NCBI GenBank assembly: GCA_020052375.1
Contig: JAGVPG010000030.1
Coordinates: forward strand, 1-64,000
Length of the DNA stretch: 64,000 bases
Direction of reading: 5' to 3'
Source of the DNA: Actinomycetota bacterium
Lineage (GTDB): Bacteria; Actinomycetota; JAHEXW01; JAGVPG01
The notes below the pieces were generated by a model, which was given only the letters and a program-made list of their open reading frames with translations, was not told the origin of the DNA and ran no database searches. The first letter of the stretch is position 1, and every line of letters begins with the position of its first letter. The position numbers and the translations under genes are program-made. This document shows, piece after piece, positions 1 to 64,000 of the stretch.

Positions 1-36
1 AAGAGGTCGGAGGTTCAAATCCTCTAGCGCCCACCA
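1..36 (+). tRNA. 3' part of a class I tRNA (T-arm, acceptor 3' strand, encoded CCA); isotype not determinable, possibly Val
   Basis: GGAGG-TTCAAAT-CCTCT T-arm, then AGCGCCC-A-CCA; short variable loop (AGGTC). 5' part lies outside the window. Confidence 0.85.
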
Positions 37-202
37 TTCTTCGCCGCCACTGACTCACATCTAACGATGTTCGTCTATCCGGCTACGAATGGCAGGCCAT
101 CCTTTATTAGTAGAATAGGCGAAGAATGTCCTCCGTAGCCGTAGAAGCCAGAGCGTTAGCGGAGGCTAGTGAGTGGCGAAGAAGGACTGGTTCTCATGAG
201 GT

Positions 203-234
203 CTAATGTTCTAATGTTCTACAGTTCTCATGTT
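203..234. repeat. Octamer tandem repeat
   Basis: CTAATGTT-CTAATGTT-CTACAGTT-CTCATGTT. Confidence 0.8.
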
Positions 235-332
235 CTAGATCTATTTGTCTAAGCATTATATGCCTTTACAATAAGTTGATACTGGTTTACTCTCATATCA
301 GAGCGATATCACGTATAGCGGAGGACATTATA

Positions 333-935
333 GTGCTTACTATAAGGTCTTGTAGGGTTTATCCCCACGTTGTGGTACTGACTCTTCTTTTATTCCTCAC
401 CATCTCATGCGTAGCAGATAATTCTCAAGACACGCAACAGAATGAAAAATCAGGACGTCAAGCTACGCTTAAGATCGGCGACAGAGCGCCCGATTTCTCG
501 ATGCGGAACCAGGATCAGATCAAGATCTCATTGAGTGAGTTCAAAAACAAGAAGATCGTCATACTTGTATTCTACCCCGCCGATTTCACTCCCGTCTGAA
601 CTGTCGAGCTGTCCCGATACCGCGATGACTACGCGCGGATCAAAGGGATGGATGCCGAAGTGTTCGGCATAAGTGTGGACTCATGGGCAACGCATGCTGC
701 GTTTCGCGAGAAACTGGGCTTGCCCTTCGATCTGCTTAGCGATTGGGCCAGGGATGTATCACCCAATTATGGCGCCTACGATGCGGTGGAGATGGTCTCC
801 ACTCGCCACAGCTTCCTGATCGACAAACAGGGCAAGGTCAGGTTCACGCAACAAGCCAGGATTACTAAACCGAGAGACCACGATGCGATGATGAAGGAAC
901 TTGAAAAACTATACAAAACGGATAAGAAGGATTAG
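333..935 (+). CDS. Selenocysteine-containing peroxiredoxin (AhpC/BCP-like), predicted lipoprotein; UGA(Sec) at 597-599
   Basis: ORFs 276-599 and 648-935 share a frame and are separated only by TGA 597-599: FYPADFTPV-U-TVELSRYRDDY, where U replaces the peroxidatic Cys. GGAGG at 320-324 precedes GTG 333; lipobox LTISC. Confidence 0.88.
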
Positions 936-937
936 CC

Positions 938-1339
938 ATGCGGTCAAATGATATAAGCGGCAGAGTAAAAGGGATCTTGTTGCTGATGTTATTTGCCATT
1001 ATCCTTTTATCTCTGTTTGCCGCAAGCGGTTGCGCGAAGAAACCATCCGCAGGCGGGCCGACTTTTTATGAATTTTTTGATCCGACATGACCGCGATGCC
1101 AGCATATGGAACCCATCGTGGATGAGGTCAGAAACAAGTACGAAGATCGTATCGAGTTCATACTCTTAGACATTACTAGAAGCGAGAATGACGCGATAGC
1201 AACAAAATACAATGTCTACTTAACACCGACGTTCGTGATCACAGATGAAAACGACAAGGAAAAAGACAGACTTATCGGCGAGGTGTCAAAGAAGACACTT
1301 GAGACTTTCATCATGAAAGCGATTGCCGAAAAAAAGTAG
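938..1339 (+). CDS. Selenocysteine-containing thioredoxin-fold lipoprotein (U-P-R-C active site); UGA(Sec) at 1088-1090
   Basis: ATG 938 with AAGGA upstream; lipobox AASGC; continuous frame with TGA 1088-1090 giving FFDPT-U-PRCQHMEPIVDEV, then a thioredoxin-like fold (YLTPTFVI). Confidence 0.87.
1091..1121 (+). promoter_or_regulatory. Candidate SECIS hairpin of the seleno-thioredoxin gene
   Basis: CCGCGATG (1091-1098) pairs over 8 bp (one G-U) with CATCGTGG (1114-1121), immediately 3' of UGA 1088-1090. Confidence 0.5.
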
Positions 1340-1415
1340 CCTTTCGAATGAGGAGGTGGTAGCCAAAAGAAGAAGGCTGACCGGCATGATATTTAGAATA
1401 ACGTGAAGGAGTGAG

Positions 1416-4400
1416 GTGAAATTGAGCACAGGACTGACAAGAAGAACATTCCTTAAAGGCGCCGGAGCGGCTGCAGCGGCGACTATACTGGGTGACCTGG
1501 GGTTCGACTTGACCCCGGTTGCATTGGCTGCGCAGAATCTGCGCATTAAGACCGCCAAGGAGAATATGACAGTATGCTGTTTTTGTTCCGTTGGTTGCGG
1601 CGCGATTGTTCATACATCTGATGGCAAGGTCATCAATATAGAAGGCGATCCGGATAATCCGCTTAACCAGGGGACATTGTGCAGCAAAGGCCAGGCCATG
1701 TACCAGTTGACAAAAAACAAACGCCGTCTGGATACGGTCCTTTACCGGGCGCCGGGCGCCAAAGACTGGCAGACGAAGGATTGGGACTGGGCGATGAAGG
1801 AGATCGCCAAACGTGTTAAAAAGACGCGTGATTCGTCTTTTATGGAGATGGATGAGGCCGGGATCACCGTCAACCGGACTGAAGCTATCGCTCAGCTGGG
1901 CGGGGCGGCACACGACAATGAAGAATGCTATCTATTGTCCAAACTCGGTCGGGCTCTTGGAATAGTCTACCTGGAGCACCAGGCCAGGATATGACACTCG
2001 CCGAGCGTGGCCAGTTTGGGCCCGACATTCGGCAGGGGCGCCATGACTCAAAGCTGGATCGACATCAAGAACAGCGACGTTATCATGGTGTGCGGAAGCA
2101 ATCCCGCGGAGAATCATCCGGTATCATTCAAGTGGGTCACTAAAGCTATGGAAAACGGTGCCAAGCTCATAGTGGTCGATCCGCGCTTTACCAGGACAGC
2201 TTCGAAAGCGGACATCTTCGCCCACTTACGACCGGGAACGGATATTGCCTTCTTCGGCGGAATAATCAACTACATCATCACAAACAAGATGTATCATGAG
2301 GATTACATCAAGAGCTACTCCAACGCGTCTTATTTGATCAATCCCGGATACTCGTTCAAAGACGGTCTTTTTAGCGGTTACAATGATAAGGACCGGAAAT
2401 ACGTGACCGATTCGTGGAGTTATCAGACGAACGATGCGGGAGCGACGATCAAGGACGCGACTCTTCAAGATCCGGCATGTGTATTCCAGTTGATGAAACA
2501 ACACTATTCGCGGTATACCCCGGAAATAGTGGCAAAGACCTGTGGGATCCCGCAAGCGAAGTTCCAAGAGATCGCAAAGACGTTTGCCGCGACCGGCGCG
2601 AAGGATAAAGCCGGGACTCTTCTTTATGCGATGGGACTCACACAGCATACCGTGGGGGTTCAGAATATCCGGGCCTTCTCGATCATCCAGATCCTCCTTG
2701 GTAATATGGGGATCGCCGGGGGCGGTATAAACGCTCTTAGGGGCGAGTCCAACGTTCAGGGATCGACCGACTTCGGCTTGCTGGCCGGCTCTTTACCCGG
2801 TTACAACAACCTGCCGGACGCCGCCAAACACCCTACGTTGGCTAAGTACAAAGAATCCGAGGTGACTAAGACCGGTTTTACTCAAAACCGCGCTAAATGG
2901 CTGATCAGCATGCTCAAAGCGTGGTGGGGCGATAATGCTTCCGCGGATAACGATTTCGCCTATCATTATCTGCCCAAGAACGGCGCCGGTTTTCAGAAGA
3001 GCGGTTATACATGGATCGCGTTATTCGAAGCAATGTACGCAAAACAGATAAAAGGGCTTCTATGCTGGGGACAGAATCCGGCAGTAAGCGGTCCGAACAG
3101 CAATCTCGAAACGGCGGCTTTGGAAAAGCTTGAGTGGATGATGGTAGCTGATCTCTGGAAGACGGAGACCGCGGAGTTCTGGAAAAGGCCCGGCGTCAAA
3201 CCGGAGAACATAAAGACAGAGGTCTTCCTTTTACCGGCTGCTTTGTCGTATGAAAAACAAGGTAGTATCACCAACTCCGGGCGGTTGATCCAATGGCGCT
3301 ATAAAGCGACGGATGCGCCGGATAAGGCCAAGGACGATCTGTGGATGGTCGACACGCTTTATAAGGAGATCAAGGCGTTATACCAGGGCGATCCGAACGC
3401 TAAGTTCCCGGCTCCGATCCTTAATCTAAACTGGGATTATGGACAGGAACCGGATAGCAAGATGGTCGCCAAGGAGATAAACGGTTACACAGTCGCCGAT
3501 AAGAAGCAGCTGGCGAGTTTTGCCAAGCTAGCCGATGATGGCTCGACCGGGTGCGGGAACTGGATCTATTCCGGTTACTTTGTCGGCGACGGTCCGGCTG
3601 ATAACAAAGCGGCGGCCCGGGATACCAAAGCAGACCCTGGTGGACTTGGTTTATATCCGGGGTGGGGTTATAGCTGGCCACTCAACAGAAAGATCATCTA
3701 CAACCGGTGCTCATGCGATACAGCGGGCAATCCATGGAATCCGCAAAAGGTCCTGGTCCAGTGGGACGGAGCCAAGTGGATCACCAATGACGTCGCGGAC
3801 TTCGGCGCCAAAGATGCTGCCACCGGGAATCCGATCACACCGGATAAAACCGCTTCGGCGCCTTATATCATGCTCGCCGAGGGTCAAGCTCGCATCTTTG
3901 TGCCGAAGGGGGCCATCAAAGACGGCCCGTTCCCGGAACAATATGAACCGGTCGAGTCCGTCATCAAGAATCCCCTGTCAGCGCAGCAGATCAATCCGGC
4001 CGCTAAGATATGGGGCGCGGACAAAGACAAACTAACTGCTTTCGGGTCGAAGATCTGTCCGATCATCGCCATCACCTACAGAGTCACGGAACACTGGCAG
4101 ACGGGAAGTATGACGCGCAACCTTCCATGGCTCACGGAGCTGATGCCCGAGATGTTTGTCGAGATCAGCCCGGTGCTGGCTGAGCGAAAACAGATCGCAC
4201 ACGGAGACTGGGTAACGGTCGCTTCTGCGAGAGGGACGGTGTCGGCTCGAGCCATTGTCACCGAAAGACTGCAAGGATTCAAACTGTGTACCGGCGAGCC
4301 GGAAGTCGCGGGCATGCCGTTCCATTACGGTTATACCGGTTTAGTGACCGGAGGGCCTGACGAAGACAAGAACTATAGCGTCAACCAGCTGTCGCCTCAT

Positions 4401-4472
4401 GTAGCCGAACCGAACACGGGGATGCCTGAATATAAAACGTTCCTCGTCGATGTGCGGAAGGCGGTGACTTAA
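1416..4472 (+). CDS. fdnG/fdhA: Formate dehydrogenase alpha subunit, selenocysteine- and molybdopterin-dependent, Tat-exported; UGA(Sec) at 1992-1994
   Basis: RRTFLKG Tat signal, CCFCSVGC FeS motif, EHQARI-U-HSPSVASLGPTFGRGAMT across the in-frame TGA; ORFs 1416-1994 and 2007-4472 share a frame. Confidence 0.96.
2000..2033 (+). promoter_or_regulatory. Candidate bacterial SECIS hairpin of the fdh gene
   Basis: Starts 6 nt after the UGA: outer stem GCCGA/TCGGC (2000-2004/2029-2033), apical stem GGCC/GGCC (2009-2012/2019-2022), loop AGTTTG containing GU. Confidence 0.6.
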
Positions 4473-4474
4473 TA

Positions 4475-5254
4475 ATGGCTAAAGCTATGCTCGTCGACCT
4501 TTCAAAGTGCATCGGATGCCGTGCTTGTCAGGTCGCCTGTAAAGAATGGAATCAGAATGCAGGTGAAAAGACGGAGAACACCGGTACGTATGAGAACCCG
4601 CCGGATCTTTCGCCGCAGACATGGACCAAGATAAAGTTTGTGGAACAGAATTCGGGCGATAACGTGAAATGGCTTTTCCGGCGTATGATGTGCCAGCATT
4701 GTACCGATGCCGCATGCGAAAAGGTCTGTCCGCCGAAAGCCATCTCGCACCTGGAGACGACTGCGGTGGTCATCGATCAGGAAAAGTGTACGGGCTGCAA
4801 ATATTGTATTTCGGCGTGCCCGTTCAATGTGCCAAGATACGACGCGGCAGACAACAAGGCGAAGAAGTGTACCTTATGCATCGACCGGATATCCAACGGT
4901 CTCATTCCGGCGTGCGCGAAGGTATGCGCGCCGGGAGCGGTCCAGTTTGGAGAGAGGTCGGATATGGTGAAGCTGGCCAAGGCCAGGATGGACGCGCTTA
5001 AGACTAAAGGCGTGAATGACCTCCGTTTGTATGGTGAATCCGAACTAGGCGGCTTGGGCGTTATGGTCCTGATGACCGCGGCGGCCGAGGACTACGGATT
5101 TCCTGACAAGCCCTCGTTTCCTGTATCAGTCAATCTTTGGCAGGATTATCTGAAACCGCTGACTATAGTGGCGGGCGGAGGCGGTATACTGGCGGTCCTG
5201 GTCAGTTTTATCGGTTCGATAGGTTACAAGCACAAACAGGAAGGGGGCGAATAG
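4475..5254 (+). CDS. fdnH/fdhB: Formate dehydrogenase beta subunit (4Fe-4S), C-terminal membrane anchor
   Basis: Multiple CxxCxxCxxxC clusters (CIGCRACQVAC, CTGCKYCISACP); C-terminal TM; downstream of FdhA. Confidence 0.93.
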   Translation: MAKAMLVDLSKCIGCRACQVACKEWNQNAGEKTENTGTYENPPDLSPQTWTKIKFVEQNSGDNVKWLFRRMMCQHCTDAACEKVCPPKAISHLETTAVVIDQEKCTGCKYCISACPFNVPRYDAADNKAKKCTLCIDRISNGLIPACAKVCAPGAVQFGERSDMVKLAKARMDALKTKGVNDLRLYGESELGGLGVMVLMTAAAEDYGFPDKPSFPVSVNLWQDYLKPLTIVAGGGGILAVLVSFIGSIGYKHKQEGGE

Positions 5255-5256
5255 GG

Positions 5257-5928
5257 ATGGCTAAACAACCAGTTTTCAAAGACGGGCAAGTATTGCGGTT
5301 TTCAACAGCGGCTCGTGTCTTGCATACGGTACATCTCTTAAGCTTCTTTACACTTCTCTACACAGGTCTTGCCAGATTGTGGCCGGAAACAAACGTCCTG
5401 TTAGGAGGGGATCTGCTTCTGGGGCAGACCATTCACCACCTTGCCGCGGTCGTCTTTATAGCGGTTCCGGTCGCGCTCGCGCTCCTGTATCCGAGAGGAG
5501 CGCTCCATTTCCTTAAAACACTCTTTTCATGGGACAAAGACGACACAAGGTGGATGATCAAGTTCATTCCCTGGATGATCAGGCCGCAAGCTGTAAAATT
5601 ACCGCCGCAAGGACAAGAGAAGGCCGGGCAAAAGGTAAGCGCGTGGATCATCATCGGTTTCTGCTTGTTGATCGCCGTGTCGGGCGGCCTGATGTGGATA
5701 GCTCAATTCATGCCGTCTGAACTCATGAAATGGATGTACGCGATCCATGATGTCAGCATGATCATCTTGTTGTTCGTCATAGTGATGCACATCTATATGG
5801 GTGTATTGTTCCCGGCGACCAGAAGATCATGGACGTCCATGATCACCGGTTATGTGCCGGAAGAAGAAGCGCGGCACGGATGGCGCAAGTGGTACGACGA
5901 TCTAAAGAAAGGCCAACAAACGGTATAG
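5257..5928 (+). CDS. fdnI/fdhC: Formate dehydrogenase gamma subunit (cytochrome b556)
   Basis: Multi-TM with histidines, MVKFIPWM/RHGWRKWYDDL-type C-terminus; ATG 5257 just after fdhB. Confidence 0.88.
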   Translation: MAKQPVFKDGQVLRFSTAARVLHTVHLLSFFTLLYTGLARLWPETNVLLGGDLLLGQTIHHLAAVVFIAVPVALALLYPRGALHFLKTLFSWDKDDTRWMIKFIPWMIRPQAVKLPPQGQEKAGQKVSAWIIIGFCLLIAVSGGLMWIAQFMPSELMKWMYAIHDVSMIILLFVIVMHIYMGVLFPATRRSWTSMITGYVPEEEARHGWRKWYDDLKKGQQTV

Positions 5929-5954
5929 GAACATTCGTACACGTCAGACTGTAT

Positions 5955-6000
5955 AGGCAGGACCTGGTTTCTTATGAGACTTGGAAGCCGGGTCCTGCCT
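5955..6000 (+). terminator. Hairpin downstream of the fdh operon, probable terminator or processing element
   Basis: AGGCAGGACC (5955-5964) / GGTCCTGCCT (5991-6000), perfect 10 bp; no clear U-tract. Confidence 0.45.
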
Positions 6001-6193
6001 GTCAGTTTAAGTTTCATACTGTCAGCATCATTAGTGTGACCAGTTCATAAACCACTGTTTATCTTATTGACATAGTGTGCAGATGGTAGTACGTTAGTAT
6101 TAGGAAATGTGAAATATGTCACTTATGTTATAAAACTTGATATTTTGTGTACTTGAATAAAATAGAGGATACTGCTAATCTTGGGAAATCATT

Positions 6194-7792
6194 ATGTCAA
6201 GTGGATTAAAGTCGACAAGAGAATTTGATAAGGAACTTGAAGAGCTGTTGCGCCGCGTCGCCGATCTTGAACAATCGGAGGCAAAAAGGCGAGAGGCAGA
6301 GGAAGAACTAAAGCGCTTTTACGATATCCAGAACGTCATAAACTCACTTCTTCGATTATCCCTCGAACAACGATCGGTGGAAGACCTCCTTAATATTGCG
6401 ATGGATCTTATACTCTCGATACCGTGGTTAGCATTCGAATCAAAAGGGGCCATATTTCTCGTTGAAGACGAATCGGACGTCCTGGTCCTGCAAGCGGAAA
6501 AGGGTATGCCCGAACAGCTTAAAAAGATGTGCGATAGAGTTCTTTTCGGCAGATGCCTGTGCGGTCGTGCCGCTTTGAAACAAAGGATAGAGTTTGCGGA
6601 ATCCATGGACGAACGGCATGACAACCGGTATCCGGGGATGGAAGACCACGGTCATTATTGCATACCGATCATATATGCCAATAAGACCATCGGCGTGTTA
6701 GGCCTATATACGAAAACAGGACACCCTTACAGCAAGAAGGAAGAAGAGATCCTGTCGGCGATCGCTAATACCTTAGCCGGAGTCTTCGAGCGACAGCGCA
6801 GTGAAGAGGCGATACGCGAGAAGGAAGGCCACGTGGCGGCCATGATAAACGCGTTCGCCGGTATTATGTATACATGTTCTCAGGATTACCGGATAGAGTT
6901 CATGAACCAAAAACTCATCGAACGGACCGGATACGACGGCACGGGCGGGATATGTTACGAAGTTATGCATGACCGCGATTCGGTCTGTCCGTGGTGCGTC
7001 AACGACCGTGTCTTTAAAGGAGAGACCGTCCAGTGGGAGGTCAAGAGCCCGAAGGACGACCGCTGGTTCTATGTGGTAAATTCTCCGTTGTATCACGCGG
7101 ATGGGACGATCTCTAAAGTGTCGATGTCATTCGATATAACCGAGCAGCATGAAGCGCAGGAAAAACTGGAAGAGAGTTTTGAGAAACTCCATGACGTTAT
7201 CGAGGGCACGATCGAGGCCCTGTCTCACGCCGCTGAGATGCGCGATCCATATACGGCCGGACACCAGATAAAAGCGGCCAATCTTGCTTGCGCGATCGCT
7301 AAAGACCTGGATCTTCCGGGAGAAAGCCTGGAAGCGCTGCGTATCGCTGGTACGCTGCATGACATAGGCAAGATGCATATACCGGCGCAGATCTTGAATA
7401 AACCGGGTCAGCTGACGGAAACAGAAAGAGAACTCATAAAAGCTCATGTCGAAGATGGATATGAGATACTTAAATCGATCCCGTTCGAGACCCCCATTTC
7501 CAACATCATACTTCAACATCATGAGCGGATCGATGGTTCCGGTTATCCGCGCGGACTCAAAGGTGATGCCATCATCAAAGAGGCGAGGATACTGGGTGTA
7601 GCCGATGTGGTGGAGGCGATGGCTTCGCACAGGCCATACCGGCCGGCATATAGCATCGAACAAGCACTTGAAGAGATCTCGAAAGGAAAAGAAAAGACAT
7701 TCGATGCGGAAGTCGTGGATTCCTGCATCAAGCTCTTCACCAAAGAAGGTTTTGACCTGCAAAGAAAGGAACGTCGCAGATACCGTAGTTAA
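6194..7792 (+). CDS. GAF-PAS-HD-GYP domain protein (putative c-di-GMP phosphodiesterase)
   Basis: HDIGK and HHERIDGSGYPRGLKGD motifs; PAS/PAC and GAF regions upstream. Confidence 0.92.
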   Translation: MSSGLKSTREFDKELEELLRRVADLEQSEAKRREAEEELKRFYDIQNVINSLLRLSLEQRSVEDLLNIAMDLILSIPWLAFESKGAIFLVEDESDVLVLQAEKGMPEQLKKMCDRVLFGRCLCGRAALKQRIEFAESMDERHDNRYPGMEDHGHYCIPIIYANKTIGVLGLYTKTGHPYSKKEEEILSAIANTLAGVFERQRSEEAIREKEGHVAAMINAFAGIMYTCSQDYRIEFMNQKLIERTGYDGTGGICYEVMHDRDSVCPWCVNDRVFKGETVQWEVKSPKDDRWFYVVNSPLYHADGTISKVSMSFDITEQHEAQEKLEESFEKLHDVIEGTIEALSHAAEMRDPYTAGHQIKAANLACAIAKDLDLPGESLEALRIAGTLHDIGKMHIPAQILNKPGQLTETERELIKAHVEDGYEILKSIPFETPISNIILQHHERIDGSGYPRGLKGDAIIKEARILGVADVVEAMASHRPYRPAYSIEQALEEISKGKEKTFDAEVVDSCIKLFTKEGFDLQRKERRRYRS

Positions 7793-7823
7793 TGAAGATA
7801 GACTTTCTTGTTAAGGAGACGTC

Positions 7824-8645
7824 ATGAAGCTAAGGACCAAGACGTTGATCCTGACTGGTATAGCGATGACGGTCCTCTTCCTGATTGTCGGTTTCATCTC
7901 GTCCACGATCCTTATGTCGGGTTTTAATAGGATCGAAGACCGCGAGACGAAAGAACACATCTATATGATCAGGAACGTCCTTGATGCCGAACGAGCGAGT
8001 CTGCTGGTAAGCGCAACCAGTATTGCTGACAGAGCCGATACTTATGCTTATTTTAGCGATACAAGCAACTCTTCATATATCGACGCCAACTTTTCGGATG
8101 TACATTCTCAGCACGAGTTCTTCGACGTGATCATTCTCGCGGACACCACCGGTCAGATCATATACAAGAAATTCTATGATCGAGCCAGGAACCGGGCGAT
8201 CGACTTTCCTTCGGCGTACCTGACCGTTTTACAAGATGAGCTTAAACACAACGAGGCAGGGGTACAGAAGAGCGGTTTCTTTATTCTTAACGGAAAACCC
8301 GGGATCGTAGCCGTATATCCGGTAGCGAAGACAGACGACTCTTCAAACCCGGTCGGTTGTGTCATGACCATGAGGCTATTGGATAAAGCCCGCCTTAAGC
8401 GGGTAGCAATGATCGAGAACGTCCCCCTGTCCATAAAGGCCTATAACGAACCGTCATTAGCGGAAGGCTTTAAGAATGCCAGATCTTCTTTCGATCACGG
8501 CAACAATTACTACACGGAACCTATAGACAGAAACATCATCGGCGTCTATTCATACTTACGCGACGCGGATGGTGACCCGATCCTCTTGCTGGAGATCGAT
8601 ATAGAACGCGACATAGCGGCTCAAGGCAGAACCGTGATCTCATAG
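7824..8645 (+). CDS. CHASE4-type periplasmic sensor module, N-terminal half of an interrupted diguanylate cyclase (ends at TAG 8643-8645)
   Basis: N-terminal TM plus extracytoplasmic sensor; same frame as the downstream ORF. Confidence 0.75.
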   Translation: MKLRTKTLILTGIAMTVLFLIVGFISSTILMSGFNRIEDRETKEHIYMIRNVLDAERASLLVSATSIADRADTYAYFSDTSNSSYIDANFSDVHSQHEFFDVIILADTTGQIIYKKFYDRARNRAIDFPSAYLTVLQDELKHNEAGVQKSGFFILNGKPGIVAVYPVAKTDDSSNPVGCVMTMRLLDKARLKRVAMIENVPLSIKAYNEPSLAEGFKNARSSFDHGNNYYTEPIDRNIIGVYSYLRDADGDPILLLEIDIERDIAAQGRTVIS

Positions 8646-10169
8646 GTGTTGACCGTCCTGGTCATCGCATATCTCGTTTTTGCAACGGTGATAATGCTAA
8701 GTTTATCACTGGGTGTCTTGCGCAGAGTCGGACGGATGAAGAATATGATCAGCACGATCGAACAAAACCCGGATGTATCATTAAGGATACCTGTGGTCGG
8801 TGCTGATGAGCTGAGCGAGACGGCCGTCTCGATAAACAAGATGCTGAATGCACTGGAGACCGCCAGAGCGGAAGCGATAAGCAACTGGAGGCTGTATGAA
8901 ACCCTGGCCGAGGCGTCTGAAGATATGATATTCGAGGTCGACCTCAAGGGCAATGTCACCTACATGAATGAAGCGGCAGCTATCTCTTTGGGCATGAGTC
9001 CGGCGGACCTACTGGGCAAGAATGTCCGCGAGTTCTTTCCGATCGAATCCTACAAACAGTTCCAGGGAGAGAGCAGGGACAGGTTCCTTGCGAAGGGGCA
9101 GCCGTGGCGGTTCGAGCTGGAGCATAAGTTTCGCGGACAGACGAGATGGATCGAGACCTGGCTGGTCCCGATCAAGGGTGCCTCCGGCGAGGTCAAATCG
9201 ATCTTAGGGCGTTCACGGGACGTAACTGAACAAAGGAAGAGTCAGGCCGAGATGGCGAGATCACTGGAATTCTACCAGCGGCTTTTTGATGAATTCCCCA
9301 ATCCGGTCTGGAGGACTGACGCCGAGGGGGCTCTCATCTATGTCAACACGGCCGGACTGGTCTTCACGGGGCACACGATGGATGAAGTCCGCGGTGAGAG
9401 CTGGATGACCATGATACACAAGGAAGACCAGAAAAAGATACGCACACGATTTGACAGTTCGTTGAAGAAACAGGTCGCGTTCGCGCAAGAATACCGGTTG
9501 CGCCGCTTTGACGGCCAGTTCCGTTGGGTATTGGATAGAGCGCAACCTTTCTATGACAAAGAGGGGAGATTCGGAGGTTTCCTGGGGTCCATCCTTGATA
9601 TCACTGAAAAGAAGCTAAAGGTGGAGGAGCTGGCATATCTGGCGACGCACGATGCTCTAACAGGCCTTGAGAACAGGCGGGTTTTAGAGGGAGCATTGAA
9701 GCGGGCGATCGCAAAGGCGCGTAGAGGCACGCGAAGCGCCATACTGATAGCCGATCTGGATGGTCTCAAAGGTGTTAATGACGCATTCGGCCACCTGGAA
9801 GGCGATAACGCGTTGGTCGAGCTTGGGGGTTTGATCAACGAAGAGATGCGGACATCCGACGTAAGTACCCGGCTCGGCGGCGACGAGTTCGGGATCATTC
9901 TGGAAGATACGGAGCTTAAAGAGGCGATCGTGACAGCGGAACGTTTACGCGAATCCGTCGAAATAAACATCAGGATCATGGGCGGTATACCGTTGACGAT
10001 CAGTATCGGCATGACGTCGGTAGAGATAAAGGATACGGTAAAGTCCATACTGAGCAGGGCGGACATGGCTCTATATGAAGCCAAAAGACGTGGTCGGAAT
10101 GTCGTGATCGTTTATAAGGAAGGTATGGAAACAAGCTTCTCGGACGTACCTGTTTTTAAGCCGCGGTAA
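8646..10169 (+). CDS. TM-HAMP-PAS-PAS-GGDEF diguanylate cyclase, C-terminal half
   Basis: Begins GTG immediately after TAG in the same frame; RTSD-VSTRL-GGDEF intact, with I-site RxxD 5 residues upstream. Confidence 0.88.
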   Translation: MLTVLVIAYLVFATVIMLSLSLGVLRRVGRMKNMISTIEQNPDVSLRIPVVGADELSETAVSINKMLNALETARAEAISNWRLYETLAEASEDMIFEVDLKGNVTYMNEAAAISLGMSPADLLGKNVREFFPIESYKQFQGESRDRFLAKGQPWRFELEHKFRGQTRWIETWLVPIKGASGEVKSILGRSRDVTEQRKSQAEMARSLEFYQRLFDEFPNPVWRTDAEGALIYVNTAGLVFTGHTMDEVRGESWMTMIHKEDQKKIRTRFDSSLKKQVAFAQEYRLRRFDGQFRWVLDRAQPFYDKEGRFGGFLGSILDITEKKLKVEELAYLATHDALTGLENRRVLEGALKRAIAKARRGTRSAILIADLDGLKGVNDAFGHLEGDNALVELGGLINEEMRTSDVSTRLGGDEFGIILEDTELKEAIVTAERLRESVEINIRIMGGIPLTISIGMTSVEIKDTVKSILSRADMALYEAKRRGRNVVIVYKEGMETSFSDVPVFKPR

Positions 10170-10282
10170 CTCCTTTTATATCCGTTTATATTGACTTATT
10201 CCTAGTTCTTTGATATTTTCTGTTCTTGCTGGTTGCATTAATCCGTTTTCGTATTCATGCTCGTCAAGAAGGAGGGGGAGCC

Positions 10283-10765
10283 GTGGCGTTTAAAAATCTA
10301 AGACGGACGGCATATGGAGTCGAACTCGGTATGCCGATCGATAACTTCTTTGAACTTTTTCCTGACGCTTATGAACTGGAAGGCGCACAGAGGTCCGTGT
10401 TCGGGCCTTTGAACGGCGAGCGTGTGTTCAACGCCAATCATTCAGTTGAAGACAACGGGCTTGTTTTCGGCGTATTTTCAGAAAGCCGTCTTATCAAGCT
10501 GGGCGTCGGTTTCTACACCAAAAAAGGACCTGTAAGAGCAAGGCAACTGATCAAGAAATACGGCGATCCCGATACGCAGAGCAGTCTTGTTGCGAGGTTT
10601 GTCTTGAAGGTCAACGAGCTTGGATGGGAAGACGATCAGACACATCTATCCGTTGCCGTCAGGCAAGCCGGATTCACCTTGCTGCTGTCGGATAAAAACG
10701 GTGGCAATGTATCCATGGATAACAACAACGCGGATAGTTTGAGGTATTTCGTCGGATATTCTTAG
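10283..10765 (+). CDS. Hypothetical protein
   Basis: GTG 10283 preceded by AAGGAGGGGG; no recognised family. Confidence 0.65.
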   Translation: MAFKNLRRTAYGVELGMPIDNFFELFPDAYELEGAQRSVFGPLNGERVFNANHSVEDNGLVFGVFSESRLIKLGVGFYTKKGPVRARQLIKKYGDPDTQSSLVARFVLKVNELGWEDDQTHLSVAVRQAGFTLLLSDKNGGNVSMDNNNADSLRYFVGYS

Positions 10766-10947
10766 GCGCTGGTGTTATGTGTCTTTAGACACCGGGCGCA
10801 TATCTTGACCTTTTTCACCTTGCCGTCAACGAGCACCTGCGCGCTCTGAATATTCGGGTTCCACCTTCGCGGGCTCTTCTTATGCGAATGGCTTACATTA
10901 TTTCCGAACGTAGGTTTCTTTCCGCATATCTCACATATCTGTGACAC
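10762..10947 (-). CDS. rpmB: 50S ribosomal protein L28
   Basis: VSQICEICGKKPTFGNNVSHSHKKSPRRWNPNIQ...KICARCLKTH; start GTG inside the longer ORF 10762-11019. Confidence 0.95.
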   Translation of the reverse strand: MSQICEICGKKPTFGNNVSHSHKKSPRRWNPNIQSAQVLVDGKVKKVKICARCLKTHNTSA

Positions 10948-11063
10948 TTTTTCCTCGACTCTCCTTTTCGTACGCATACACAAAGAACTATTATAAAGGC
11001 ATATCAGCCAGCCGGTCAACCTATGATAGAATCTTACGATAGGTACGAGGCAAGGGGGTAGAA

Positions 11064-11408
11064 ATGGACAGTCCGCGCGTATCCGGCGAGATCAAGATAT
11101 CGGAACAGGCAATCGAGGAATTAGCAGCCTATACGGCGATGCAGTCTTATGGTGTCATAGGTATGGCCGTCTCGTCCTGGCGTGCCAGGTTGAAAAGGTT
11201 CTTGGGAACGATAGGTCCCGACCAAGGAGTAAAAGTAGAATACGTGGACGGGGGAGTCAGGATAGATCTTTATATCATGGTCGAGCACGGAACCAATATC
11301 CGCGAGATCGCGAAGAATCTGACGGACCAGATAGCATACACCGTAAACAAGCAGACAAAGCTTGATGTCAAGGATGTAGAAGTGCATGTATCAAAGATAA
11401 AAACGTAA
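11064..11408 (+). CDS. Asp23/Gls24 family envelope stress response protein
   Basis: GEIKISEQAIEELAAYTAMQSYGVIGMA; located before the DAK2 gene as in many Gram-positive genomes. Confidence 0.9.
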   Translation: MDSPRVSGEIKISEQAIEELAAYTAMQSYGVIGMAVSSWRARLKRFLGTIGPDQGVKVEYVDGGVRIDLYIMVEHGTNIREIAKNLTDQIAYTVNKQTKLDVKDVEVHVSKIKT

Positions 11409-11424
11409 ACAGGGAATAGGGACA

Positions 11425-13023
11425 GTGAAGAGTGAGCTGACGGCGGCTGATATAAAAGATATCATTAAAAATTGCGCGGCGGCTCTTGAAGCGGAATGTG
11501 ACGAGATCAACGCGCTGAACGTCTTTCCGGTACCGGATGGCGATACGGGTACCAATATGTTTCTGACAATGCAGAGTGTTATCGAAGAGATGAACGGGAT
11601 CAGGGAAGACGTCAAAGCATACGCTACAGCCATCAAAGACGGTTCGCTAAAAGGCGCCAGAGGCAATTCAGGCGTTATCTTAAGCCAGATATTGCGGGGC
11701 ATATCGGACGTTATCATAGAAGGAGAAGTCTTAGATGCGGGACTCATCACCCGCGCTTTGAACCAGGGAAGCCGCGTCGCTTATGAGGCGGTAATGAAAC
11801 CGGTCGAGGGGACGATGCTCACGGTGATCAAAGACATGGCAAAAGCGGCCAGGAAAGCCGCCAGAAGATCGGACGATATCGTAGCGATAATGCAAGAGGT
11901 CGTCAAAGAGGCCGATGAATCAGTCGTCCGGACACCGGACCTTTTGGATGTCCTGAAGGAAGCCGGGGTAGTAGATGCCGGAGGCCGCGGGATAGCGGTC
12001 ATGGCCGGGAGCGCGCTGGCGGCATTGACGGGCGAGAAAGTCGCGGTGAGAGCCGTGTCCAAAGAAACGATGATACAGTCCTTCGAAGACCAGGTGATAG
12101 ACCTGACCTACCTGAATTGCACCGAGTTTCTATTAAAAAGCGATACCATCGATGTGGACAAATTCAAGAAAAGCATACGAGGTCTCGGTGATTCTATGCT
12201 GGTCGTCGGGGGCGGCGGGATGTACAGAACCCATATCCATACCAATGACCCGGGGAAAGTGCTGGCACGGGCGACGCAACAGGGAGAACTGAGCCAGATC
12301 AAGATAAACAATATGAAGGAGCAGTCGGAGGAGCGAGCAGCGAGTTTGAAGGAAGTCAAGGAAATCAAAGAGATCGCGGTAGTGGCGGTGGCGGCTGGTG
12401 AGGGGATAAAGCGCATACTAAGGAGCTTGGGGGTTACGGGGATTGTCAACGGCGGGCAGACGATGAACCCTTCAGCGGCAGACATAGCGGGAGGAATCGA
12501 TTCATCAAGATCCGGCAAAGTCATCGTCTTGCCGAATAATAAGAACATCATTTTAACGGCACAGCAGGCATCGGATCTGACTAAAAAAGAAGTGTCGGTC
12601 ATCCCGACGCGTTCGATACCAGAAGCTTTTGCCGCTCTCCTGGCTTTTGAGCCGGAAAAGAGTCTTAAGGAAAATCAACGGGCGATGGACGCAGCGTTTA
12701 AGGCGGTCAAAACAGGAGAGGTCACGCGGGCATCGCGCGACTCTAAAGCGCGGATAGGTGATATCAGGAAGGGCGATACGATCGGTATATATGACAGCGA
12801 TATTGTGACTGCCGGAAAAGACATAATAGAGACAGGTGAGGCGTTGATCAGGACGATGCTGGATAAGGATAGTGAAGTGTTGACGATCCTGACCGGTGAC
12901 GGACTTAGACCTGATGATATGCTGGAACTTCGAGCGAAGTTGCAGAAAGAATATCCGGATATGGAAGTAGAGATCCACGATGGCGGACAACCTTTGTACC
13001 CGTTGATCGTGGGAGTGGAGTAA
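11425..13023 (+). CDS. fakA: DAK2 domain fatty acid kinase subunit FakA-like
   Basis: NVFPVPDGDTGTNMFLTM, ARGNSGVILSQILRG; downstream DegV partner. Confidence 0.92.
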   Translation: MKSELTAADIKDIIKNCAAALEAECDEINALNVFPVPDGDTGTNMFLTMQSVIEEMNGIREDVKAYATAIKDGSLKGARGNSGVILSQILRGISDVIIEGEVLDAGLITRALNQGSRVAYEAVMKPVEGTMLTVIKDMAKAARKAARRSDDIVAIMQEVVKEADESVVRTPDLLDVLKEAGVVDAGGRGIAVMAGSALAALTGEKVAVRAVSKETMIQSFEDQVIDLTYLNCTEFLLKSDTIDVDKFKKSIRGLGDSMLVVGGGGMYRTHIHTNDPGKVLARATQQGELSQIKINNMKEQSEERAASLKEVKEIKEIAVVAVAAGEGIKRILRSLGVTGIVNGGQTMNPSAADIAGGIDSSRSGKVIVLPNNKNIILTAQQASDLTKKEVSVIPTRSIPEAFAALLAFEPEKSLKENQRAMDAAFKAVKTGEVTRASRDSKARIGDIRKGDTIGIYDSDIVTAGKDIIETGEALIRTMLDKDSEVLTILTGDGLRPDDMLELRAKLQKEYPDMEVEIHDGGQPLYPLIVGVE

Positions 13024-13053
13024 GAAAGTAAGGAAGTGAGGAAGTGTGAAGGT
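13022..13053. repeat. Octamer tandem repeat containing the degV Shine-Dalgarno and start codon
   Basis: AAGAAAGT-AAGGAAGT-GAGGAAGT-GTGAAGGT. Confidence 0.75.
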
Positions 13054-13897
13054 CGGAATTGTAACGGATAGTACGGCGGACATGCCGGTCGACTTCTACG
13101 AAAGGCATAATGTGACAATGGTGCCGCTGGTCGTCAGGTTCGGCGAAGAGATACACAAAGACTGGGTCGATCTCATTCCGGACGAGTTCTATAAGAAGAT
13201 GAGATCCTCCGATGCTCTTCCGAAGACATCGCAACCGTCGGTGGGCGATTTCGCTACCGCATATGAGAAACTGGCAAAAGACGGTTGTGAGCGCATCATC
13301 TCCATCCATATCTCATCAAGGTTGAGCGGAACCATCCAGTCGGCGCGAGCGGCCTGCCAGGTATTTAAGGATATCCCTGTGACCTTGATAGATAGCGAAC
13401 TGACCGCGATCGTCCTGGGCCGCATCGTGGAAGAACTGGCGAATGCGCGGGACACCGGGGCGTCTTTTGAAGAGATGATATCTCTGGCGGAAGACTGTAG
13501 ACGTTCAGGTAGGATCCTGTTTGTCGTGGATACTTTAAAATATCTCGAGCTAGGCGGCAGGATAGGGAAAGCCCAAGCCCTTCTCGGGTCGTTGCTCTCC
13601 GTAAAACCCATTCTTCATCTGGAGGAAGGGATCGTTGCGCCGCGGGCTAAAGTAAAGGGCGCCAAGAAGGCGAAAAGGGAACTGATAACACTGGTTAAGG
13701 AAGAGATCGAAGCCAGGAGAGATAAAAAGAACGCGAAGCTCATGATCGCGTATACCGACAACCCTGAAATGGTCACGGAGCTGAAAAGTCTGATAGATGA
13801 AGCAGGCATTGAATATGATGACCTGCGGACGGGACAGATAGGCGCGGTCATCGGCACTTATGTGGGACCCGGAACGTACGCGATAGGGATACTGTAA
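13046..13897 (+). CDS. DegV family fatty-acid-binding protein (FakB-like)
   Basis: VGIVTDSTADMP, TSQPSVGDF, HISSRLSGT. Confidence 0.94.
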   Translation: MKVGIVTDSTADMPVDFYERHNVTMVPLVVRFGEEIHKDWVDLIPDEFYKKMRSSDALPKTSQPSVGDFATAYEKLAKDGCERIISIHISSRLSGTIQSARAACQVFKDIPVTLIDSELTAIVLGRIVEELANARDTGASFEEMISLAEDCRRSGRILFVVDTLKYLELGGRIGKAQALLGSLLSVKPILHLEEGIVAPRAKVKGAKKAKRELITLVKEEIEARRDKKNAKLMIAYTDNPEMVTELKSLIDEAGIEYDDLRTGQIGAVIGTYVGPGTYAIGIL

Positions 13898-13941
13898 TAT
13901 TTCCCCCTCCTTTTAAGGGAGGGGGTCAGGGGGAGGGTAGA

Positions 13942-15171
13942 GTGGAGATCACGGTCGGGAATATCCTCGAGATAGACATACTCAAAGGGGCAAAGCTGAT
14001 AGCCGGAAAGAAGGGGTTGTCGCGTTCCGTATCGTCGGTCACCGTCGGCGAAGTGCCGGACATAGCCGACTGGCTGCACGGTGGTGAGGTGGTCTTGTCG
14101 ACGCTATATGCTGTCAGCGAGGACCCGCAAGCACAACTAGAGTTTGTCCAGAGGATCATCGCCGGCGGCGCCTCCGCACTATTGATAAAGACGGAGCGGT
14201 TCGTCCAGTCTCTGGAAAAAAAGATAGTAAAAGCCGCCGACTCCGCCGATTTCGCGTTGATAGAGGTGCCTACGGAGGTCCGATGGACGGACGTCGTGCG
14301 CAAGATATACGACACGATCATCCGTACGGAAGTCGAGATGAGGATGAAAGGAGACCTGATCGATGATATCCTCGCCGGTGATTTCAAACCGGACGACCTG
14401 ATCAGGCGCGCCGGATACCTGGGCGCCGATCTTAAAAACGGTTGTCTGGCGATGATGATCGACATCGACCGCTTCAGAGACATCATCAGCGAACGTAAGC
14501 TTTCCGAACAGGATATCCAGTCTTTAAAACGGGAGATGTTCAACGCTATCAACTGGATCGTCAACGGCTATAGTAAGAACAGCATGGTCAGTTTGAAGAG
14601 CGACGATGTGATAGTCTTTCTCACACCGACAGACAATATAACGGAAAGACAGATGTTTATGGAAGATGCCGATCGGGTGACCAGAGATATCCTGGATACT
14701 TTTAAATCGCGCATGAAAGGGATGAGCTTGTCCGCCGGCCTGGGACGTTTCTACGTGGACCCGAAGGACCTCGCCAAGAGTTTTTACGAGGCGCGGACGG
14801 CGATGGAGATCATGCGCAGGCTGGGGCGTTCGGACTCGGTGACCAAGTTCGATGACGTCGGGATCTACAAAGTGCTGGTCCGGGTGATGGAAAGGGACCC
14901 GCAAGAACTGGCCACGTTATATGATGAATCGATCGCTCCCTTATCGGACTATGACGCCAAACACAAGAGCGAACTTGTCTACACACTAGAGGTGTTCTTA
15001 AAGAATAACCAGAACTTGAACGACTCCGCAACAGAACTGTTTACGCACCGTCATACTGTCAGGTACCGGTTGGAAAGGATCAAAGAACTGACCGGTCTGG
15101 ACGCGAGTAAGAGCGATGATCTGGAAAGGCTAAGTCTGGGACTGAAGGCGATGCGGCTTCTCGGACACTAA
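13942..15171 (+). CDS. PucR/CdaR family transcriptional regulator
   Basis: PucR N-terminal domain (VGEVPDIADWLHGGEVVLST) and C-terminal HTH (LFTHRHTVRYRLERIKELTGLD). Confidence 0.9.
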   Translation: MEITVGNILEIDILKGAKLIAGKKGLSRSVSSVTVGEVPDIADWLHGGEVVLSTLYAVSEDPQAQLEFVQRIIAGGASALLIKTERFVQSLEKKIVKAADSADFALIEVPTEVRWTDVVRKIYDTIIRTEVEMRMKGDLIDDILAGDFKPDDLIRRAGYLGADLKNGCLAMMIDIDRFRDIISERKLSEQDIQSLKREMFNAINWIVNGYSKNSMVSLKSDDVIVFLTPTDNITERQMFMEDADRVTRDILDTFKSRMKGMSLSAGLGRFYVDPKDLAKSFYEARTAMEIMRRLGRSDSVTKFDDVGIYKVLVRVMERDPQELATLYDESIAPLSDYDAKHKSELVYTLEVFLKNNQNLNDSATELFTHRHTVRYRLERIKELTGLDASKSDDLERLSLGLKAMRLLGH

Positions 15172-16137
15172 CCTGATCAAGAATGGTGTTATAAACGTGG
15201 TCAGAAACGACATCCCGACAACCGCCGTGTAGATCTTCGGTCCTATTATGTGAGTCGTCAGGCCGATCATCGCGACGATCAACCCGATCTCTCCTCTAGG
15301 TACCATACCGACGCCCACCTCGATCATCGTCCGGCGTCCATGCCTGATAGCTCCCAGCGCTCCTCCCGCCAGCTTGCCGATGACTGCCAGCACAGAAAGA
15401 ATTAAAGTAAGACTCAGGAAATCGGCATCCATATATGCCGATATATCGACTCTGGTCCCCATAAGGACGAAAAAGAACGGAGTGATAAGCCAGCTAAGCG
15501 GCTCCACCCGTTTTAGGACGGCTTCTTTATATCTTGTGTCGGCTATTATCAGGCCGACTATAAACGCTCCTATAATAATAAGACTGTCCACATCAGACCA
15601 GGAGAAGAGGCCGGCATTACTAACTGTGAGTTTCCGGACGACTACCAGTGTAAGCAGACCGAGTACATCGTCGATGACGGCAGCTGCCAGGATGATCTTA
15701 CTTGACGTTTTATTCAGCATCTTGTGGTCGGCAAGCACTCTGGCGGTTATCCCCACGCTGGTCGCGACCATAGCCGCGCCCACAAAAGCGGCCTCTCCAA
15801 AGCGGTAGTCAAGGCTAAGAAGCAGGGCGAATCCTAGCAAGAAGGGTATTACAACGCCTGTGATCGCTACCGCGACAGCGGTACCCGTCACACGTCTCAA
15901 GTCTTTGAAACTGGTCTCCGCTCCGACTATGAACAAGAGGATGATGATCCCGGTCTGCGCGATCACGTCAAGGGTCTCCGTGCGGGATACGATGTGCAAG
16001 ACATACGGACCGACCGCAATACCCGCCAGTATCTCTCCGAGAACCTCTGATTGTCCCGCTCGGTTCATCAGGAAACCGCCGAGCTTGGCGGCGCCGAAGG
16101 CTATTAGGAGTCCGATCAACAGACTATATGAATTCAA
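15130..16137 (-). CDS. Cation:proton antiporter (CPA2, NapA/KefB-like)
   Basis: GEILAGIAVGPYVL, AAVIDDVLGLLTLVVV, GVGMVPRGEIGLIVA; multi-TM. Confidence 0.9.
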   Translation of the reverse strand: MNSYSLLIGLLIAFGAAKLGGFLMNRAGQSEVLGEILAGIAVGPYVLHIVSRTETLDVIAQTGIIILLFIVGAETSFKDLRRVTGTAVAVAITGVVIPFLLGFALLLSLDYRFGEAAFVGAAMVATSVGITARVLADHKMLNKTSSKIILAAAVIDDVLGLLTLVVVRKLTVSNAGLFSWSDVDSLIIIGAFIVGLIIADTRYKEAVLKRVEPLSWLITPFFFVLMGTRVDISAYMDADFLSLTLILSVLAVIGKLAGGALGAIRHGRRTMIEVGVGMVPRGEIGLIVAMIGLTTHIIGPKIYTAVVGMSFLTTFITPFLIRLVSEKPHRLQSQT

Positions 16138-16217
16138 GATAATACCTTTGTATAAAAACCATAATCATCAGTTTGCCTCATCTTTAGTATTATATACTTA
16201 CCAAGTCAATACACTGG

Positions 16218-16264
16218 ACATATGTATAACTTCCATCACCGAAAGTTTATTTCAGTGTCTAAAG
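16218..16264 (+). promoter_or_regulatory. Candidate shared cis-element upstream of amt copy 1
   Basis: ACATATGTA (16218) and AGTGTCTAAAG (16254-16264), spacing 36; both recur upstream of the second amt. Confidence 0.4.
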
Positions 16265-16331
16265 AATACCAACCCCTCGCGTCTTAATCTAGAGATAACG
16301 GCCTTATAAAAAATCGAAAGGAGTGGTAAAT

Positions 16332-17717
16332 GTGAGTCATCTGGAAACATCGATCAATTATGTGTGGTTGCTAATGGCCGGATTCATGGTGTTCTTCATG
16401 CAGGCGGGTTTTGCGCTGGTGGAGACTGGTTTTACAAGGGCAAAGAATGCTCTGCATACGATGATGATGAACCTGGTCGTATATGCGGTCGGCGTCCTTG
16501 GTTTTTATACGGTAGGCTTCGCCTTTATGTTCGGAGGTGTAGGCGGTTTTGCCAGTTTGAACGGAGGCACTATGCTGAACGGACTGGTGGAAGTGGCAAA
16601 AGGTTGGGGGATAATCGGTACGAAGGGCTTCTTTCTGACCACCGGCGGGACATATACAACAGCCGTCTACGCGATGTTCATGTTCCAGGTCGTATTCATG
16701 GACGCGGCCGCGACCATCCCAACGGGCGCAATGGCCGAACGCTGGCGGTTCAAGCCGTTCATCATATTCGGCTTCTTCATGTCGATGTTCCTATATCCAC
16801 TGTATGGTAACTGGATATGGGGCGGCGGCTGGCTGGCGTCGCTTGGCAAGACGCTCCACTTTGGCCATGGCGCTATAGATTTTGCGGGTTCCGGTGTCGT
16901 ACACGCCGTCGGCGGTCTGACGGCGCTAGCCGGGGCTTTGGTACTTGGCCCGAGGTTGGGCAAATTCAACAAAGACGGCACTCCGAACGCCATACCCGGT
17001 CATCACCTACCCATGGCTATCCTGGGTACATTCATTTTGGCTTTCGGCTGGTTCGGATTCAATTCCGGCAGTACGCTGGCCGGTACTGACTTGCGGATCG
17101 CTGTAGTCGCGGTCAACACGATGATATCGTCGATCGCGGGCGCTTTCGGGGCGATGATAGTGATGTGGTGGAAATTCGGCAAGCCGGATGGTTCGATGAC
17201 GGCCAACGGCCTCTTGGCGGGCCTGGTCGCGATAACAGCTCCATGCGCTTTTGTCGAGTCTTGGGCGGCATTGATCATAGGCGCTGTGGCAGGTGTGCTT
17301 GTGGTCGCATCGGTATTGTTTGTGGAGCGTGTCCTTAAAGTGGACGATCCGGTAGGCGCGGTCTCTGTACATGGTGCGTGCGGTCTATGGGGATTGCTTG
17401 CCCTAGGGATCTTCGCTGACGGGACATACGGCATCGGTTTCAATGGTGTCGGCGCTACGGCTGCGAAGGGTGTTACCGGCATCCTGTTCGGTGACCCGGG
17501 CCAGCTTATTGCTCAGCTTATTAGTATGGCTGTGGTCATTGTTTGGGCATTCGGTGTCTCATATGTATTCTTTAAGGTTCTGGATAAGATAGTACCTATG
17601 AGGGTTGCGCCGGAAGTCGAGCTTCAAGGACTCGACATGCCGGAGATAGGCGCACTGGCATATCCGGAGTTCTCGTTGACCGGTTCCGGCGACGTGGACG
17701 TATCGAACGGCCATTAG
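16332..17717 (+). CDS. amt: Ammonium transporter, copy 1
   Basis: Amt/Mep/Rh fold motifs (FFMQAGFALVETGFTRAKN, DFAGSGVVHAVGGLTALAGA, GACGLWGLLALG). Confidence 0.96.
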   Translation: MSHLETSINYVWLLMAGFMVFFMQAGFALVETGFTRAKNALHTMMMNLVVYAVGVLGFYTVGFAFMFGGVGGFASLNGGTMLNGLVEVAKGWGIIGTKGFFLTTGGTYTTAVYAMFMFQVVFMDAAATIPTGAMAERWRFKPFIIFGFFMSMFLYPLYGNWIWGGGWLASLGKTLHFGHGAIDFAGSGVVHAVGGLTALAGALVLGPRLGKFNKDGTPNAIPGHHLPMAILGTFILAFGWFGFNSGSTLAGTDLRIAVVAVNTMISSIAGAFGAMIVMWWKFGKPDGSMTANGLLAGLVAITAPCAFVESWAALIIGAVAGVLVVASVLFVERVLKVDDPVGAVSVHGACGLWGLLALGIFADGTYGIGFNGVGATAAKGVTGILFGDPGQLIAQLISMAVVIVWAFGVSYVFFKVLDKIVPMRVAPEVELQGLDMPEIGALAYPEFSLTGSGDVDVSNGH

Positions 17718-17731
17718 GGGAGGTGGCAGAG

Positions 17732-18076
17732 ATGAAAAAAGTAGAAGCGATCATAAGGCATATAAAACTTGACGATGTCAGAGACGCTCTGGACAAGATC
17801 GGAGTCGGTCAGATGACAGTCACAGAAGTAAAAGGCGCAGGAAAGCAACGCGGATACGAGGAGACATACCGCGGTACGAAGATAACCATACATCTGCGCC
17901 CGAAGATAAAAATAGAGACTGTCGTTGAGGACGACAAGATAAAAGAAGTCGTCGAGACGATCATCAAGAACGCGCGAACAGGTGACATAGGCGATGGAAA
18001 GATCTTCGTCTATCCTATCGAGGAGGTCTTCCGGATCAGGACCGGCGAAAAAGGCCCGGATACAGTCAAAGAATAA
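17732..18076 (+). CDS. glnK/glnB: P-II family nitrogen regulator, copy 1 (Ile at the Tyr51 position)
   Basis: MKKVEAIIRHIKLDDVRDAL, VTEVKGAGKQRGYEETYRG, TGDIGDGKIFVYPIEEVFRIRTGE. Confidence 0.96.
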   Translation: MKKVEAIIRHIKLDDVRDALDKIGVGQMTVTEVKGAGKQRGYEETYRGTKITIHLRPKIKIETVVEDDKIKEVVETIIKNARTGDIGDGKIFVYPIEEVFRIRTGEKGPDTVKE

Positions 18077-18088
18077 CTCTTGCTGGCA

Positions 18089-18143
18089 GCGGGGGTGGGG
18101 ATTGCGAGATCCACCTCTCCTCCCCACCCCCGCATTTATTATA
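18089..18143 (+). terminator. Rho-independent-like terminator after PII copy 1
   Basis: GCGGGGGTGGGG (18089-18100) / CCCCACCCCCGC (18122-18133), perfect 12 bp, followed by ATTTATTATA. Confidence 0.75.
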
Positions 18144-18188
18144 CATATGTACAAAGATTAAGTGAAAAAACTATCTTAGTGTCTAAAG
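18142..18188 (+). promoter_or_regulatory. Candidate shared cis-element upstream of amt copy 2
   Basis: TACATATGTA palindrome (18142-18151) and AGTGTCTAAAG (18178-18188). Confidence 0.4.
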
Positions 18189-18273
18189 CTCCTAGTCACC
18201 CCAAGTACTATTCTTTAACCAAGGTCACGTAAAAGATCCAAAAACGGCAATTGAAAAGGAGAGGTGGTATTAG

Positions 18274-19500
18274 ATGGTGGTTAATGGTGGTGACACAACA
18301 TGGGTGTTGATCTCGACAGCTCTTGTAATGCTGATGACGCCTGCGGTGGGGATGTTCTACGCCGGTATGGTGAGGCAGAAGAACTCGCTCTCGACGCTGA
18401 CGATGTGCGCGGTCCTGCTGGCTCTGATAAGTGTGCAATGGGTCCTGTGGGGTTATTCACTCTCATTCGGACCGAGCATGGGTGGATTTATCGGAAGTCT
18501 GAAATGGGCCGGGCTGACGATGGTCGGCCAGAATCCGAATGCGGACTATGCGGCGACGATCCCGCATCTGGCCTTCATGATCTACCAGGCGATGTTCGCA
18601 TCGGTAACAGTCGCTTTGATCGTCGGCAGCATAGTCGAGAGGATCAAGTTCAGCGCGTTCCTATTGTTTTCTCTTCTATGGGCCACGTTAGTCTATGATC
18701 CAATAGCCCATTGGGTCTGGGCTGTAGGCGGTTGGATCCGCAACCTGGGCGCCCTCGACTTTGCCGGGGGGACGGTCGTGCATGTAAGCGCCGGTGTGTC
18801 GGCGCTGGCCTTGGTCCTGGTGCTTGGTAAAAGAAAGGGCTACGGCAAGGACAATATGGAACCGCATAACATCCCCATGGTCGTCCTAGGCGCCGCGCTC
18901 TTGTGGTTCGGCTGGTTCGGTTTCAACGGCGGCAGCGCTCTGGCTGCGAACGGTCTGGCTGCCAACGCCGTAGTCGTGACAAATTCAGCGGCGGCAGCGG
19001 CGGCGATCATGTGGGTCCTTTTAAGCTGGCGGGACCAGAAACCCGGCGCATTAGGTCTGGCGACCGGAGCGGTAGCGGGACTGGTCGCTATCACGCCGGC
19101 GTCTGGCTATGTCAATGCCTTGTCGGCTATCGTGATCGGCGCTCTGGCAAGCGTGGTCTGTTACTACGCGGTTGTCTTGAGGATGAAGCTGCGTGTCGAT
19201 GAATCACTCGACGTTCTTGGCGTACACGGTGTAGGCGGGATGTTCGGCGCCCTGATGACCGGGATATTCGCGTCGAAAGCCGTCAACGCGGCCGGCGCGA
19301 ACGGATTGCTGTTCGGGAACCCGAAACAGTTACTGATCCAGGTAGCGGCCGTGGCGGCCGTGGCGGTATATGCGTTCTGCGTTACATGGGTTCTGGCAAA
19401 GGTCCTTGACATGACAATAGGCCTCCGCGTGACGGATAGTGAAGAGGTCATAGGCCTCGATCTTTCGCAACATGCCGAGACGGCTTATTCACACAGATAA
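18274..19500 (+). CDS. amt: Ammonium transporter, copy 2
   Basis: [50 protein letters not shown]. Confidence 0.96.
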
Positions 19501-19518
19501 GGCGGGGGTGACTTTTAG

Positions 19519-19857
19519 ATGATAAAGATAGAAGCGGTAATAAGGATAGAAAAACTCGATGACGTAAGGGAAGCCCTGGAGGCGAAGGGGCACAAGAGTA
19601 TGACGATCGAAGACGTGCAGGGACGCGGGCGGCAGAAAGGCATACAGCTCGAGTGGCGCGTCGGGAAATACAATGTTGAGTTCTTGCCCAAATTGAAGAT
19701 CGAGGTGGTGTGCAACGACAAGGATTGCGAAGACGTAATAAACACGATCGCTGAGACTGCCAGGACCGGTGAGGCCGGCGACGGTAAGATCTTCATATCG
19801 GAGATCAAAGATGTAGTAAGGATAAGGACCGGTGAACGAGGAGAAAAAGCAATATAA
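19519..19857 (+). CDS. glnK/glnB: P-II family nitrogen regulator, copy 2 (Tyr51 retained)
   Basis: IEAVIRIEKLDDVREALEAKG, GRGRQKGIQLEWRVGKY, TGEAGDGKIFISEIKDVVRIRTGE. Confidence 0.95.
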   Translation: MIKIEAVIRIEKLDDVREALEAKGHKSMTIEDVQGRGRQKGIQLEWRVGKYNVEFLPKLKIEVVCNDKDCEDVINTIAETARTGEAGDGKIFISEIKDVVRIRTGERGEKAI

Positions 19858-20003
19858 AGTGGAAAGCGTAAAACGGAAATCGGAAAGAAGATTTTAGGTT
19901 TGCCAAACTGAAAGTCAACAACTATAAGATCTTTTTTTCCGCTTTACGCTTACCGATCTTTTCTACCTGCCACCTGCTACTCTTCGTATGTTATACTCCT
20001 CGT

Positions 20004-22070
20004 ATGCTGAACCCCGATGAAAACGTCCGGTATGTCAAAGGCGTCGGACCAAGACTGGCCGAAAAACTCGGCAAGTTGGGCGTAGTGACAGTATCGGATC
20101 TTATCTATTACATTCCCCGAAGATATTTGGACCGGAGCAACGTCATCCGGATATCGGATATCAAAGTCGGCGAGGAGGTTACAGTCGTCGGCGAGGTCAA
20201 GGCGGCAAAGAAGTCCATCACTCCGAGACAGCACAGGAAGGTCTTGAACGTAGACATCTTCGACGGGTCGGGATATTTATCCGGTGTCTGGTTCAACCAG
20301 CTGTATCATGCCGACCGTCTGACAGTGGGGACGGAAGTGGCGTTCAGTGGAAAAGCAGTGTTCAACTATGGACGTCTACAGATCATAAACCCTTCCTACG
20401 ATATCCTTCGTGAGAAAGAGGACCCGGTGCATACCGGCCGGATCGTCCCGATATATCCAGCTGTCGCCGGCTTAAGCTCGAATATGATCAGGCGTCTTAT
20501 AAAGAACTTGATCGATTCGGGCGTTAAGGTCAAAGATCCTTTACCCCAAGACGTCATCAAGAAGAACGATCTTATGGCGATTCTCCCGGCCGTACGGCAG
20601 ATGCACTTTCCAGACGATATGTTGGTGACTTCTAAGGCAAGACGCAGGCTGGTGTTCGACGAGTTCTTCTTCCTTGAACTGGGGCTGGCGCTTAGAAAAA
20701 ACCGTCTTGAACAGACGAATAAGGGTATTTCCCATAAGACCGAAGGTGGATTGGTCAAACAATTTCTGGACGGTCTGCCTTTTAAGTTGACAGACAGCCA
20801 GCGGAAGGTATTGAGTGAGATAGCGGAGGATATGCGTAAATCCGCGCCGATGCACCGCTTATTGCTCGGAGAGGTCGGTAGCGGAAAGACGGTCGTAGCG
20901 GTCGCCGCTCTCGTGATGACCGTTCAAAGTGGATACCAGGGCGCTATCATGGCCCCGACCGAAGTCCTGGCGGAGCAACATGCCTTGCGTTTGAAGGAAT
21001 TGCTACCAAGCACCATACGCTCCGTGCTTCTTACGGGCGGGCAGACATCTACTGAGAAGCGCGGGATCCGGGAAGACATCAAGAACGGGGACGTCGACGT
21101 AGTCATCGGCACGCATGCGTTGATCCAGGAAGGTATAGATTTCAAAGCCCTCGGATTGGCGGTCGTGGACGAGCAACACCGGTTCGGTGTGCGTCAGCGT
21201 ATCTCTTTGAGAGAGAAAGGCAGGATGCCGGATATCCTCGTCATGACAGCGACACCGATACCGCGAACACTTGCTCTAACGCTTTATGGCGACATGGATG
21301 TTTCGATCCTGGATGAACTACCCGCGGGAAGGCAAGAGATCGAGACTATCGTCGCCGACCAGAAGCATCGCGATGACGCGTATGATCTTATAAGGCAACA
21401 GATCCGGATGGGCAGGCAGGCATATGTAGTCTGTCCCCTGGTCGACGAATCGGACAAGATACAGATCAAAGCAGCGTCAGTGGAAGTCGAGCGGCTCCGG
21501 ACCAAAGTATTTCCGGACTTCAAGGTCGGCCTCTTACACGGTCAGATGAAACGGGAAGAAAAAGACGCGGTGATGAGGGGTTTCCGGGGAGGGATCCTTG
21601 ATATTCTTATAGCGACGACAGTCATCGAGGTAGGCATAGACGTACCCAATGTCACAGTCATGCTCATAGAAGACGCGGAGAGATTCGGCCTTTCGCAGCT
21701 TCATCAGCTTAGAGGCCGCATCGGACGTGGCGAGCATAAGAGCTTTTGCATCCTTTTTGCCGACCCGGTAACGGAAGACGCGGAAGAGAGGATGAAGGCG
21801 ATAGAAAAGATAAGTGATGGTTTTCAGCTGGCGGAGGAGGATCTGAAGATCCGTGGCGAGGGGCAACTATTCGGGCCGCGGCAATCAGGTATGCCTGATT
21901 TACGAATCGCATCGCTGGTCAGGGATATGAAGATCCTTATTACGGCCAGAGACCAGGCTTTCGACATAATAAGGAAAGATCCGGTGTTAAGCAGACCGGA
22001 GAACACTTTGATGGTGGATGAAGTCAAGAAGCGGTTTGCCGAAGGCGCGGAGTGGTTGTTTAGTGGATAA
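20004..22070 (+). CDS. recG: ATP-dependent DNA helicase RecG
   Basis: Wedge domain plus Walker GEVGSGKTVVA, DEQHRFGVRQR, TATPIPRTLALT, QLRGRIGRGEHKSFC. Confidence 0.97.
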   Translation: MLNPDENVRYVKGVGPRLAEKLGKLGVVTVSDLIYYIPRRYLDRSNVIRISDIKVGEEVTVVGEVKAAKKSITPRQHRKVLNVDIFDGSGYLSGVWFNQLYHADRLTVGTEVAFSGKAVFNYGRLQIINPSYDILREKEDPVHTGRIVPIYPAVAGLSSNMIRRLIKNLIDSGVKVKDPLPQDVIKKNDLMAILPAVRQMHFPDDMLVTSKARRRLVFDEFFFLELGLALRKNRLEQTNKGISHKTEGGLVKQFLDGLPFKLTDSQRKVLSEIAEDMRKSAPMHRLLLGEVGSGKTVVAVAALVMTVQSGYQGAIMAPTEVLAEQHALRLKELLPSTIRSVLLTGGQTSTEKRGIREDIKNGDVDVVIGTHALIQEGIDFKALGLAVVDEQHRFGVRQRISLREKGRMPDILVMTATPIPRTLALTLYGDMDVSILDELPAGRQEIETIVADQKHRDDAYDLIRQQIRMGRQAYVVCPLVDESDKIQIKAASVEVERLRTKVFPDFKVGLLHGQMKREEKDAVMRGFRGGILDILIATTVIEVGIDVPNVTVMLIEDAERFGLSQLHQLRGRIGRGEHKSFCILFADPVTEDAEERMKAIEKISDGFQLAEEDLKIRGEGQLFGPRQSGMPDLRIASLVRDMKILITARDQAFDIIRKDPVLSRPENTLMVDEVKKRFAEGAEWLFSG

Positions 22071-22104
22071 ATAAGAGCAGAAGTGTAGTGCAAAAGGAGA
22101 GATC

Positions 22105-22512
22105 ATGATCGGTGAGATGAACAAGGAGCTGTTGGACGCGGTATTGGAGACGATGCCGGTCGAGTTTTCGGTTGTCGATGCTGATGATAAAGTCGTCGCG
22201 TGGAACAAGCACGAGACGAGGATATTCAAAAGGCCGATGGCAGTCATAGGCCGGACCGTCCAGCAATGCCATCCGCCGAAAAGCCTGTACAAGGTAGAGA
22301 AGATACTGAGCGAGATGAAAGCCGGCACGATGGAAAAAGCGCGATTCTGGATCGACCTGGGCAAAGGCCCGGACGGCGATAAACAGAAGATAATGATCGA
22401 GTACTATGCTTTAAGGGATGCCGAAGGCAACTACAAAGGCTGTCTGGAGGCCAGTCAGAACATATCGGAGATCCAGGCATTAAGAGGAGAGAGAAGATTG
22501 TTAGAGGAGTGA
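22105..22512 (+). CDS. Single PAS domain protein
   Basis: AVLETMPVEFSVVDADDKVVAWNKHETRIF...GRTVQQCHPPKSLYKVEKIL. Confidence 0.8.
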   Translation: MIGEMNKELLDAVLETMPVEFSVVDADDKVVAWNKHETRIFKRPMAVIGRTVQQCHPPKSLYKVEKILSEMKAGTMEKARFWIDLGKGPDGDKQKIMIEYYALRDAEGNYKGCLEASQNISEIQALRGERRLLEE

Positions 22513-22550
22513 GGAAGTGAGGAAGAGAGGAAGCAAGGAAGAGAACAAGT
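22511..22550. repeat. Octamer tandem repeat containing the rsmD Shine-Dalgarno
   Basis: GAGGAAGT-GAGGAAGA-GAGGAAGC-AAGGAAGA-GAACAAGT. Confidence 0.8.
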
Positions 22551-23109
22551 GAGGGTGATCGCCGGAACCGCGAGGGGAATGAAGCTTTTCGCTCCAAAAG
22601 GCCTGACTACCAGACCCCCTCTCGATCATATCAAGGAAGCGTTGTTCAATATAATCAGCGGCGAAGTCGAGGGCGTGAATGTTCTCGACCTGTATGCTGG
22701 TAGTGGATCATTTGGGATAGAGGCGCTAAGCAGAGGAGCCGCAAGCGCGGTATTCGTAGAGGAAGATAGAGCGGCTATCGAAGCTCTGAGGAAGAACCTG
22801 AAAAAAACCGGCTTTCTTGAAAAAGCGCGGATATCCAGGTTATCTGTACAGTCGTTCCTGGAAAAACTATCCTCCGGAGGAAGGCTTTTCGATTTGATTT
22901 TTTTAGACCCACCCTTTAGAATTAGTTTAATTGAGATACGGACTGTTTTTAAGGTCCTCCAGCAGGCTGACTTGATTGAAGAGTCAGCCATGGTCATACT
23001 AAGGGTGAATTCGATCAGGGACGTCCCTGTTAGTCCTGGCTTTGATCTGGAGAAAGACCGTACTTACGGCGACAGCCGGCTATTATTCTACCGCAGGAGG
23101 AAGGCTTGA
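22549..23109 (+). CDS. rsmD: 16S rRNA (guanine(966)-N(2))-methyltransferase
   Basis: MRVIAGTARGMKLFAPKG, DLYAGSGSFGIEALSRGA, LIFLDPPF. Confidence 0.95.
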   Translation: MRVIAGTARGMKLFAPKGLTTRPPLDHIKEALFNIISGEVEGVNVLDLYAGSGSFGIEALSRGAASAVFVEEDRAAIEALRKNLKKTGFLEKARISRLSVQSFLEKLSSGGRLFDLIFLDPPFRISLIEIRTVFKVLQQADLIEESAMVILRVNSIRDVPVSPGFDLEKDRTYGDSRLLFYRRRKA

Positions 23110-23600
23110 GAGTAGCGATCGTCCCCGGTAGTTTTGACCCTATAACCAGTGGTCATCTAGATATAATCAGACGCGCGGCGATTGTCTTCGACAAGGTCGT
23201 CGTGGGCGTGTCAAAAAAAATACCAAAAAACACACTTTTTTCCGCCGATGAGCGGAAAGCGATGGTTGAAAAGGCCTTGACCGGCATGAACAATGTGGAT
23301 GTCGAGATATTTGATTCACTGCTGGTCGAGTTTGCGCGCCGGCATGATGCCCACGCGGTTGTCAGAGGCTTGCGCGCCGTATCGGATTTCGAACACGAGT
23401 TCCAGATGGCGCAGCTCAACCGGGAGCTCGATTCGAAGATCGAGACTATGTTTGTAATGGCAAGTCCGAAATACGCATATCTTAGCTCCAGCGCGGTCAA
23501 GGAGATAGCCGAATATTCGGGAAGTGTGAAGGGGCTAGTTCCCGATGTCGTAGAAACTGCGCTGGCGGCGAAGTTTCCGTCTATGAAAGGAGGACGCTAG
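23106..23600 (+). CDS. coaD: Pantetheine-phosphate adenylyltransferase
   Basis: VAIVPGSFDPITSGHLDIIRRA, VVRGLRAVSDFEHEFQMAQLNR. Confidence 0.97.
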   Translation: MRVAIVPGSFDPITSGHLDIIRRAAIVFDKVVVGVSKKIPKNTLFSADERKAMVEKALTGMNNVDVEIFDSLLVEFARRHDAHAVVRGLRAVSDFEHEFQMAQLNRELDSKIETMFVMASPKYAYLSSSAVKEIAEYSGSVKGLVPDVVETALAAKFPSMKGGR

Positions 23601-24104
23601 ATGGATATTGAGGCTCAAATAAACGAGCTGGAGGAACTTGTATCAAAGTCGAAAAGAGTTCCATTTTCGCAATCGGTCATGGTTTCGGAAAAGAACATCT
23701 ATGATCTGATAGACCAGCTCAGAGCCGGACTTCCCGAGGAGTTGAAACAGGCTCGCTGGATCATCAAGGAAAGAAGCGAGATGCTTGATGAAGCCAGACG
23801 CGAAGCTGACAAGATCCTAGCGGAGGCGCGCCTCAAGGCGGATGAGCTTGTCGCGGAGACTGAGATCGTCAAAGCGGCGAAGAAAGAGTCAGCCGAAATC
23901 CTCGAAGAGGCACGGTCGAATGCCCGGAAGGTGAGATTGGAGGCCGAGGATTACGCCGATGAGAAACTGGCGAATCTGGAAGCGACTCTACACCGGCTCG
24001 TGTCCACGATCAGAAAAGGGCGCGAGAAACTTCAGGGTAAAGTACAGAAGGTCCCGGAAGGCGAAGCAGTCGAGGAAGTCCGTCTAGACGAAGAAGATCT
24101 TTAG
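23601..24104 (+). CDS. Coiled-coil DivIVA/ATPase-like protein
   Basis: Long charged coiled coil (EARREADKILAEARLKADEL) between coaD and YceD. Confidence 0.65.
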   Translation: MDIEAQINELEELVSKSKRVPFSQSVMVSEKNIYDLIDQLRAGLPEELKQARWIIKERSEMLDEARREADKILAEARLKADELVAETEIVKAAKKESAEILEEARSNARKVRLEAEDYADEKLANLEATLHRLVSTIRKGREKLQGKVQKVPEGEAVEEVRLDEEDL

Positions 24105-24117
24105 GGACTGACAGACG

Positions 24118-24648
24118 ATGGCGGATTTTCGCGTCGATGTGTCGGATCTTCTTCACGCTATCGGTGCCGAAAAAAGGTTATCGATCACGGGACAGATCCC
24201 GTTCATTGAAAAAGGCGGCGAGAGGATAAGCTTTAAGAGCCCCATCAGCATGGATCTTAGACTTACCAATATAGGGGGCCAGATAAGGGCCAAGGGCAAG
24301 CTGGAAGCGGATATCCAGTTGAGTTGCGGAAGATGCCTAAAAGAGTATCAAGAACATATAGCGACCGACGTTGAGGAGATATATAGAAAGCCCGGTGAGT
24401 TTCAACGTGAAGACATGCGGGGCTTCGAGGACGAGCAGGTCTATCTTATATTGAAGGAATCGATAGACTTGCAACCGATGGCGGAGGCGGCCTGTATACT
24501 TGCGGTGCCGTTCAAACCGCTGTGTGAAACGGAATGTAAAGGTCTGTGCCCGGTCTGCGGAGAGGACTTGAACGTCAAACCGCACGAGCACGAAAAGGAG
24601 ATCGATGAACGTCTTTCTCCATTAAAGAAACTTATCGAGGGTGCTTGA
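24118..24648 (+). CDS. YceD/DUF177 family protein
   Basis: CGRCLKEYQEHI, CKGLCPVCGEDLN, upstream of rpmF. Confidence 0.92.
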   Translation: MADFRVDVSDLLHAIGAEKRLSITGQIPFIEKGGERISFKSPISMDLRLTNIGGQIRAKGKLEADIQLSCGRCLKEYQEHIATDVEEIYRKPGEFQREDMRGFEDEQVYLILKESIDLQPMAEAACILAVPFKPLCETECKGLCPVCGEDLNVKPHEHEKEIDERLSPLKKLIEGA

Positions 24649-24684
24649 AGTAGATAGCATAAGCATCGGTAATAGGAGGATTAA

Positions 24685-24861
24685 ATGGCAGTTCCAAAAA
24701 GGAAGACATCGAAGGCAAAAAGAGATAGCAGGCGTTCGCATCATAAACTGACGGCGCCCAATCTGACTGAATGTCCACAGTGTCATCAGCCGAAGTTGCC
24801 TCATCATGCCTGCCCGAACTGTGGTTATTATAAAGGCCGCCAGGCCATAGAAGTCGAATAG
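24685..24861 (+). CDS. rpmF: 50S ribosomal protein L32
   Basis: MAVPKRKTSKAKRDSRRSHHKL...CPQCHQPKLPHHACPNCGYYKGRQ; read directly, not in the supplied ORF list in this frame. Confidence 0.96.
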   Translation: MAVPKRKTSKAKRDSRRSHHKLTAPNLTECPQCHQPKLPHHACPNCGYYKGRQAIEVE

Positions 24862-24896
24862 AACCATTCAAAACGAGGTCTTGAAGACATACACCT

Positions 24897-25922
24897 ATGA
24901 ATAGATCACAAGTCCGAATAGCGATCGACGGGATGGGTGGGGACCTGGCCCCGTCAGAGATCGTCAAGGGGACCGTTGCATCCGCTAAAGATTACCCGGA
25001 ATGCCATCTTATTCTGACTGGTCCTGCTGCAGTCTTGTCGCAGGAACTGGCGAATTATGCACCTGCCGAAAATATCGAGATCGTTGATGCACCGCAGGTG
25101 ATAGAGATGGCTGAGGAACCCGGACGCGCTTTACGGGCAAAACCGGATTCTTCGATCATAAAGGGTATCGAGCTGGTAAAGGATGGGAATGCGGACGCGT
25201 TCATATCGGCCGGGAACACAGGTGCCACGATGGCGGCAGCCCTTCTTGCCTACGGCCGTCTCAAAGGCGTTCACCGGCCCGCTATAGCCATAGTCGTGCC
25301 TAACAAGACAGGCCGGTTCTTATTACTCGACGCCGGCGCTACCGCCGACTGCAAGCCTGAAAACCTACTACAGTTTGCCGAGATGGGTGATGTATATTGT
25401 CGGAGGATACTGGGTGTTGAAAAGCCGCGGATCGCTCTGCTCAATATCGGTGGCGAGGAAGAAAAAGGAAACACCCTTTCAAAAGAGACGCACAAGTTGC
25501 TCAAGGACTCGCACCTCGGTTTTGTCGGCAACATCGAAGGCCGCGGTATGTTTCAGGGAGAAGCCGATGTCGTTGTCTGCGATGGATTTACCGGGAACAT
25601 CGTGTTGAAAGTCGTTGAAGGTTTCGCGGAGAACACGTTCTCTTATCTGAAAGAAAACACCTCAAAGTCATTGAGAGCCAAAATCGGAGGATGGTTGCTT
25701 AAGTCCGTCTTGCTCGATCTGAAGAAGAAAGCGGACTACGAGGAATACGGGGGGATGCCCCTTCTTGGTGTAAACGGTGTATGTATAATCTCTCATGGTA
25801 GTTCCAAAGCCAAAGCAATAAGTAATGCAATAAATGTCGCCGTTAAGACGGTCAGGACGGATATGCTGAATGAGATCGCTGCGGGCATGGAAACGCACAA
25901 GATACGGAGTGATGCGACATAA
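24897..25922 (+). CDS. plsX: Phosphate acyltransferase PlsX
   Basis: IAIDGMGGDLAPSEIVKG, SAGNTGATMAAALL, CDGFTGNIVLKV. Confidence 0.97.
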   Translation: MNRSQVRIAIDGMGGDLAPSEIVKGTVASAKDYPECHLILTGPAAVLSQELANYAPAENIEIVDAPQVIEMAEEPGRALRAKPDSSIIKGIELVKDGNADAFISAGNTGATMAAALLAYGRLKGVHRPAIAIVVPNKTGRFLLLDAGATADCKPENLLQFAEMGDVYCRRILGVEKPRIALLNIGGEEEKGNTLSKETHKLLKDSHLGFVGNIEGRGMFQGEADVVVCDGFTGNIVLKVVEGFAENTFSYLKENTSKSLRAKIGGWLLKSVLLDLKKKADYEEYGGMPLLGVNGVCIISHGSSKAKAISNAINVAVKTVRTDMLNEIAAGMETHKIRSDAT

Positions 25923-25991
25923 AGGATAAGATAAAGGCCCAAAGCCGGAAGATACAACAGATCGGAAAGAAGCTTACCAAGTGGAGTAGGA

Positions 25992-26998
25992 ATGATCGCA
26001 GACTTGGCTTTGCCGGCATCACCGGTATCGGTTCGTACGTTCCCAGAAAAGTTCTGACGAACCACGATATAGAGAAGATGGTGGCCACTTCCGATGAGTG
26101 GATCCAGACGCGCACAGGTATCAAAGAAAGGCATGTTGTGACCGAGGGAACTGCGGCATCGGACCTGGGAGTGCTGGCGGTGCAAAACGCGCTGGCAAGC
26201 GCCGGCAAGACGGCTGAAGAGGTAGATATAATAGTCGGAACCAGCGCCTCTCCTGATATGGTATGGCCGGCGACCGCTTGTCTGATACAGGCGAAGATCG
26301 GCGCTAAGAACGCAAGCGCTTTCGACGTCCAATCGGCATGCGCCGGTTTTTCATACGCACTGACGGTAGCGGCGCAATTCGTCGAGACCGGAAGGGCCGA
26401 TTGCGTATTACTCGTTGGCGCTGAAGCGATGAGCCGCTTCGTCGACTGGACGGACCGGTCGACCTGCATCCTTTTCGGAGATGCCGCTGGAGCGGTTGTC
26501 CTTGAACGCGTCGAGCCGGGGTACGGGCTTCTCGCCAGTTACTATGGGAGCGATGGGAACGGAGCTCACCTGTTGAGGATACCTGCCGGGGGTTCGGCGA
26601 GGCCTGCCAGCATAGAGATGGTTGAGCAGAACATGCATTTTATCAAGATGAACGGAAACGAGATATATAAGTTTGCGACACGCGTGACGATCGACGCGGT
26701 CAACAAGGCCTTGAAACTTGCCGGTTTGAAGAAGGACGACATAGACTATTTAATACCGCATCAGGCGAACCAGCGTATAACCGAGGCGATGATGAACCGG
26801 TTGAAGCTGCCGGAGGAGAAGATGGTGAGCAATATCGAGAGATACGGTAACACTTCCACTGCTTCCATCCCCCTGGCTATGGATGAGCTCTGGCGAAGCG
26901 GCAAGATAGACAAGGGAAGCGTTCTTCTAACGGTGGGTTTCGGCGCCGGTTTGAGCTGGGGCGCGAATGTCATAAAATGGAATAAGTCAAAGACCTAA
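25992..26998 (+). CDS. fabH: 3-oxoacyl-ACP synthase III; conserved N-terminus lacks an in-frame ATG/GTG/TTG (see findings)
   Basis: GITGIGSYVPRKVLTNHDIEKMVATSDEWIQTRTGIKERH, SACAGFSYAL, PHQANQRI. Start uncertain; supplied ORF begins at 26078. Confidence 0.9.
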
Positions 26999-27009
26999 GA
27001 GAGGATGAC

Positions 27010-28176
27010 ATGGACTTCATGCTTGATGACGAACAGAAGATGATCCGTGACCTGGCTCGTGAGATCGCTGAGGAGAAAGTGGTCCCGGTCAGGGCGGAAC
27101 TTGACGAGAAGGAAGAATTCCCGTGGGATATCATGAAAATCCTTGCTGATTCCGATATATTCCGGTTGATAGTCCCGGAGGAATATGGGGGTCTGGGTAA
27201 GAGAGTCGTGGAGTTCGGCCTTGTCGTCGAGGAGTTGAGCAGGGCTTGTGCGGGTGTGTCGATAAGCTACGCGGCGACAGGATTGGGGTTACTTCCGTTA
27301 ACGCTTTTTGGTACGCATGAACAAAAGAGCAAATACATGGCGGATATCGCAGACGGTAAGAAACTGGCAGCGTTCGGCTTAACAGAAGCAAGCGCCGGCA
27401 GCGACGCGTCAAATATGCAGACGACGGCTAAAAAAGACGGCGACCACTATGTCATAAACGGTACCAAACAGTGGATAACGAATGCGGGCGAAGCGGAAAT
27501 GTATATCATCATCGCTATGACGGACAAGAATAAGGGAACCCGGGGAGCCAGCGCGTTCATCGTTGACAAGGGCATGGAGGGTTTCAGTTTCGGCAAGAAG
27601 GAAAAGAAGATGGGCATCAGGGCATCGACTACCGGTGAGTTGATCTTGGAAAACGTAAAAGTGCCGGTGGAAAACATGGTCGGTCGCGAAGGCGCTGGTT
27701 TTATCATAGCTCTAAAAACACTGGACATGTCGAGGCCGGCAGTAGGAGCGCAAGCGGTCGGCATCGCTCAGGGCGCGATGGAAGCGGCGCTGGATTTTGC
27801 CAGTGACCGCATCCAGTTTGGTCAACCTGTTGTCTCTTTTCAGGCGGTCCAACACATGCTGGCCGATATGGGGATGCAGATAGAGGCGGCAAGGGCGCTG
27901 GTCAGGAACACGGCGATGCTCATCGATTCAGGAGAGACGAACTTCACAAAATACTCGGCGATGGCCAAGTGCTTCGCGTCGGATGTGGCGATGAAAGTGA
28001 CGACTGACGCTGTACAGATATGCGGAGGGTCGGGATATATGCGCGATTATCCGGTCGAGAAGATGATGCGCGACGCTAAGATCACTCAGATATACGAAGG
28101 CACGAACCAGATACAGAGAAACGTGATCGCGAACGCGATGATAAAAGAGCGAGCAGCAAATAAGAAGAGCGTGTAG
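27010..28176 (+). CDS. Acyl-CoA dehydrogenase (short-chain/butyryl-CoA type)
   Basis: GLTEASAGSDASNMQTTA, QIYEGTNQIQRNVIANAM (catalytic Glu motif). Confidence 0.95.
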   Translation: MDFMLDDEQKMIRDLAREIAEEKVVPVRAELDEKEEFPWDIMKILADSDIFRLIVPEEYGGLGKRVVEFGLVVEELSRACAGVSISYAATGLGLLPLTLFGTHEQKSKYMADIADGKKLAAFGLTEASAGSDASNMQTTAKKDGDHYVINGTKQWITNAGEAEMYIIIAMTDKNKGTRGASAFIVDKGMEGFSFGKKEKKMGIRASTTGELILENVKVPVENMVGREGAGFIIALKTLDMSRPAVGAQAVGIAQGAMEAALDFASDRIQFGQPVVSFQAVQHMLADMGMQIEAARALVRNTAMLIDSGETNFTKYSAMAKCFASDVAMKVTTDAVQICGGSGYMRDYPVEKMMRDAKITQIYEGTNQIQRNVIANAMIKERAANKKSV

Positions 28177-28201
28177 CTGGTAGCTAGTAGCCAGTAGCTA
28201 C
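28174..28201. repeat. Heptamer tandem repeat after the acyl-CoA dehydrogenase gene
   Basis: TAGCTGG-TAGCTAG-TAGCCAG-TAGCTAC; the gene's stop codon is the first TAG. Confidence 0.75.
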
Positions 28202-28246
28202 CAGCTCAAGGGCTTGCTTGAAGCTACAAGCTAGTGTAGAGGTATC

Positions 28247-29032
28247 ATGGACATAATCGTTTGCATAAAACAGGTGCCGGGTAGCACCGATATAAAGATC
28301 GATCCGGCAACAAATACTCTCATAAGGGACAGCGCTGATGCCGTGATCAATCCCTTTGATGCGCATGCTGTTGAAGCGGGCGTAGCTCTTAAGGAGCAAT
28401 ACGGTGGTAGCGTCAAAGTGCTGTCCATGGGCCCGCCACAGGCATCGGAAGCAATCAAACAGGCGATCAGCGTCGGAGTCGATGAGGGTTTTCTAATATC
28501 CGATAAAGAGTTTGCCGGCGCCGATACGCTGGCGACAAGCTATACGCTCTCAGCTGCCGTACGGAAAATGGCATCGTATGACCTTATAATCTGCGGAAAA
28601 CAGACGTTGGATGGAGACACCGGGCAGGTAGGACCGGAGATGGCGAATCATCTGGGTATTCCATGTACGACATTCATAAGGAAGATCGTAGAAGTCAAAG
28701 ATGGTTTTATGAAAGCCGAACGCCTCATCGAAGAGGGATATGAAATCGTCGAGTTCCCGTTACCGGCGGTCATCAGTGTGGTCAAGGAGCTCAACGAACC
28801 GAGGATGCCGTCTATCAGGGGCCTTATGGCGGCCAAGAAAGCGGAAGTCCCGGTCTGGACGGCTCAGGATATTGAGGCCGATAAGGAGCGAATAGGCCTG
28901 AGTGGTTCCCCGACGTGGGTAGTCAAGACATTCACTCCCGTAAGGGAGAAGAACAACGTGATATTCGAAGGTGAACCGGAAAAACAGGTGAGCGATCTTG
29001 TAGCGAGACTTAGGGATGAAGGGATCGTTTAA
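28247..29032 (+). CDS. etfB: Electron transfer flavoprotein beta subunit
   Basis: MDIIVCIKQVPGSTDIKIDPATNTLIRD, CGKQTLDGDTGQVGPEMA. Confidence 0.95.
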   Translation: MDIIVCIKQVPGSTDIKIDPATNTLIRDSADAVINPFDAHAVEAGVALKEQYGGSVKVLSMGPPQASEAIKQAISVGVDEGFLISDKEFAGADTLATSYTLSAAVRKMASYDLIICGKQTLDGDTGQVGPEMANHLGIPCTTFIRKIVEVKDGFMKAERLIEEGYEIVEFPLPAVISVVKELNEPRMPSIRGLMAAKKAEVPVWTAQDIEADKERIGLSGSPTWVVKTFTPVREKNNVIFEGEPEKQVSDLVARLRDEGIV

Positions 29033-29034
29033 GT

Positions 29035-30231
29035 ATGGGTATCAAGATAACCAAGAAATGTATCGGTTGCGGAGTATGTGTCGATGTGTGTCCGTATTCG
29101 GCGATCATGATCATAGAAGGCATGGCCGTAGTCGAAGGCCATTGTACGCTTTGCGGAGCTTGCGCCGAGGCATGTCTGGAGCAAGCCATTATAATCGACC
29201 GGCCGGCTGTTAAACCGGTGGCGGAGCAAGACAAAGATCAGTGGCGGGGAGTATGGGTGTTTGTCGAAACACATGGTACGGACACTTCTCCCGTTTCATA
29301 TGAGCTGCTGGGAGAGGGTAGAAAGCTTGCCGACCGTCTCAAAACGGACTTATCGGCGATAGTACTGGGAGACGGTTCTTATAAAACGGATGATCTATTC
29401 GCGCGCGGCGCGGATAAAGTCTATAGCGCGGCTCATCCGTATCTGGCGGATCTCGATACGGAGATCTGCTCGCTCGCGCTCCTCGAATGCATCAACAGAT
29501 ATAAACCGGAGATCGTACTAGCCGGAGCCACATCTTTCGGACGGACGGTCATGCCTAAAGTGGCCGCCACGCTAGAGACCGGGTTGACAGCCGATTGTAC
29601 GGGTCTTGATATCGATAAAGAAAAAGGATTGCTACTACAGACCAGGCCCACTTTTGGAGGCAACCTGATGGCGACGATCGTCTGCCCGGATAGGCGTCCG
29701 CAGATGGCGACGGTAAGGCCGCATGTGTTCAAACAGCCGGAGATCAACGGATCCAGCCAGGGTGAGAAGATCGACGTCCAACTGGCGGGTAATCTTACGT
29801 CGAGGATCAGTCTTTTGGACAGAGTCGTCGAGCTGGTAGCCGGTGAAAAACTCGAGGATGCGGATATCATAGTCGCCGGCGGGCGGGGCTTGGGATCGAC
29901 CGAAGGCTTCGAACATGTAAAGGAACTTGCGCGGCTTCTTAAGGGAGCCGTCGGTGCCAGCAGGGCTGTTGTGGATGAGGGATGGGTACCGTATTCGCAT
30001 CAGGTAGGCCAGACTGGTAAGACCGTGTGCCCGAAACTATATATAGCATGTGGTATCTCAGGAGCCATCCAACATCTCGCCGGCATGCAGACATCCGATC
30101 GAATAGTAGCCATAAACCGTGATCCGGACGCTCCGATATTCGACGTAGCCGACTACGGTATCGTCGGAGACGTCAAAGAGGTATTGCCCTTGCTGATCTC
30201 AAGCCTTAAGAAGGAATTCGGTCAAGCTTGA
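29035..30231 (+). CDS. etfA: Electron transfer flavoprotein alpha subunit with N-terminal 2[4Fe-4S] ferredoxin domain
   Basis: [12 protein letters not shown] and [11 protein letters not shown] clusters, then ETF alpha FAD domain ([40 protein letters not shown]). Confidence 0.96.
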
Positions 30232-31127
30232 TGAATAAGACGGCATTCGTCTTTCCCGGACAGGGTTCTCAATCTGTAGGGATGGGGAAAGACCTGTTCG
30301 AGAGGTATAGCGGTACTACTGATGTCTTAAGCGCGGCAGATGAATTCTTAGGCTTCAACATAAGGGATCTGTGTCTGAACGGTCCGGAAGAACGGTTGAA
30401 CCAGACACGGAATACACAGCTCGCCATGTTTGTCGTCAATCATATAGCCGGGTGCATGCTGAAAGAGAAGAGCGTTTCCCCCGGACTCGTCTTGGGGCAC
30501 AGTCTGGGTGAATATAATGCCATAGTAACTGCGGGCGTTCTTGGCTTTAGCGACGCATTACGTCTGGTACAGATAAGAGCCGACTTGATGCAAAAAGCCG
30601 CGTCGGTGTCACCGGGTAAGATGATAGCGGTACTCGGCCTGGATAGCGATATCGCCGAGAAAGTCGCGACGGGGAACGGGACTTACATAGCCAACTATAA
30701 TTGCCCCGGACAGGTAGTCTTGTCAGGTGAAGAAGCTAAGATAGGTCTGACGGCACGGGCTCTTGAAAAAGCCGGGGCAAAAAGGGTGGTCGAGCTTAAT
30801 GTAAGCGGCGCGTTCCATTCGCCGATAATGCAGCCGGCAGCGGAAGAATTTTCTAAACATCTGGATATGGTGGCGTTCGAAGATGCGGAGATACCGGTCA
30901 TATCGAACTTTACCGGGTATGTCTCTATGGACAAGGACGAGATAAAGAACGCTTTAAAGCAGCAGATGACCGGCTCGGTACGCTGGCAGACATCGGTCGG
31001 GACCGCTCTGTCTCAAGGAGTGAATGAATTTGTCGAAGCCGGCTCGGGTAAAGTCTTAAGCGGGCTGATAAAGAGGATCACAGCAGACAACGAAAAAGTA
31101 ATGATCTTAAGCGTGAACGACTACTAA
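30228..31127 (+). CDS. fabD: Malonyl-CoA:ACP transacylase
   Basis: FVFPGQGSQSVGMGKDLF, GHSLGEYNAIVTAG. Confidence 0.96.
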   Translation: MMNKTAFVFPGQGSQSVGMGKDLFERYSGTTDVLSAADEFLGFNIRDLCLNGPEERLNQTRNTQLAMFVVNHIAGCMLKEKSVSPGLVLGHSLGEYNAIVTAGVLGFSDALRLVQIRADLMQKAASVSPGKMIAVLGLDSDIAEKVATGNGTYIANYNCPGQVVLSGEEAKIGLTARALEKAGAKRVVELNVSGAFHSPIMQPAAEEFSKHLDMVAFEDAEIPVISNFTGYVSMDKDEIKNALKQQMTGSVRWQTSVGTALSQGVNEFVEAGSGKVLSGLIKRITADNEKVMILSVNDY

Positions 31128-31139
31128 GGAGGTATATAC

Positions 31140-31883
31140 ATGCATCTTAAGGGTAAGATCGCGGTAGTCACAGGGGGAGCTCGAGGTATAGGGAATGCGA
31201 TCTGTCATACGCTGGCTGAACATGGAGCGGATATCATAATAAACGACGTCGCTGATGCCGACGATTCGAGTATCTTCATAAAAGAGATAGAGAACAAAGG
31301 CGTCAAAGCTCATTACATAAAAGCCGACATATCAAAGACCGCAGAAGCGAAGAGGATGATCGATGCGGTGGTCGAGAGCATGGGGCAAGTCGATATACTG
31401 GTCAACAATGCCGGCATCACACGTGACAATCTGATCATGCGGATGAGCGAGGAACAGTGGGACCAGGTCATCTCGGTCAATCTGAAAGGCACGTTCAACT
31501 GCATCCAGGCGGTCTCCAGGTATATGATCAGGCAGCGAGGAGGTTCGATAGTCAACATGTCCTCGGTGGTCGGTATAGCCGGCAACGCGGGACAGGCGAA
31601 CTATTCGGCTTCCAAAGCCGCGGTCATCGGGCTTACAAAAACGACGGCACGCGAACTAGCCGGCAAAGGGGTCCGGTGCAACGCGATCGCTCCGGGATTC
31701 ATAGATACGGATATGACGCGCCGGTTACCGGATGAATACAAAGAGAAGCTAAAGGACATGATCCCGCTGGGGACATTCGGGACCGTCGAAGACGTAGCGA
31801 ACCTGGTCGTGTTCCTGGCATCCGATGAGTCGAACTATATAACTGGAGAGGTCATCAAGATCGACGGTGGCCTGTTCGCGTAG
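31140..31883 (+). CDS. fabG: 3-oxoacyl-ACP reductase
   Basis: VVTGGARGIGNAI, NNAGITRDNLIMRM, YSASKAAVIGLTK. Confidence 0.96.
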   Translation: MHLKGKIAVVTGGARGIGNAICHTLAEHGADIIINDVADADDSSIFIKEIENKGVKAHYIKADISKTAEAKRMIDAVVESMGQVDILVNNAGITRDNLIMRMSEEQWDQVISVNLKGTFNCIQAVSRYMIRQRGGSIVNMSSVVGIAGNAGQANYSASKAAVIGLTKTTARELAGKGVRCNAIAPGFIDTDMTRRLPDEYKEKLKDMIPLGTFGTVEDVANLVVFLASDESNYITGEVIKIDGGLFA

Positions 31884-31900
31884 AATGAAAGTACAGATGG

Positions 31901-31974
31901 GCTAGTAGCCTGTAGCGAGTAGCTAGTAATAAGTCAATGACGAGGATCTTAGCAAGCTACAAGCTACTAGCTAC
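31901..31974. repeat. Heptamer tandem inverted repeat between fabG and acpP
   Basis: GCTAGTA-GCCTGTA-GCGAGTA-GCTAGTA (31901-31928) and AAGCTAC-AAGCTAC-TAGCTAC (31954-31974). Confidence 0.8.
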
Positions 31975-32032
31975 AAGCTCCCATATAGTATAAAATCTGG
32001 ATTTAGTATGTAAATAAGGAGGTGTTTTAAGC

Positions 32033-32275
32033 TTGACGCGTGATGAGATTTTCAATGATATAAAGGCGATCATAGTCGACAAGCTGGCTGTAAGCGAAGC
32101 GAGTGTCACATCTGATGCTACTTTCCAGGATGCCCTGGGAGCGGACTCTTTGGACATCGTCGAACTCGTAATGGCGTTGGAGGAGAAATTCAGTCTTGAG
32201 ATATCCGATGAAGACGCGCAGAAGATAGCCAGTGTCGAAGATGCTGTCACATATATCGAACAGCATTTGAACTAG
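32033..32275 (+). CDS. acpP: Acyl carrier protein
   Basis: [28 protein letters not shown]. Confidence 0.97.
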
Positions 32276-32328
32276 AGATAAAAAAATCAGATCCTTTTAA
32301 AGACCTTACTAAAAGAGGGGGTGTTGAA

Positions 32329-33570
32329 TTGCCACATCGCGTGGTAGTCACCGGAGTCGGTATCGTGTCTCCGGTCGGCACCGGCAAAGAGGCGTTTTGG
32401 AAGGCTATCACCTCGGGTGAGTCGGGTATCCGGCGGATCGCAAAGTTCGACCCCGCAATGTATTCTTCGCAAGTGGCGGGGGAGGTAAGCGGTTTTGATC
32501 CGTCGGTTTTCTTTGACGCTAAAGAAGCGAGGCATCTGGATCCGTTCTGTCAGTACGCTATTGCGGCGGCCGAGATGGCGTTCGAGGACGCAAACCTAAA
32601 GGTAGGCGTCTATGATCCCGTTCAGGCGGGAGCCGTCGTCGGTTCCGGAACAGGCGGTCTGACGACGATGGAGAACGCCTTACGGACGCTTATGGCTGAA
32701 GGCCCCCGCAGGATCAGCCCTTTTACCGTGCCGATGATGATCGAGAATCTTGCCGCCGGCAACATTTCGATAAAATTCAATCTTAAGGGACCGAACATGT
32801 GCATCATCACGGCATGCGCCACAGGGACTCATTCGATCGGAGAAGCTTTCCGGATAATAAAACGGGGCGAGGCGAAGATGATGGTCGCGGGCGGAGCGGA
32901 AGCTCCGATAACCCCGCTTGGCCTGGGAAGTTTCTGTGCCGTCAAGGCATTGACAAGCAGAAACGATATGCCTGAAAAGGCGAGCCGCCCGTTTGAGAAA
33001 GACCGGGACGGTTTTGTGATCGCCGAAGGGTGCGGCATTCTGATCCTGGAAAACCTTGAAGACGCTTTAAAAAGAAACGCCTCGGTATACGCGGAGATCA
33101 GCGGGTACGGATTGACGGCCGATGCTTTTCACATAACAGCGCCGGACGAGACCGGCGACGGAGCGGCCAGGGCGATGCAAGGAGCGCTGGACGAAGCCGG
33201 CATCCAACCGGAAGAAGTGGACTACATAAACGCACACGGCACTTCGACTCTCTATAACGACAGGATAGAGACGCTGGCGATCAAGACGGTGTTCAAAGAC
33301 CATGCGTATAAGGTAAAAGTCAGTTCTACTAAATCGATGACCGGCCACCTTCTGGGAGCCGCCGGCGGATTGGAAGGTGTAGTGTCCACGCTTGTAGTCA
33401 AGGATGGCATCATACCTCCGACCATCAACTATGATAATAAGGACCCCGATTGCGATCTGGATTATGTGCCCAATAAGTCCGTAAAACAGGATGTCCGGGC
33501 GGTCATGTCCAACTCATTCGGCTTCGGCGGACAGAACGCGGTATTGGTGTTTAAGAAACCTGAGATGTAG
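32329..33570 (+). CDS. fabF: 3-oxoacyl-ACP synthase II
   Basis: RVVVTGVGIVSPVGTGKEAFW, ITACATGTHSIGEA, NAHGTSTLYND, MSNSFGFGGQNA. Confidence 0.97.
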   Translation: MPHRVVVTGVGIVSPVGTGKEAFWKAITSGESGIRRIAKFDPAMYSSQVAGEVSGFDPSVFFDAKEARHLDPFCQYAIAAAEMAFEDANLKVGVYDPVQAGAVVGSGTGGLTTMENALRTLMAEGPRRISPFTVPMMIENLAAGNISIKFNLKGPNMCIITACATGTHSIGEAFRIIKRGEAKMMVAGGAEAPITPLGLGSFCAVKALTSRNDMPEKASRPFEKDRDGFVIAEGCGILILENLEDALKRNASVYAEISGYGLTADAFHITAPDETGDGAARAMQGALDEAGIQPEEVDYINAHGTSTLYNDRIETLAIKTVFKDHAYKVKVSSTKSMTGHLLGAAGGLEGVVSTLVVKDGIIPPTINYDNKDPDCDLDYVPNKSVKQDVRAVMSNSFGFGGQNAVLVFKKPEM

Positions 33571-34248
33571 ATGGAGCAAGCTCAGAAAGACCTAAAAATA
33601 AAGTTTAAGAACCCCACCCTGTTAAAACAGGCGCTGACTCATAGATCGTATATCTATGAGAAGGGGCTTCCGGAGATCGAGTCCAATGAGAAGCTCGAGT
33701 TCTTGGGCGATACCATCCTCGGATACATCATAACTACGATAATCTTCGACAGGTTTCCCGATCTTGCCGAAGGCGATCTGTCTAAACTAAGAGCCCGCCT
33801 TGTGAACACATCACTGCTTGCCGAGATAGCAAAAGAGGTCAACCTCGGGGATTGGCTCATCCTAGGGTACGGGGAAGAGCAGAGCGGCGGACGCAAAAAG
33901 ACGTCTATCCTGGGAAACAGCTTCGAGGCGCTGATCGGCGCCATATATATGGACAGCGGGCTTCATGCTGCGAAGGAATACGTCGGTTCCACCTTCGATA
34001 AATGGATCGAGGTCGAAAGCGGCAAAGAAGCCTCGACAGATCATAAGACAAAGTTGCAGGAGTTGAGCGCAAAGAAATTCGGCCTGGCACCGGTCTATAG
34101 GATACTCAGTGCCGAGGGGCCGGATCACAAAAAGACCTTCCACGCCGAGGTCTCTGTCGGCAAGAACGTCTACGGCCAGGGGCACGGCAGTTCAAAAAAA
34201 GAATCAGAACAGGAAGCCGCCCGCAAAGCCCTCAAGATCCTCGAATAA
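33571..34248 (+). CDS. rnc: Ribonuclease III
   Basis: NEKLEFLGDTILGYI, GNSFEALIGAIYMDSG, dsRBD. Confidence 0.97.
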   Translation: MEQAQKDLKIKFKNPTLLKQALTHRSYIYEKGLPEIESNEKLEFLGDTILGYIITTIIFDRFPDLAEGDLSKLRARLVNTSLLAEIAKEVNLGDWLILGYGEEQSGGRKKTSILGNSFEALIGAIYMDSGLHAAKEYVGSTFDKWIEVESGKEASTDHKTKLQELSAKKFGLAPVYRILSAEGPDHKKTFHAEVSVGKNVYGQGHGSSKKESEQEAARKALKILE

Positions 34249-34260
34249 CACCTCCTACGT

Positions 34261-34295
34261 GTCGTTGCGAGGGAGCGAAGCGACCGAAGCAATCT
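34261..34295. repeat. Dispersed palindromic repeat, copy 1
   Basis: GTCGTTGCGAGGGAGCGAAGCGACCGAAGCAATCT; related to 52395-52437. Confidence 0.6.
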
Positions 34296-34340
34296 ACGCA
34301 AACGGTTAAAAGTGAGTGCTCGCTCGCCTTCAAACTAGAA

Positions 34341-34512
34341 AAAGCCCGCAGGTTATATCTACTCGAAAAGACGCGTCAAATTCCCAGCGAGAATTTGACG
34401 CTCGGGACTCAGGCCTCGCTCGTCGCTAGCTCGGTGTTAGACACACCTCGCAAGCGACACCATGCCCGCTCGGCCTTCGACGCTTTTCTAGTAGATATAA
34501 CCTGCGGGCTTT
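34341..34512. repeat. 172-bp palindromic/multi-hairpin element
   Basis: Perfect 23-bp arms AAAGCCCGCAGGTTATATCTACT (34341-34363) / AGTAGATATAACCTGCGGGCTTT (34490-34512); internal perfect 11-bp hairpin 34373-34383/34391-34401. Confidence 0.8.
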
Positions 34513-34772
34513 ATAATATTTATACCCACACACTCGCACGGAATATTAATATAGAGGCCACCCTTCAAGTCGGTTCCCAATGAAGTCTGACGTTAACAAA
34601 TATACTCCCGCTGACACAATTATGTCATTCCGAGCGAAGCGAGGAATCCAGCAAACACGCAGCAAAAAGTAGATTCAACAGCCTATGCTCCATCGTTTAA
34701 AAACATGGCAACATAGCTCAGTTCATGTTAATTTCACTATAAGGGTTACGGCTGCTAAAGGAGTATTAGTCG

Positions 34773-35516
34773 ATGAATCAAGATCCTAACATACTTGTAA
34801 GCAACAAGAAGGCATTCCATAAGAATCCTTTAGTCGTAGTAATCAGCTGCTTATTCATAATAATGTTTTGTACCATTACTTTAGTCTGCAGCTGTAGCGA
34901 GAAGCCTCGAAGAAAATCGGACATCACCCATCCCTTCGGCATGTATTATTCGATCAGTTATCTAGTCTGGGTAGAGCCGGATTCAAATGACGATCTCAAA
35001 GATTTCACGATATACACACCTTTTCCAGCTGCTAACGGTGGTGCTAGAAAGCGTCTATTAACAACTGTGCTGAACCCAGATCCTCTCAAGAAGTACCGTG
35101 TTGAAATGCATGGATATGCTAGTCGTAGGATTGTTGCAACAACACGAGGAGACATGCTTCAGCTAAAAGCGCCATCTTTTAAAGGAGTCATGATCGAATC
35201 GGTGTCTGAGTTTTATACACTATTACCCATTAATTGTGTATCCAAATACCCACTAATTCCGTCAGAAGAAGATGCGACATGGATATACTTGAACTACGAA
35301 GGAGAAGGGCCAGTACGAATATATCTACAGTATAGTTTAGGTTGGATTCTAAATTATACGACTTGGATACCCACCCACCAACCGACAACAGGCTATGTCA
35401 CTACCTATATTGTAGGAACCGCTCCTGCTGAAGTTCCAGTTGATGTACACATGATAGTTGTCCGAAAAAAAGGATGGGTCAAGCTACCATTACAGAAGTC
35501 TACAGTGCGTTACTAA
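34773..35516 (+). CDS. Hypothetical lipoprotein
   Basis: N-terminal TM and cysteine (VCSCSEK); sequence visibly more AT-rich than neighbouring genes. Confidence 0.65.
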   Translation: MNQDPNILVSNKKAFHKNPLVVVISCLFIIMFCTITLVCSCSEKPRRKSDITHPFGMYYSISYLVWVEPDSNDDLKDFTIYTPFPAANGGARKRLLTTVLNPDPLKKYRVEMHGYASRRIVATTRGDMLQLKAPSFKGVMIESVSEFYTLLPINCVSKYPLIPSEEDATWIYLNYEGEGPVRIYLQYSLGWILNYTTWIPTHQPTTGYVTTYIVGTAPAEVPVDVHMIVVRKKGWVKLPLQKSTVRY

Positions 35517-35604
35517 TGCATTAAGGGTGGCAGTTAGAACTACCTTTTTACTAACTTGATAATAATGCTTGATCCGCAACCCCTCTCTCGTTTTGAGCTT
35601 AATT

Positions 35605-35787
35605 AGGGTGGAGTTGTCCGGATCAGACTCCATCGGGAGCTGACCTTTGAGTTGTGCGAGCATTTACCAGTTCTGTGAGGAAGACCTGCTGGTAAAGCGA
35701 CGAACAGAGTCTTCCGAACGACCTGAGGAAATGTGAGTACAAATCAAGGACAGTTTCCAAGGAAGATGATCCGGACAACTCCATCCT
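35605..35787. ncRNA. Candidate structured non-coding RNA (or RNA-encoding mobile unit), family unknown; strand not certain
   Basis: 21-bp closing stem (35605-35625/35767-35787, 20 WC plus 1 G-U) enclosing several nested helices and a 7-bp pseudoknot-type pairing; no ORF. Confidence 0.55.
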
Positions 35788-35890
35788 ATCTGTTAAGCGA
35801 AAAACTCCTGCTAAACCCCTTCACACACTAAATTACTTATTATAGAATATATATCTACTATTCAGCTGGTTTACAGACAAGACCCAAAAA

Positions 35891-35966
35891 GGGGTCAGGT
35901 CTTGAATTATGGCATTTTATTAAGTTTTGACGTTTTAAAAATGCAATAATTCACAGACCTGACCCC
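35891..35966. repeat. REP/MITE-like palindrome
   Basis: GGGGTCAGGTCTTGAATTATGGCATTTTA ... TAAAAATGCAATAATTCACAGACCTGACCCC, imperfect inverted repeat. Confidence 0.75.
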
Positions 35967-35993
35967 AGGTCTTAACGAAAATAAGGAGTAGTC

Positions 35994-37655
35994 ATGGCAT
36001 TAAAAAGCGACTCGATGAAGAAAGGGATCTCCAAAGCTCCGCAAAGGGCACTGCTAAAAGCACTCGGACTCATGGATTATGAGATCGATAAACCCCTGGT
36101 CGGCATCGTAAACTCGTTCAACGAGGTCATACCGGGACATATTCATCTGGACAAACTGTCGCAGGCGGTCAAGACGGGTGTGAAGATAGCGGGCGGGACG
36201 CCGCTGGAATTCCCGACGATCGGCGTCTGCGATGGGATCGCCATGAATCACCCGGGCATGAGATATTCTCTGCCCAGCCGTGAGGTCATCGCTGATTCGA
36301 TCGAGATCATGGCTGAAGCTCACGCTTTTGATGCCTTGGTCATGGTGACGAACTGCGACAAGATCGTTCCGGGGATGCTGATGGCGGCGGTCAGGATAAA
36401 CATACCGACTGTGATCGTAGGTGGGGGACCGATGCTTGCAGGCCGTCTTAAAGGTGAAGACATCGATTTGATCACGGTGTTCGAGGCAGTCGGAAAAGTG
36501 CAGACCGGAGGTATGAGCGAATCAGAGGTCCAAGAGGTGATCCGGAGGGCGTGTCCGGGTTGCGGCTCTTGCGCCGGACTGTTCACGGCAAACAGCATGA
36601 ACTGTCTATGCGAGGCTTTGGGCATATCGTTGCCGGGCAATGGGACGATACCGGCGGTCTACGCTGACCGGACTCTGCTTGCAAAGAAAGCGGGCGTCGC
36701 CGTGATGGAGCTTCTTAAAAAAGATGTCAGGCCGAAGGGTATCATCACCAAAGAAGCGCTTGAAAATGCGTTCACAGTGGATATGGCGATCGGGGGATCC
36801 TCGAACACGGTCCTTCATCTATCGGCGGTCGCATATGAAGCGGATATAGACTTCGATCTAAATAAGATAAACGAGATTAGCAGACGGACGCCGAACCTAT
36901 GTCACATCAGTCCTTCAGGCCCGGCTCATATGCAAGACCTTCATGAAGCGGGCGGCATCCCGGCTGTTATTAACGAGCTGATGAAGAAGGACCTTATCAA
37001 CAAAAACGCCGTGACGGTAAGAGGACGCACGATCGGGGAGATCGCAAAGGATACACCGGTGATCAACAACGAAGTCATCCGTCCGGTCGACGATCCATAT
37101 TCCGAGACAGGCGGACTGACGATCCTCTGGGGCAATCTGGCTCCGGAAGGAGCTATCGTCAAACAGGCCGGAGTCAGCGAGGAAACGTTACACTACAAAG
37201 GCAAAGCCCGTGTTTTCGATTCGGAAGAAGCGGCAACGGACGCTATTCTGGGGAAGAAGATCGTCCCCGGTGATGTCGTTATTGTACGCTACGAAGGACC
37301 TAAAGGAGGCCCGGGGATGCGCGAGATGCTTACTCTGACAAGCGCGCTTGCCGGATTGGGGCTTGTAACGCAGGTCGCCTTGATAACCGACGGCCGTTTC
37401 TCCGGGGGCACTCGCGGTTGCGCCATCGGGCATGTATCGCCCGAGGCTGCGGAAGGCGGACCGCTCGCTTTCGTCAAAGAAGGTGACGAGATCGAGATCG
37501 ATATACCGGCGCAAAAACTCGTACTTAACGTCGACGACGCGGAGATGGAAACACGTAGACAGGGATGGACGCCGCCGGAACCGAAGATAAAGCACGGTTA
37601 CCTTGCCAGGTATGCCAGGGACGTCTCAAGCGCCAGCAAGGGTGCCGTCATCTAA
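35994..37655 (+). CDS. ilvD: Dihydroxy-acid dehydratase
   Basis: [43 protein letters not shown]. Confidence 0.97.
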
Positions 37656-37663
37656 GATAAGGG

Positions 37664-39388
37664 GTGAAGAAGGTGAAGATAACAGGTGCTGAAGCGTTAA
37701 TAAAGAGCCTAGAGAACGAGAACGTCGAGTACATATTCGGGATTCCCGGAGGCGTTCTCGTAGATATACATCATCACCTATGCATGTCCAAGAAGATAAA
37801 GCATATATTGATGCGTCATGAACAAGTCGCAGCCCACGCGGCCGACGGTTATGCGCGGGCGACCGGCAGAGTCGGCGTCTGCATGGCCACATCGGGACCG
37901 GGAGCGACCAATCTGGTCACAGGGATCGCAAATGCCTATATGGATTCGATACCGATCGTAGCGCTGACAGGGCAGGTCAAATCACCGATGATCGGTACGG
38001 ACGCGTTTCAGGAAGCGGACATAACGGGGATCACGTTACCTGTCGTCAAACACAGTTATCTGTTAAAGGACCCGCGGGAAATAGGGCGCGTCATCAAGGA
38101 GGCGTTCTATATAGCGGGCTCGGGAAGGCCGGGTCCGGTATTGATCGACATACCGAGGGATATCTCGCTGGCTGAGGTCGATTTCAAATACCCGGACAGT
38201 ATTGACCTACCGGGATACAAACCAACGGTACGGGGCAATCCCAAACAGATAAAACTCGCTGTAAAAGCGATAATGGCTTCCGAGAGGCCGATAGTGTATG
38301 CGGGCGGCGGAGTCATCCTGTCGAACGCGGCCAAGGAGCTGACCAGTCTTGTCAGGTTTTTGCGAGTCCCGGTGACGACGACTCTGATGGGCAAGGGGGC
38401 ATTTCCGGAGACTGACGATCTTTCCCTGGGGATGCTGGGGATGCATGGAACGGCGTATGCCAACTATGCTATCAATGAAAGCGACCTGATCATAGCGATC
38501 GGAGCCAGGTTCGACGACCGTGTGACCGGCAATCCGGAGAAGTTCGCGGTCAACGCCAAGGTCATCCATATAGATATCGACCCCGCGGAGATCGGGAAGA
38601 ACGTCAATGTGGACGTACCGATCGTCGGGGACGCGAAGCAGATCCTATCAGGTCTTCTAGTCGCGTTAAAGACCGAAATAAAAAGTAGTAAACACAGGCC
38701 GTGGGGCGCCTGGTTGACAAAAGTCGAAGCATGGAAGGCCAAACACCCGTTGTTCTATAAGAAGGATAAGGTCTTGAGGCCGCAGTTCATCATCGAACAG
38801 ATATATGCGCTGACTAAAGACACGGACCACGTCATCACAACCGGCGTCGGCCAAAACCAGATGTGGGCGGCGCAGTTCTATAAGACGGACACAGCTCGCG
38901 ACTTTTTATCGTCAGGCGGGCTGGGGACTATGGGATACGGTATGCCCGCGGCTATAGGCGCTCAGTTCGGACGCCCGAAGTCGCTTGTCGTCGATATCGA
39001 CGGGGACGGCAGTTTCCAGATGGTCTCACAGGACCTGGCGACCGCGGCGGCGCATAAACTACCCATCAAGATCTGCATCTTAAACAACATGTATCTGGGG
39101 ATGGTCAGGCAGTGGCAGGAGCTTTTCTATGAGTGCCGCTACGCGGCTGTAGACTTAGCCCCGGGCATGCCCGATTTCGTAAAACTGGCCGATGCTTACG
39201 GAGCGAAAGGCATCAGGGTAACTAAGAACGAAGAGGTGAAGCCCGCTCTTGAGAAGGCGTTCAAGGATCCGTCGACTTATGTCATCGAGTTCTGTATCGA
39301 CCGCGAGGAGTGCGTCTTCCCGATGGTCGCGCCCGGAGCGGAGATCACGGACATGATGATGGAAAAACCGGCAAGGAGGTCACGATGA
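37664..39388 (+). CDS. ilvB: Acetolactate synthase large subunit
   Basis: YIFGIPGGVLVDIHHHL, ATSGPGATNLVTGIANAYMDSIP, GDGSFQM. Confidence 0.96.
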   Translation: MKKVKITGAEALIKSLENENVEYIFGIPGGVLVDIHHHLCMSKKIKHILMRHEQVAAHAADGYARATGRVGVCMATSGPGATNLVTGIANAYMDSIPIVALTGQVKSPMIGTDAFQEADITGITLPVVKHSYLLKDPREIGRVIKEAFYIAGSGRPGPVLIDIPRDISLAEVDFKYPDSIDLPGYKPTVRGNPKQIKLAVKAIMASERPIVYAGGGVILSNAAKELTSLVRFLRVPVTTTLMGKGAFPETDDLSLGMLGMHGTAYANYAINESDLIIAIGARFDDRVTGNPEKFAVNAKVIHIDIDPAEIGKNVNVDVPIVGDAKQILSGLLVALKTEIKSSKHRPWGAWLTKVEAWKAKHPLFYKKDKVLRPQFIIEQIYALTKDTDHVITTGVGQNQMWAAQFYKTDTARDFLSSGGLGTMGYGMPAAIGAQFGRPKSLVVDIDGDGSFQMVSQDLATAAAHKLPIKICILNNMYLGMVRQWQELFYECRYAAVDLAPGMPDFVKLADAYGAKGIRVTKNEEVKPALEKAFKDPSTYVIEFCIDREECVFPMVAPGAEITDMMMEKPARRSR

Positions 39389-39876
39389 AGCATATAGTAT
39401 CGGCTCTGGTTGAGAATAAACCGGGCGTGCTGGTGCGGATAGCCGGCTTGTTCAGCCGGCGCGGATTCAATATCGAGAGTCTTGCGGTCGGGCCGACCGA
39501 GCATCCCGAGATATCGAGGATGACGATCGTCGTCGATGTTGCCGATCAACCATTGGAGCAGGTTACCAAGCAACTTCACAAATTGATAAATGTGATCAAA
39601 CTCAGCGAGCTCAGGATGGATGAGTCGGTCCAACGCGAGCTGGTGATGATAAAAATCAAAGCGCCGGCGGCAAAACGGGCGGAGATAATCGAGATCGCAG
39701 ATATCTTCCGGGCAAACATAGTCGACGTCAGCCGGGATATGATCGTGCTCGAGGTGACAGGTACTGAAAGCAAGATAGACGCTATAGAGAATCTGCTTAT
39801 TCCATACGGCATCATAGAATTCGCGCGGACCGGCAAGATCGCTCTGGCGCGCGGATCTAAAGAGACAGAACAATAA
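39385..39876 (+). CDS. ilvN: Acetolactate synthase small subunit
   Basis: MKHIVSALVENKPGVLVRIAGLFSRRGFNIESLAVG; ATGA overlap with ilvB. Confidence 0.97.
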   Translation: MKHIVSALVENKPGVLVRIAGLFSRRGFNIESLAVGPTEHPEISRMTIVVDVADQPLEQVTKQLHKLINVIKLSELRMDESVQRELVMIKIKAPAAKRAEIIEIADIFRANIVDVSRDMIVLEVTGTESKIDAIENLLIPYGIIEFARTGKIALARGSKETEQ

Positions 39877-39888
39877 AGAGGAGGAAAC

Positions 39889-40875
39889 ATGGTCAAGAAA
39901 TATTATGACAGCGATGCGTCGCTGGAACCGCTAAAAGGAAAGAAGGTCGCGATCATCGGCTATGGAAGCCAGGGGAGGGCGCACACAGCCAACCTGGCGG
40001 ACAGCGGTGTCGATGTGATCGTCGGCTCCATAAAGGACCCCTCGTGGGACGCGGCAGTCGAGGCGGGCTTCAATGTCATGCCGATAGCCGACGCTGCCAA
40101 GATGGCGGATATCGTGATGGTGCTCATCCCCGATGAGTTTCAGAAAGCGACCTACTATCAAGACATACACGATAATCTGGAAGAAGGAAACGCCCTGGTC
40201 TTTGCGCACGGCTTTAACATCAGGTTCAAACAGATCGTGCCGCCGGAGAAAATAGATGTCTTTATGATCGCTCCTAAAGGCCCCGGCTATCTTGTGCGTG
40301 AAACGTACCAGCAAGGTATAGGAGTCCCGGCGCTGATAGCGGTCGAACAGGACTTTACAGGCAAGGCGCATGATTTAGGCTTAGCATATGCCAAAGCCCT
40401 TGGGGCGACCCGCGCGGGCGTCTTGGAGACGACGTTCAGCGAAGAGACGGAGACGGATCTGTTCGGAGAGCAAGCGGTCTTATGCGGTGGAGTCACCGAG
40501 CTTATCAAGGCTGGATTCGATACGCTGGTCGAGGGCGGATATCAACCCGAGGTGGCGTACTTCGAATGCCTGCACGAACTCAAACTGATCACGGATCTCG
40601 TGCAGAAATACGGCGTCAGCGGCATGTGGACATTCGTCAGCAATACGGCTGAATACGGCGGGCTTAGCCGTAGAGAGCGTCTGATCACTAAAGGGACGCG
40701 GGCCGAGATGAAGAAGATGCTCGGCGAGATCCAATCCGGCGAATTCGCGGAAGAGTGGATCAAAGAAAGCGAAGCCGGACGTCCGAATTTCAACAGGATG
40801 GAAAAGGAAGAGGGAGAACTTCAGGTCGAGCAGGTAGGGCGCGAATTAAGGAAGATGATGCCCTGGCTCAAATAG
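39889..40875 (+). CDS. ilvC: Ketol-acid reductoisomerase
   Basis: [45 protein letters not shown]. Confidence 0.98.
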
Positions 40876-40920
40876 TAAAGAAGAATGTAAACGGTCGAGG
40901 GGAGATATAAGGAGGAGACG

Positions 40921-42084
40921 ATGAGGAAAGAGTATCTAATGACGCCGGGGCCTACACCGGTACCATCAGAGGTGCTCTTAGCGCAAGCAAAGCCCATGAT
41001 CCATCACAGGGCGCCGATCTACACAGAGATCATACTCGAGGTGCTGGACGACCTTAAGTATGTCTTCCAGACGAAGAACGACATCATCATGTTTGCTTCT
41101 TCGGGTACCGGCGGCATGGAGTCGGCGGTGGTCAATCTATTTTCACCCGGGGATAAGGTCCTGGTCGCCTCAACGGGTAATTTCGGCGAACGATGGGTCA
41201 AGATATCCGGCGCGTATGGATTGGACGTCGTTAAACTGGATTATGAATGGGGAGAGAAGGCAAACCCGCAGGATATCGCGGACGCGCTAGCGAAAGACCA
41301 GGACATCAAGGGAGTATTGACGACGCATAGCGAGACGTCGACCGGTGTGACCAATGATATCAAAACGATCGGAAAGATAGTCGCCGGATATAAAGCGGTT
41401 CTGGTTGTGGATGCCATCAGCGGATTGGGAGCCTGCGAGCTTAAGACGGATGAGTGGAAGTGCGATGTAGTCATTTCCGGTTCCCAAAAAGCGCTCATGA
41501 CGCCACCGGGCCTGGCTTTTACAAGTGTCAGCGACAAAGCATGGGCTGTGGTGGAGAAATCGACCTTGCCCAAGTTCTACTTCGACTATAAGACGAGCCG
41601 CGACGCGTTGCATAAAGACCAACCGCAAAGCCCTTTCACACCGGCCGTATCGACGATCGTCGGTCTGGGAGAGGCGCTTAAGTTGATAAAGAAGGAGACT
41701 CTCGAGAAGGTCCTGGAAAGGCACGCAGTGCTGGCTAAAGCGTGTCGCGCGGGAGTCCACGCGCTGGGCCTCGAGCTATTCGGCGCCTCCGACGAGATGG
41801 CGAATTCCGTGACGGCTATCAAGGCGCCTGAAGGTATCGACGGCCAGGCGGTCGTAAAGACACTGCGCGTGAAGTACGGCATCACGATAGCCGGCGGACA
41901 GGGAAGGATAAAAGGAAAGATATTCCGTATCGGACACTGCGGATATTATGACAAGTTCGACATCGTCTCGGTGATGGCCGGACTGGAGATGGCGCTGAAA
42001 GACCTGGGATACCCGGTCGAGATGGGCGCGGCAGTCGGCGCAGCCGCGGAAGTGCTATATGAAGGCATTAGCGTATTGTCATAG
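40921..42084 (+). CDS. Class V aminotransferase (alanine-glyoxylate/phosphoserine aminotransferase-like)
   Basis: MTPGPTPVPSEVLLA, SGTGGMESAVVNL, VVISGSQKALMTPPG. Confidence 0.93.
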   Translation: MRKEYLMTPGPTPVPSEVLLAQAKPMIHHRAPIYTEIILEVLDDLKYVFQTKNDIIMFASSGTGGMESAVVNLFSPGDKVLVASTGNFGERWVKISGAYGLDVVKLDYEWGEKANPQDIADALAKDQDIKGVLTTHSETSTGVTNDIKTIGKIVAGYKAVLVVDAISGLGACELKTDEWKCDVVISGSQKALMTPPGLAFTSVSDKAWAVVEKSTLPKFYFDYKTSRDALHKDQPQSPFTPAVSTIVGLGEALKLIKKETLEKVLERHAVLAKACRAGVHALGLELFGASDEMANSVTAIKAPEGIDGQAVVKTLRVKYGITIAGGQGRIKGKIFRIGHCGYYDKFDIVSVMAGLEMALKDLGYPVEMGAAVGAAAEVLYEGISVLS

Positions 42085-42105
42085 TCTGCGGAGGTGCATG
42101 ATCAT

Positions 42106-43686
42106 ATGAAAGTCCTGGTAAAAGATAAGATTGCGGATACGGGCATCGACATGTTGAAAAAGCATTTCGATGTCGATGTCAAACAAGAATGGACGCAGGA
42201 CGAGATGAAGGCCCACATCAAAGACTATGATGCGGTGATAGTCAGAAGCGCTGGCAAGATGACGGAAGACATCATCAACGAGGCGGACAACCTGAAGATC
42301 ATCGGACGGGCAGGCATAGGTCTGGACAACGTCGATATCGAAGCGGCTACGCGCCGCGGCATAATCGTAGCCAACGCGCCGCAGAGCAATATCGTCTCGG
42401 CGGCGGAACATGCAATAGCGTTGATGCTAGCGCAGGCCCGCCGGATCCCCGAAGCCGACAAGTCGCTCAAGGGCGGCGAATGGAAGAGGAGTAAACTCGA
42501 AGGCGTTGAGATCTATGACAAGACACTCGGCATCGTCGGTCTCGGACGCATAGGAAGCCTGGTTGCCAGCAGGGCAAAGGGCCTAGGCATGAAGGTGATC
42601 GCTTTCGATCCGTATGTGGCGAGCGACAAATTCGACGATTTAAACGTAGATATGGTCGAGGATCTGGATGACCTGTTGAAAGTGGCGGATTTTATATCAA
42701 TACATCTGCCGAAGACTCCGGAGACGAAAGGCATAATCGGCATAGAGCAGTTCAAGAAGATGAAAGACGGTGTCCGGATAGTGAATGCAGCCCGCGGCGG
42801 AATCGTGGATGAAAAAGCTCTGTACGACGCGCTTAAAAGCGGTAAAGTCGGCGGCGCCGCGCTTGACGTGTTTGAGAATGAGCCGCCGAAGGACAGCCCT
42901 CTTTTCAAACTAGACCAGGTCGTCGTGACACCGCACCTGGGCGCATCGACTTCGGAAGCCCAGGACAAAGCGGGCGTTATGATCGCGGAGCAGGTAATCG
43001 CCGGCCTTAAGGGCGAGTTTGTGACGACGGCCGTGAATATCAGCGCCGTACCGCCGGAAACGGCGGAGCAGATCATGCCGTTCATACCTCTGGCGGAAGT
43101 AGTCGGCTCTCTGTATTCACACCTTGCGGAAGGAAAGATGGGCGCTATAGAGATAGAGTACGCGGGACAGATCGCCGCGTATGACATAGGTATTCTTACA
43201 AGCGCCGTTCTTAAGGGCGCTTTTACACCTGTCAGCCACGAGCCGGTCACATTCGTGAATGCTCCGCTGATGGCAAAGGACCGCGGAATCGAGGTCAGAG
43301 AGGTCAAGACACCAAAGAGCAGAGAATATACCAGTTTGATCACGATCAAGAGCCATAATAAACACGACATATCCGTATCCGGCACTTTGGGGGGAACAAA
43401 GAACGAACCGCGTATCGTCAGGATAAACCGGTTCGAGTTCGATATGGTGCCGACCAAATATATGGCGCTGTTCATGTACGACGACAAGCCCGGTGTGATC
43501 GGAGCGATCGGTACGGTTCTCGGCAAAAGTAATATAAACATCGGTACTATGCAAGTGGGCCGGGAAGCCGCGAAAGGCAAGGCCCTGATGGCTGTGAATG
43601 TCGATTCAGAGATACCGGAATCCGTTATGGACGTCCTGAGGCATATAAACGACATCGCGATGGCAAAATATCTGACTCTTAGTTAG
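42106..43686 (+). CDS. serA: D-3-phosphoglycerate dehydrogenase
   Basis: GRAGIGLDNVDIEAATRRGI, GLGRIGSLVASRAKGLGM, ASB and ACT domains at the C-terminus. Confidence 0.97.
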   Translation: MKVLVKDKIADTGIDMLKKHFDVDVKQEWTQDEMKAHIKDYDAVIVRSAGKMTEDIINEADNLKIIGRAGIGLDNVDIEAATRRGIIVANAPQSNIVSAAEHAIALMLAQARRIPEADKSLKGGEWKRSKLEGVEIYDKTLGIVGLGRIGSLVASRAKGLGMKVIAFDPYVASDKFDDLNVDMVEDLDDLLKVADFISIHLPKTPETKGIIGIEQFKKMKDGVRIVNAARGGIVDEKALYDALKSGKVGGAALDVFENEPPKDSPLFKLDQVVVTPHLGASTSEAQDKAGVMIAEQVIAGLKGEFVTTAVNISAVPPETAEQIMPFIPLAEVVGSLYSHLAEGKMGAIEIEYAGQIAAYDIGILTSAVLKGAFTPVSHEPVTFVNAPLMAKDRGIEVREVKTPKSREYTSLITIKSHNKHDISVSGTLGGTKNEPRIVRINRFEFDMVPTKYMALFMYDDKPGVIGAIGTVLGKSNINIGTMQVGREAAKGKALMAVNVDSEIPESVMDVLRHINDIAMAKYLTLS

Positions 43687-43707
43687 CGAGTCTTTAAAGG
43701 AGCGTTT

Positions 43708-44349
43708 TTGATAAGACTTATTCTGGTACGGCATGGTGAGACCTATTGGAATGAAGAAGGAAGGTTCCAGGGGCGGATCGATGTCGAGTTGAACAAGAAC
43801 GGTAAAGACCAGGCGATGAAACTTGCCGGAGCGCTCAAGAACGTCAAGATCGACGCGATATATTCTTCCCCGCTAAAGAGGTCTTTCTTGACGGCCGAAG
43901 CGGTCGCGGAAGAGCATGGATCGAATGTAGACCAGGTCAGCGAGTTTAACGAGATAGACCACGGGCTGTGGGAAGGATCGACTGTCGAACAGGTACTGGA
44001 AGAAGACGGCGATGCATACCGGGTGTGGCTCGAAAATCCGGAGAACGCCAGCATGCCGAGCGGAGAAGACCTGGAAGACTTGAGAAGCCGGGCGGTATCG
44101 AGGCTCCATCAGATATTCGAACGGCACAAGGACGGCGAGACTATTCTTGTCGTCGGGCATGACGCGACGAACAAAGTCATCATCTGTCATGCTCTAGGCC
44201 TTGATAATTCTCATTTCTGGAAGATCAAGCAGGGAAACGCGTCGATCGATATTCTCGAATATGAGAACGGAAAGTTCAGGATCACATTATTGAATGACAC
44301 GTGCCACCTCGGCGGTATAGTCGACACGACCACGCCGGGTGCCCTGTAA
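43708..44349 (+). CDS. Histidine phosphatase superfamily protein (candidate phosphoserine phosphatase)
   Basis: RLILVRHGETYWNEEGRFQGRID, ILVVGHDATNK. Confidence 0.93.
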   Translation: MIRLILVRHGETYWNEEGRFQGRIDVELNKNGKDQAMKLAGALKNVKIDAIYSSPLKRSFLTAEAVAEEHGSNVDQVSEFNEIDHGLWEGSTVEQVLEEDGDAYRVWLENPENASMPSGEDLEDLRSRAVSRLHQIFERHKDGETILVVGHDATNKVIICHALGLDNSHFWKIKQGNASIDILEYENGKFRITLLNDTCHLGGIVDTTTPGAL

Positions 44350-44364
44350 TGAAAGCAAAGATTC

Positions 44365-44431
44365 GCTAGTAGCTAGTAGCCAGTAGCCAGTAGCCAGTAG
44401 CGGAGTTTAAAGCTACAAGCCACAAGCTACC
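44365..44431. repeat. Heptamer tandem inverted repeat
   Basis: (GCTAGTA)2(GCCAGTA)3 at 44365-44399 and AGCTACA-AGCCACA-AGCTACC at 44411-44431. Confidence 0.8.
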
Positions 44432-44450
44432 AGCTTTCTTGGGAGGTACA

Positions 44451-45953
44451 TTGGATAGGGTATATATTTTTGATACCACACTTCGGGACGGGGAGCAGTC
44501 TCCGGGTATCAGTCTTAATGTCAGAGAGAAGCTCGAGATAGCCGAACAGCTGGCAAGACTCGGCGTGGACGTGATCGAAGCCGGTTTTCCGATCACGTCG
44601 CCGGGGGATTTTGAGGCGGTAACGGCGATATCAAAGAATGTAAAGGGAACGACGATCGCCGCGCTCGCGCGAGCTGTAGATAAGGATATCGACCGGGCTT
44701 GGCAGGCCATCCAGGAAGCCGAGAGACCGCGCATCCATACGTTCATCAACACATCCGATGTCCAGATCAAGTATCAGTTGAGAAAGACGCACGAGGAAGT
44801 GCTTGACATGGCGGTCGCTGCCGTCAAGCGAGCTAGGTCCTATACTCCGGACGTGGAGTTTTCCGCTATGGATGCGACGCGCAGCGATGTCGGGTTCTTG
44901 TATAAGATCTTCGCGGCAGCCATCAAAGCTGGAGCGACGGTGATCAACGTGCCGGATACAGTAGGTATTATGTTACCAGAAGAATTCGGGCGCTTGATCA
45001 AGGATATCCGGGAGAATGTCACAGGGATCGAGGATGTGACCATAAGCGTCCACAACCATAACGATCTCGGCATGGCGGTTGCGACGACTATAGCCGGGCT
45101 TGAGAACGGGGTACGCCAGGTAGAATGCACCATCAACGGTCTTGGCGAAAGAGCCGGCAATACGTCGCTGGAAGAGGTCGTGATGATAATCGAGACAAGG
45201 AAAGACACGCTTGGCTTGTCTACGGGCATCAAGACAAAGGAGATCATTAGGACATCTCGACTGGTGAGCCGTCTAACGGGATATATGGTCCAGCCGAACA
45301 AGGCCGTGGTGGGGGCTAACGCGTTCGCGCATGAGTCCGGCATCCACCAGGACGGCGTTTTGAAAGAACGGACGACATTCGAGATCCTTGATCCCAGGAA
45401 GGTCGGTCTGACAAAGAGTCAGATCATTCTGGGCAAGACGTCCGGCAGGCACGGTTTCAGACAGCGGCTCGAGGATCTGGGGTACAAGCTGACGGATGAC
45501 GAGCTGAATAAGGCGTTCGAGCAGTTCAAGATACTCGCTGATAAAAAGAACGAGATAACGGATGAAGACTTAGAGGCGATTGTAGCGGAAGAAGCGCGGT
45601 CGACATCGGCCATATACAAGCTCGAATACATCAAGACATGCAGCGCCAGCGATGAGACTCCGGAAGCAACGATAAAGCTGAAGCGCGAAGGCCGTGTGAC
45701 CGAAAAGACGGCTAAAGGCGACGGCCAGGTAGACGCGACGTGTAAGGCGATCGATAAGGCGGTCGGTCTGAAGCCGAACTTGCTGTCATATAACGTCAGC
45801 GCCATAACGACCGGCCTGGATGCGCAGGGCGATGTGTCAATAAAACTGGAGATCGGCGGGACGCAAGTCATGGGACGCGGAGTTCACACGGATATAATTG
45901 AGGCCAGCGCCAGAGCGTACTTGAACGCGATCAACAAGTATCTTAGTAAATAA
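44451..45953 (+). CDS. leuA: 2-isopropylmalate synthase
   Basis: [60 protein letters not shown] start after GGGAGG. Confidence 0.96.
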
Positions 45954-46080
45954 GAAGTCGAGGACGTCAAAGATGTCAAGGAGGTCGAGGATGTCAAGGA
46001 AGTCAATGATGTCGAGGATAATTCTTAGGTCTTTATGAGCTCCTTGATTTCCTTGATCTCTTTGATATCTTTGATGTCTT
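45954..46080. repeat. Nonamer tandem repeats in inverted arrangement between leuA and leuC
   Basis: Seven 9-nt units (GAAGTCGAG GACGTCAAA GATGTCAAG GAGGTCGAG GATGTCAAG GAAGTCAAT GATGTCGAG, 45954-46016), then CTCCTTGAT TTCCTTGAT CTCTTTGAT ATCTTTGAT (46040-46075). Confidence 0.85.
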
Positions 46081-46104
46081 AGTACAGGAGGCAACTCATT
46101 GGGG

Positions 46105-47361
46105 ATGACTATTTCAGAAAAAATACTGGCGAAGCATGCCGGTAAAGATATTGTAAAACCGGGGGATCTTCTTGAAGTAGATGTAGATATAGTCTTGTCG
46201 AACGATATCACGGCGCCGATCGCCATAAGCGAGTTCAGGAAGATCGGTATCGACCATGTCTTCGACAAGGATAAAGTCGTCATGGTGGCGGACCACTATG
46301 TGCCGGGCAAGGATGTCAAGTCTGCGGAACAGGCCAAGTTCATGCATGAGTTCGCGCGTGAGTATGGTATAAAACACTATTATGATGTCGGAAGAGGCGG
46401 CATCGAACACGCGCTTTTACCTGAAGAAGGTCTGGTCAAGCCCGGCGATCTTATCATCGGGGCGGATAGCCATACATGCACATACGGTGGACTGGGCGCC
46501 TTTTCGACCGGGATGGGTTCAACGGATATCGCGGCTGCGATGGCGATGGGCTGTATCTGGATGAAAGTGCCGCCGTCGATGAAGTTCATCTTTGAAGGTA
46601 CTCTTAATAGATGGGTCAGCGGAAAAGACCTTATCCTGTTTACAATTGGGCAGATCGGCGTAGACGGGGCGTTGTATAAAGCGATGGAGTTTGCCGGTTC
46701 GGTCATCGAAGCGATGTCCGTGGACCAGCGGCTGACTATCGCCAATATGGCCATCGAAGCAGGCGGCAAGAACGGGATCATGAAGGCGAATAAGCAAGTG
46801 TTGGACTATGTCGGATCGAGGACGGGAACGGAAGGCATCGTCTATGAAAGCGATGAAGACGCGAAATATGAAAGGGAGTTCTCGTTCGACGTTTCCGATA
46901 TGGAGCCGCAGGTGGCGTTCCCGCATCTCCCGTCGAATATAAGGCCGGTCAGCCAGGCACGGGATATCGTTATCGATCAGGTCGTCATCGGCTCATGTAC
47001 GAACGGCCGGCTGGAAGACCTAAGGACGGCTGCGGAGGTCTTGAAAGGTAGGAACACCGCGGAGAATGTCCGGTTGATCGTGATCCCGGCGACTCAAGAA
47101 GTCTACCGCAAAGCGATGGATGAAGGTCTGTTCGATATTTTTCTGGATGCCAACGCGGCCATCTCGACTCCGACGTGCGGTCCATGTCTCGGAGGCCATA
47201 TGGGCGTCATGGCAGCAGGAGAACGAGCGGTTGCGACGACAAACCGCAATTTCGTCGGCAGGATGGGACATCCGAAGAGCGAGGTCTATCTGGCAAATCC
47301 GGCAGTAGCGGCCGCTTCGGCGGTCCTGGGACGGATCGGCAGTCCCGACGAACTGGATTAG
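46105..47361 (+). CDS. leuC: 3-isopropylmalate dehydratase large subunit
   Basis: GADSHTCTYGGLGAFSTGMGSTD, GSCTNGRLEDL, CGPCLGGHMG. Confidence 0.97.
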   Translation: MTISEKILAKHAGKDIVKPGDLLEVDVDIVLSNDITAPIAISEFRKIGIDHVFDKDKVVMVADHYVPGKDVKSAEQAKFMHEFAREYGIKHYYDVGRGGIEHALLPEEGLVKPGDLIIGADSHTCTYGGLGAFSTGMGSTDIAAAMAMGCIWMKVPPSMKFIFEGTLNRWVSGKDLILFTIGQIGVDGALYKAMEFAGSVIEAMSVDQRLTIANMAIEAGGKNGIMKANKQVLDYVGSRTGTEGIVYESDEDAKYEREFSFDVSDMEPQVAFPHLPSNIRPVSQARDIVIDQVVIGSCTNGRLEDLRTAAEVLKGRNTAENVRLIVIPATQEVYRKAMDEGLFDIFLDANAAISTPTCGPCLGGHMGVMAAGERAVATTNRNFVGRMGHPKSEVYLANPAVAAASAVLGRIGSPDELD

Positions 47362-47369
47362 TATGTAGC

Positions 47370-47389
47370 AGCCGACCTTCAGGTCGGCT
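47370..47389. repeat. Short perfect palindrome (REP-like)
   Basis: AGCCGACCT-TC-AGGTCGGCT. Confidence 0.6.
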
Positions 47390-47393
47390 TAGA

Positions 47394-47449
47394 GATTAGA
47401 TTATTAGATATTAGATATGAGAGATCAGAAATTGGAAATTGGAGATTAG
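47394..47449. repeat. Short-period AT-rich tandem repeat before leuD
   Basis: GATTAGA-TTATTAGA-TATTAGA-TATGAGA-GATCAGA-AATTGGA-AATTGGA-GATTAG(ATG). Confidence 0.75.
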
Positions 47450-47941
47450 ATGTTTGTAGGTAAGGCATGGAAGTACGGAAGAGACGTAAATACCGACGAT
47501 ATAATCTCAGCTAAATACCTTGTCAGCTGGGATGCGTTTGAGCTTGGTAAGAACTGTATGGAAGCGCTCGATCCGGATTTTATCAAGAATGTGCGTGAAG
47601 GCGATATGGTCGTCGCCGAGGAGAATTTCGGATGCGGTTCGTCCAGAGAACACGCGCCGCTCGCTCTCAAAGGCGCCGGCGTCTCTTGCGTGATCGCAAA
47701 GTCGTTCGCCAGGATATTCTACCGGAACGCGATCAATATAGGTTTACCGGTGCTTGAATCGCCGGAGGCCGTAGAAGGTATAAGCACAGGGGACGAACTG
47801 AACGTCGATCCGGAGACCGGTGAGATCAAGAACATTACGACAGGCAAGACGTTTCACGCCAGTCCGTATCCGGAGTTCATGCAGCGACTTATGAACGCCG
47901 GTGGTCTGATAGAGTATGTGAAGACAAGAGTGAGAAGTTAA
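47450..47941 (+). CDS. leuD: 3-isopropylmalate dehydratase small subunit
   Basis: GRDVNTDDIISAKYL, NFGCGSSREHAPLAL. Confidence 0.97.
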   Translation: MFVGKAWKYGRDVNTDDIISAKYLVSWDAFELGKNCMEALDPDFIKNVREGDMVVAEENFGCGSSREHAPLALKGAGVSCVIAKSFARIFYRNAINIGLPVLESPEAVEGISTGDELNVDPETGEIKNITTGKTFHASPYPEFMQRLMNAGGLIEYVKTRVRS

Positions 47942-47959
47942 GAGAACAGGAGAACAGGA

Positions 47960-49021
47960 GTGAAAGCGTACAAGATCGGAGTGTTGCCCGGTGATGGAAC
48001 AGGACCGGAGGTAGTCAATGAGGGTCTCAAGGTCCTGGAGGCGGCAGCGTCGAAGTTCGACTTCAAATACGAACTGTCACATTACGATTTCGGAGGCGAC
48101 AGGTATCTGAAGACCGGCGAGACCCTGTCGGACTCGGCTATCGAGGAGTTCAAACAGCTCGACGCCATATTCCTTGGCGCGATCGGGCACCCGAACGTAA
48201 AGCCGGGGATCCTGGAACAGGGGATCCTACTCAAAGCCAGGTTCGCACTGGACCAGTATATAAATCTAAGGCCGGTAAAACTGTACCCGGGCGTCGATAC
48301 GCCGCTTAAAGACAAAGGCCCGGACGATATAGATTTTGTGGTCGTCAGGGAGAATACGGAAGGCCTTTATACGGGATGCGGCGGCTTCTTAAAGAAGGAC
48401 ACGCCGGACGAAGTGGCGATTCAGACCAGCATCAATACAAGGAAGGGTGTGGAAAGATGCGTCAGGTATGCCTTCGAGGTCTGTAAGACGCGCAATAAGA
48501 CAAAGAACTTAACGCTTTGCGGTAAGACGAACGTCTTAACGTTTGCTTTCGACCTCTGGGAACGCGCATTCAACGAGGTCGGCAAGGAGTATCCGATGAT
48601 CACTACGGATTACGCTCATGTCGATGCCACGTGCATGTGGATGGTCAAGAACCCGGAATGGTTCGACGTTATCGTAACGGACAATATGTTCGGTGACATC
48701 ATCACCGACCTGGGCGCGATGATCCAGGGCGGCATGGGGATCGCCGCAGGCGGGAATATCAACCCGGAAGGTGTTTCCATGTTCGAGCCGATCGGCGGCT
48801 CGGCGCCCAAGTATACCGGCCAGAATATAATCAATCCATTGGCGGCAATAGCGGCGCTTCAGTTATTGCTTGAGATCCTTGGTGAACGCAAAGCGGCGGA
48901 TTCCATCGAGCAGGCGATCATGTACGTCACGGGAGAAAAGCTGGAGAGTCTCGCTGCCGGAAAGATGGGGTATTCCACCAGCGAAGTGGGCGACCTCGTC
49001 GCGGAACGCTTAAGCAAGTAG
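47960..49021 (+). CDS. leuB: 3-isopropylmalate dehydrogenase
   Basis: [54 protein letters not shown]. Confidence 0.92.
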
Positions 49022-49031
49022 GAGGAAGAAG

Positions 49032-49946
49032 ATGCCTATACCGGAAGTCAAAAAGATCTGGATGAACGGCAAGTTCGTCGATTGGAAGGACGCTAAGATA
49101 CACGTCCTTACACACGCTCTTCATTATGGTTCAGGAGTGTTCGAAGGCATAAGGGCTTATAAGACAAAGGACGGTCCTGCCGTATTCCGGTTGACCGACC
49201 ATATCACGAGACTGGAGAAATCGGCCAAGATCTATTTCATGGACGTGCCTTACTCCGTCGAAGAACTGGTCTCAGTGACAAAAGAGCTAGTCAAGATAAA
49301 CGAACTCGACAGTTGCTATATCAGGCCGATCGTCTACAGAGGTTACGGCGAGATGGGCCTCTTTCCGTTGAACGCTGATGTGGACGTGGCCATCGCCTGC
49401 TGGCCATGGGGCACTTATCTGGGAGATGAAGGCATCAAGCACGGCATCCGGGCAAAGATATCTTCGTATCGACGCATAGACGTGAACGTCCTGCCGCCGG
49501 CGGCCAAGGCGTGCGGCAATTATATAAACTCGATCCTTGCCAAGGTCGAGGTCGTAAAAGGCGGTTATGACGAGGCGATCTTACTAAACACACATGGATA
49601 TGTGACTGACGGGTCCGGCGAGAACATATTCATCGTCAAAGATGGCGTTCTGTACACACCGTCAATACACGCCGGAGCATTGGAAGGGATAACCCGGGAT
49701 TCGATCATGACCATAGCCAACGATCTGGATTACTGCGTGGTCGAAGATAACATGGTCCGGTCGGAGCTTTACCTTGCCGAAGAGGCCTTCTTTACGGGCA
49801 CAGCGGCTGAGGTCGTTCCCATCAGGGAGGTCGACGACCGGTTGATCGGCGAACCCGGTCCAATAACAAAAGCGCTTCAAGCGGTATATTTTGACGCCAT
49901 AAAAGGAGAACGGGAAGAATACAAAGATTGGCTTGAGTATGTCTGA
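49032..49946 (+). CDS. ilvE: Branched-chain amino acid aminotransferase
   Basis: LTHALHYGSGVFEGIRAYKTKDGPAVFRL, GYDEAILLNTHGYVTDGSGENIF. Confidence 0.96.
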   Translation: MPIPEVKKIWMNGKFVDWKDAKIHVLTHALHYGSGVFEGIRAYKTKDGPAVFRLTDHITRLEKSAKIYFMDVPYSVEELVSVTKELVKINELDSCYIRPIVYRGYGEMGLFPLNADVDVAIACWPWGTYLGDEGIKHGIRAKISSYRRIDVNVLPPAAKACGNYINSILAKVEVVKGGYDEAILLNTHGYVTDGSGENIFIVKDGVLYTPSIHAGALEGITRDSIMTIANDLDYCVVEDNMVRSELYLAEEAFFTGTAAEVVPIREVDDRLIGEPGPITKALQAVYFDAIKGEREEYKDWLEYV

Positions 49947-51535
49947 TGAATAGTAAAAAGGTAGAGCCGGTAAAACTATATGACACTACGCTGCGCGATG
50001 GCTCTCAGATGGAGGGTCTTTCCTTTAGCGCCGGTGATAAACTGAAGATCGCCCGGCGGTTGGATGAGTTCGGGATGCATTATATCGAAGGCGGCTGGCC
50101 CGGTTCGAATCCAAAGGACATGGATTTTTTCAAGAAAGCAAAAGACCTGGATCTTAAGACGTCCAGGATCGTCGCGTTCGGCAGTACACGGCGGGCGGAT
50201 ACGACCGCAAAAAAGGATCCGAACATCAAAGCGCTCCTGGATTCGGGAGTGCGTGTCGTATGCCTTGTCGGTAAGAGCTGGTCGCTTCATGCTAAACACG
50301 TCTTAAAGACTACTCCCGATGAGAATCTTAAGATGATATCCGAGTCCATTGAATATCTGAAAAGCAAAGTGGACGAGGTCTTTTTCGACGCCGAACATTT
50401 TTTCGACGCCTATGACGACGACCCCGCGTACGCGCTCAAGGTATTGAAGACCGCCGAGGAAGCCGGCGCCGATTGCCTGGTCTTGTGCGATACGAACGGT
50501 GGATCATTGCCGGGAAGAATAAGCGGCATCGTCTGTGATGTCAAAGCCGGGATAAAGGCGGACATCGGAATCCACGCGCATAATGATGGAGATGTCGCGG
50601 TGGCCAATTCGATAGTCGCTGTGGAAGCGGGAGCGGCACAGGTACAAGGGACGGTAAACGGATATGGAGAGCGTTGCGGGAACGCCAATCTGATCTCAGT
50701 CATCCCGGCTCTTGTTTTAAAGCTCGGCATCCCGTGTGTCAGCGAAGACCGTCTCAAAAGACTGACGGAGCTGTCGCATTTCGTCAGCGAAGTGGCGAAT
50801 TTCGCGCCGAACATGCATCAGCCTTATGTCGGCGAGAGCGCTTTTGCGCATAAAGGCGGCCTGCATGTCAGCGCCATGATCAGAAAACAAGCGTATGAAC
50901 ATATAGATCCGGCTCTGGTAGGTAACGTCAGGCGCGTGTTGATGTCCGAACTGGCAGGCAGAAGCACGGTCGTCTTGAAAGCCAAAGAGTTCGGTCTTGA
51001 CCTGACCGGTAATGAGAAGAAGGTCGCCGATATCCTAAAGAAAGTCAAAGAACTCGAGCATGTCGGTTACCACTTCGAGGCGGCGGATGGTTCTTTCGAA
51101 CTCTTGCTGCGGAAAGAGACGGGGGCTTACAGCGCTTTCTTCGAGCTGGAAAGCTTCAGGGTGATCATGGACAGGACCAGTGAGGGCACCGTAAAGACCG
51201 AGGCGACGATAAAACTCCATGTCAAAGGCAAACGCTATGTTGAGACTTCGGAAGGCAACGGTCCGGTGAATGCCCTTGATACTGCATTAAGGATGGCGAT
51301 AGGCCGGGCGTATCCGGCCCTGAAGAACATACATCTGACCGACTATAAAGTGCGCGTGCTCGATGAGAAAAAGGGCACGGGCGCCGTAGTCCGCGTTCTG
51401 ATAGATTCGGGCGACGGCGAGAAGGAATGGTCGTCGATCGGCGTCCATGAGAACATAATCGAGGCGAGCTGGCAAGCGCTGGTCGACAGCATCGAGTATG
51501 GCCTAATCCACAGTAAAATGGAAGAAAGCCGGTAG
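49946..51535 (+). CDS. cimA: (R)-citramalate synthase
   Basis: LYDTTLRDGSQMEGLSFSAGDKLKIARRLDEFGMHYIEGGWPGSNPKD. Confidence 0.93.
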   Translation: MNSKKVEPVKLYDTTLRDGSQMEGLSFSAGDKLKIARRLDEFGMHYIEGGWPGSNPKDMDFFKKAKDLDLKTSRIVAFGSTRRADTTAKKDPNIKALLDSGVRVVCLVGKSWSLHAKHVLKTTPDENLKMISESIEYLKSKVDEVFFDAEHFFDAYDDDPAYALKVLKTAEEAGADCLVLCDTNGGSLPGRISGIVCDVKAGIKADIGIHAHNDGDVAVANSIVAVEAGAAQVQGTVNGYGERCGNANLISVIPALVLKLGIPCVSEDRLKRLTELSHFVSEVANFAPNMHQPYVGESAFAHKGGLHVSAMIRKQAYEHIDPALVGNVRRVLMSELAGRSTVVLKAKEFGLDLTGNEKKVADILKKVKELEHVGYHFEAADGSFELLLRKETGAYSAFFELESFRVIMDRTSEGTVKTEATIKLHVKGKRYVETSEGNGPVNALDTALRMAIGRAYPALKNIHLTDYKVRVLDEKKGTGAVVRVLIDSGDGEKEWSSIGVHENIIEASWQALVDSIEYGLIHSKMEESR

Positions 51536-51553
51536 TCGGTACCCCCACCTAAA

Positions 51554-51576
51554 TCCTCCCCCTTAAAGGGGGAGGA
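51554..51576. repeat. Perfect short palindrome
   Basis: TCCTCCCCCTT-A-AAGGGGGAGGA; a related hairpin lies at 13903-13925. Confidence 0.6.
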
Positions 51577-51619
51577 ATAAAAGGAGGGGGTCTTGAGCTA
51601 CAAATCACAAAGGTAACCT

Positions 51620-52378
51620 ATGAGGTTTGTTAGGTATCGTTGGGACAACCGCATATTCTACGGCATCGTCGAAGGCGATAATGTCCGGAGGATCGACTTA
51701 TCGCCGTTTATCGACTGGAAACCGCTCGATGAAACACATCCTCTGAGTGAAGTAAAACTGCTAGCGCCCGCCGAACCGTCAAAAGTCGTAGCCGTAGGTC
51801 TTAATTATATCGACCACGCGGACGAACTGAAGATGGATGTACCCTCCGAACCGATCTTGTTCTTGAAGCCGACGACGGCAGTCGTCGGGCCCGGTGAACC
51901 GATCTTATATCCCGCGATGTCCAAACAGGTCGACTTTGAAGCCGAGGTCGGCGTGGTGATCAAAGATGAAGTCAGGGATATCCGGGAATCGGAGGTCAAA
52001 GACGCTATCCTCGGTTATACATGCGCGAACGACGTGACGGCACGCGATCTACAACGTAAAGACGGGCAGTGGGGCAGATGTAAGAGTTTCGATACATTCG
52101 CGCCGATCGGCCCCTGGATAGATACTGAAGTCGACCCGTTGGATATCAAAGTCGAGTCGGTCTTGAACGGCAAGGTCATGCAGTCGTCGACTACCGCCAA
52201 CATGATCTTCGATATCTACAAGCTGGTAAGTTTTATATCAAAAGTCATGACACTTCTTCCAGGCGATGTCATAATGACAGGGACGCCTCCGGGTGTGGGG
52301 CCGATGCAACCCGGCGACGAGATAGAGATAAAGATCGAAGGTATAGGAACACTAAGAAATACAGTAGTGAACAGATAA
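51620..52378 (+). CDS. Fumarylacetoacetate hydrolase family protein
   Basis: VGLNYIDHADEL, DFEAEVGVVI, GYTCANDVTARDLQ, GDVIMTGTPPGVG. Confidence 0.95.
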   Translation: MRFVRYRWDNRIFYGIVEGDNVRRIDLSPFIDWKPLDETHPLSEVKLLAPAEPSKVVAVGLNYIDHADELKMDVPSEPILFLKPTTAVVGPGEPILYPAMSKQVDFEAEVGVVIKDEVRDIRESEVKDAILGYTCANDVTARDLQRKDGQWGRCKSFDTFAPIGPWIDTEVDPLDIKVESVLNGKVMQSSTTANMIFDIYKLVSFISKVMTLLPGDVIMTGTPPGVGPMQPGDEIEIKIEGIGTLRNTVVNR

Positions 52379-52394
52379 CAGGGCAACCTCGTGT

Positions 52395-52437
52395 GTCGTT
52401 GCGAGGAGCTCGCCGAAGGCGAGCGACGAAGCAAACT
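52395..52437. repeat. Dispersed palindromic repeat, copy 2
   Basis: GTCGTTGCGAGGAGCTCGCCGAAGGCGAGCGACGAAGCAAACT. Confidence 0.6.
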
Positions 52438-52468
52438 AAGAGAATGCCAACAGTAAACGGAGGCGGTA

Positions 52469-53386
52469 ATGGATTACTTAGAGGTACTCAAGAAGGCGTT
52501 CAATATAACCTGGAAGCACAAGTATCTGTGGATACTCGGTTTTCTGGTGGCTCTGGTCGGCGGCGGGAACAACTTCAATAGCAGCTTTAGCAATCAATCG
52601 TCTTCGCAGGAATGGGCCGGAGCAGGCAAATGGCTTGAATCCTATCTGATAGTAATACTCTTTATCGTTCTTATCCTATTTGTCCTGTGGTTTATATTCT
52701 GGATCCTTTCGATCATGGCGCAAGGAGGGCTCGTCGGCGCTGCTAACGGGATCGAATCGGGCGAAGAGATGGGACTCGGCAGGGCGTTTGCCATCGGCGC
52801 GCACTATTTCTGGAGGACGCTCGGCATAAGCATCCTTCTCGGACTTGTCATATTCATCATGGTCATGGTCTTTGTCGTCCCGATGGTGCTAGGCATTATC
52901 ATGATCGCCGTGCAGGGGAAGCAGGCGGCGGCGGCGCTTGTCGCATCTTTGATCTGTTTGATCCCGGCGTTTCTCCTTCTGGTATTCCTACTCATGATCG
53001 TAGGCGCGGTCATCGGCGTGATCCATAACTACGCGATCAGATACGCCATCATTCTTGATAAAAAGGTCATAGAATCTATCAAAAAGGCCTGGGGTTTGAT
53101 CAAGGACTGTAAGACCGAGACGCTCATCATGTTCCTTCTGCTTCTTCTAACGAGCTCTCTCTATGGAATGGCCATGGTCATCCCGGGGTTGATATTCGGC
53201 TTGCCGTCGATATTCATGATCATAGCCGGCGCCGCGGGTAAAAGCGTGCCATTATTAGCTTTCGGAGCTTTCGGCATCATGGTACTGGTATTCGTACTGG
53301 CCGTCTTCAAAGGAGTATATGAAGTGTTCCACTCTTCGGCCTGGACGCTGACCTTTCGAGAACTACAGCCGCCTGATAACAACTAG
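52469..53386 (+). CDS. Multi-TM membrane protein, uncharacterised
   Basis: Six or so hydrophobic segments, DYLEVLKKAFNITWKHKYLWILGFLVAL. Confidence 0.85.
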   Translation: MDYLEVLKKAFNITWKHKYLWILGFLVALVGGGNNFNSSFSNQSSSQEWAGAGKWLESYLIVILFIVLILFVLWFIFWILSIMAQGGLVGAANGIESGEEMGLGRAFAIGAHYFWRTLGISILLGLVIFIMVMVFVVPMVLGIIMIAVQGKQAAAALVASLICLIPAFLLLVFLLMIVGAVIGVIHNYAIRYAIILDKKVIESIKKAWGLIKDCKTETLIMFLLLLLTSSLYGMAMVIPGLIFGLPSIFMIIAGAAGKSVPLLAFGAFGIMVLVFVLAVFKGVYEVFHSSAWTLTFRELQPPDNN

Positions 53387-53481
53387 TTTTCAGTTTCGAT
53401 CGTCTCCAATATTGTAGTATATCTCCAATAAGTCAATAATAGTTTGACAGTCTGTGAGATATTATATATATTGGAAATATT

Positions 53482-54168
53482 ATGACAAAGAAGCTGACAC
53501 ACAAAACACCTGCTTTCTATTCGGCCGTCGTCGGCCTCCTGACTTTTATCATCTTATCGGGGACGGCATTGATGAGGGGAAACACCGTCGATTCCAATCA
53601 GGATCTCACAGACATCGTCGTAGCCGATGCCGATATCCCATCCGGAGCGAGACTAACGGATAAGATGCTCACGCTCCGCTCTTTACCTAAAAAGTATGCT
53701 GACAAAGGAGCGTTAAGCAGCAAGAGCTCACTTGTCGGAATAGAAACGAACATGCCGGTTTTCAAGGGTGAGACGATCACGAAGAGGAAATTAAGGATCA
53801 AAGAGAACAGAGCATCCGGAAAAGCGACGATGGTCCAGGAAGGGTACAGAGGCTTTTCCATACTGACTGACGAGTCGGATCCCCAGGGCAGGATATTGAG
53901 GACTGGAAACCAGGTGGATATGTTGGTGACGTTGAACCGGGATGTGCTCGGGATGTCGGTGACCAAGACGATCCTTGAAAGGAAGGATGTCATAGCTGTC
54001 GAAGGACTGGGAAGAAACGACATGTACATAGTCACACTCATGGTCAGCCCGGAAGAGGCGCAGAAACTTGCATACGCTCAGGCAAACGGGCGGATATCGA
54101 TAAGCATATGTCCTGCCGGTGATGATAGTTACCGTCCTTTGCGTGATATAACGGCCGAAGAACTATAG
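53482..54168 (+). CDS. cpaB: Flp pilus assembly protein CpaB/RcpC (SAF domain)
   Basis: IVVADADIPSGARLTDKML, GYRGFSILTDESDPQGRILRTGNQVDMLVT; upstream of Tad genes. Confidence 0.85.
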   Translation: MTKKLTHKTPAFYSAVVGLLTFIILSGTALMRGNTVDSNQDLTDIVVADADIPSGARLTDKMLTLRSLPKKYADKGALSSKSSLVGIETNMPVFKGETITKRKLRIKENRASGKATMVQEGYRGFSILTDESDPQGRILRTGNQVDMLVTLNRDVLGMSVTKTILERKDVIAVEGLGRNDMYIVTLMVSPEEAQKLAYAQANGRISISICPAGDDSYRPLRDITAEEL

Positions 54169-54180
54169 GAGGGAAAAGGA

Positions 54181-55401
54181 TTGAAGATCTTCATAGCTGA
54201 CGACAAACCGGAAAGTTTAAAGCTGCTGAAGGACGCTGTCGAGAGGAGGGGCTGGGAAGCCGTCGGTACCGCTGCGACACTGGATGGATTCTTAAAGACG
54301 GTCTTCCATCATGAACCGGATGTCATCTTGATCAGCATAGCGTTTCTGGCGCTTTTATCACCGGAAGATGAAAAACAACTGGGCGGCGTTTTACCATCCG
54401 CAGTGATCATCGCGGTCTCCGATAACAACGATCACGAAGAACTAAAATGGGCGTTGAGATACGGAGCAAGAGATCTGATCGCGCTATCGCAGAGTGTCAG
54501 TGAGATACTGGCGACGATCGAACGCTATCATCGAGCGGCTGAGGATAGAAAGGAGTATCTGGTAAAACAACACGGCTTTTTAAAGGGCGGGACTGAGTTG
54601 CCGGCTCTCGAACCTGTGGAAACAAAGATATGCAAAACGGTCGTGTTCGCCGGCTCGAAAGGCGGTGTCGGCACAACGTTTATCGCCTCGCACGTAGCCG
54701 GTCTGCTGGCAGCGCATAGCAACGCCAAAGTCATCTACGCGGATATGTCGGGACCTATTGCTACTGATGTAACGCTCCACATGACGGCCGAAAAACCGAG
54801 GCAGATCAAGGATCTCACACCGGTACTGGACGAACTCGGGACACAACATATCGAGAACATACTGGCAAGGCACGCATCGGGCTTCGAGGTCGTGCGCCTC
54901 TGGCAGTCAGCAGCGTTTGAAGAAGCTGTAAACGTAAAACATATAGCAAGAGTCATCGAACTAGTTGCCGAGATGTGTGATGTACTGGTGATCGACTGCG
55001 GTATTCCCGATCTTACGTATCTGAAACAAGCACTGAGGCATCGTTGTTCGTTCTATATCGTGACGACTCTCAATATCTCATCACTCAGGTCGGCGGTATC
55101 ACTATCGACATCCATTGCTCACAGTATCCAGACGGTATCGGAACTGTCTTTGATAAGTAATAGGTATGACGGCAAAGTATCCCTTTCGAGCAAGGACTTG
55201 AACAAGATATACCTGCAGCAAGTCATATCGGAGATACCGGAAGACCTTGGAACAGCTAGATTGTTCGAAGAGAAGGGAAAGATGCTGACCGACAGGCCGG
55301 ATCTGGCAGTGATCAGAGGGATGGCGGACATCGCCGCGAGGATATATCCATTCGAGATGCCGGAACCAAAACGCTTTAGGATACCGTTTGTAGGGAAGTA
55401 G
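54181..55401 (+). CDS. cpaE/tadZ: Receiver-like plus MinD/ParA-type ATPase (CpaE/TadZ)
   Basis: N-terminal REC-like domain, FAGSKGGVGTTFIASHVAGLLA. Confidence 0.88.
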   Translation: MKIFIADDKPESLKLLKDAVERRGWEAVGTAATLDGFLKTVFHHEPDVILISIAFLALLSPEDEKQLGGVLPSAVIIAVSDNNDHEELKWALRYGARDLIALSQSVSEILATIERYHRAAEDRKEYLVKQHGFLKGGTELPALEPVETKICKTVVFAGSKGGVGTTFIASHVAGLLAAHSNAKVIYADMSGPIATDVTLHMTAEKPRQIKDLTPVLDELGTQHIENILARHASGFEVVRLWQSAAFEEAVNVKHIARVIELVAEMCDVLVIDCGIPDLTYLKQALRHRCSFYIVTTLNISSLRSAVSLSTSIAHSIQTVSELSLISNRYDGKVSLSSKDLNKIYLQQVISEIPEDLGTARLFEEKGKMLTDRPDLAVIRGMADIAARIYPFEMPEPKRFRIPFVGK

Positions 55402-55409
55402 GGAAGTAG

Positions 55410-56555
55410 TTGGAAGAACGCGGGCTGGTGGCGATCAAGGAGAGGTTCAAGCAGAGGCTGGCAGGCAGGTCTTCCGAGCTAGCCGCTCGCGATCTTCAAG
55501 AAAGGCCGTATTATCTGGCGGATCTTGTAAAAGAATTCTTAAAGGAAGAGAGGATAATCCTGCCTGACAAGACGGTCAGGATCCTCACAGACCAGTTTAT
55601 GAACGAGGTAATAGGACTGGGTCCGCTTGAATCGGTCCTTATGGATGACACTGTTACCGAAATAATGATCAATGCATATGACCAGGTATATATCGAGAGA
55701 AACGGGCAGGTAAGCATGACGGATATTGCTTTTGACGGGATCGACCATCTTTATTTGACGATCGACCGGATAGTCGCGCCACTCGGTTTGCGTGTGGATG
55801 AAAGCAATCCCATGGTAGATGCCAGGTTGCCCGACGGGAGCAGGGTCAATGTCATCATCCCTCCAGTCTCGTTGAGCGGGCCGGTCGTCACGATACGGCG
55901 TTTTAGGAATATCATGCCGACTGTAGACGAGCTCATAAACAATGGAACGCTTAGCCGGGGCGCGGCCCGGTTTCTGATGGCGGCGGTCAAGGACAAGAAG
56001 AACATCATCGTATCCGGGGGAACCGGTTCCGGCAAGACGACGCTATTGAACATGCTGGCTTCGTTCATCGCGCCTCAGGAACGATTGGTAACGATCGAAG
56101 ATACGGCTGAGTTAAGGTTGGCACAACCACATGTGGTCACGCTGGAGAGCAGACGTCCGAATATCGAAGGTGAGGGTGAGGTGACGATCAGAGACCTGGT
56201 AAGGAACGCGTTAAGGATGAGGCCGGATAGGATAATAGTCGGCGAGGTCAGGGGCGGTGAAGCTCTGGATATGCTCCAGGCTATGAACACGGGCCATGAA
56301 GGTTCGATTACGACCGCGCATGCAAACTCGGCGCGGGATCTGATAAAACGCCTGGAGGTGATGGTGTTGACGTCGGACGTCGATCTTCCACACGGACCTG
56401 TTGTCGAACAGATCGCGGCGGCTCTGGATCTGGTTCTGCAAATGGAGCGAAATGCAGACGGTACGCGCCGTCTCACGGAGATCTCAAAGATCGCCGGTAT
56501 GAAAGACGGACATTTAGTCGTGGAGGAAATAGGATGCCCGGAAGTCTCTACCTGA
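55410..56555 (+). CDS. tadA/cpaF: Tad secretion ATPase
   Basis: [72 protein letters not shown]. Confidence 0.96.
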
Positions 56556-57289
56556 TAATCGTTTCTATTTCGACGGTGGTTTATGGCATATGCCGGGTGT
56601 TTATCGGCTTGGTCTACCGCAAACATCATGTGCGCCGTCTATCGGCAGGCCGGACAACGCTCGCGTTGGGATGGGACTCTATGCCGATGGCTCTTTTTAA
56701 GAAGTCGTTCGATAGGTTGACCGTTATACACAAAGAAAAGGTCAGGATCAAGACCATAGAGGAAAGCTTACCGGATCTATTGGCGTTTATGATCAGCGCG
56801 TTCAAGGCTTCTCTATCAATCAATCAAGCCGTTTCAGAAGCCCGGGAATACTTTCAGCGCCCGCTCAAAGATGAGTTGGAGCAGCTGGATGCCGACTTAA
56901 AATCGGGTTTTAGCCAGACTGATGCCATGAACGGTTTTGCGGAGCGGGTGCCGTTACCGGACATCAGGTTCTTCGTCATGGTCCTCAACATGCACCAGAG
57001 ATCCGGAGGCAGTCTACTACCGGCACTAGAATCTCTAAGCGCTTGCATCAGGGGAAGGGTGTCGCTGCGCAAAGAAGTCCGGGTGATGACCGGGCAGAGC
57101 AGGTTTTCAGCGATGATACTGTGCCTGCTGCCGGTCTGCTTTTTGATCCTGATGCCTGCATTGACCGGGCACGTGCCCTTTGAGCTTTTAACAAGCTCCG
57201 CCGGATGCTTGATATTACTAAGTGGCGCGGTACTCGATATTGCCGCGTTTTTTATGATGCGCCGTTTGACCGAGATAAAGACGTACTGA
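56534..57289 (+). CDS. tadB: Tad inner-membrane protein TadB
   Basis: T2SF domain ([24 protein letters not shown]), follows tadA. Confidence 0.92.
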
Positions 57290-58167
57290 TGCGGACGCTC
57301 TTGCCGGCTTCCGTCACATCATTTCTCCTGGCCATACCGGTGTTCTTTATGGCCAAGTCTTTTTATAAGCATGCCTACATAAGGCGGCTGAAAAAGGACA
57401 CCGTGGATGCCGGCATGTCGACTGATAAAAAGGCGTTAAAGAAACGGCTGCTCAAGTTATTGGAATCGTTCGAGCGGTCGTTTCCTGTTAAGATACGTTT
57501 GGAAGAAGCCGCTGAGACAGAGACACGACTGGCACAAGCAGGGCGGCCGCTGGGATTGAACGCTTCCATGTTCGTATCGATGAAAAACATCTGCGGTCTG
57601 TGCTTAATGGCTGCGCCCGTTCTGACTTTGAACCCGGTGTGGATTCTCGGCTCCCCGCTTTTCTTTATGACCGGTTATTTCTGTCCGGAACTGTACCTTA
57701 AAAGTCGCGTAAAGAAAAAAAGACTGATGATAGACCGTGAGCTGCCGGAAGCGATCGAGGTCATGGCCATCATGGTAACAGCGGGAATGAATATGGACCA
57801 GGCGTTAAGGCGCACCGTTCTGAATCTGACTGGTGCTCTAAGTGAAGAGCTTAGAGCAGCAGTATCAGAGATCGATCTGGGGATCTCCCGGCAGAAGGCA
57901 CTGGTTTCACTAGCGGATAGAGTCCCGTCCGACCAGTTACGGCGCCTGGTCTTATCTATTATACAAGCGGAACGATACGGGACCTCACTCAGCGAGACGC
58001 TTAGAGTCTTATCCGGGGAGATCCGGGAGGAACAGAGGCGCAAGATCAAAGAGGAAGCGCAAAAGATACCCATCAAGATGCTTTTCCCCCTTGTATTCCT
58101 GATCCTTCCTGCGTTTATCGTGCTGACGGTAGGACCGTTGGTCCTGACTTCTTTTATGTTATACTAA
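57289..58167 (+). CDS. tadC: Tad inner-membrane protein TadC
   Basis: T2SF domain (DRELPEAIEVMAIMVTAGMNMDQALRRT); TGATG junction with tadB. Confidence 0.92.
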   Translation: MRTLLPASVTSFLLAIPVFFMAKSFYKHAYIRRLKKDTVDAGMSTDKKALKKRLLKLLESFERSFPVKIRLEEAAETETRLAQAGRPLGLNASMFVSMKNICGLCLMAAPVLTLNPVWILGSPLFFMTGYFCPELYLKSRVKKKRLMIDRELPEAIEVMAIMVTAGMNMDQALRRTVLNLTGALSEELRAAVSEIDLGISRQKALVSLADRVPSDQLRRLVLSIIQAERYGTSLSETLRVLSGEIREEQRRKIKEEAQKIPIKMLFPLVFLILPAFIVLTVGPLVLTSFMLY

Positions 58168-58219
58168 TTAGTGTCGATCCCCTTGACTTAAACATCCGGC
58201 ACATCTCCTTCGTTTAGAG

Positions 58220-60793
58220 GTGAACTTTGTGGTAATCAAGATACTGGAAAAAGCCCTTCGTTTCGGTGAAGCGAAGAAAGAACGCGAGCTGAATGCCCTA
58301 GTGGAAAAGGTCGGGGCATTCGAACCTTCCATTTCCGTTTTATCGGACAAAAAAATAAAAGCTAAGACTTCTGAATTTAAAAAGCGTGTAGATTCAGGAG
58401 AGACACTGGAAGACCTGCTGCCCGAGGCGTTTGCCGTCGTCCGGGAGACATCCAAGCGCGTCACTTCGATGCGGCATTTCGACGAGCAGATAATCGGCGG
58501 CATAGTCCTCCACCAGGGAAATATCGCAGAAATGAAAACTGGTGAAGGAAAGACGCTCGTTGCGACATTACCCGTGTACTTGAACGCGCTGAACGGAAAA
58601 AGCGTGCACATCGTTACCGTCAACGACTACCTTGCCAAACGTGATGTACAGTGGATGGGCCCGATATATCAGACACTGGGAATGACTGTTGCCGTCCTGC
58701 AGCACGATTCCGCTTTCATCCTGGATCCGTCATACACGGTGGAGGATGAACGCATGCAGAATCTTCGACCGGTGTATAGAGACGAAGCATACAAAGCGGA
58801 TATTGTATATGGCACGAACTCCGAGTTCGGTTTCGATTATCTAAGAGACAACATGGCCCAGAACGCGGAAGAGAAAGTACAGCGCGGCTACTCATATGCG
58901 ATCGTCGATGAGGTCGACAGTATACTCGTCGATGAGGCCAGGACACCGCTCATCATATCCGGAGCCCCGGAGGAATCGACCAAACTTTATAAGCAATTCG
59001 CGCGGATCGCCCCGCTCCTCAAAACCGGAGTCGACTATGAGGTCGATGAGAAGACGCAGACTGTGGCTGTGACTGAAAGCGGCATAGCCAGGGTGGAAGA
59101 GCACCTGGGTGTCGACAATCTTTACGATCATGTGAATACGCAGTTCGTCCATCACCTGAACCAGGCCTTGAGATCCCTCACACTTTTCAAGAAGGACACG
59201 GACTACATCATCAAAGACGGCGAGGTAATCATCGTCGATGAGTTCACGGGTAGGTTGATGTTCGGGCGCCGCTACAGTGAAGGCCTGCATCAGGCGATCG
59301 AGGCAAAAGAGAAGGTGTCGATACGGGAAGAGAACCAGACGCTCGCGACGATCACATTGCAGAACTACTTCAGGATGTATGAGAAGCTATCCGGTATGAC
59401 CGGTACAGCCGCGACCGAAGCGGACGAGTTCCTTCACACGTACAAACTAGAGACGGTCGTTATCAAGACACACAAACCCATGGTCCGGCAGGATCTAACG
59501 GATGTGATATATAAGACCGAGGAAGGCAAGTTCACCGCGGTGATCGACGACATAACGGAACGGCACAAGAAAGGGCAACCGGTCCTCGTCGGGACTATAT
59601 CGATCGAGAAATCCGAGATATTGAGCAGGATGCTTCAGAAACGGGGCATAAAGCACAATGTGCTGAACGCGAAGAACCATGAGCGGGAAGCCGAGATAAT
59701 AGCCCAGGCGGGTTATAAGGCGGCCGTTACGATCGCGACCAACATGGCCGGTCGAGGCGTTGACATCATACTCGGCGAAGGCGTTACGGATTGCGGAGGG
59801 CTTCACGTCTTAGGGACGGAGAGGCACGAAGCAAGGCGTATAGACAACCAGCTAAGGGGTCGTTCGGGACGCCAGGGAGACCCGGGGTCGTCACAGTTCT
59901 ACATATCGCTGGAAGACGATCTCATGCGTTTATTCGCAGGCGAGAGGATCTCATCGATGATGGAGCGGATGGGGTTCCCCGAGGACGTGCCGATAGAGAA
60001 CCAACTGGTCAGTAGGTCGATCGAGACAGCGCAGAAGCAGGTCGAAGCGCAGAACTTCTCGATAAGAAAACACGTGCTTGAATACGATGACGTCATGAAC
60101 ACGCAGAGAGAAGTCATATATAAACAGCGGGACGAGATACTCAAAGGCGGCGACATACACGCCGAGGTGCTTGAGATCATCGAAGAACTTGTGCCGCAGG
60201 TCGTCGACACTTTCATCACCAAGGACATACATCCGGAAGATTGGGACATGGAGGGGCTTTTCAGATATATGTTGCAGCTGTATCCCGTGTCGTTTAAAGC
60301 GGATAGCCTGGACATTGCGGGTATGTCGGTCGAGAAGATGAAGGTCACGTTCCTTGAAGACGCTCTGAAGGCCTATGAGGCCAGGGAGAAAGAGCTGGGC
60401 GGCGATATGTTGAGGGACCTCGAGCGGATGGTGATGCTCAACGTCATCGACAACCACTGGCGGGAGCACTTGTACGAGATGGACTATCTTAGAGAAGGGA
60501 TAGGGTTAAGAGCGATCGGGCAGCGTGACCCGCTGGTGGAATACAAGAACGAAGGGTACGGCATGTTCCAAGACATGATCGCCTCCATCAAGGAAGATTT
60601 CCTAAGGTATATATATCACTTGCAGGTTACAGTGACCGAACCTAAGCGGACAAAACCGGTCCCGATACCGACCGGTGACGAAGAACCTGAGAAAAAAACC
60701 GAGAAGAAACATCCGCAATCGGATAAAGTAGGAAGAAACGATCCGTGCCCTTGCGGCAGCGGGAAGAAATATAAGAAGTGCTGTGGAGCGTAA
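58220..60793 (+). CDS. secA: Preprotein translocase ATPase SecA
   Basis: [34 protein letters not shown]-terminal zinc motif [20 protein letters not shown]. Confidence 0.98.
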
Positions 60794-60795
60794 AA

Positions 60796-60816
60796 TAGCT
60801 AGTAGCTAGTAGCTTG
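60796..60816. repeat. Heptamer tandem repeat after secA
   Basis: TAGCTAG-TAGCTAG-TAGCTTG. Confidence 0.7.
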
Positions 60817-60836
60817 TAGAACCATAAGGGGGCAGA

Positions 60837-61935
60837 GTGCTTGTAGATCTGACGGAAGACCTGAAGGAGTTGCAGGAGAAGATATACCACCTCAAGGATT
60901 ATCTTTGACATAGAGACAAAGAAGAAACGGGTGGCCGAACTCGAGCGCGAGACCGTCAAGCCTTCCTTTTGGGATGACAAAGAGAGGGCAGGCAAGATAG
61001 CTTCCGAAGTGGCGGAGCTCAACGAAGAGATCGGCCTTTTCGAACACCTTACGAAAGAGATGATAGATCTTATCCAGCTTAACGAGCTGGCGGTCACTGA
61101 AGAAGACGTTAAATTGAGCCGCGAGGTGGAAACCGAGTACGGGAAGACTCTTAAAGACTACAACGAAGTGGAGAAGAGAAGCCTGTTCAGCGGCGAGTTC
61201 GATAAGAACGATGCGGTTGTTAGTCTGCACCCCGGGGCCGGCGGCCTTGAATCGCAGGACTGGGCGGAAATGCTGCTTAGGATGTATCTCCGTTGGGCGG
61301 ATAAAAAGAAGTTCAAGGTAGACATAAACGATTATCAACCGGATGAAGAAGCTGGGATCAAGAGCGTTATGTTCACAGTACACGGACCTTACGCGTTCGG
61401 CCTTCTGGAAGCGGAGAAAGGTGTCCATAGACTTGTCAGGATATCCCCGTTCGATCAGGCGAAACGCCGTCACACGTCTTTTGTGTCCGTCGACGCGATA
61501 CCTTTGATCGAGGTGCGCAAAGAGATCGAGATAAAACCGGAAGACTTGAGGATAGACACATACCGGTCAAGCGGGGCGGGGGGACAGCATGTAAACGTGA
61601 CCGACTCGGCTGTCCGGATCGTCCATCTGCCGACCGGCGTCACCGTCCAGTGCCAGAACGAAAGGTCTCAATTAAAGAACAAACAGACGGCCATGAAGAT
61701 CTTAAAAGCGCGCTTATTCGATCGCATGCGTAAAGAGCAGGAGAAAAAGATCGAAGAGCTTCGCGGGCAAAGGGAAGACATAGCGTTCGGCAGCCAGATC
61801 AGGTCATACGTGTTCCATCCATATCGCATGGTCAAAGACCACCGCACGGATATCGAGATAGGAGACGCCGACCGGGTGATAAACGGCGATATCGACGAGT
61901 TCATAGACGCATATTTACGGAAGGTAAAAAGATGA
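60837..61935 (+). CDS. prfB: Peptide chain release factor 2 with programmed +1 frameshift at CTT-TGA-C (TGA 60906-60908)
   Basis: GTG 60837 gives a 23-codon ORF ending KDYL*; +1 frame continues DIETKKKRVAELERE; GGQHVNVTDSAVRI. Confidence 0.95.
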
Positions 61936-62654
61936 AGCTAGTAGTAGATCTGCATACGCACACAGTGGCCAGTGGTCACGCTTTCAGTACGGTAAAGGAT
62001 AATGCTGAGGCGGCCGCGGCAAAAGGTCTTGAGGTGATCGCCATAACGGATCACGGACCGAACCTGCCAGGCGGAGCCCACAACTTCCATTTCTGGAATC
62101 TAAGGGTGCTTCCCGAGGAGATCGCCGGAGTCAGGATACTTAGAGGCGCGGAAGCCAATATAGTAGATAACAACGGTGCGCTGGATCTCGATGAAGATAC
62201 GCTGAGGTCACTCGACGTCGTCGCCATCGGTTTTCATCCGCAGTGCGGATACGAAGGGAAGACGGTCGAACAAAACACCGGGACTTTGATCAAGGCGATG
62301 AGCCTGCCTTATGTACATATCGTCGTCCACCCCGGAAACCCATGGTTTCCAATCGACCCGGAGAGGATCGTCGAAGCGGCCGGTAAGTATGATGTACTGC
62401 TTGAGCTCAACAATAGTTCCTTTGTGACGAGCCGGCCGGGCGGAGAAGACATAAGCAGGGATATATTGAACGCCGCGTACAAGGGCGGGCTTGATATCAT
62501 ATTGGGCAGCGACGCGCATATCGACAGCGCGGTCGGCGAATTCGGCGAGGCCGTGCGGGAAGCCGAAGAGGCAGGCTTCAGCGCAGACAGGATCATCAAC
62601 ACAAACAAGCAGAGGGTCCTTGAATTTCTAAAGTCAAAGAAGAAGGGATCATAA
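61932..62654 (+). CDS. PHP domain phosphatase (YcdX-like)
   Basis: VVDLHTHTVASGHAFSTVKDNAEAAAAKGLEVIAITDHGP, GSDAHIDSAVGEF. Confidence 0.93.
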   Translation: MKLVVDLHTHTVASGHAFSTVKDNAEAAAAKGLEVIAITDHGPNLPGGAHNFHFWNLRVLPEEIAGVRILRGAEANIVDNNGALDLDEDTLRSLDVVAIGFHPQCGYEGKTVEQNTGTLIKAMSLPYVHIVVHPGNPWFPIDPERIVEAAGKYDVLLELNNSSFVTSRPGGEDISRDILNAAYKGGLDIILGSDAHIDSAVGEFGEAVREAEEAGFSADRIINTNKQRVLEFLKSKKKGS

Positions 62655-62658
62655 GGAA

Positions 62659-63399
62659 GTGGCCCGAAAAAGGAAAAAAATTATTATCATCGCGGCCATC
62701 TTAATTCTAGTTGCCGGGCTACTTGTCCTGGCGGAATTCCTGGTCACCCGGCAGGCGGAAAAGATCGTGAAAGCCTCGATCAAGTCTCAATTCAAGCTGG
62801 CCAAAGACCCGGAAGTGCACGTAACATCGCATCCGATCCTGATAAAACTGGCCCTCGGGAATGTCGATCATATAGACGTAAAAGCCGAGAATGTCGCGAC
62901 GAGCCACGATGTCACCATAACTGATCTTTCGGTCAGCATAAACGGGCTTAGGATCAACATGCTCAGTTGGATACAAAAACGCAGATTATCGGTCCAGAGT
63001 GTAGACTCCGTGTTCGTCACCGTAGTACTATCTGAAAAAGAAGTGAACAGATATCTGAGCAAGTTGCTCCCCGGTTCTACAGTCAAGCTCCTTGGCGGTA
63101 AGATCCGTTATCACGGAAAGATAGGTTTTCTTGCCGGCGGAATGAAAATGGATATAAGGGGACGTTTCACACTTGGGTCGAACAACCGGTTGACTTTTAT
63201 TCCGGAGCTTCAGGACATCGAGAAGATGAATGTCGCGCCGGATGTAAAACAGTATCTATCCGATGCGTTGACCGTGGATTACGCATTGCCTGAACTGCCC
63301 GGTGGTTTCAAGATCACCAGCGTGGTCCTTAAGCCGGGCAAGATAGTGGTCAAGGGAAAACTCGAAGAATTCGATTTTGTGCGAGAGGAAATACAATGA
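62659..63399 (+). CDS. DUF2993 (LmeA-like) phospholipid-binding domain protein
   Basis: N-terminal TM, VHVTSHPILIKLALGNVDHIDVKAENV. Confidence 0.8.
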   Translation: MARKRKKIIIIAAILILVAGLLVLAEFLVTRQAEKIVKASIKSQFKLAKDPEVHVTSHPILIKLALGNVDHIDVKAENVATSHDVTITDLSVSINGLRINMLSWIQKRRLSVQSVDSVFVTVVLSEKEVNRYLSKLLPGSTVKLLGGKIRYHGKIGFLAGGMKMDIRGRFTLGSNNRLTFIPELQDIEKMNVAPDVKQYLSDALTVDYALPELPGGFKITSVVLKPGKIVVKGKLEEFDFVREEIQ

Positions 63400-64000
63400 A
63401 GGACTTAAGAAAGCATCTTGAAGAACGGGCTCTGACATTAAGGCGGCATACGATCAGGATGATCGGCAAGGCGCAATCAGGCCATCCTGGTGGTTCACTT
63501 TCGGCGGCCGATATCATGGCGGTCCTCTACTTCCACAAACTGAATATAGATCCGAAAAAACCGGATTGGCCCGACCGCGACAGGTTCGTTCTAAGCAAAG
63601 GGCATGCTTGTCCCGTTCTATACGCGGCGCTGGCCGAGAGCGGTTTCTTCCCGGTCGACGAGCTGCTTACGCTGCGGACGCTGGGCGGACGTCTGGAAGG
63701 CCATCCCGATATGCGAAAGCTTCCCGGCATCGAGATATCCGCCGGTTCGCTGGGCCAGGGACTAGCCGTCGCCAACGGAATGGCTCTGGCGGCAAGACTT
63801 GACGGCCGGAAAGCACGAATATACGTGCTGATGGGCGATGGTGAATGTCAGGAAGGCGAGGTCTGGGAGGCCTCCATGTTTGGCGCCCATCATAAACTGG
63901 ATAATGTCGTCGGCATCATCGACTACAACAATTTGCAGATAGACGGGTTTGTAAGCGACATACTGGAGATCCAGCCTTTGAAAGAGAAATGGGAGTCGTT
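63396..64000 (+). CDS. tkt: Transketolase N-terminal subunit (truncated by window end)
   Basis: GKAQSGHPGGSLSAADIMAVLYF, LSKGHACPVLYAALAESGFF, LEGHPDMRKLPGIEISAGSLGQGLAVANGMAL. Confidence 0.95.
   Translation, partial: MKDLRKHLEERALTLRRHTIRMIGKAQSGHPGGSLSAADIMAVLYFHKLNIDPKKPDWPDRDRFVLSKGHACPVLYAALAESGFFPVDELLTLRTLGGRLEGHPDMRKLPGIEISAGSLGQGLAVANGMALAARLDGRKARIYVLMGDGECQEGEVWEASMFGAHHKLDNVVGIIDYNNLQIDGFVSDILEIQPLKEKWES

Follow-up and report, generated by a model that had tools for sequence, protein, structure and literature searches.

Between a 247-aa ORF (34773-35516), for which no Pfam match was obtained, and ilvD (35994-37655), the window (the stretch of 64,000 nucleotides of an Actinomycetota contig analysed here) carries a series of complementary segments. 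They had been read in an earlier note as an undescribed structured RNA with a pseudoknot, and the question raised by the locus is what kind of element they form and what maintains it. The segments listed in that note are all present in the sequence and, consistent with it, no substantial ORF occurs within the element. In the minimum-energy and consensus folds alike, positions 35590-35805 form a single long imperfect hairpin (a rod), with the following parts:

35590-35805, + strand: whole hairpin element, referred to as copy W; minimum-energy fold z -11.0, close copies in the genome, match of 159.5 bits to covariance model R1 (see below)
35590-35602, + strand: outermost stem, 5′ arm; 85% complementary to 35793-35805
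35604-35625, + strand: closing stem (P1 of the earlier note), 5′ arm, 22 nt; 95% complementary to 35767-35788
35622-35770, + strand: sequence-conserved core among copies; BLAST extents, mean identity about 79% over the aligned region
35654-35665, + strand: tandem G-A helix, 5′ side, GTGC-GA-GCATTT; sequence and consensus fold, pairs with 35729-35740
35669-35725, + strand: subfamily 1 apical region, GTTCTGTGAGGAAGACC...GAGTCTTCCGAACGACCTG; alignment of copies, compared with subfamily 2
35682-35688, + strand: apical helix 5, 5′ side; consensus fold, contains most of the segment previously assigned to the pseudoknot
35705-35712, + strand: apical helix 5, 3′ side; consensus fold
35729-35740, + strand: tandem G-A helix, 3′ side, AAATGT-GA-GTAC; sequence and consensus fold
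35767-35788, + strand: closing stem, 3′ arm; pairs with 35604-35625
35793-35805, + strand: outermost stem, 3′ arm; pairs with 35590-35602

That the pieces fit one coherent fold holds far beyond chance: the + strand folded as RNA reaches -108 kcal/mol (z -11.0), and z is -8.2 for the - strand as RNA and -8.5 for the hairpin folded as DNA. The architecture is nevertheless that of one rod and differs from the one proposed. The 21-bp closing stem is retained (as a 21/22-bp arm pair), as are P3 and the P4 helix with its tandem G-A loop, and the outer stem 35590-35602/35793-35805 had been overlooked. The putative P2 and P7 are not helices in either fold. P5 (ACCAG/CTGGT) is also absent from both: across copies its ACCAG side is nearly invariant, the CTGGT partner changes without compensation and up to 7 of 15 copies are unpaired at a given position. 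Once P5 is dropped, the 7-bp contact GGAAGAC/GTCTTCC is no longer a pseudoknot and mostly becomes the nested apical helix 35682-35688/35705-35712.

The element is multicopy and intergenic. A BLAST search of its own 1.64-Mb genome with the element identified 14 further close copies and one truncated copy, located between larger ORFs and pointing either way. A search with covariance model R1, which was constructed from copy W and the 14 other close copies, added five members of a second subfamily whose tip is different, giving a total of about 20. Mean identity of the close copies is 79% over the aligned core. Their interior is common to all while flanks and outer stem differ, and the closing-stem arms vary with compensation: 17 of the 52 consensus pairs changed on both sides, a level reached in none of 500 shuffles and abolished by shifting the pairing partner. 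Most of these changes fall in the outermost helix (10 of the 13 pairs of consensus helix 1). Both checks suggested previously, for homologues and for covariation, thus gave a clear positive answer, and the fold is under structural constraint or correction. Conserved interiors with compensated outer arms are the reverse of the pattern named as counter-evidence in the earlier note, simple terminal-repeat elements with degenerate interiors; the MITE alternative raised there comes close, with the opposite distribution of conservation.

Assignment of the second subfamily requires some care. On the reverse strands of the copies it was built from, themselves palindromic, R1 still scores 31-55 bits, and the matches to subfamily 2 (46-61 bits) were therefore accepted only because of shared sequences: both subfamilies carry GACCTTAG, TTTGC, AGCA and AAGGACAG, and two copies (L064 and L068) also carry CCAGGTCG(C/T)GAGGAC. 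The link between the subfamilies rests on these R1 matches and this shared sequence, an apical model of the second subfamily (R2) failing to detect subfamily 1.

Neither the window nor 14 loci bearing the element gave an Rfam match at gathering score, the models scanned including those for group II introns, HEARO/omega RNAs and retron msr. The suggested group II intron and omega/HEARO origins consequently have no Rfam support, nor has a retron-like ncRNA, for which no recurring partner gene was found either among the neighbours of elements in other genomes. A permissive scan of the window returned sub-threshold matches only; those to miRNA models fall mainly on a second, unrelated hairpin beside the element (35880-35973; AAGACC...GGGGTCAGGTCTTG...CAGACCTGACCCC), which looks REP-type.

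The apex provided the connection to other phyla. Subfamily 2 carries the apical motif GAGGACTGTNTGAG-N-GCGAGTTCCG, also present in G385, another genome of the same phylum. An exact motif scan of genome contigs recovered at least 118 stretches from at least eight phyla; among the matches listed, going by record titles, are Pseudomonadota, Nitrospirota, Patescibacteria, Bacillota, Actinomycetota (Coriobacteriia), Bacteroidota, Cyanobacteriota (Gastranaerophilales) and Desulfobacterota, and a variant form occurs in Fusobacteriota. Several sources are metagenome bins; isolates include Litorivivens lipolytica and Sulfuricella sp. T08. In twenty genomes the number of exact copies ranges from 1 to 22 (usually several), against none for the reversed pattern used as control. 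The distribution is patchy: the exact pattern was found in only 2 of 398 sampled genomes of the window's phylum, and the own genome scores 0 because the inner segment of subfamily 2 exceeds the allowed gap. No motif was found in phage and E. coli collections, and it is nearly absent from plasmids, where the clearest matches are on chromosome-sized replicons. BLAST with copy W against phage and plasmid sequences likewise gave no match, and exact scanning of the contig collection with the subfamily 1 apex string gave none beyond the own genome. Copy W lacks the exact motif and, judged from sequence, the subfamily 1 apex is best described as a derived counterpart of the cross-phylum module.

In nearly all loci the motif caps a long hairpin (median of 41 enclosing pairs within 100 bases on each side, maximum 89), only 3 of 117 motif windows having no enclosing pairs in the minimum-energy fold. 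The apex is a near-invariant two-strand internal-loop module across phyla; the stems are lineage-specific and unrelated between lineages. Genomes G413 and G414 (L312-L320) illustrate this in the extreme: copies within each share the tip and the adjacent 10-20 bp only, and their outer arms are unrelated yet almost perfectly complementary, implying either full turnover of the arms under selection or correction, or entry of the tip into existing palindromes.

A number of other repeats were noticed. Two short palindromic repeats of the window, at 34255-34304 and about 34624-34650 (GTTGCGAGGGAGCGAAGCGACCGAAGCAA and CATTCCGAGCGAAGCGAGGAATCC), both contain GAGCGAAGCGA; that at 34255-34304 scores 17 bits with R2 (E 0.001), and the pair could be distantly related to the apical module or have no more than its loop in common with it. 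Another long inverted repeat (AAAGCCCGCAGGTTATATCTACT ... AGTAGATATAACCTGCGGGCTTT) lies at about 34343-34512, downstream of a gene which we take to be rnc. Elsewhere, at five loci (L300, L301, L302, L157 and L141), the element occurs in inverted pairs reminiscent of REP doublets, at a spacing of about 215-320 bp. Several phyla (L103, L200, L199, L275-L286, L303) show a small additional hairpin after the rod, its 5′ arm rich in T (CTTTTCTTTGGTTACTTTTCTTT-loop-AAAGAAAAGTAAC is one example); this could be another conserved component of the element. The gammaproteobacterial L116 and L157 have in common a second internal-loop module (approximately AGTCA-helix-GTTT on the 5′ side) with different intervening helices.

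Signs of mobility come from two other lineages. The Patescibacteria genome G398 contains six complete copies, each 148 bp long and bounded by repeats of the GAACTCA/TGAGTTC type, with 94-97% identity among them. Every one of the six has an identical triplet on either side (ATT, AAT, TTA, GCT, AAT and TAA), a perfect 3-bp direct repeat as expected of transposition-like target duplications; the probability is about 7e-8 judged by base composition, and a permutation test gives p 0.003. The left end is degenerate in two more copies, and copies also occur in related genomes of the genus. In being short, non-coding and multicopy, with terminal inverted repeats, the element has the characteristics of MITEs. 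Since a search of G398 (an incomplete genome) revealed no autonomous or other element sharing these ends, we describe the element as MITE-like and do not assign it to a named MITE family. The second sign is presence/absence at one orthologous site in the Nitrospira-group genus of G401, downstream of a gene whose translation reads like that of a monothiol glutaredoxin, as we presume it to be: the element is present in G401 and G431, missing from G428 and G430, and reduced to fragments in G423 and G426. Several repeat kinds gather at this site, so that loss as well as gain is possible. No target duplications were found in the own genome or in G403, G405 and G416. With copies about 79% identical and no target duplications left, amplification in the own lineage is probably old.

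The search for an enzyme that might act on these copies gave no general candidate. No recurring neighbour gene family was found near elements in other genomes: ORF clusters considered as a shared neighbour or flanked cargo gene overlap the element or look unrelated, and the inverted pairs flank ordinary genes. Two Y1 (RAYT-family) genes are present in the own genome, but RAYT (PF01797) was undetected in 8 of the 22 element-bearing genomes, including the copy-rich G401, G403 and G416, although the assemblies may be incomplete. RAYTs are thus not the general answer, and were set aside as general mobiliser; we consider them unlikely as the trans-acting factor.

Whether selection acts on RNA or on single-stranded DNA was approached through strand asymmetry and loops, and these lines pull in different directions. 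Isolated mismatches in 87 nonredundant elements are rare (77 versus about 4000 pairs) and include 33 G-T versus 14 A-C (p 0.008); the Barnesiella genome G403 runs opposite, with 3 G-T versus 21 A-C in a redundant count. With RNA parameters, the strand bearing the motif folds more stably than the opposite strand for 75 of the 111 elements (p 0.0003); with DNA parameters the count is 61 to 48 in its favour, which is not significant. Among distinct inner segments, the innermost loop has the C-GNA-G form in 27 of 45 triloops, and there is one GNRA tetraloop; C-GNA-G triloops recall DNA mini-hairpins of extraordinary stability (PMC10527192). As to orientation with respect to the flanking genes, 27 elements are tandem antisense, 16 tandem sense, 23 convergent and 11 divergent (11 of 77, a degree of avoidance of divergent intergenic regions). 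This shows no sense preference, and a terminator or sense 3′-UTR reading was rejected. Replication-strand bias in G418 (10 of 14, assuming an origin at coordinate 0) is not significant.

How these observations are best brought together can now be considered. The reading we favour, at roughly even chances, is that of a non-autonomous, MITE- or REP-like mobile interspersed repeat forming a strand-specific rod, with a trans-acting factor at the apical module. Copies would be moved, now or formerly, by an enzyme supplied in trans. The apical module would be the candidate recognition site of the factor, most likely the enzyme that mobilises or processes the element, which would act on the motif-bearing strand once folded, whether RNA or single-stranded DNA, and the outer arms would be able to drift freely as long as complementarity is kept. 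Against this stand the lack of an enzyme among our findings, target duplications in only one of the lineages examined, the reversed G-T excess of G403 and the strand preference that loses significance with DNA parameters; moreover, a transposase reading double-stranded DNA ends would not alone conserve a central module. A more ambitious version, which we put forward tentatively, is a single ancient class of folded element with a fixed apical module and all else free, kept in many phyla by a widespread candidate protein that recognises the module and mobilises or processes it. A REP element of a RAYT (Y1 transposase) system would account for dispersed palindromes, for the inverted pairs of some genomes and for the RAYT-family genes of the own genome, and yet appears very improbable: besides the genomes in which PF01797 was undetected and the ordinary genes flanked by the inverted pairs, the element exceeds the REP length of 20-40 bp (PMC3733652) several-fold.

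The element might instead be a structured RNA with a cellular role, transcribed with neighbouring genes into a long dsRNA-like rod that would be processed (by RNase III, for example) or would stabilise or insulate mRNAs, its module binding a widely conserved protein and its dispersal being secondary. Covariation, the excess of G-T over A-C, a strand stability bias seen with RNA and not DNA parameters, and the combination of a tandem G-A internal loop with the two-strand module would all suit such an RNA; the orientation data, the patchy distribution within the phylum and innermost loops that are mostly C-GNA-G triloops rather than GNRA tetraloops do not, and we hold this reading to be possible but doubtful. 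Mutational symmetry would dispense with function in the fold altogether, replication template switching between the arms (quasipalindrome correction) keeping them alike, so that the covariation would be a mark of DNA repair. The unrelated yet almost perfectly complementary arms around a common apex in G413 and G414 and the rarity of isolated mismatches speak for it. However, it leaves the near-invariant cross-phylum module and the conserved internal loops unexplained and, correction being symmetric, does not predict more G-T than A-C; we judge it unlikely as the explanation. To return to the preferred reading of a mobile, trans-mobilised repeat: if it is true, a class of genome repeat lacking from Rfam and, within the reach of the present searches, from the open literature is marked in at least eight phyla by one structural module of about 24 nt; which factor recognises the module becomes a testable question. 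The family would also provide a clean system to separate RNA-level from DNA-level selection on hairpins, and would allow one to ask about the origin of long palindromes with arbitrary arms and about what maintains their symmetry.

The initial proposal is therefore upheld as to an undescribed structured element, with homologues, strong covariation and no Rfam match, and not as to a pseudoknot or a lone RNA. Among the results listed for the open-access literature, outside which most subscription papers fall, nothing relevant was found by sequence or by concept, and the family appears undescribed; specialists in repeats may know lineage-specific versions under local names, and for both reasons we group it with hairpin-forming interspersed repeats and not as categorically new. 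Several known systems offer instructive comparisons. Integron attC sites form long imperfect hairpins in which structure is conserved above sequence and one strand is active. In these features of architecture the element resembles them, but no integrase recurs among its neighbours. The DNA mini-hairpin d(GCGAAGC) (PMC10527192) has a counterpart in many copies, whose extreme tip is a triloop of the GCGNAGC type, but is a loop type only and not an element family. REP sequences are palindromes 20-40 bp long, tagged at the foot by GTAG or CGTC (PMC3733652). Like REP/BIME elements and their RAYTs (PMC2817692, PMC3733652, PMC8266576), the elements described here are dispersed intergenic palindromes in several phyla, often in inverted pairs, form lineage-specific families and avoid divergent intergenic regions; unlike them, they are rods of about 150-250 bp with the constant part at the tip, without the short tagged format, and part of their hosts have no detected RAYT. 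The NEMIS/Correia, ERIC and YPAL/RU repeats, hairpin-forming bacterial MITEs (PMC2649163, PMC2229807, PMC2759123), are similar in being about 100-200 bp long, non-coding and intergenic with end-to-end inverted repeats, and transcripts of NEMIS/Correia, which are repeats of Neisseria, can be RNase III substrates (PMC2649163). These repeats, however, are confined to few genera and have conserved ends, whereas in the present element it is the apex that stays constant across phyla, with variable ends.
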